A stretch of 25,006 bases of DNA, from positions 1 to 25,006 of the IMG/VR virus record IMGVR_UViG_3300030099_001072; one strand, 5' to 3'. The stretch comes from a virus. The position numbers and the translations under genes were made by a program. The stretch's first letter is position 1, and each line of letters opens with the position of its first letter. Below the pieces are notes generated by a model. That model was not told the DNA's origin. It did not search any database and was given only the letters and a program-made list of their open reading frames with translations. Below are positions 1 through 25,006 of this stretch, piece after piece.

Positions 1-100
1 GATCCACGGGTCACGCCTCGCAAAGAGACTTATTTACAAAAAATTAAAAACACCTTTATATATAGACAGAAAAATAAAAAAAATAATTTTATTAAAAAAT

Positions 101-209
101 AGGTGTAACTAGTGTAACCATGTAACTTTTACTCTGTATCCCTTTATATATAAGGATTATAGCAGTTACATATATGGTTACATTACTGATATACAAATAT
201 GTAACCATA
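101..209. repeat. Cluster of six TGTAAC/GTTACA motifs with an 11-bp inverted repeat
   Basis: TGTAAC occurs at 104-109, 113-118, 121-126 and 200-205, and its complement GTTACA at 165-170 and 177-182. The arms TATGGTTACAT (173-183) and ATGTAACCATA (199-209) form a perfect 11-bp inverted repeat with a 15-nt spacer. The cluster lies in AT-rich non-coding DNA upstream of the terminase small subunit. Repeated short motifs in both orientations fit binding sites for a dimeric regulator, or origin iterons. Which of these it is cannot be told from sequence alone. Confidence 0.55.
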
Positions 210-251
210 CTGTTAAATCAAGTTTGGCCTTATAAGAGCCTAAAAAGTTTT

Positions 252-280
252 TTGAAAAAAAATAATTTCTGTTATATATA
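252..280 (+). promoter_or_regulatory. Candidate sigma70-like promoter for the terminase small subunit
   Basis: TTGAAA (252-257) and TATATA (275-280) are separated by 17 nt. Transcription would start at about position 287, on the ATG of the next gene, which lacks a clear Shine-Dalgarno sequence. That combination suggests a leaderless transcript. The surrounding DNA is very AT-rich, so a chance match is possible. Confidence 0.35.
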
Positions 281-286
281 TAAGAT

Positions 287-871
287 ATGAGTATTTTAAA
301 ACCTTTGAAAAAAGGAAGAGGTCGGCCAAAAGTCGATATACATAGCAAGCTCTCTCGTAAACAAGAGAAGTTTGTTAAAGAACTTGTCTCTAATGATGGT
401 ATGATAACCATGAGAGAAGCTGCAATAAATGCGGGCTTTCCAGCTTCTTCAGCTCATACAAGAGCCTATGAAATGACTAATCCTGAAATCTGTCCTCATG
501 TTGTTAAAGCAATACAACTTTATAGGGATGAACTGGATGAAAAATATGGCGTTAATTACAAACGACATTTAAAAGATTTGCAGACAATTAGAGATAGAGC
601 TTTAGAGAATGGTGCTTATTCAGCCGCTGTTCAGGCTGAGTATAGAAGAGGACAAGCACAAGGTAATATCTATATTAATAAATCTGAGATTAGGCATGGC
701 ACGATTGACAGTATGTCTAAAGATGAAGTAATAAAAGCTCTCAAGGAGATTAAAGATTCGTATGAACCAAAAAGAGTTGAGGGAGTTATTGACCACGAAG
801 ACACCGCCTCAGCCGAAGAAGGAAAACGGCTTCTATCAGGAGATCAAAAGAGCAGTAGAAAAACTGCCTGA
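287..871 (+). CDS. Terminase small subunit (putative)
   Basis: This 194-residue protein probably recognises viral DNA and hands it to the large terminase for packaging. Residues 23-75 read as a terminase_2-like helix-turn-helix domain: a KQEKFVKEL segment, then EAAINAGF, then a helix ending in NPEICPHVVKAI. That is the usual order in small terminases. The middle (residues 80-125) is helical and could serve oligomerisation; the C-terminus is charged. No strong ribosome binding site precedes the ATG, and a promoter-like pair ends 6 nt upstream, so translation may be leaderless. The large subunit is 6.5 kb downstream, an unusually wide separation. The 3' end overlaps a nuclease gene by 110 nt. 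Confidence 0.75.
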   Translation: MSILKPLKKGRGRPKVDIHSKLSRKQEKFVKELVSNDGMITMREAAINAGFPASSAHTRAYEMTNPEICPHVVKAIQLYRDELDEKYGVNYKRHLKDLQTIRDRALENGAYSAAVQAEYRRGQAQGNIYINKSEIRHGTIDSMSKDEVIKALKEIKDSYEPKRVEGVIDHEDTASAEEGKRLLSGDQKSSRKTA

Positions 872-1196
872 TAATATAATCCTGACAAGAATAGAAAACT
901 GGATGACATTAGGCATACCTGATTTACTTGTCTGTGACGCAAAAGGTAAATTTCATTTTATAGAATTAAAAGTTACAGTTGGTAATGTTGTCAAGCTTTC
1001 TCCTAATCAGGTGGCTTGGTTAACTCGGCATGGACATGGTTCAACTTGGATTATGGTAAGAGGCCGTGAAGATTTATATCTGTATCAAGGCAAAGATGCA
1101 GTAGAGCTGAGAAGCAAAGGCTTACAGCTCAAACCATACCTACAACTTCAATATCCTTTTGACTGGAAAAAACTTTTTGATTTGACAATAAATTAA
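762..1196 (+). CDS. VRR-NUC-like PD-(D/E)XK nuclease
   Basis: This 144-residue protein carries the signature of VRR-NUC/Holliday-resolvase-like nucleases of the PD-(D/E)XK fold. GIPDLLV at residues 51-57 supplies the first acid (D54), FIELK at 66-70 supplies E68 and K70, and an SPNQVAWL helix with Q83 follows. These single-domain phage enzymes are thought to cut branched DNA or trim ends during replication or packaging. An AAGGAG lies 14 nt before the ATG; a TTG at 777 is an alternative start. The reading frame overlaps the terminase small-subunit gene by 110 nt. The overlap appears genuine because nuclease-like sequence (FYQEIKRAVEKLPDN) begins inside it. Confidence 0.75.
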   Translation: MNQKELRELLTTKTPPQPKKENGFYQEIKRAVEKLPDNIILTRIENWMTLGIPDLLVCDAKGKFHFIELKVTVGNVVKLSPNQVAWLTRHGHGSTWIMVRGREDLYLYQGKDAVELRSKGLQLKPYLQLQYPFDWKKLFDLTIN

Positions 1197-1217
1197 TAGT
1201 ATGCGATAACTCTTATA

Positions 1218-1233
1218 CACATTATATAGGAGA
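1218..1233 (+). promoter_or_regulatory. Recurring leader motif, copy 1
   Basis: CACATTATATAGGAGA ends in the ribosome binding site of the next gene. Nearly the same string precedes cassette-opening genes at 3114 and 5450, with shorter versions at 4196 and 6198. It may be a conserved 5' untranslated leader or transcription start region. Confidence 0.45.
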
Positions 1234-1237
1234 TTGT

Positions 1238-1489
1238 ATGAAAGACTATACTTTTAAATTAGACGTTGATATTTGGCTTGATCGTAATTTTACAGCTAAA
1301 GCTAATTCTTTAGAAGAAGCTGAAGAAAAAGCTAAAGTTATGGCAAAAGAAATTTTTAAAGACGCCCCAAATGTTTACAATGGTAGAGAGGGAGGTAAAT
1401 CATTAGAGCTGTTGGCAAACTATTTGTCAGACTGGAATTTTGGAGATTTACGTTTTGATGTTGTTAATGTTGAGGAGGAAGAAGAATGA
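1238..1489 (+). CDS. Small acidic protein, unknown function
   Basis: This 83-residue protein starts after an AGGAGA ribosome binding site within the recurring CACA leader. The first 40 residues alternate polar and hydrophobic positions and are followed by a Lys/Glu-rich helix (SLEEAEEKAKVMAKEIF). The C-terminus is a run of glutamates. No catalytic motif is visible. The helix resembles the last helix of small alpha/beta domains common in phage early regions, but I do not recognise the family. It overlaps the next gene by four bases (ATGA), so the two are probably translationally coupled and open a tight operon of eight genes ending at the terminator at 3064. Confidence 0.7.
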   Translation: MKDYTFKLDVDIWLDRNFTAKANSLEEAEEKAKVMAKEIFKDAPNVYNGREGGKSLELLANYLSDWNFGDLRFDVVNVEEEEE

Positions 1490-1635
1490 AAAACACATGG
1501 GGATATATTTATGGCGATGAGTGTGACGAGTTGTGGGAGCATTTTGGTATGCCCAACAGAGATAAGAACGATCGCATGAAAGTTAAGTTTATTGAGTATC
1601 AGACTGAGGAGGACTATGATGACCCAAAAAATTAA
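1486..1635 (+). CDS. 49-residue protein, unknown function
   Basis: A 49-residue frame starts on the ATGA that ends the previous gene and is preceded by GAGGAGGAAGA, a good ribosome binding site. The product begins MKNTWGYIYGDECDELWEHF and continues into a charged C-terminal half. It is Trp- and acid-rich with no recognisable motif. Its 3' end overlaps the next gene by 17 nt, using the GAGGAGG inside this frame as the next ribosome binding site. The tight coupling on both sides is the main evidence that it is a real gene. Confidence 0.6.
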   Translation: MKNTWGYIYGDECDELWEHFGMPNRDKNDRMKVKFIEYQTEEDYDDPKN

Positions 1636-1828
1636 AGTTAAGATAGCTTGGGGATCAGACCGAGATGAAAACAATATTGAAGAATACCAGTTTGACACCA
1701 AAGAAGAATATTTTGCTTTTATGAAAGGTGTGGATGCTTCAAATGGTTGGATGGATTATGACACTATAGGAGATGGAGAATCTTTTGAAACTGTAGAAGA
1801 ATGGAGGGAATACCATGGAAGAGATTAA
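1619..1828 (+). CDS. Small acidic protein, unknown function
   Basis: This is a 69-residue protein beginning MTQKIKVKIAWGSD. I chose the ATG at 1619 because GAGGAGG (1606-1612) sits 6 nt before it; an ATG at 1616 and a TTG at 1592 are possible but worse spaced. The sequence suggests a beta strand, an acidic patch, a KEEYFAFMKGV helix and a second acidic stretch. No family is recognised. It overlaps the following gene by 14 nt. Confidence 0.65.
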   Translation: MTQKIKVKIAWGSDRDENNIEEYQFDTKEEYFAFMKGVDASNGWMDYDTIGDGESFETVEEWREYHGRD

Positions 1829-2204
1829 AGACTTAGGCAATCTTTGTATCGATTGCAAAGAAGATACAAGTTTTGGATCAGGTAAGTTCGTCAATCGTAT
1901 TCCAGCTGATGACGGAGAAGTTTCAGGATTTATGTGTGCTGATTGTCAAATGGTTGAATGTGATTCTTGTAAACAAAAAGTTTTTGAATATGAAACAAGT
2001 GAACAAGGTGCATGGTATTGCATTGATAATTGTTACAAACCTGAAACATTAATTGATATTAAGACAAAGTTCAGAGATGCCCAAGGTATGTTTGAAAGCT
2101 TATTAGAAACTTATCCTGATGACGAAGATATAAATTTATTTAGTAGAAAATTAAATGAACTTTTTGAACTGATGGGGGAAAACGATGAAACATTGGCTGA
2201 CTAA
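1815..2204 (+). CDS. Cys-rich putative zinc-binding protein
   Basis: The 129-residue protein has eight cysteines in zinc-binding arrangement: C11/C14 (CIDC), C41/C44 (CADC), C49/C52 (CDSC) and C69/C73. The pattern would support two zinc sites, treble-clef or ribbon-like. Residues 75-129 form a helical, acidic tail. Such small zinc proteins in phage accessory blocks often bind nucleic acid or a host protein, but the family is not recognised here. The ribosome binding site GGAGGGAATACC lies inside the end of the previous gene. The 3' end overlaps the next gene by 20 nt. Confidence 0.65.
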   Translation: MEEIKDLGNLCIDCKEDTSFGSGKFVNRIPADDGEVSGFMCADCQMVECDSCKQKVFEYETSEQGAWYCIDNCYKPETLIDIKTKFRDAQGMFESLLETYPDDEDINLFSRKLNELFELMGENDETLAD

Positions 2205-2412
2205 AGAAGAGATGGGAGATGGTTTTCAACACAATGAAGAAGAGCATAAAGAGTTTGAATATAATTCTTTGATAGATGTGGCCGAGCATGAAAAAAATAC
2301 GATGCGAACTACATATATTGCTCGAGATATTTGGACGCCCCAACAAAGACTTCAGCTTAGAGATTTGTTGAACGAACTCATAGAAAATGATCAGGAGGAT
2401 AATAATGGATAA
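2185..2412 (+). CDS. 75-residue protein, unknown function
   Basis: This small, strongly charged frame starts MKHWLTKEEMGDGFQHNEEE. The second half (TPQQRLQLRDLLNELIEND) reads as an amphipathic helix that could mediate protein contacts. A GATGGGGGAAAACG stretch provides the ribosome binding site. It overlaps both neighbours, which supports membership in the same operon. No homologous family is recognised. Confidence 0.6.
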   Translation: MKHWLTKEEMGDGFQHNEEEHKEFEYNSLIDVAEHEKNTMRTTYIARDIWTPQQRLQLRDLLNELIENDQEDNNG

Positions 2413-2623
2413 TCAAGATTTATTAGCTTTTAAAGATGGTGTTGCTGATGCAATTTTAGAGGGGCATAGATCTGAATACCATGAAAATATGTATTTTTAT
2501 AAAATGGGATATGACTATGGGATTACTTTGTATTCTCAATTGAAAGATCAGGAGAGCAATACAGAATTACACAACGATGCTGTAATAGATAATCAACATG
2601 AAAGGAGCTGTGATGAAAGTTAA
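2405..2623 (+). CDS. 72-residue protein, unknown function
   Basis: The product begins MDNQDLLAFKDGVADAI. I chose the ATG at 2405 rather than the upstream ATG at 2387 because AGGAGG lies 6-7 nt before it. Aromatic residues cluster in the middle (YHENMYFYKMGYDYGITLY), and the C-terminus is polar and acidic. No motif points to a function. It overlaps the genes on both sides. Confidence 0.6.
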   Translation: MDNQDLLAFKDGVADAILEGHRSEYHENMYFYKMGYDYGITLYSQLKDQESNTELHNDAVIDNQHERSCDES

Positions 2624-2948
2624 AGACCTAATAAAAGAATTAAAATGGTGCGATCAAGATTTAGAAATATTCGTTCATTTTGATAATGATATCCACGAAT
2701 TGCATTCTATTGATGCTACATTTGAAGATCGTGTTGATATTAATTTAGTAGAAAATGAAGATCGTATATCTGTTGGATGGTCTACTGAGGACGTCCTTGA
2801 TCAATGTGATTGGTTAACTAAAGAACAAGCAAGAGAAGTATTGCAAATGTGTAAGCATAAACATGATTGTACAATTGGTATTACTTGGGATGTTATTGAT
2901 ACTGTAGCTTGTGATATGTTCCCAATACACTCAACAAAACAAGTTTAA
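2613..2948 (+). CDS. 111-residue protein, unknown function
   Basis: The start at 2613 follows GAAAGGAGCTGTG, a better context than the in-frame ATG at 2598. The sequence MKVKDLIKELKWCDQDLEIFVHFDND resembles small phage proteins whose N-terminus is a helix followed by a strand pair ('LIxxLxxxDxDxxV' type), a widespread fold of unknown role. The C-terminal part includes a TKEQAREVLQMCKHKHDC helix with two cysteines and two histidines and could bind a metal. It is the last sizeable gene in the operon; a 31-residue frame and a terminator follow. Confidence 0.6.
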   Translation: MKVKDLIKELKWCDQDLEIFVHFDNDIHELHSIDATFEDRVDINLVENEDRISVGWSTEDVLDQCDWLTKEQAREVLQMCKHKHDCTIGITWDVIDTVACDMFPIHSTKQV

Positions 2949-2962
2949 CGAAAGGAGGTAGG

Positions 2963-3058
2963 ATGTTTTTTTTATTCGATTGGATTGGAAAAATTTTATA
3001 CGGATCAGACTACGATAAGTATAAAAACCAACGCCCAAAAACAAGACGTAGAAGATAA
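2963..3058 (+). CDS. 31-residue peptide, hydrophobic then Arg-rich
   Basis: This short frame is preceded by AAAGGAGGTAGG, one of the strongest ribosome binding sites in the window. The peptide starts MFFLFDWIGKILYG and ends in a basic tail of four arginines. A hydrophobic aromatic N-terminus with a cationic C-terminus fits a membrane-associating micropeptide; that role is inference. It lies between the 111-residue gene and the terminator at 3064, so it is the last gene of the operon. The main doubt is its small size. Confidence 0.5.
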   Translation: MFFLFDWIGKILYGSDYDKYKNQRPKTRRRR

Positions 3059-3063
3059 AATAT

Positions 3064-3089
3064 AGGCCATGTTTGACATGGCCTTTTTT
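3064..3089 (+). terminator. Intrinsic terminator
   Basis: AGGCCATGT (3064-3072) pairs with ACATGGCCT (3076-3084) across a tiny TTG loop, followed by a T run to 3089. The TTGAC at 3073-3077, spanning the loop, recurs in two later terminators. It closes the first small-gene operon. Confidence 0.85.
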
Positions 3090-3113
3090 ATTTGATAAAT
3101 ATATAAGATAAAT

Positions 3114-3129
3114 CACATATTATAGGAGA
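3114..3129 (+). promoter_or_regulatory. Recurring leader motif, copy 2
   Basis: CACATATTATAGGAGA, almost identical to 1218-1233, contains the ribosome binding site of the next gene. Upstream, TATAAGATAAAT could act as a -10 element, but no clear -35 is visible because the preceding terminator occupies that position. Confidence 0.45.
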
Positions 3130-3134
3130 AAATT

Positions 3135-3533
3135 ATGTCGAGATATAATTCAGATGCTTTAGACGAAGCTTGTGAAGAAATGCTAGGCCATACAAACTGG
3201 GCATATGGCAGAAATCCAAATGAGGAAAAGATAGATTGTGTAGTATTTTTTTATAAAGATAACGCTCATACTAAAATTCCATTACCTGAGGATCGTGACG
3301 ACCATGAGGAAGAAATAGATCGTTTAAAAACTATCATTAAATCAAGAGATAAAATGCTTAATAAAATCAATGCTTGGTTGGTCGATGAGTGTGTTAGACA
3401 TGATGAATTAGTAAAGCGTGTTGAAAATGGAGAACACGCTATAGATATTTGTGATGATCCTGAGGTGTTTTATGGCCGAAATGAATGTGCTTCAAGTTTA
3501 TTGCTTCAAATAAAAAAATGGGAGGAAAAGTGA
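3135..3533 (+). CDS. 132-residue coiled-coil protein, unknown function
   Basis: A GGAGAAAATT ribosome binding site precedes the ATG. Residues 50-100 (DHEEEIDRLKTIIKSRDKML onward) form a heptad-like charged helix, probably a coiled coil that dimerises the protein. The N-terminal 45 residues include a strand-like VVFFY segment. No catalytic motif is seen. It opens a three-gene cassette bounded by the terminators at 3064 and 4151, and its stop overlaps the next start by one base. Confidence 0.7.
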   Translation: MSRYNSDALDEACEEMLGHTNWAYGRNPNEEKIDCVVFFYKDNAHTKIPLPEDRDDHEEEIDRLKTIIKSRDKMLNKINAWLVDECVRHDELVKRVENGEHAIDICDDPEVFYGRNECASSLLLQIKKWEEK

Positions 3534-3892
3534 TGCCAGTAATGATAAGAACTGTAGAAAATGAGGGAACGTATGAGCGTTCCCACAAACATTTTTTTGA
3601 TCTTTTAGATTGCAAGTTAATTAAACGTGATTTTGAGGGCAGAACTTGGAGTGAGAAAGTTGCAGTAAATCAAGACGGTAAACAAATTAAAGAAATAGAT
3701 TTACTTAGATTAATTTATGCTAATTTTAAAGTTTTTAAAAAAGACGGCTATGATGATTTCTTTATGGTTAGAGAATATATTGACGATGATGGTGATTGTC
3801 AGCACTCCCCTGAGATTGAAGTTTATATTGATCGAATAGACAATGTAGATGAAAATGATATTAAAGTTTTAAAAAGATGGGGATTTGCATAA
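3533..3892 (+). CDS. 119-residue acidic protein, unknown function
   Basis: The ATG at 3533 is favoured over one at 3485 because GGGAGG lies 8 nt upstream of it and the start abuts the previous stop. The protein begins MPVMIRTVENEG, is mixed alpha/beta by appearance, and has a very acidic segment near residues 80-110 (EYIDDDGDCQ, then IDNVDENDI). No family is recognised. Acidic proteins of this type in phages sometimes mimic DNA, but nothing specific supports that here. Confidence 0.65.
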   Translation: MPVMIRTVENEGTYERSHKHFFDLLDCKLIKRDFEGRTWSEKVAVNQDGKQIKEIDLLRLIYANFKVFKKDGYDDFFMVREYIDDDGDCQHSPEIEVYIDRIDNVDENDIKVLKRWGFA

Positions 3893-4119
3893 TGAGTGTA
3901 CCTTATAGTAAAACTTATGAAAAATGGGCAAAAAAACATTATAGCCAACTAATTGGATATAAAATATGTGCTTTCAAATTAGAGGAATGGTATGAAAATG
4001 AATACGTTCCAGTTCTTTTAGTCAAAAAAGGTGATAAAGCTTTTCAAGTAGCTATAAGCCAAGACGAAGAGGGAAATGGTGGAGGTCATCTTTTTATAGA
4101 AGATTTTAAAACAGACTAA
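3892..4119 (+). CDS. 75-residue protein, unknown function
   Basis: Begins MSVPYSKTYEKWAKKHYSQL, on a TAATG overlap with the previous stop, so translation is probably coupled. An in-frame ATG at 3877 would extend it into the upstream gene and has no ribosome binding site. A strand-rich centre (VPVLLVKKGDKAFQVAI) is followed by a Gly-rich acidic end. No motif is recognised. It is the last gene before the terminator at 4151. Confidence 0.6.
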   Translation: MSVPYSKTYEKWAKKHYSQLIGYKICAFKLEEWYENEYVPVLLVKKGDKAFQVAISQDEEGNGGGHLFIEDFKTD

Positions 4120-4150
4120 ACTTTACATATAAGAAATATCTGATATATTA

Positions 4151-4182
4151 AAAACTGAGCATTGTTTGCTCAGTTTTTTTTT
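4151..4182 (+). terminator. Intrinsic terminator
   Basis: AAAACTGAGC (4151-4160) pairs with GCTCAGTTTT (4168-4177) across a 7-nt loop, followed by T residues to 4182. It separates the three-gene cassette from the DUF932 gene. Confidence 0.88.
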
Positions 4183-4195
4183 ATGTTTTAACCAT

Positions 4196-4208
4196 CACAC
4201 AAAGGAGA
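4196..4208 (+). promoter_or_regulatory. Recurring leader motif, short variant
   Basis: CACACAAAGGAGA resembles the longer CACATAT..TATAGGAGA leaders and carries the ribosome binding site of the DUF932 gene. Confidence 0.35.
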
Positions 4209-4213
4209 AAAAT

Positions 4214-5374
4214 ATGAGACATTTAGAAAACGATAGTAGGACTTTAGAGAGTTTGTTAATTGATATCAAAAGTCATAACGATATGAAACAAGACTTTATT
4301 GCACCTACAAACCAACTTCAGTTTAAAACCATAGAAAATGACAAAGGCGTTAAAATTAGTCAGATTATTATGGAAGCTGATAGAGGAGAGAAAACTCAAA
4401 TCTTAAATGCAAACCAAGTATGTTTAGATCAAATTGCAAATAAGATTGAAATCCAAGCCCCAACATTTAGGCGTTTATTAAATGAAGTTCCAGAGGAAAC
4501 GGACGCCGTTGTTAATGCTTTATTTGAAAAAAATCCAGTTAGGAGAATGATCAGAACTTATGATAATCCTCATGCATTATCTCCATTTAATTATGACCAT
4601 CATACTGGAATTGCTAGAGCATTTGTTTCTGATAAATTTAAAACTTTTGATAATTCTGATTTATTAGAATCTGCCTTGCCTACACTTGGGGAGTCTGGTG
4701 CTTCATGGAAAATTGTTAACTACGCCAACAGCGATAAAAAGCTTTACATTAGATTGAAAAGCGAAGTTATAACAGCTGATGCAGGTGTTAATGATATTAT
4801 GGCTCATGGGATTGGTATTTCTAACAGCGAAGTTGGTTTTGGTAGTATTTCAGTTTTTGGTATATCTTGGACATTAGCTTGTTTAAATGGAATGCAAACT
4901 GAAAATGTAACTAGGAAAGCACATATTACGAGTGCTAGAACTGGAGATCATTATAACATTTTAACCGATGAAACTAAGGACGCCGATAACCACGCCCTGA
5001 AGCTTCAATTAAGAGATATAATTTCCTCTTATGGTAGTAGAGAAACATTTGATGAAAATGTTGAGAAAATTAGATTAGCTAAAGAAGATAAAATTGCTGT
5101 TGGCAAAAATTATACTGAAGCTGTTGAGGACTTGGGCAAGGTTATGTCTTTATCTAAAAAAGAAACTTCAAGTGTCTTGGATGGTTTATTAAATACCATA
5201 GGACAAAGAGGTTATGAACAAGGACAGCCAATATCAAAGGCAACTTTAGTTAATGCTTGCACTAATGTTGGAAATACAGCTGAAGCTGATAACGTAGACT
5301 TTTGGCAAAAATTAGGAGGGAAAGTTTTAAACCTTAAATCTAATGATTGGAATAGAGTCGCCTTAGCTTCTTAA
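4214..5374 (+). CDS. DUF932 family phage/plasmid-like protein
   Basis: This 386-residue protein matches the DUF932 pattern: RAFVSDKFKTFDNSDLLESA at residues 135-154, an IRLKSE strand near 180, then GISNSEVGFGSISV (201-214) and LACLNGM (221-227). The family is common on phages and plasmids, and its biochemical role is not established. The start at 4214 follows AAAGGAGAAAAAT; an in-frame ATG at 4166 lies inside the upstream terminator and is unlikely. The C-terminal third (280-386) is helical and charged. The gene is monocistronic between terminators at 4151 and 5399, suggesting strong independent expression. Confidence 0.75.
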   Translation: MRHLENDSRTLESLLIDIKSHNDMKQDFIAPTNQLQFKTIENDKGVKISQIIMEADRGEKTQILNANQVCLDQIANKIEIQAPTFRRLLNEVPEETDAVVNALFEKNPVRRMIRTYDNPHALSPFNYDHHTGIARAFVSDKFKTFDNSDLLESALPTLGESGASWKIVNYANSDKKLYIRLKSEVITADAGVNDIMAHGIGISNSEVGFGSISVFGISWTLACLNGMQTENVTRKAHITSARTGDHYNILTDETKDADNHALKLQLRDIISSYGSRETFDENVEKIRLAKEDKIAVGKNYTEAVEDLGKVMSLSKKETSSVLDGLLNTIGQRGYEQGQPISKATLVNACTNVGNTAEADNVDFWQKLGGKVLNLKSNDWNRVALAS

Positions 5375-5398
5375 TAACCCAAATTTAAAACCTACTAT

Positions 5399-5434
5399 AA
5401 ACGGCGTAATTTGACTTTTACGCCGTTTTTTTTT
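5399..5434 (+). terminator. Intrinsic terminator with TTGAC loop
   Basis: An 11-bp stem (5399-5409 with 5418-5428, core ACGGCGTAA/TTACGCCGT) encloses an 8-nt loop TTTGACTT and is followed by T residues to 5434. A partial copy of the segment that includes its left arm recurs at 6987-7006. Confidence 0.9.
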
Positions 5435-5449
5435 ATTATCCCATAATAT

Positions 5450-5467
5450 CACATATTTTATAGGAGA
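5450..5467 (+). promoter_or_regulatory. Recurring leader motif, copy 3
   Basis: CACATATTTTATAGGAGA matches the copies at 1218 and 3114 apart from small differences and insertions in the AT run. CCATAATAT just upstream could serve as a -10 element. It lies directly after the terminator at 5399. Confidence 0.45.
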
Positions 5468-5476
5468 TTGTTAGAT

Positions 5477-5800
5477 ATGGCCTTACATAGTGACGCAAGA
5501 AAATGCGACTTAAAAAACATTCCCAACGATGTAGTTGAAGCAATGATATTTGTGACAATGGTCATTGATGTTGGGGAGTTTACCGAAAAAAATGTAAAAG
5601 ATATTTTTTATCGTATTAAAATATCTGAAATGTTTAACGGTAGCCCTTTTTTATATACTGATGCAAAAAATCCAAAATCAGTATTAGCCGATCAAGATTT
5701 AATTAAAAAGTTTATTGGTTTAAAAACTAATGTTAGGACGATCAGTTTAAAAAAATGGTTTAGTAATAAAATTAAACAATATGGAGTTTTAAATGCTTAA
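5477..5800 (+). CDS. 107-residue basic protein, unknown function
   Basis: I chose the ATG at 5477, 10 nt after AGGAG; a TTG at 5468 is closer to that site and remains possible. The product begins MALHSDARKCDLKNIP and has a hydrophobic helix (VVEAMIFVTMVIDV) near residues 21-34, then Lys-rich sequence to the end. The hydrophobic part looks like a buried helix, not a membrane span, because acidic residues flank it. No family is recognised. It overlaps the following gene by 8 nt. Confidence 0.65.
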   Translation: MALHSDARKCDLKNIPNDVVEAMIFVTMVIDVGEFTEKNVKDIFYRIKISEMFNGSPFLYTDAKNPKSVLADQDLIKKFIGLKTNVRTISLKKWFSNKIKQYGVLNA

Positions 5801-6020
5801 ATTATTTGCTAGTGATTTTGTTTTAGTAAATTCTAAAACAAAAAAACCAATAGAGTCATATGAAATTATTAATCATTATACATCAGTTATAGCTGAATTT
5901 AATGAACGTCTGGAATCTGAAAATTGTGAATATATTTCAATGGCTGATTTATCAAAAAAAGAAAAAAATAAATATTTAAAAGCAATAAAAAAAATGGAGG
6001 AATTTAATGAAAAAATTTAA
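5793..6020 (+). CDS. 75-residue Lys-rich protein, unknown function
   Basis: Begins MLKLFASDFVLVNSKTKKPI, with TATGGAGTTTTAA supplying the ribosome binding site inside the upstream gene. The C-terminal half (DLSKKEKNKYLKAIKKMEEF) is a strongly charged amphipathic helix. It is the middle gene of a three-gene cassette bounded by terminators at 5399 and 6149. No motif is recognised. Confidence 0.6.
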   Translation: MLKLFASDFVLVNSKTKKPIESYEIINHYTSVIAEFNERLESENCEYISMADLSKKEKNKYLKAIKKMEEFNEKI

Positions 6021-6126
6021 TTTTCAAAAATGGCTTTCTTTATTGCCAAAACATTTTTTAATTGAACATTGCCACACCGAAAAAGGGACGATTTATTTAA
6101 TATTAAGACACGAAAAAGATAAATAA
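6007..6126 (+). CDS. 39-residue peptide, unknown function
   Basis: This frame starts MKKFNFQKWLSLLPKHFL and follows ATGGAGGAATTTA, with GGAGG 6 nt before the ATG. It overlaps the preceding gene by 14 nt and ends 22 nt before the next terminator stem, as a last cassette gene should. The peptide is basic with alternating aromatic residues and one Cys-His pair (EHCHTE). Coupling and the good ribosome binding site support it; its small size limits certainty. Confidence 0.5.
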   Translation: MKKFNFQKWLSLLPKHFLIEHCHTEKGTIYLILRHEKDK

Positions 6127-6148
6127 AAATTAACAGCCCTAACAGATT

Positions 6149-6185
6149 AAAACGCCAGCAATTGACTCTGCTGGCGTTTTTTTTT
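6149..6185 (+). terminator. Intrinsic terminator with TTGAC loop
   Basis: AAAACGCCAGCA (6149-6160) pairs with TGCTGGCGTTTT (6169-6180) around loop ATTGACTC, followed by a T run to 6185. The loop shares TTGACT with the terminator at 5399. Confidence 0.92.
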
Positions 6186-6197
6186 ATATTAATGCTT

Positions 6198-6214
6198 CAC
6201 ACATTTAAAAAGGT
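6198..6214 (+). promoter_or_regulatory. Recurring leader motif, weak variant
   Basis: CACACATTTAAAAAGGT places a modest ribosome binding site (AAGG) before the ATG at 6221. It sits directly after a terminator, as the other leader copies at 3114, 4196 and 5450 do. Confidence 0.3.
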
Positions 6215-6220
6215 AAATTT

Positions 6221-6886
6221 ATGTTAACAACTACGATATATAAAAAAAATATTTTTGAATTAGAAAATTATCAATTCAAAATATTAAAACCCAGTACAAA
6301 TAAAAAGCTTGGAAAAAAAGTTTTAAAAGGCAAATACAAAGATTATAAATTTGTAACTTTAACACTTGTAGAGCGTGAGACATGCCCAAAAGATTGTTTG
6401 CATTGGTCAGATTGTTACGGCAATAATATGCCCTTTGCTCATCGAATAAGTGCAAAAAATGTACAGCTGTTAGAGCAAAGAATATATAACGATTTATTAA
6501 ATAGTTCTAATCAACTTTTATTAATTCGATTGCATATATTAGGCGATTTTTTTAGCGTCAAATATGTAAAATTCTGGCGTAAAATGTTAAACACTTTCAA
6601 TAATATTGCTTTATATGGATATACAGCAAATAACATTAAATCATCTATTCCATTATCTAGAGCAATTGCAAAAGAGATAATTAAATTAAATGATAGTGAT
6701 AATTGTCATATTAGATTTTCTAATGATCTAACCGCTTCATTTAGTGCGAATTCATACGACGTTGTTAAACCTGTTAAAGGCGTATCAATATTATGCCCAG
6801 TTCAAGAAAATAAAACCGCTAATTGTGGAACTTGCGGTTTATGTTGGAATCAAAAAGACCAACAAATAATATTTAAAACGCATTAA
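6221..6886 (+). CDS. Cys-rich GP88-like phage protein
   Basis: The 221-residue protein carries motifs of the phage GP88-like family: TLTLVERETCPKDC with C55, C59 and C65, then LHILGDFFS (104-112), LYGYTA (131-136) and a C-terminal CPVQ...CGTCGLCW block with C192, C202, C205 and C208. The cysteine arrangement implies metal or iron-sulfur binding. Some phage families with this layout have been compared with radical-SAM-like folds, but no activity is established. It is monocistronic between terminators at 6149 and 6913. It is very AT-rich and ends at the boundary with the more GC-rich late block. Confidence 0.6.
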   Translation: MLTTTIYKKNIFELENYQFKILKPSTNKKLGKKVLKGKYKDYKFVTLTLVERETCPKDCLHWSDCYGNNMPFAHRISAKNVQLLEQRIYNDLLNSSNQLLLIRLHILGDFFSVKYVKFWRKMLNTFNNIALYGYTANNIKSSIPLSRAIAKEIIKLNDSDNCHIRFSNDLTASFSANSYDVVKPVKGVSILCPVQENKTANCGTCGLCWNQKDQQIIFKTH

Positions 6887-6889
6887 CTT

Positions 6890-7019
6890 TAACAGCTGTT
6901 AGAAGCTTATAGAACGCCGTTAATTATTTACGGCGTTTTTTATGTTTTAAATAGTTAAACACAGCCCAACGGGACGCAAACAGCTGTTTAAAACCTACGG
7001 CGTAATATTTACAGCTGTA
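6890..7019. repeat. Three CAGCTG-centred palindromes
   Basis: TAACAGCTGTTA (6890-6901), AAACAGCTGTTT (6978-6989) and TACAGCTGTA (7010-7019) are perfect palindromes within 130 nt of non-coding DNA. Spacings are uneven. They could bind a dimeric regulator or packaging/replication protein. They flank the terminator at 6913. Confidence 0.55.
6913..6941 (+). terminator. Intrinsic terminator
   Basis: AACGCCGT (6913-6920) pairs with ACGGCGTT (6930-6937) around a 9-nt AT loop, followed by T residues to 6941. It ends the GP88-like gene and region 1. Confidence 0.85.
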
Positions 7020-7314
7020 GAACCTTGAACCGAGAACCGCGAATCAAAAACCTTGGAGAAATTAAAAAGCAATTTGGATAACTTGCCGAGATCCACGAAT
7101 CAACATCCCGGAAGCTTCGGACGGAACGTAAAATAAAACGGCATCAGGACGCCAAATAAAGAGCCTTGAAGCGTGTAAAATTGTTCAAGAGACTCCAACA
7201 AATAAAGGTTAATTTATACGGCTAGAATCAATTATTTTTTACAATTTTTTCACGGCACAGCGGTCTGCGGTACGGCCACAAGGTGCAAGTTTTTCACAAA
7301 TATTCACATATAAT
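6942..7314. other. Non-coding inter-block region
   Basis: No frame longer than a few codons with a ribosome binding site is seen on either strand. The stretch includes two of the CAGCTG palindromes and a truncated copy of the sequence around the 5399 terminator (6987-7006). It also holds short imperfect repeats such as AACCTTGA/AACCTTGG and CGCGAATC/CACGAATC, and an isolated GC-rich patch at about 7250-7285. I see no tRNA cloverleaf. It could hold a packaging (cos/pac) site, an origin or a small RNA. Confidence 0.5.
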
Positions 7315-7342
7315 TTGAAATAGCCGTTAACTATATTATAAT
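7315..7342 (+). promoter_or_regulatory. Sigma70-like promoter for the late block
   Basis: TTGAAA (7315-7320) and TATAAT (7337-7342) are 16 nt apart, the best -35/-10 pair I found in the window. The start point would be near 7349, giving a leader of about 37 nt before the large terminase. Confidence 0.6.
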
Positions 7343-7372
7343 AAGCGATAAATGGCATAAAATAATATAGCT

Positions 7373-7384
7373 TAGGGGCCCCTA
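7373..7384 (+). promoter_or_regulatory. 12-bp palindrome over the terminase ribosome binding site
   Basis: TAGGGGCCCCTA is a perfect palindrome one base before the ATG at 7386. Its AGGGG half is the only Shine-Dalgarno-like sequence for that gene. It could be a protein binding site or could limit ribosome access in the RNA. Confidence 0.45.
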
Positions 7385-7385
7385 C

Positions 7386-8840
7386 ATGGATGGTAATAGA
7401 CACGACGAGAGACGCTTAAAACTAGAACTAAGACTAGCTCAGTTAGAGAAGAATGAAGCTTGTAAAAATAACTTTTTATCATTCGTTAAAACCATATGGC
7501 CGTCTTTCATTCAAGGGCGTCATCATGAAATCATTGCAGAAAAGTTAGAACGAGTTGCGAATGGGGAACTAAAGAGACTTATTATCAACATGGCACCAAG
7601 ACACACGAAATCAGAGTTCGCATCCTTTTTGTTTCCGGCATGGATGATGGGCAGAAACCCAAATATGAAAATCATTCAGGCCACACACACGACAGAGCTT
7701 GCAGTAAATTTTGGACGTAAGGTGAAAAACCTTTTGGACACGGATGAGTTTCATGAAGTTTTTCCAGAAGTTAAACTTGCAGCTGACAGTAAAGCGTCAG
7801 GAAGGTGGGATACAAATAAGGGCGGTATGTATTATGCCGTTGGTGTGGGATCAAACTTAGCTGGTCGTGGTGGTGATCTTGTTATTATCGACGATCCACA
7901 CTCAGAACAGACTGCGATGAGCAACAACGGTTTTGAAGATGCATGGGATTGGTACACTGGGGGCCCCCGACAGAGACTACAACCCGGTGGCACAATCGTT
8001 TTGGTGCAGACCCGGTGGTCCGAAAAGGATTTAACTGGTCAGTTAATGCGTTCTATGGCTAAAGACCCGTTGGCCGATCAGTGGGAAATCGTGGAACTTC
8101 CTGCAATATTCGATAACGGTGAGCCGTGTTGGCCCGAATACTGGAGCTTGAAAGATTTGACGGCTGTAAAAGCGTCAATACCTCCGAGCAAATGGAACGC
8201 CCAGTATCAGCAGCAGCCAACGGGCGAAGAGAATGCCATCATTAAGCGTGAATGGTGGCAAAGATGGGAAAAAACAAGCGTACCGAACCTGCAATATGTC
8301 ATTCAGAGTTACGATACGGCTTTCTCAAAGCGTGAAACAGCGGATTTTAGTGCGATTACAACGTGGGGCGTGTTCTATCCAGAAGAAGAAGGCGGTCAAC
8401 CCGCTCTAATCTTGCTTGATAGCAAAAAAGGACGATGGGATTTTCCAGAATTAAAGGAATTAGCGTTAGAAATGTATAAATATTGGGACCCAGAGACAGT
8501 AATCGTTGAAGCTAAGGCGTCAGGGATGCCCTTGACCCACGAATTACGGAACATGGGCATTCCAGTTGTCAATTTTACACCGAGTAAAGGTAACGATAAG
8601 GTGTCAAGGGTACATTCTGTGTCCCCGTTGTTTGAAGCTGGGATGGTTTGGGCCCCCGATGAAACTTTTGCAGACGAAATGATAGAAGAGGTTGCAGCTT
8701 TTCCAAATGGAGAGTATGATGACCTTGTAGATAGTATGACACAAGCCTTAATGAGGTACCGTCAGGGTAATTTTGTACAGTTACCGAGTGACGATTGGGG
8801 CGAAGAGGTTGATTCTGTCAAAGTAAGAGCGTATTATTGA
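7386..8840 (+). CDS. terL: Terminase large subunit
   Basis: The 484-residue protein is the ATP-driven DNA packaging motor with headful or cos nuclease. The ATPase has a deviant Walker A PRHTKSE (71-77), Walker B VIIDDPH (166-172) and a coupling motif near TIVLVQTRWS (203-212). The RNase H-like nuclease has D310 (SYDTAF), E375 (VIVEAKASG) and D445/D446/D449 (YDDLVDS). All key residues are present and the length is normal. It is the first gene of the late block. The nearest small-terminase candidate is 6.5 kb upstream with unrelated genes between. GGGGGCCCCC (7959-7968) and another GGGCCC (8650) occur inside the gene. Confidence 0.95.
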   Translation: MDGNRHDERRLKLELRLAQLEKNEACKNNFLSFVKTIWPSFIQGRHHEIIAEKLERVANGELKRLIINMAPRHTKSEFASFLFPAWMMGRNPNMKIIQATHTTELAVNFGRKVKNLLDTDEFHEVFPEVKLAADSKASGRWDTNKGGMYYAVGVGSNLAGRGGDLVIIDDPHSEQTAMSNNGFEDAWDWYTGGPRQRLQPGGTIVLVQTRWSEKDLTGQLMRSMAKDPLADQWEIVELPAIFDNGEPCWPEYWSLKDLTAVKASIPPSKWNAQYQQQPTGEENAIIKREWWQRWEKTSVPNLQYVIQSYDTAFSKRETADFSAITTWGVFYPEEEGGQPALILLDSKKGRWDFPELKELALEMYKYWDPETVIVEAKASGMPLTHELRNMGIPVVNFTPSKGNDKVSRVHSVSPLFEAGMVWAPDETFADEMIEEVAAFPNGEYDDLVDSMTQALMRYRQGNFVQLPSDDWGEEVDSVKVRAYY

Positions 8841-8847
8841 GGGTAAA

Positions 8848-9258
8848 ATGGCTAAATCAGTAGTAAAAAATGCAAATAAAGAAACTATAGAAGAGCTACC
8901 AGAAATCGATATTTTTGATCGTTTAATGGAAACAACGGTACAGCCTGAAGTGTTTGATCTAAGAGAAGAACAGTATGAGGGTATGGCACCACCTCTTTAT
9001 GACGTCGATGTCGATGATATTACTTACCAAGCCCCGACAGAACTACCGATGGAATCAGAAGGCATTCGCTCTATTGGACTAGAAAGTGGAGGTAATGCTG
9101 GTATTGAAACTTTGAAACAAACAACTATACAGCTACAAGAGATGCCGCCTGACAGGAACATGACTGTCCTGCAAAGAATGATGAAACAAGCAGGGGCCCC
9201 GGCCCAGGACCCACGGCTCTTGGCTCAAGTGTCACAAGTCTTAGGAAGAGATGACTAG
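8848..9258 (+). CDS. 136-residue protein between terminase and effector, unknown function
   Basis: Starts after TTGAGGGTAAA. The protein is acidic and proline-rich, with low-complexity linkers and no fold signature. Its C-terminus (TVLQRMMKQAGAPAQDPRLL) forms a helix with an APAQDP turn. It overlaps the start of the 972-residue gene by 8 nt, so the two are probably co-translated. It might be a chaperone, a tether or a virion component for that neighbour, which is inference from position alone. Confidence 0.65.
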   Translation: MAKSVVKNANKETIEELPEIDIFDRLMETTVQPEVFDLREEQYEGMAPPLYDVDVDDITYQAPTELPMESEGIRSIGLESGGNAGIETLKQTTIQLQEMPPDRNMTVLQRMMKQAGAPAQDPRLLAQVSQVLGRDD

Positions 9259-12169
9259 CTATTTAGCACAACAGCAAGCCTACAAAGAAGATCCGGAAGC
9301 ATTTGCGGAAGGGCAATATTTTGGTGCTTCTATGATGCCCGGCACAGGTGAAGCCATAGCGGCTTATGAACTACCGGGTATTTTATCTCTTGGCGGAGGA
9401 ATGATACAAAGCGGCGATCCTTTAAAAGCTCTTGGTGGAGCTGGACTTATAACTTTGGGCACAGCTGCCACTCTACCAATAGTAGGTCCCGGAGCTAAAT
9501 TTTTAAAAAAAGGACTTGAAGGTTTTATTCCTTACCTTGGACCAAAACCAGCAGCGGAGGGTGTAGACACTTCTGTTTTAATGTCACAATTTGGTAATGA
9601 CCCTACAAAATTTGAGCCTAAAGGCAAAGTATCAGACACACAAAAAGCAAGAGAGCTAGGACAAGAAGAGCTGTTCCCTTCAGCTGTGAAAAAAGAAGAT
9701 CAGAAAGAAGAATTAAGTTTTGCTACAAAAGGTGATGAAACATATAGTTTGGGGCCCGGAAGTTTGTTTAACCCAGAAACAAAACAAGGACGTAAACTTT
9801 TAATTGTATCATGCAGTGATAAGAAGTGTCCTGATGATAAAAATATGAAAGCGATAGATAGATATTTGGGGCCTGTCTTTCAGAGTTTAAGAAAGCAAGG
9901 CGTTCCAGAAAACGTAGATGTCGCTATTATGTCCGCGAAACACGGACTTATCACAGCAAACACTCCTTTAAAAAACTATAATGAAAAAATGTCTGTGGCT
10001 AAAGCACAGGCGTTTAAAAACGATCCTGATCAATTAAACAGGATAAAAAACACAATGACAGGGTATGACGATGTGATTGTGCAAGGCGGATCTTTGTATA
10101 AGGATGTTATAAGAGCAGCTGCGGGAGACTTGAAAATCAATGAGATACCGGGCGGCAGGGGCATAGGCGATCAGCGTAAGTCTGTTATAAATGCAATAAA
10201 AACACCTTTCAGCAAAATAGACACACCTGTATATCATTACACAAAGAAAGCAAAAGAGGGCTTTACTGAATTTAGATTACCCGACGATGATCCTGATCCT
10301 TTATCAGTATTAGGTGTTCATGTTGGATCAACACCAAAGGCAGCGAAAGATAGGTACGTTGCTACTGTTTATGGACCAGCTGTTAAAACTTACTATAGAC
10401 AAGGTATGGATCTTGATACAGCTATAAAAAAAACAGAAAAAGAATATGGTGCTGATCAAATTATTTATAATCAACCAGGTAAAGATATTAGTCCCGGTAG
10501 TGTGCCTTTAAAGGCTGATTTAAGTAAACCATTTTTAAATCCAGAAACAAAAAAACCATTTACAGAAAGTGAGCTTTTTAGGCTTTTAGAAAAGCCTGAT
10601 GATGTTATGGACACAGTCATTTATGAAAGAACTGTTGATAATGCAAAAGAATTGAGAAAACTTTTATCTAAAAAAGGTTTCACTCATATTCCTTATGTGA
10701 ATGATTTTGAAGATGCAGGAAACTTATCTTACATCATGCTGGTAGACAGGCCAAAGGGTACCACAAAGGTATTGCAGAGCCCATTCGCTAAAAAAGATCC
10801 CTCCGCAGCGGATGATCCAGATATTATGAAGCAGGAAGGCGGCGTGGTTGAAATGAAAGACAAGGCAATCAATATGAACCGTGGCCCACGGGGCATAGGA
10901 CCTTTTGCACAGTATCTTGAAACTGGAGGTGAGGTTCAGCCAGAAAGAAATATATTTGAAGAGCAAGCTCCAAAAATAGTCCCTGCCAAAACAGAGGCAG
11001 AGGCTCTATCAGAACTTGCTGACCAAGAAATGGGTTTAGAATTAATTAACAGAGTAGGCTCCGATCCACTGGCTTATAAAATGATGCAAGCTGGTTTAAG
11101 AGATAATAGAACATTGTCTGATTTTTTAACAATATATCCAACAGTTACGGACGACATGACCGAAAAACAAAGAAAGGATTCTTTAACAGAACAGATAAGA
11201 GGCCTCGGACTTGCTCAAGGTATGTATTTTCCTTTGGATAATATGGTAGTAGTAGCCCCAATGAACGTAGCAGATGATTATTTTCAAAGTCCTACTGACA
11301 TGATAATTATGCACGAAATTTTGCACAAGGGAGCAGAGACTTTAAAAAAAGATCCTAACGTAAATATAAAATCTTTAAGAGAAAAGTTAGACACAGATGA
11401 CTATGCAAACATAGGTGATGAAACAAAACCGGGTCGTGCTGAACATAGATACATTCAAGCTATAGTTAACAAAGCTTATGTAGATAATATGCTAACACAG
11501 TCTTCAATTTACGCTAACAGAGCTATTAATGAGGCTCGAAAAATTTTAAATGATCCAAAATCTGATGATTTTAAAAAAGAGCTTGCAGAAGATGCGATAA
11601 AATTTGAATCTAAATATGTAGAGAGAAATCAAAAGAGAGCTTTATTAAAAGAAATTAGACGATCTACAGACTTTTACATGGAACAATCAGGTAAAGATAA
11701 ATTTAAACAATCAATGAATAAAATGTTTCCGAACAAAGGTTTATTTGATGAGGACGCAGAGGATGTAGAAAATAATTTTACATTAAAAGAATTAAAACAA
11801 ATATTTAATTTACTCAACACGACGATGTTGGACCAACCAGGCACTAAAGAATTTGCTTTAGAAATGTCAAAGTCAGCTCCGGCTGGAGCATCAATCAAAG
11901 GTTATTCAGATCTTTTTCCTACTCAGTTTGCAGATCCAACCAAACCTTATTTCAACGAAGAAAGAAAAAGAACATATGACTTAGAAGGAATTGAGGACCC
12001 AAGCTATATTCAAGTGATGAGTGCAAGAAGTAAATATTTAGAAAAAATGAGAAAAGATAGAGAAAAACAAAATAAGGCTAAAGGCGGCGTAGTTGAAATG
12101 AAAGATAAAGCTGTTAATATGTACAGAGGTACACAAGGTATTGAACCTTTTATCAAATATATGGTATAG
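9251..12169 (+). CDS. Multidomain polyvalent-type protein: YaaA/DUF6884-like, ART-like and HEXXH peptidase
   Basis: This 972-residue protein has several regions. Residues 25-95 are Gly/Ala-rich and hydrophobic, possibly membrane-active. Residues 181-310 (LLIVSCSDKK at 183-192, AIMSAKHGLI at 225-234, VIVQGGSLY at 275-283) resemble DUF6884/YaaA-like domains. Residues 326-512 (VYHYT, FTEFR, LGVHVGST, KGFTHIPYVND, LSYIMLVD) resemble the ADP-ribosyltransferase-like domain of phage polyvalent proteins. HEILH at 688-692 is a zinc-peptidase HEXXH motif, with AEHRY at 730-734 as a possible third ligand. GGVVEMKDKA (530-539) recurs, nearly intact, at 945-954. The gene lies between terminase and portal, so the product is probably a virion protein delivered with DNA. 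Each domain call is from motif reading only. Confidence 0.65.
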   Translation: MTSYLAQQQAYKEDPEAFAEGQYFGASMMPGTGEAIAAYELPGILSLGGGMIQSGDPLKALGGAGLITLGTAATLPIVGPGAKFLKKGLEGFIPYLGPKPAAEGVDTSVLMSQFGNDPTKFEPKGKVSDTQKARELGQEELFPSAVKKEDQKEELSFATKGDETYSLGPGSLFNPETKQGRKLLIVSCSDKKCPDDKNMKAIDRYLGPVFQSLRKQGVPENVDVAIMSAKHGLITANTPLKNYNEKMSVAKAQAFKNDPDQLNRIKNTMTGYDDVIVQGGSLYKDVIRAAAGDLKINEIPGGRGIGDQRKSVINAIKTPFSKIDTPVYHYTKKAKEGFTEFRLPDDDPDPLSVLGVHVGSTPKAAKDRYVATVYGPAVKTYYRQGMDLDTAIKKTEKEYGADQIIYNQPGKDISPGSVPLKADLSKPFLNPETKKPFTESELFRLLEKPDDVMDTVIYERTVDNAKELRKLLSKKGFTHIPYVNDFEDAGNLSYIMLVDRPKGTTKVLQSPFAKKDPSAADDPDIMKQEGGVVEMKDKAINMNRGPRGIGPFAQYLETGGEVQPERNIFEEQAPKIVPAKTEAEALSELADQEMGLELINRVGSDPLAYKMMQAGLRDNRTLSDFLTIYPTVTDDMTEKQRKDSLTEQIRGLGLAQGMYFPLDNMVVVAPMNVADDYFQSPTDMIIMHEILHKGAETLKKDPNVNIKSLREKLDTDDYANIGDETKPGRAEHRYIQAIVNKAYVDNMLTQSSIYANRAINEARKILNDPKSDDFKKELAEDAIKFESKYVERNQKRALLKEIRRSTDFYMEQSGKDKFKQSMNKMFPNKGLFDEDAEDVENNFTLKELKQIFNLLNTTMLDQPGTKEFALEMSKSAPAGASIKGYSDLFPTQFADPTKPYFNEERKRTYDLEGIEDPSYIQVMSARSKYLEKMRKDREKQNKAKGGVVEMKDKAVNMYRGTQGIEPFIKYMV

Positions 12170-12188
12170 TTCTCGGAAGGAGACTTAG

Positions 12189-14594
12189 ATGGCAGATAAA
12201 CCAAGCATGGTGGACAAAGTTCCAACTCAACTTGATGAACAAGAACTGAAAGCTGAAATGGATGTTGAAATTCCTGAAGCAATGGACATTGACGAAATAC
12301 CAGACAATGTAGAGATTATGGAAGAAGAAGACGGCAGCGTAGTCGTTGATTTTGACCCTCGTGAAGATAAGGGTATGGACGGTGACTTTTATGCTAACTT
12401 AGCAGAAGATATGTCCGATGAAGAGCTTGGCCGTTTGTCAGGTGAGTTAACATCAGAATTTGAAGAAAACAAAAGCAGTAGACAGGAGTGGGAAGATGCC
12501 TTTGCCAATGGTCTTGAATTACTCGGATTTAGTTACGAAGAAAGATCCCAACCCTTTAGGGGTGCCAGCGGAGTTACGCACCCATTACTTGCAGAGTCCG
12601 CTACACAGTTTCAAGCACAAGCTTTCAATGAGCTCCTTCCACCGGGCGGTCCAGTTAGAACTCTTGTTATGGGATCAAGCACACCAGAAAAAGAAGATCA
12701 GGCTCAAAGAGTAAAAGAATTTATGAATTACTACATAACTTCGGTTATGGAGGAATATACACCTGAATTTGATCAAATGCTGTTCTATTTGCCCCTTGCA
12801 GGGTCAACCTTCAAAAAAGTTTACTATGATGAGAACTTAGACAGAGCTGTCAGCAAGTTTATACCAGCTGAAGACTTAGTTGTGCCATATAGCACATCTG
12901 ATCTAGAGACCTGTCCTAATATTACTCATGTTGTCAAAATGAGCTTGAATGACCTTAGAAAGAGGCAATTATCGGGCTTTTATAAGGATATACCTGTTAT
13001 TCCAGCACAAGGCGAGACTTCTTCTGTCAAAGAGGAGCTGGAACGTATAGACGGTATGTATGCATCAAATATTGATTATGATTGTACTTTACTTGAGTGT
13101 CATGTGGATTTAGATCTTGAAGGCTTTGAAGAACAAGACGAAGAGGGTGAAGCAACGGGAATCAAAGTACCTTATGTAGTCACTATATCTCAGGACAACG
13201 GACAGATACTATCAATACGCAGAAATTATAAAGAAGACGACGAGAAAAAGAAAAAGATACAATATTTTGTACATTACAAGTTTTTACCGGGGTTCGGGTT
13301 CTACGGACTAGGGTTAATCCATACAATAGGCGGACTATCCAGAACAGCAACAGCTGCACTAAGACAGTTGATTGATGCAGGTACGCTATCGAACTTACCA
13401 GCAGGATTTAAGGCCCGCGGCCTACGGATCAGGGACGATGATGAACCGTTACAGCCCGGAGAGTTTAGAGACGTCGATGCACCGGGCGGGGATATCAAAG
13501 CTAGTCTTATGTCTTTACCATTCAAGGGTCCAGACCAGACATTAATGGCATTGTTGGGGTTCGTAGTTGACGCTGGACGGCGATTCGCAACAATTACAGA
13601 CATGAAAGTAGGCGATGGTAATCAACAGGCGGCGGTCGGTACTACGATTGCTATGTTGGAACAAGGCTCACGGGTCATGTCAGCTGTTCACAAAAGATTG
13701 CACTACGCGATGAGATTAGAGTTTAAATTACTTTCTAACGTCATGGCTGAGTTTTTACCAGACAGTTATCCTTATACTATTGCAGGCGTGGATAGTTCAG
13801 TGAAGTCAGAGGACTTTGATGAAAGGGTCGATGTGCTACCTGTATCTAATCCTAACATCTTTTCACAGGCACAGAGGATTGCATTGGCACAGACCAAAAT
13901 GCAGATGGCCACAGCGGCACCTGAGATGCACAATATGTACGAGGTGTTTAGAGATATGTATGAGGCATTGGGTGTAAGAGATATTGACAGAATACTGAAA
14001 AGAACACCTGAGCCAGAAGCAGAGCCAAAAGACCCTGCATCAGAAAACATAGATGCTTTAGATATGTTACCGATGGTGGCTTTTGAAGGTCAAGATCATG
14101 AGGCCCACATCATGTCTCACATGGTTTTTGGATCAACGCCGCTTGTAGCAGGCACACCGCAGATTGCTGTGTCTTTACAGAAGCATATTATGGACCATGT
14201 AAGAATTAGTGCCAGAGAGAAAGCAGCTGTAGAGATGATACAAAGCAGTGGTGGTCAGGCCTTATCAGAAGAGCAGATGCTTGATGTAGAAGCTAAGACG
14301 GCACAATATGTTGCAGAGGGCATGACAGCCTTGAAACAATTAAGTGCTCAGTTATCAGCACCAGGACCTGATCCGTTAGTACAATTAAAAGAAAAGGAGC
14401 TACAAGTTAGAGCACAAGCTGAAGAGAACGATGCACAGATTGATGCGGCTAAACTAGGCCTTGAGCAACAGAAGGTACAGCAAAGAAGCGATCAGTTTGA
14501 TAAACGACTTGATAGTCAAGAAAGACAGACTGCTGCTAGAATTAATGCAGCTGAAAGGCGTGAAATGATGAAACAACAAAAAGGAGGTCAGTAA
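12189..14594 (+). CDS. Portal protein
   Basis: At 801 residues this has the size and layout of large portal proteins that form the dodecameric DNA gate at one capsid vertex. An acidic N-terminal tail (1-75) precedes the body. Conserved-looking segments include FRGASGVTHPLLAE, YLPLAGSTFKKVYYDE, FLPGFGFYGLGLIHTIGGLS and ITDMKVGDGNQQAAVGTT. The latter two suit the clip/wing and tunnel-helix region. The C-terminal 90 residues are a Gln/Glu/Arg-rich coiled coil, like the barrel of P22-type portals. GGAAGGAGACTTAG is a strong ribosome binding site. Position after terminase and before scaffold and coat agrees. Confidence 0.9.
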   Translation: MADKPSMVDKVPTQLDEQELKAEMDVEIPEAMDIDEIPDNVEIMEEEDGSVVVDFDPREDKGMDGDFYANLAEDMSDEELGRLSGELTSEFEENKSSRQEWEDAFANGLELLGFSYEERSQPFRGASGVTHPLLAESATQFQAQAFNELLPPGGPVRTLVMGSSTPEKEDQAQRVKEFMNYYITSVMEEYTPEFDQMLFYLPLAGSTFKKVYYDENLDRAVSKFIPAEDLVVPYSTSDLETCPNITHVVKMSLNDLRKRQLSGFYKDIPVIPAQGETSSVKEELERIDGMYASNIDYDCTLLECHVDLDLEGFEEQDEEGEATGIKVPYVVTISQDNGQILSIRRNYKEDDEKKKKIQYFVHYKFLPGFGFYGLGLIHTIGGLSRTATAALRQLIDAGTLSNLPAGFKARGLRIRDDDEPLQPGEFRDVDAPGGDIKASLMSLPFKGPDQTLMALLGFVVDAGRRFATITDMKVGDGNQQAAVGTTIAMLEQGSRVMSAVHKRLHYAMRLEFKLLSNVMAEFLPDSYPYTIAGVDSSVKSEDFDERVDVLPVSNPNIFSQAQRIALAQTKMQMATAAPEMHNMYEVFRDMYEALGVRDIDRILKRTPEPEAEPKDPASENIDALDMLPMVAFEGQDHEAHIMSHMVFGSTPLVAGTPQIAVSLQKHIMDHVRISAREKAAVEMIQSSGGQALSEEQMLDVEAKTAQYVAEGMTALKQLSAQLSAPGPDPLVQLKEKELQVRAQAEENDAQIDAAKLGLEQQKVQQRSDQFDKRLDSQERQTAARINAAERREMMKQQKGGQ

Positions 14595-14779
14595 TGACAA
14601 AAGAAGAAAAAGAATTAAGAGAAGAGTTTTTTGACGGTCCCGCTTCAGACAGCATGAGCTTTGAGCAATTTCTTATTCAAAAAGGTCGTGGTGATTTAGT
14701 CAAGCCTATGAAGATGGCAGACGGCGGGGCAGTTGAACTTGTTCGTGGTGATCCCAACTATTACAAAGACTTATTATGA
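14594..14779 (+). CDS. 61-residue protein with GGAVE tag, unknown function
   Basis: Starts within the stop of the portal gene (TAATGA), with AAAGGAGG 6-8 nt upstream. The N-terminus is acidic and helical (MTKEEKELREEFF); the C-terminus has MKMADGGAVELVRGDPNYY. The K-x-x-GG-A/V-V-E motif echoes the two GGVVEMKDKA repeats of the 972-residue protein and the GG motifs of later basic proteins. The family is familiar from marine phage contigs, but its function is unknown. Confidence 0.65.
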   Translation: MTKEEKELREEFFDGPASDSMSFEQFLIQKGRGDLVKPMKMADGGAVELVRGDPNYYKDLL

Positions 14780-14853
14780 GTAATGAAGAATGGGTTTATC
14801 TTATTCTGGGGTTTTGGAGCTATAGCTTTTTAGCAGGGTTTTATTTTGGTTAG
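14776..14853 (+). CDS. 25-residue membrane peptide
   Basis: The frame starts on the ATGA of the previous stop and overlaps the next start. It reads MSNEEWVYLILGFWSYSFLA with a short aromatic end, a single hydrophobic helix after an acidic N-terminus. No strong ribosome binding site is seen, so it would depend on coupled translation. Holin-like or regulatory micropeptides of this size exist in phages, and this one sits directly before two membrane genes. Size makes the call uncertain. Confidence 0.4.
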   Translation: MSNEEWVYLILGFWSYSFLAGFYFG

Positions 14854-15172
14854 TAGACAAAAAAAACTACAGAAACAATCCATCTATGCTGAGTATGACG
14901 AAGATGGTGATGGTATAGTTTCTGACGAAGAGCTAAGTCATGTTGCAGATATTAAAAAACTTGAGCACGATCTTAGGAAGCAAAGAGCTCAAAGGCGGAT
15001 GGCAACTGCCAGTTTGGTTGCTATGGCTACTTTTACTGCTGCAATGTTCTTTGTCGATCTCGAAAGAGTTAAAGCACTTGCCGATATTAGTAATCTTTTC
15101 TATCTCACTGGTGGTGGCATTGTGTCTGTATATATGGGTGCATCGGCTATAATGAATAGAAATGGAAAATGA
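14846..15172 (+). CDS. EF-hand membrane protein, holin-like
   Basis: The 108-residue protein appears to start at a TTG, with AGGG about 8 nt upstream. Residues 18-29 are a textbook EF-hand calcium loop with Asp at 18, 20 and 22, Gly at 23 and Glu at 29. A charged helix (36-51) follows, then two membrane segments (about 52-70 and 84-103). Comparable EF-hand/two-helix proteins occur in environmental marine phages without a known role. Position beside a holin suggests lysis or membrane sensing, which is inference. It overlaps the genes on both sides. Confidence 0.65.
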   Translation: MVSRQKKLQKQSIYAEYDEDGDGIVSDEELSHVADIKKLEHDLRKQRAQRRMATASLVAMATFTAAMFFVDLERVKALADISNLFYLTGGGIVSVYMGASAIMNRNGK

Positions 15173-15363
15173 AGCCTGCCTTTCTGCTTATGTGTTATTT
15201 GGCGGGTAATCCAGCGGGCACCTTGCATTTTCAGTCAGTCAAGACAGCAGACTATTTTAAGTCCTATCTTGACAACCAGACTGTAAGGATTGGTGACGAC
15301 ACGAAAAAATATGACTGTTTCGTAAAGTTGGTAAAAGTAAACAAAGAAATGAGGTTATGGTAA
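15169..15363 (+). CDS. 64-residue protein, possibly secreted or membrane-anchored
   Basis: Begins MKPAFLLMCYLAGNPAGT, a short basic-hydrophobic N-terminus like a signal peptide or weak membrane anchor. The rest is soluble and basic (YDCFVKLVKVNKEMRLW at the end). It overlaps both neighbours by one to four bases, and both are membrane proteins. Its location in a lysis-like cluster suggests a spanin-like or accessory part. No lipobox or coiled coil supports that strongly, so the function is open. Confidence 0.55.
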   Translation: MKPAFLLMCYLAGNPAGTLHFQSVKTADYFKSYLDNQTVRIGDDTKKYDCFVKLVKVNKEMRLW

Positions 15364-15770
15364 TGATACAAGCATTAATAGGTCCAGCAACAAAGTTGCT
15401 TGGAAAATTTATAGAAGATAAAGATCAAAAGAACAAATTGGCACACGACTTGGCAACGCTTGCCTCTCGTCATGCTCAGGAGCTGGCGAAGGGTCAAATT
15501 GCAGCTAACGCCGAACAAGCGAAGCACCCTTCAATATTCGTAGCCGGGGCCCGCCCCGCCATAATGTGGATATGTGCTCTCGGCCTACTGACGCAATTTT
15601 TTATTATGCCCATTGCAGAATGGGCGACAGCGATATGGATGCCAGACATAACTTTGCCTAGTTTAAAGACAGGTGAACTTATGACCTTGACCCTTTCATT
15701 ACTAGGACTCGGGGGAATGAGATCCTATGAGAAGTCAAAAGGTGTGGCAAGAGAGAACATGAAAAAATGA
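15363..15770 (+). CDS. Holin of the 3-TM superfamily (putative)
   Basis: The 135-residue protein is consistent with Holin_3TMs-type proteins, which permeabilise the inner membrane at lysis. An amphipathic N-terminal region contains the ASRHAQELAKGQIAANAEQA helix. It is followed by AGARPAIMWICALGLLTQFF (first membrane span), WATAIWMP with a following span near LMTLTLSLLGLGG, and a basic tail. The ARP motif before the first span is typical of that family. I chose the ATG at 15363, 8 nt after GAGG, over the ATG at 15357. No endolysin lies nearby. Confidence 0.7.
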   Translation: MIQALIGPATKLLGKFIEDKDQKNKLAHDLATLASRHAQELAKGQIAANAEQAKHPSIFVAGARPAIMWICALGLLTQFFIMPIAEWATAIWMPDITLPSLKTGELMTLTLSLLGLGGMRSYEKSKGVARENMKK

Positions 15771-15901
15771 CTAATAAATTATGTATAAGGTGTAAGGTTG
15801 CATTGAAAAAAATAGAACTAAAAGACGTTTATCAATGTCCCATGTGTTTTACTGTGACAGAATTACCACAAGATCAAACAATAGTTGAACAAGAAGACTA
15901 A
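15767..15901 (+). CDS. 44-residue zinc ribbon
   Basis: A short frame begins on the ATGA ending the holin gene. CIRC (6-9) and CPMC (24-27) form a four-cysteine zinc ribbon, and the C-terminus is acidic. Mini zinc ribbons of this kind are common in phages and are usually thought to bind nucleic acid or partner proteins. The perfectly spaced CxxC pairs and tight coupling argue it is real. Confidence 0.6.
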   Translation: MTNKLCIRCKVALKKIELKDVYQCPMCFTVTELPQDQTIVEQED

Positions 15902-15956
15902 ATCTGTTATTTTATATAAGAAAATATAAGACAAAATAGGAAGTTATAAGTTAATT

Positions 15957-16160
15957 ATGTCAAAAAGTGAGATTTATCTTGCAGAAGCTGTTTTTCGTAT
16001 TATAAATGAAAGAAAGAAACAAATTTCTGAGGCTTTGTTGTACGACAGTGTAAAAAATATGGAGCAATATCGACAGCTCATGGGTGAAAGAAAAGGTTTA
16101 GAGTTTGTTGATGATGAACTTAAAAGTTTACTGGACCGTCAGGAGAAAGACGATGAATGA
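15957..16160 (+). CDS. 67-residue helical protein, unknown function
   Basis: Starts MSKSEIYLAEAVFRIINERK, about 13 nt after AGGAAG in an AT-rich gap that could contain its own promoter. It is almost entirely charged helix, ending in ELKSLLDRQEKDDE, and probably self-associates. It overlaps the co-chaperonin gene by 8 nt. I have the impression of a conserved marine-phage hypothetical but cannot name a function. Confidence 0.65.
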   Translation: MSKSEIYLAEAVFRIINERKKQISEALLYDSVKNMEQYRQLMGERKGLEFVDDELKSLLDRQEKDDE

Positions 16161-16566
16161 TACAGCATTAGATAAAATGTATGTAGAGCCTAAAGATAGG
16201 GTCCTAGACCCGAGTTTAGCAGATCAGAGCCTAATAGACCGGATGCCAAGTCCTACGGGCTGGAGGCTACTTATTTTGCCTTACAGGGGCAAAGGAAAGA
16301 CAGAAGGTGGTTTATACCTACCCGATAAGGTTGTAGAAGATAATCAAATATCAACTCAAGTTGGTTTTGTACTTAAAATGGGTCCTATGGCTTACAAAGA
16401 CCCAGAAAAGTTTCCAAGCGGTCCTTGGTGTGCAGAAAAAGATTGGGTGATGTTCGCAAGGTACGCAGGATCAAGGTTTAAAATAGATGGTGGTGAAGTT
16501 AGAATACTGAACGACGATGAGATTTTAGCCAAAATACAAGAACCTGAAGATATTTTACATTTTTAA
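16153..16566 (+). CDS. GroES-like co-chaperonin
   Basis: The 137-residue protein has the GroES/Cpn10 layout: PTGWRLLILPYR strand (34-45), a mobile loop GKGKTEGGLYLPDK (46-59), QVGFVLKMGP (69-78), then VMFARYAGSRFKIDGGEVRI (99-118) and DDEILAKI at the end. Phage Cpn10 proteins such as T4 gp31 replace host GroES to fold the capsid protein in GroEL, which fits its place upstream of scaffold and coat. I chose the ATG at 16153, 7 nt after AGGAG; an earlier ATG at 16105 runs inside the previous gene. It is longer than bacterial GroES because of the 30-residue N-terminal extension and an inserted segment after residue 78. Confidence 0.85.
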   Translation: MNDTALDKMYVEPKDRVLDPSLADQSLIDRMPSPTGWRLLILPYRGKGKTEGGLYLPDKVVEDNQISTQVGFVLKMGPMAYKDPEKFPSGPWCAEKDWVMFARYAGSRFKIDGGEVRILNDDEILAKIQEPEDILHF

Positions 16567-16575
16567 GAGGAACAT

Positions 16576-17484
16576 ATGAACCAGCCAAAAAAAGAAGAAC
16601 AATTAGATTTAGAGATTGATGAACAGCAAGAGGAGGCTCAAGATGTTGAAATCCCTGTCCAAGACCAAGCTGAAAATGTTGAGACTACAGTGGTACAAGA
16701 AGGTGAACCAGCTCAAGACCAGTTTGAAGAAGCTAAAAACAAAACTGAAAAGCGTATTAACAGGCTTACTAAAAAAATGCGGGATCATGAAAAAAACGCA
16801 GACGAAGCCCTTAAGTTCGCCCAGCAAAAGGAAAAAGAAAACCAAGAGTTAAGAGACCGTCTTAACAAAATGGACACCAGTTATTTGAGTGAATATACTG
16901 GTAGAGTAGATAGTCAGATGGCTCAAGCAGAAGCTACCCTCAAAGCAGCTATGGAGCTCGGAGATACAGAATCTGCGGTTGCTGCTCAAAAACAAATTAG
17001 TCAATTAGCAGTCCAAGCTGACAGAGCAAGCCAAGCAAGAGCTGCTCAAGAGAAAAAAGTAGAGCAGGCTAAAGCACAGCCTCAAGCTCAGGTGCAACCT
17101 CAGGCTCAACAACCTGTTGCTCCGCCGCCACCAGACCCAAAAGCTCAGGCTTGGGCTGAGAGAAACGATTGGTTTGGTAACGATAGTGCCATGACTTATG
17201 CTGCTTTTGGTATACACAAAGAATTAGTAGAACAAGATGGTGTTGACCCGAAGACCGATGAATACTATACTGAATTAGACAGACGTATGAGTGAAGAGTT
17301 TCCTCATAAGTTTGCTGATAAGACGCAAAGCAAAAAACCCGTCCAGAACGTAGCTTCCGCGTCAAGATCAAGTTCTGGACGTAGTAGTGGGAAGAAATCT
17401 GTCAAGCTTACAGCAAGACAGGTTGCGTTAGCAAAAAAACTAGGCGTTCCTTTAGAAGAGTACGCAAAATATGTGAAGGAGTAA
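16576..17484 (+). CDS. Capsid scaffold-like protein
   Basis: The 302-residue protein has a typical scaffold layout. It has an acidic Glu/Gln-rich N-terminus (1-50) and a long coiled coil (about 55-165, RINRLTKKMRDHEKN onward). A Gln/Pro/Ala linker (about 165-190) with PQAQVQPQAQ follows. The end is a basic Ser/Lys C-terminus with a helix (LTARQVALAKKLGVPLEEYA), as capsid-binding tails often have. The AAGAGGAACAT ribosome binding site is good. The gene stands just ahead of probable head genes and the coat, and no separate head protease is visible. Confidence 0.75.
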   Translation: MNQPKKEEQLDLEIDEQQEEAQDVEIPVQDQAENVETTVVQEGEPAQDQFEEAKNKTEKRINRLTKKMRDHEKNADEALKFAQQKEKENQELRDRLNKMDTSYLSEYTGRVDSQMAQAEATLKAAMELGDTESAVAAQKQISQLAVQADRASQARAAQEKKVEQAKAQPQAQVQPQAQQPVAPPPPDPKAQAWAERNDWFGNDSAMTYAAFGIHKELVEQDGVDPKTDEYYTELDRRMSEEFPHKFADKTQSKKPVQNVASASRSSSGRSSGKKSVKLTARQVALAKKLGVPLEEYAKYVKE

Positions 17485-17490
17485 TTGATT

Positions 17491-17976
17491 ATGGATAAAC
17501 AAAACGAAATGTTTGAGAAACCTATTTCGAGGTCTCCTAGAACATCTAATACAAGAGAAAAGACAGCTGCAAGAAAACCGTGGGCTCCACCATCTATGTT
17601 GGATGCACCTCCTGCACCTGAAGGCTTTAAACATCGCTGGATAAGAGCGGAAACCAGAGGTTTCGATGACACAAAGAACATCTCTGCAAAAATGCGAGAA
17701 GGTTGGGAACTCGTAAGAAAAGATGAATATCCAGATTTTGAAGCACCCGTAGTGGAGTCAGGTAAGTATGAAGGTATATTTGGGGTCGGTGGATTAATTT
17801 TAGCTCGCATACCTCTTGAAACAGTAGCAGAGAGAACAGCTTATTTTAATGAAAGAAGCTCAGATCAAATGCAGGCTGTGGATCAAGATATGATGAGAGA
17901 AAATGCCCATTCTACTATGACAATTAGTAGACCAGATCGTCAATCTCGCGTAAGTTTCGGAGGGAAAAAATCTTAA
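17491..17976 (+). CDS. 161-residue head-region protein, unknown function
   Basis: The ATG at 17491 is 9 nt after AAGGAG; a TTG at 17485 is too close to it. The N-terminus is basic and disordered (RSPRTSNTREKTAARKP), followed by a compact part with FKHRWIRAETRGFDDT and KMREGWELVRKDEYPDF. The GIFGVGGLILARIPLETVAE segment looks like a strand-turn-helix. I recognise it as a recurrent gene between scaffold and coat in marine phage contigs. It could be an accessory head or assembly protein. Confidence 0.65.
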   Translation: MDKQNEMFEKPISRSPRTSNTREKTAARKPWAPPSMLDAPPAPEGFKHRWIRAETRGFDDTKNISAKMREGWELVRKDEYPDFEAPVVESGKYEGIFGVGGLILARIPLETVAERTAYFNERSSDQMQAVDQDMMRENAHSTMTISRPDRQSRVSFGGKKS

Positions 17977-18000
17977 CTTTAATCTTTAACGGAGACTTAA

Positions 18001-18633
18001 ATGGCTAATAATTTAACAGGTGGCTATGGTTTACGTCCAATAGGTTTAACAGGTTCTGCCGCGAACACTACTGGTACAACACAGTACGAAATTGCGTCAA
18101 ACAACACAAATGCTATTTTTCAAGGTGGCATTGTTATTCCTACTGCGGCGGGAGTTATAGACATCACCGACCAAGCGGTCAGCCCGTTAGGCGTTTTTTA
18201 TGGTGTTGAATATGTCGACTCAGGCACAAAGAAAACAACATTTAAAAATTTCTGGCCGGGATCAAATAATGTCAGTGTTGATACAAACTTTCCTATTAAG
18301 GCGTTTGTATACGATAACCCTATGCAGCTCTTTACTGTAGTTGCAGACGGAACCAACACAAATAGAGCGACAGCTTTAGCGGATGTTTTTGCAAATGCGA
18401 CTATGGCAAGTGTAAATAGTGGTAGTACCAATACTGGTCAATCCACAGATATGCTTGACATTTCAACAGCTGCAACAACAGGCACTTTAGATGTCAGAAT
18501 AGTAGGGTTGTATGAAGATGAAGGTAATACCGATTACTCAGCAGTGGGTCATCAGTATATCGTACGTCTTCTAGGACACTTTAACTCAGGCTTTGCAGCT
18601 GCTGTTAATACAGCAGACAATGCAGGTATATAA
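18001..18633 (+). CDS. Putative capsid decoration/head protein
   Basis: The 210-residue protein is rich in Thr, Ser, Gly and Asn with alternating beta-strand patterns and no membrane or catalytic motif. It begins MANNLTGGYGLRPIGLTGSA and contains VIDITDQAVSPLGVFYGVEY and KAFVYDNPMQLFTV. Composition and position immediately before the coat gene, with an ACGGAGACTTAA ribosome binding site, suit a capsid decoration or stabilising protein; no sequence signature proves it. Confidence 0.6.
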   Translation: MANNLTGGYGLRPIGLTGSAANTTGTTQYEIASNNTNAIFQGGIVIPTAAGVIDITDQAVSPLGVFYGVEYVDSGTKKTTFKNFWPGSNNVSVDTNFPIKAFVYDNPMQLFTVVADGTNTNRATALADVFANATMASVNSGSTNTGQSTDMLDISTAATTGTLDVRIVGLYEDEGNTDYSAVGHQYIVRLLGHFNSGFAAAVNTADNAGI

Positions 18634-18645
18634 GGAGAATAGAGT

Positions 18646-19551
18646 ATGGCTATATCAAGAGCACAATTAGCTAAAGAGCTAGAGCCTGGTCTTAACGCCT
18701 TATTTGGGCTTGAGTACGACAGGTATGAAAACGAACACGCAGAAATATTTGATGAAGAATCATCAGATAGAGCGTTTGAAGAAGAAGTGATGTTAGCAGG
18801 CTTTTCAACTGCACCGACTAAATCAGAAGGTGGAGCTGTGAGCTTTGATGATGCACAAGAAACATTTACTGCAAGATATACACATGAGACTATTGCTCTT
18901 GCTTTCTCAATAACTGAGGAAGCTATAGAGGATAATCTTTATGATAGACTTGCAAGTAGATACACCAAAGCATTAGCTAGATCTATGGCACAAACCAAAC
19001 AGATCAAAGCTGCTGCTATTCTAAACAATGCGTTTAGTACAAGCAGTGCAATTGGTGATGGTGCTGCATTAGCATCTGCTTCTCACCCAACCATCAACGG
19101 AAATCAAAGCAACATTTTATCAGTAGCTTCTGACTTAAATGAGACATCACTTGAGCAGGCATTGATTGATATTGCTGGTTTTAAAGATGAAAGGGGCTTA
19201 AAAATTGCTGTAAGAGGCACAAAACTTATAATTCCAAAAGAATTACAGTTTATTGCTGAAAGAATTATGAACAGTAATTTAAGAGTTGGAACTTCAGACA
19301 ACGATGCAAACGCAATGAAAAATATGGGTATGTTACCAGAGGGAGCGGTTGTAAACCACTTCTTAACAGACACAGATGCGTTTTTTATCAAGACTGATGC
19401 ACCAAACGGTTTTAAATATTTTAATCGTTCACCTATCAAAACAGCTATGGAAGGCGATTTTGATACAGGTAACATGAGATTTAAGGCCAGAGAGCGTTAC
19501 AGCTTTGGTGTCTCTGACTGGAGATGTGTATTCGCAACTCCTGGAGCATAA
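18646..19551 (+). CDS. Major capsid protein
   Basis: The 301-residue protein is in the expected place and size for an HK97-fold coat. It has an N-terminal acidic helix region (10-50), a FTARYTHETIALAFSITEEA segment typical of the E-loop/spine entry, and a long spine-like helix. The A-domain part contains LIIPKELQFIAERIMNS and FFIKTDAPNGFKYFNRSP, and it ends in a strand-rich segment (RFKARERYSFGVSDW). AAGGAGAATAGAGT is a strong ribosome binding site. A terminator follows directly, as is common after highly expressed coat genes. Confidence 0.85.
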   Translation: MAISRAQLAKELEPGLNALFGLEYDRYENEHAEIFDEESSDRAFEEEVMLAGFSTAPTKSEGGAVSFDDAQETFTARYTHETIALAFSITEEAIEDNLYDRLASRYTKALARSMAQTKQIKAAAILNNAFSTSSAIGDGAALASASHPTINGNQSNILSVASDLNETSLEQALIDIAGFKDERGLKIAVRGTKLIIPKELQFIAERIMNSNLRVGTSDNDANAMKNMGMLPEGAVVNHFLTDTDAFFIKTDAPNGFKYFNRSPIKTAMEGDFDTGNMRFKARERYSFGVSDWRCVFATPGA

Positions 19552-19567
19552 AATTGCGACATTTTTT

Positions 19568-19596
19568 AAAAGGGGTCTTTTCAGGCCCCTTTTTTT
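19568..19596 (+). terminator. Intrinsic terminator after the coat gene
   Basis: AAAAGGGGTC (19568-19577) pairs with GGCCCCTTTT (19584-19593) around loop TTTTCA with one G-T pair, followed by T residues to 19596. It should insulate coat expression from downstream genes. Confidence 0.9.
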
Positions 19597-19614
19597 ATGT
19601 ATAATATAATTACC

Positions 19615-19638
19615 TTGACGAAGAATTAACTTCGACAA
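19615..19638. promoter_or_regulatory. Inverted repeat/operator-like site upstream of the post-coat operon
   Basis: TTG-A-CGAAG (19615-19623) and CTTCG-A-CAA (19630-19638) form arms around AATTAA with a single A/A mismatch. TATAATATAAT (19600-19610) lies just upstream, and TTGACG at 19615 could also be a -35. The site may be an operator or a 5' hairpin of the next transcript. Confidence 0.45.
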
Positions 19639-19660
19639 TAGCCACGACAAGGAGACACAT

Positions 19661-20167
19661 ATGGCTAACTCAACTTTCTCAGGTCCATTGAGATCTGAAA
19701 GCACAATCAAAACTGTAAGTAAAAATGCTTCTACAGGAGCAATCACAGAAGTAATCACAATGGGCGATGCACCTGTTGCATTAGGGGATGAGGACAAAAC
19801 ACTTGATAATGCGACACATAGCGGTAGAGTTTTGGCAGTTCCAGCACTTGGATCTAACAGAACAATAACATTACCAGCACCAGTTGCAGGAGCTACTTTT
19901 AAATTTATTTACGCAGGTGCCGCTGAAGAGGCAGAAAATTTAATAATAGTCACTCCTGGAAACTCAAACTTTTTCTTAGGTAATGTTCAGCATTTAGACA
20001 CAAACGCAGACAATGTAGGCGTTTACGCAAATGGTAGTTCTAATTCAAAGTTAACTTTGACAGACTTTGGTAGCATGGAAATAAATATAGTAGGTAAAGA
20101 TAGTACGAATTACTATATTTGGGGTAACGTAGTTTCTGAAGACGCTCCAGCTTTTGCTGATCAATAA
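19661..20167 (+). CDS. 168-residue beta-rich virion protein, possible decoration protein
   Basis: Begins MANSTFSGPLRSESTIKT after ACAAGGAGACACAT. The protein is dominated by short beta strands (NRTITLPAPVAGATFKFIY, LTLTDFGSMEINIVG) and resembles small surface proteins found after coat genes in marine phages. No membrane or enzyme motif is visible. The family name is not known to me. Expression is likely driven separately from the coat because a terminator intervenes. Confidence 0.6.
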   Translation: MANSTFSGPLRSESTIKTVSKNASTGAITEVITMGDAPVALGDEDKTLDNATHSGRVLAVPALGSNRTITLPAPVAGATFKFIYAGAAEEAENLIIVTPGNSNFFLGNVQHLDTNADNVGVYANGSSNSKLTLTDFGSMEINIVGKDSTNYYIWGNVVSEDAPAFADQ

Positions 20168-20179
20168 TAGGAGGCTCTA

Positions 20180-20452
20180 ATGGCAGGCTCTGACGTAAAA
20201 GCAAAAAGGATTACTGGAACAGGTTCATTAGCTGTGGGACCTGCTCGAATAAGACAAATACAATTAAAAACTGCATCTGGAACGCCACGGCTTACTGTTA
20301 CTGATGCAAGTGGCGGTGCTACAGTTCTTGATTTAGATTTTAATGCTTCAGACACTCATTCTGTTAATATTCCTGCGGAGGGAATAAAGGTTAGTGACAT
20401 ATTTGTTAGCACATTGACTAACATCACAGCCGCAACTTTTTTCTTTAACTAG
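20180..20452 (+). CDS. 90-residue beta-rich protein, unknown function
   Basis: AATAGGAGGCTCTA is a strong ribosome binding site. The protein is Thr/Ala/Gly-rich with regular strands (LAVGPARIRQIQLKTASG, VLDLDFNASDTHSVNI). Such small single-domain proteins can cap capsid or tail surfaces, but the position is the only hint here. It ends 8 nt before the next ATG. Confidence 0.6.
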   Translation: MAGSDVKAKRITGTGSLAVGPARIRQIQLKTASGTPRLTVTDASGGATVLDLDFNASDTHSVNIPAEGIKVSDIFVSTLTNITAATFFFN

Positions 20453-20459
20453 GATAAAC

Positions 20460-20744
20460 ATGACTAGGAAAAGGGACAAACAACCACCTAGAACAAAAAA
20501 ATATTACCGCTCCACTAAAAGTGGGGCGGGCATGACATCAGCTGGTGTGGCTAAATACAGACGTGATAATCCGGGCAGTAAGTTAAAAACTGCCGTAACA
20601 GGTAAAGTTAAAAAGGGATCTACTGCTGCAAAAAGAAGAAAATCATATTGTGCAAGAAGTGCAGGACAAATGAAGAAGTTTCCAAAAGCAGCAAAAAACC
20701 CTAATAGTAGATTAAGACAAGCAAGAAGAAGATGGAAGTGTTGA
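20460..20744 (+). CDS. DUF6321-like small basic protein
   Basis: The 94-residue protein is strongly basic and matches the pattern I associate with DUF6321 of environmental phages: GMTSAGVAKYRRDNPGSKLK (near 24-43), then KGSTAAKRRKSYCARSAGQM (56-75), and a terminal R-x-A-RRRWKC. The role is unknown. The net charge suggests nucleic-acid contact or tight packing against DNA in the virion. AGGATAAAC provides a weak ribosome binding site. It is the first of a run of basic genes. Confidence 0.65.
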   Translation: MTRKRDKQPPRTKKYYRSTKSGAGMTSAGVAKYRRDNPGSKLKTAVTGKVKKGSTAAKRRKSYCARSAGQMKKFPKAAKNPNSRLRQARRRWKC

Positions 20745-20950
20745 TGGCAACAAAAAGAGAAAAAGATTTTTTACATAATTTAGACAAAAGAATGTCTGTG
20801 CTTGAAGAGGTAATAAAAAGATTAGAAAGCAATCATCTTACACACTTACAGGCACAAATAGATAAAATTGATAGGCGTGTGTGGATGCTAATTGCAGGTG
20901 TAGTTATACAACTTGTATCTATTGTATTTATTTTTGTAGGAGGTAGATAA
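20744..20950 (+). CDS. Small coiled-coil membrane protein, XhlA-like
   Basis: A 68-residue protein whose ATG overlaps the previous stop (TGATG). Residues 1-44 form a charged heptad helix (DFLHNLDKRMSVLEEVIKRL), and residues 46-66 a membrane span (WMLIAGVVIQLVSIVFIFVG). This cytoplasmic coiled coil followed by one span resembles XhlA-type proteins, which accompany phage holins. An upstream ATG at 20732 lies within the previous gene and is less likely. Placement away from the holin at 15363 is odd. Confidence 0.6.
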   Translation: MATKREKDFLHNLDKRMSVLEEVIKRLESNHLTHLQAQIDKIDRRVWMLIAGVVIQLVSIVFIFVGGR

Positions 20951-21090
20951 TGGCCTTAGTAGGTTCACGAAAAAGAAAAGTAAAAAAAGTAATCAAAGGT
21001 TTAAACAAAGCGTCTAAATTACACGCTTCGCAAGCTAAAAGTTTAAAAAGTGTTTTGAAAAATGGCACCAAAAAGAAAAAAAGATCCTAA
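20950..21090 (+). CDS. 46-residue Lys-rich peptide
   Basis: The frame starts on the stop of the previous gene (TAATG) with AGGAGG 6-9 nt upstream. It begins MALVGSRKRKVKKVIKGLNK and ends in lysines and arginine. Almost a third of its residues are Lys or Arg. It overlaps the next gene by 29 nt. Coupling, the ribosome binding site and the shared basic character of its neighbours support it. Confidence 0.55.
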   Translation: MALVGSRKRKVKKVIKGLNKASKLHASQAKSLKSVLKNGTKKKKRS

Positions 21091-21358
21091 AGTTGGAACA
21101 GGAAAAAAGCCGAAAGGTTCTGGTAGACGCTTATATACGGACGAAAACCCTAAGGACACGGTTAGTATTAAATTTACTACGCCGTCGGATGCCAGAGCAA
21201 CTGTTGCCAAGGTTAAAAAAATCAATAAACCATTTGCAAGAAAGATACAAATACTTACAGTCGGTGAGCAAAGAGCAAAAGTAATGGGGAAAACTCAAGT
21301 TGCAAATATATTCAAAAAAGGTAAAGATAGTATTAGAAAACAAAGGAGCACAGCATGA
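21062..21358 (+). CDS. 98-residue basic protein, conserved marine-phage type
   Basis: Begins MAPKRKKDPKVGTGKKPKGS, a flexible basic tail, followed by RRLYTDENPKDTVSIKF and a probable small alpha/beta part (DARATVAKVKKINKPFARKI, QRAKVMG). I recognise the KKPKGSGRRLYTDENP segment as recurrent in marine phages. No function is known. It overlaps both neighbouring genes. Confidence 0.6.
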   Translation: MAPKRKKDPKVGTGKKPKGSGRRLYTDENPKDTVSIKFTTPSDARATVAKVKKINKPFARKIQILTVGEQRAKVMGKTQVANIFKKGKDSIRKQRSTA

Positions 21359-21573
21359 CCGTTGTTAGAACTGGACCCAAACCGGGTAAACAAAAGGTAA
21401 CATATTTTAAAAAAGGCGGTGCCGCAAAAAGTAGAGGCAGTAAAATTTGTCCTGCTGGCAAGGCATGGGCTAAAAGAACTTTTGACACATACCCATCAGC
21501 TTATGCAAATATGGCGGCATCCAAATATTGTAAGGACCCTAATTATGCAAAAGGGGCTAAAGGTAAAAAGTAA
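21355..21573 (+). CDS. 72-residue basic Cys-containing protein
   Basis: Begins MTVVRTGPKPGKQKVTYFKK on an ATGA overlap with the previous stop. The centre has KKGGAAKSRGSKICPAGKAW, and the aromatic stretch DTYPSAYANMAASKYCKDP ends in a Lys/Gly tail. Two cysteines (in ICPAG and YCKDP) could bind a metal. The KKGGAA motif echoes the GG tags in neighbours. The type is familiar from marine phage contigs but unnamed. Confidence 0.6.
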   Translation: MTVVRTGPKPGKQKVTYFKKGGAAKSRGSKICPAGKAWAKRTFDTYPSAYANMAASKYCKDPNYAKGAKGKK

Positions 21574-21956
21574 TGGGTGCTCTTAAAGATTGGGTAAAAC
21601 AAGATTGGGTGCGAATCGGCACTGACGGTAAGATTAAGGGCAAATGTGGTACCTCGAAAGATAAAAAAAATCCAGACAGATGTTTACCAAGATCCAAAGC
21701 AAATAGCTTGTCACAAGCAGAACGAGCTTCTACGGCAAGAAAAAAGAAAAAAGCAGGTGCAAAAGGTAAAACAGTTGTAGGTAATACACCAGCTGCTAAA
21801 GTAAGAAAAATGAGTTCTGGAGGTGCAATACCTAGCACAAAAGCAAAAAGACCCTTTAAAGGTAAAGTAAAAACAGGTAGTGTAGTAGCTAGAGGTTGTG
21901 GCATTGTCATGGCTAATAGAAGAAAACAAACAAAAGGTTCAGTAAGTCGTACATAA
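21573..21956 (+). CDS. 127-residue Lys/Gly-rich protein
   Basis: It starts in the stop of the preceding gene (TAATG). The N-terminal part DWVKQDWVRIGTDGKIKGKC continues to GTSKDKKNPDRCLPRSKANS, a segment I associate with many marine phages; its two cysteines may form a small metal knuckle. The rest is a low-complexity Lys/Arg tail with AERASTARKKKKAGAKGK, MSSGGAIPST and VVARGCGIVMAN. Histone-like composition suggests nucleic-acid binding, unproven. Confidence 0.6.
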   Translation: MGALKDWVKQDWVRIGTDGKIKGKCGTSKDKKNPDRCLPRSKANSLSQAERASTARKKKKAGAKGKTVVGNTPAAKVRKMSSGGAIPSTKAKRPFKGKVKTGSVVARGCGIVMANRRKQTKGSVSRT

Positions 21957-21971
21957 ATAAAGGAGGTACAA

Positions 21972-22247
21972 ATGGCTATGAAAAAAAAAGGTTTTGCAAA
22001 AAAAATGACTAAAGGCGGTTCTGTCGTTAGAGGTGCTACAAAAATGAAAAAAGGTGGTGCCGTTAAAAAAATGATGGGCGGAGGTGCTGCGGGCATGAAG
22101 AAAAAAGGTTTCGCTAAAATGAAGGGTGGCGGTGCAGCCGGTATGAAAAAGAAAGGTTACGCCAAAGGCGGTGCTGCGGGCATGAGAAAAAAAGGTTTTG
22201 CCAAAGGCGGTGCTATTAAGAAGATGAGAAGAGGCGGCCGAGCATAA
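21972..22247 (+). CDS. Lys/Gly-rich repeat protein
   Basis: The 91-residue protein is built of repeats: MAMKKKGFAKKMTKGG, then three units of the form GAAGMKKKGFAK, each separated by a few residues, ending in GGAIKKMRRGGRA. It is one of the most repetitive and cationic proteins in the window. AAAGGAGGTACAA is an excellent ribosome binding site. Repeats of Lys with small residues resemble histone H1-like tails or condensing peptides; function is inferred from composition only. The gene ends directly against a GTG start. Confidence 0.65.
   Translation: MAMKKKGFAKKMTKGGSVVRGATKMKKGGAVKKMMGGGAAGMKKKGFAKMKGGGAAGMKKKGYAKGGAAGMRKKGFAKGGAIKKMRRGGRA
22083..22205 (+). repeat. Three 36-nt coding repeats
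   Basis: Units at 22083-22118, 22131-22166 and 22170-22205 each encode GAAGM followed by three basic residues, then G-F/Y-A-K. The units differ at synonymous sites, so they are not a recent exact duplication. Confidence 0.8.
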
Positions 22248-22916
22248 GTGCCTTATCTTCAAAGTAACATCCCGCATTTTAAATGCTGGGTGAGAAGAGA
22301 GTATACGCACAATCACGAAAAATATCATGGTGAATTTATTCATGCTATGGCTATTGCAGTTACTACCGTGCCGGATAGATGTTTAAGTTTTCAAATGATT
22401 TTCACAGGTTGTGAGTCTGATTTTGATGAAAGTCAAAATATAAACGGTGGGGCTATGTGGGCTCGTATGCCGATTACAGCTCTAGTTGCAGATACTCCTT
22501 TGGACAATTGGCCAGAGCCTATGCCTGTTCATTTAGTCCAACCTTGGGATTGTAGTTCTCATCATCATTCGATAGTAAAACTAGACCGAGTAAGCTCAAG
22601 TCCTTGGAAATGTAAGATTGATGGTAAGTTTTACACAGGTAAATACCTTTTTACTGTAGATTATACAGAATCAGACATAGCTGATGATCCTGCTCAACAT
22701 AAACAAAGTCATGTAATAGAATTAACTGATGCTGGTAAATGGACTGGAAATATAGTAGCATTACCTAATAATAGGGTTCGTGCAACGAGTCCTGCATTAT
22801 GGGAAACTGGTGAAGGTGCTCCTGATTTCAAACCAAGCCAGTGGATTCATAATGCAGAATGTGATAATAGTTATATGGACCCAAGTGTTACGTTTGATAA
22901 TTTGTATAAGGATTAA
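22248..22916 (+). CDS. 222-residue conserved hypothetical, GTG start
   Basis: The start is a GTG immediately after the previous stop; AAGATGAGAAG upstream is a weak ribosome binding site, so coupling is likely. The protein begins MPYLQSNIPHFKCWVRREYT and has many aromatic and His residues (SSHHHSIVKLDRVSSSPWKC, TGKYLFTVDYTES). It is a well-folded, non-repetitive protein that I recall as recurrent in marine phage genomes in the head-tail region. Histidine-rich SSHHHS could bind a metal. Function is unknown. Confidence 0.7.
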   Translation: MPYLQSNIPHFKCWVRREYTHNHEKYHGEFIHAMAIAVTTVPDRCLSFQMIFTGCESDFDESQNINGGAMWARMPITALVADTPLDNWPEPMPVHLVQPWDCSSHHHSIVKLDRVSSSPWKCKIDGKFYTGKYLFTVDYTESDIADDPAQHKQSHVIELTDAGKWTGNIVALPNNRVRATSPALWETGEGAPDFKPSQWIHNAECDNSYMDPSVTFDNLYKD

Positions 22917-22918
22917 AT

Positions 22919-23587
22919 ATGGCAACTTCTAATTCAACAGACTTCGAGCTAGATGTAGCTGAATACATTGAAGAAGCTTTTGAGCGGTGTGGCTTAGAAG
23001 TTAGGACAGGGTATGATTTAAAAACAGCAAGACGCTCCATGAATTTAATGCTAGCGGAGTGGGCAAACAGAGGTCTTAATCAATGGACTATTGAACAACG
23101 CACACAAACAGTCACAGCTGATGATGTTGATTATTCCTTAGGTACTGATGTTATAGATATTCTATCAGCCGTGGTAAGAAGAAGTGGCACAGATTTTAGT
23201 TTAAGTAGAATTAGTAGAGATAGCTATTTATCAATACCTAATAAAACTACAACAGGACGTCCAACACAGTTTTTTTTAGATAGACAGATTACACCTAATT
23301 TAAAAATATGGCCTGCTCCTGAAAATAGCACTGATGTAATTCATTATGATGCTTTAACACGAATACAGGACGCAGATGGTTCGGTAAACACTTTAGAGGT
23401 ACCTTTTAGATTTTACCCTTGTTTGACAGCTGGTTTAGCTTATTACATTTCTTTGAAAAAAAATCCTAACTTAACACAAATGTTAAAAGCGATTTATGAA
23501 GAAGAATTTGAAAGAGCTATGGGCGAGGATAGAGACCGATCAAGTTTTACAGTTACTCCTGAATACAGTTATCTGAGGAGTAATTAA
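22919..23587 (+). CDS. Head-tail adaptor/connector-like protein
   Basis: The 222-residue protein resembles short-tailed phage adaptor proteins that ring the portal: residues 12-64 (YIEEAFERCGLEVRTGYDLK, then MNLMLAEWANRGLNQWTIEQ) form the helical part, and RFYPCLTAGLAYYISLKKNP with a following long helix forms the C-terminus. The strand pair around PTQFFLDRQITPNLKIWPAP suits the beta part. Similar proteins in P22 and T7-like phages stabilise packaged DNA. Homology to a named family needs testing. A neighbouring gene at 24087 has a similar layout. Confidence 0.6.
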   Translation: MATSNSTDFELDVAEYIEEAFERCGLEVRTGYDLKTARRSMNLMLAEWANRGLNQWTIEQRTQTVTADDVDYSLGTDVIDILSAVVRRSGTDFSLSRISRDSYLSIPNKTTTGRPTQFFLDRQITPNLKIWPAPENSTDVIHYDALTRIQDADGSVNTLEVPFRFYPCLTAGLAYYISLKKNPNLTQMLKAIYEEEFERAMGEDRDRSSFTVTPEYSYLRSN

Positions 23588-24090
23588 TGGGTAGATTTGC
23601 TACAGGCAAACACGCTTACGGCATCTCAGACCGTTCAGGTATGAGATATAAATTAAGAGATATGAAATTTGAGTGGAATGGATCTTTAGTAGGTCCAGAT
23701 GAGTTTGAGCCAAAGCACCCTCAACTAGGTCCTTTTCATGTGCCCTCTGACGGTCAAGCAATTAAAAACGCAAGGCCCGCAAGAACAGAAAATCCGATTG
23801 AACGATTATTAAATCCAGACTCTTTTCTTTCAGGATCGTCAGGTTCAGCTGTAATAACTGTCACAGAACCAAGTCATGGCAGAACAACAGGAGATACCGT
23901 CAGATTTAAAAAGGTAAATGGGTTTGACGGATTTACACCATCTGTTTTGACACAGTCTATTGGGTATAGTATAACTGTAGTAACAACAGACACCTACACT
24001 TTTAGTGCTAATGGTCAAACAGCAACAACTGGAGGCTTAAAAGGTGGCGGTGTTGATGCAACGGCAGGACCAGTGAGTGTGACACCATGA
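23587..24090 (+). CDS. Virion protein with conserved N-terminus and beta-rich C-terminus
   Basis: Residues 1-60 (MGRFATGKHAYGISDRSGMR onward, with a PDEFEPKHPQLGP motif) are a segment I recall from many marine phages. Residues 80-167 form a strand-rich module (SAVITVTEPSHGRTTGDTVR, SIGYSITVVTTDTYTFSANG) resembling Ig-like or tail-surface modules. The product is likely a neck, tail or baseplate component. AGGAGTAATTA precedes the ATG, which overlaps the previous stop. It overlaps the following gene by four bases. Confidence 0.65.
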   Translation: MGRFATGKHAYGISDRSGMRYKLRDMKFEWNGSLVGPDEFEPKHPQLGPFHVPSDGQAIKNARPARTENPIERLLNPDSFLSGSSGSAVITVTEPSHGRTTGDTVRFKKVNGFDGFTPSVLTQSIGYSITVVTTDTYTFSANGQTATTGGLKGGGVDATAGPVSVTP

Positions 24091-24734
24091 GTTTTACATA
24101 CGCACAATTAAAGACAGCAATACAAGATTACACAGACAATGCTGAGACTACTTTTGTAAATCATTTAAATGACTTTATAAAAGCATCAGAAGAAAAGTTG
24201 CTAAAGTCTGTAGATCTTGATTATTTTAGAAAAAATGTAACAAGCACATTAACTTCTTCAGATCAGTTTTTAACAGTTCCAGATGATTATTTAGCATCTT
24301 TTTCGTTACAAATCACTGCTTCTGGATCAGAAAGTTTTCTTTTGCAAAAAGATGTAAATTATTTAAGAGAATATACGCCAGCTGCTTCAACAACTGGATT
24401 ACCTAAATACTATGCTAGATTTGATGAAAACAATTTTATATTGGGACCGACCCCGGACAGCAATTATACTATTGAATTACATTATTTTTACAGGCCTGCT
24501 AGTTTAACTGCTGGAGCAGATAGTGGGACAACTTGGTTAAGCACAAATGCACCATATGCTTTACTTTACGGATCTCTTATAGAAGCGTATACTTTTATGA
24601 AAGGTGAGGCCGATGTTATACAAAATTACACAAATTTGTATATGCAGTATTTAGAAAGAGTTAAAGATCTTGGAGAAGCTAGAGAAAACACAGATGGATA
24701 TAGAGTTGGTCTACCATCAAGACCGAGAACATAG
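24087..24734 (+). CDS. Phage adaptor (SU10-adaptor-like) protein
   Basis: The 215-residue protein begins MSFTYAQLKTAIQDYTDNAE, continues with FVNHLNDFIKASEEKLLKSV, and has a strand region (LTVPDDYLASFSLQI, KYYARFDENNFILGP). Its YTIELHYFYRPASL strand is followed by a C-terminal helix with YTFMKGEADVIQNYTNLYMQ. This order (helix pair, central beta, helix) is that of head-tail adaptors in podoviruses. It shares layout with the protein at 22919. Frequent residues such as P-D-D-Y-L and a Y-R-P turn fit that family. Confidence 0.7.
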   Translation: MSFTYAQLKTAIQDYTDNAETTFVNHLNDFIKASEEKLLKSVDLDYFRKNVTSTLTSSDQFLTVPDDYLASFSLQITASGSESFLLQKDVNYLREYTPAASTTGLPKYYARFDENNFILGPTPDSNYTIELHYFYRPASLTAGADSGTTWLSTNAPYALLYGSLIEAYTFMKGEADVIQNYTNLYMQYLERVKDLGEARENTDGYRVGLPSRPRT

Positions 24735-24743
24735 GAGTAGAAC

Positions 24744-25006
24744 ATGGCAACAGCAAACGCAGCAACCACCTTTTTAGAGAATAGACTTTTAAGTTTAATC
24801 TTTAAAAATAATGCAGCATCATTTAGTACACCTGGAGATAACATCTTTGTTGGATTAGCTACGGCAGTATCTAACTTTAATGATACAACAGGTGAATCTG
24901 GAGATCCCACGATAACAGAAGCAACTTTTACTAATTATGCAAGACAGCAAGTCGCAGCCTCTGGCTGGACATTAACCGCAGAATCTGCAAACACGCAAAG
25001 CTGTAC
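24744..25006 (+). CDS. Tail-fibre-like protein, 3' truncated by window edge
   Basis: Only the first 87 complete codons lie in the window. The product starts MATANAATTFLENRLLSLIF and continues with STPGDNIFVGLATAVSNFND, TTGESGD and NYARQQVAASGWTL. This matches the N-terminal domain common to phage tail-fibre-type proteins (F-x-E-N-x-x-L..., VGL-x-T, YARQ). AGGAGTAGAAC precedes the ATG. The receptor-binding part, if any, lies beyond the edge. Confidence 0.7.
   Translation, partial: MATANAATTFLENRLLSLIFKNNAASFSTPGDNIFVGLATAVSNFNDTTGESGDPTITEATFTNYARQQVAASGWTLTAESANTQSC

Follow-up and report, generated by a model that had tools for sequence, protein, structure and literature searches.

The window, the stretch of DNA analysed here, is a 25,006-base virus record of an HTVC023P-type podovirus. 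The capsid protein that it encodes shares 73% identity with that of the Pelagibacter phage HTVC023P, a podovirus infecting SAR11. Seven small open reading frames (ORFs), all on the + strand, are found between the capsid gene and the tail genes at positions 20460-22247. A brief description of each is presented in Table 1, in which the six genes for basic proteins are numbered B1 to B6; the same numbers are used below for their products, their families and the corresponding protein modules.

Table 1. Features of the window, with the properties of the predicted products
Feature	Position	Strand	Description
Gene between terminase and portal genes	9251-12169		972 aa protein
Terminator-like hairpin and promoter-like site	19568-19605		directly past the capsid gene
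B1	20460-20744	+	94 aa, DUF6321 (PF19846), net charge +30, C-terminal Cys
Coiled-coil gene	20732-20950	+	small coiled-coil protein, a single membrane helix at the C-terminus; alternative starts 20732 and 20744
B2	20950-21090	+	46 aa, net charge +17, KVKKVIKGLNKASKLHASQAK motif
B3	21062-21358	+	98 aa, net charge +21, LYTDENPKDTVSIKF motif
B4	21355-21573	+	72 aa, net charge +16, near-invariant CPxGKAWAKRTFDTYPSAYANxAASKYC core; phrog_27331
B5	21573-21956	+	127 aa, net charge +29, WVRIG...CGTSKxKxPDRCLP core, basic tail; phrog_23735
B6	21972-22247	+	91 aa, net charge +30, MKKKGxAKGG repeats
Gene after the basic block	22248-22916		Cys/Trp-rich

The net charge per residue of B1 to B6 is, in order, +0.32, +0.37, +0.21, +0.22, +0.23 and +0.33, and their pI values range from 10.3 to 12.0. 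The other 27 genes of the window reach at most +0.07, which leaves B1 to B6 as its only strongly basic genes, and their clustering has a P of ~1e-4 when the gene order is permuted. A preliminary description of the locus, which reported six small and strongly basic proteins among seven consecutive genes, is thus borne out, with all seven ORFs present as placed. Its statement that the six are also rich in glycine holds for B6 (26%) and fails for the other five (7-12%). The seventh product does have the membrane coiled-coil character ascribed to it, but the start given at 20744 has an alternative at 20732. The genes overlap or closely follow one another, as had been described: the ATG at 20744 overlaps the stop of B1, B2 begins on the last base of the coiled-coil gene, B3 overlaps B2 by 29 nt, B4 overlaps B3, and B5 overlaps B4 by 1 base; a gap of 15 nt separates B5 from B6. 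The separate module genes of the podovirus are probably translationally coupled. The strong terminator-like hairpin and the promoter-like site (10 of 12) past the capsid gene could be the start of a separate unit, 19661-22247; neither type of site is commoner in the window than in shuffled sequence. For the coiled-coil protein there is a weak match to NF048001, a family for head formation in gene transfer agents (E=5.4e-6, 26 bits against a cut-off of 50).

Short Lys-rich ORFs might be expected to arise by chance in an AT-rich genome. For B1 to B6 such a spurious origin is refuted, and we give it practically no weight, since they are under purifying selection, keep their order and have hundreds of homologs. 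Across relatives, where synonymous sites are near saturation (pS), the median pN/pS is 0.23-0.26 for B1, B4 and B5, 0.22 for B3, and 0.38-0.40 for B2 and B6. All six basic ORFs are real genes under purifying selection.

The distribution of the families was determined in 80 related contigs, of which 47 have the capsid gene as well as the gene at 22919; family counts refer to the interval between these two. The most widespread families are B4 and B5 (43 of the 47 relatives each) and DUF6321 (36), and their order is maintained. A more limited distribution is seen for B2 (12 of 47), B6 (11 of 47) and B3 (6 of 47), and other unassigned basic ORFs occupy the interval in relatives. Relatives of the coiled-coil protein are found in 10 of the 80 contigs. 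The phage C75C1, whose capsid gene was not recovered as a relative, has the order DUF6321-B4-B5, as in the window. In HTVC027P and 023Pt_psg01 the basic block is located upstream of the capsid gene, and in locus L077 the B4-B5 pair is relocated. Based on the conserved order, the order in C75C1 and the relocated blocks, the basic genes tend to travel together. A gene order not kept in relatives had been named beforehand as a refutation of the preliminary interpretation; the order was kept in the 47 relatives, and, with C75C1 and the natural fusion of modules into one protein (see below), this gives good support to the idea of a coordinated set. DUF6321 itself occurs in cyanophages, in Pelagibacter, Vibrio and Methylophilales phages and in other aquatic phages (143 records at E<=1e-5, 433 at E<=0.05); matches in bacterial and archaeal MAGs were taken as host-binned phage contigs because their taxonomy is scattered.

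Concerning the protein families, B1 is a clear member of DUF6321 (Pfam: 46.5 bits, cut-off 28.5, E=5.7e-12), B4 matches phrog_27331 (E=6.7e-26) and B5 matches phrog_23735 (E=5.6e-24); all three families are without an assigned function. Matches of B1 to ribosomal protein L13 (E 0.06-0.15) were taken as chance. No convincing family match was found for B2, B3 and B6 in the profile libraries searched. The B4 family has the near-invariant core GSKICPxGKAWAKRTFDTYPSAYANxAASKYCKDPNYAK, and the B5 family keeps the CGTSKxKxPDRCLP core. Nine residues are invariant in DUF6321, two of them Cys. The second Cys normally ends the protein: it is terminal in 172 of 185 ORFs, and is found within 3 residues of the end in 183.

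The AlphaFold model of B1 (DUF6321) is helical and confident (mean pLDDT 86), and that of B5 has a confident core and a low-confidence basic tail; at least two of the small basic modules are therefore predicted to fold. No relatives were found in the PDB by sequence or by fold, DUF6321 and B5 both giving no fold match there, and in a fold search of a viral library the DUF6321 model returned other DUF6321 proteins. Simple protamine-like polycations are ruled out for B1, B4 and B5 by their near-invariant, Cys-containing cores, and the predicted folding of B1 and of the B5 core points the same way. Histone-like and other known DNA-binding families gave no match in Pfam, NCBIfam or the PDB.

In T4-like cyanophages, DUF6321 forms the C-terminus of proteins that can be several hundred residues long. 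These long proteins contain motifs of other window genes, and the profiles of the window families agree. Since profile iteration could be circular, and since overlapping B4 and B5 calls in some short proteins look like profile drift, we made a leave-out test in which the profiles were retrained only on stand-alone proteins of <=150 aa and the targets were 57 non-redundant fused proteins. DUF6321 was found in all 57, B4 in 37, B5 in 20, B2 in 10 and B3 in 3; there were no matches in 1197 shuffled or reversed decoys. The B3 module is N-terminal in its three proteins (E ~1e-13), and the models used detected no B6 module in the fused proteins. The commonest order is (B3)-B5-B4-DUF6321. S-SM1_115 and Syn19_101, both of T4-GC 119, are examples of fused proteins. 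The fused protein of locus L384 has a dihydrolipoamide dehydrogenase-like start and may derive from a chimeric contig. No paper naming DUF6321 was found in the literature searched, within which the strict C-terminal position of this domain, the module fusions and the link to virion protein lists appear to be new.

The genes of the fused relatives sit amid neck, tail fibre and terminase genes. Such neighbours, and the position of the window genes between capsid and tail genes, would suit proteins that build the outer shell, neck or tail and are basic only incidentally. We consider this highly improbable: strong positive charge in six unrelated sequences better fits contact with nucleic acid, and none of the six matched a tail, neck or host-directed family in the profile libraries searched.

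Two DUF6321 homologs have been reported from CsCl-purified virions. S-CREM2 ORF137 (108049-109521), which has a DUF6321 C-terminus and in which our models detect no other module, belongs to the CsCl-purified virion proteome of that phage, with 4 unique peptides and 4.1% coverage (PMC10665884). S-SCSM1 gp29 carries the B5, B4 and DUF6321 modules and is labelled 'virion protein' in its record. We took this label to mean that gp29 was detected because it is shared by the major capsid protein and by the NMNAT ORF91, which the S-SCSM1 paper names as detected by mass spectrometry (MS). According to the authors of both the S-CREM2 and the S-SCSM1 studies, CsCl preparations may contain non-virion proteins. 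S-SZBM1_192, a DUF6321 protein of 165 aa, is absent from the 30 proteins detected in S-SZBM1 virions. Two further candidates, S-SZBM1_190 and S-SCSM1 gp92, were rejected as they do not contain DUF6321; the correct proteins are S-SZBM1_192 and gp29, respectively. The earlier suggestion of virion proteins has indirect support through the cyanophage homologs in S-CREM2 and S-SCSM1, with S-SZBM1 as a negative case.

The result for S-SZBM1_192 would be expected if the modules were assembly or packaging factors, at work while the prohead forms or DNA is packaged, and missing from the finished virion or present in traces. In several phage groups their genes also have capsid, scaffold and terminase genes as neighbours. 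Against such a role are the two DUF6321 relatives reported from purified virions, and we regard it as unlikely.

The internal proteins of T4 are directed to the head by a ten-residue N-terminal sequence and are cleaved after L/I-X-E (PMC9026906). T4 ipII and ipIII start with MKTYQEFIAEA, and similar starts are found in P-SSM7_194 (MKTYSQFIEEG), S-SZBM1_192 (MKTFKQYITEA) and AG-345-E15 (MKTFEQFTEG). Of 85 fused cyanophage proteins, only 3 have a start of this kind, a count without a clean background because all loci were selected for these modules. The basic proteins of the window have no N-terminal capsid-targeting sequence. The motif [LIV]xE[GAS] is found before DUF6321 in 23 of 57 cases (expected 8.3), before the B5 module in 16 of 30 (expected 3.9) and before the B4 module in 18 of 35 (expected 5.0). 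Control motifs based on K and D are also enriched at one or two module boundaries, because the linkers between modules are conserved; clear enrichment at all three is seen for the E motif only. The candidate xxE/G, xxE/A and xxE/S sites, together with the targeting-like starts, are suggestive of processing by a protease and of a route into the head, and no more than suggestive. S-SCSM1 has a T4-type prohead protease. No S77 or S78 protease was found in seven HTVC023P-type records, which fits the modules being separate genes there.

T4 capsid-targeting-like starts are also seen in cyanophage NMNATs, which are reported from virions (MKSFLQFLKEA in L492 36820-38049 and MKSFSKFFSEA in L097 454-1746; the S-SCSM1 NMNAT begins with MKSFLQFLKEA), and such a start could explain the occurrence of these enzymes in particles. 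Directly after the fused DUF6321 gene, several cyanomyoviruses have a conserved gene of ~105 aa with the start MKSFxxFLSES or MKTFKQFMSES (for example L093 4209-4526 and L493 14216-14536), whose product looks, from its start, like another head-targeted protein. Near the DUF6321 gene of S-SZBM1, S-SZBM1_194 (L412 28253-30376, minus strand) encodes a basic protein of 707 aa containing an S-adenosylmethionine lyase domain (PF23780, E=6.8e-8).

Based on these results, we favour, with moderate confidence, the reading that the chain consists of small basic modules acting as internal head proteins associated with the packaged DNA. The modules would be made alongside the capsid genes and would then enter the head, where they may rest on or between the packaged DNA through their Lys/Arg-rich surfaces and neutralise or tether part of it. 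They would probably enter the cell along with the DNA. In the podovirus the modules have separate genes, and in T4-like cyanophages homologous modules are strung in one protein that ends in DUF6321 and that the prohead protease may cut, releasing them. The charge makes DNA condensation by these proteins plausible: one copy of each of the six amounts to +143, and ~84 sets would balance 10% of the phosphates in a genome taken to be 60 kb. Since the cores are conserved and specific, each module may have a more precise task than neutralising charge in bulk, for instance linking DNA strands to one another or DNA to the shell.

The closest functional analogues may be T4 IPI, IPII and IPIII and the other head proteins processed by gp21, which are small to medium proteins packaged with DNA, as is proposed for the basic set, and found in virions, as is reported for the two cyanophage DUF6321 homologs. 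About 1000 molecules of the T4 internal proteins are packaged, and their lysines touch DNA phosphates (PMC3012670). The likeness extends to the N-terminal start in a few cyanophage relatives only. The T4 proteins are far less basic (net charge of the whole ipI, ipII and ipIII: +2, +4 and +9, respectively, against +0.2 to +0.4 per residue in the window), and neither the window proteins nor the module models matched ipI, ipII or ipIII at E<=10. As there is no sequence match and the window proteins are without the targeting sequence, the basic set is not a member of the T4 internal protein family, but by analogy it may work like these proteins.

T4 IPI is also the model for proteins that are packaged in the head and ejected to work in the infected cell, for instance by countering restriction or by acting on the host nucleoid; IPI* is ejected and blocks a restriction enzyme (PMC3012670). 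The conserved specific cores suggest a defined target, as such a role would require, and NMNAT, whose gene adjoins DUF6321 genes in P-SSM7 and S-SCSM2R, has itself been reported from cyanophage virions. However, the cores barely vary between phages whose hosts differ widely, unlike fast-changing counter-defence proteins, and no host-directed family was matched in the profile libraries searched, so that we think a host-directed function decidedly unlikely. The more specific proposal of host-nucleoid factors in the preliminary description has charge as its single support.

Outside the tailed phages, PBCV-1 also has several basic proteins in a dsDNA virion, in some of which a small basic domain is fused to others (PMC3281028), although this virus infects a eukaryote and packages its DNA in another way. 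PF08789, the PBCV basic adaptor domain, had no match in the window at E<=10. The protamine-like core proteins of adenovirus and baculovirus, several small basic proteins packaged with dsDNA, may be compared by analogy only.

Tailed phages are usually thought to neutralise their packaged DNA with cations and polyamines, and basic proteins to play a minor part (PMC3281028). If the set described here sits on packaged DNA, it would be a clear exception among very common viruses. More tentatively, and with less conviction than for the role in the head, we propose that aquatic phages with unrelated capsids and tails have in common a portable kit, at least five small basic modules that organise head DNA, encoded in podoviruses as an operon with one module per gene and in T4-like cyanophages as a single DUF6321-ended protein, where the prohead protease would cut it into the same pieces. 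The fusions make a string of unnamed small genes one testable system.

Two other genes of the window are also described here. For the gene that follows the basic block, the match is phrog_3704 (E=8.8e-35), whose 'ferredoxin' label is odd between head and tail genes. The gene lying between those for the terminase and the portal encodes a 972 aa protein with DUF6884, in which a GGVVEMKDKAxNMxRGxxGIxPF motif occurs twice, once at the C-terminus.
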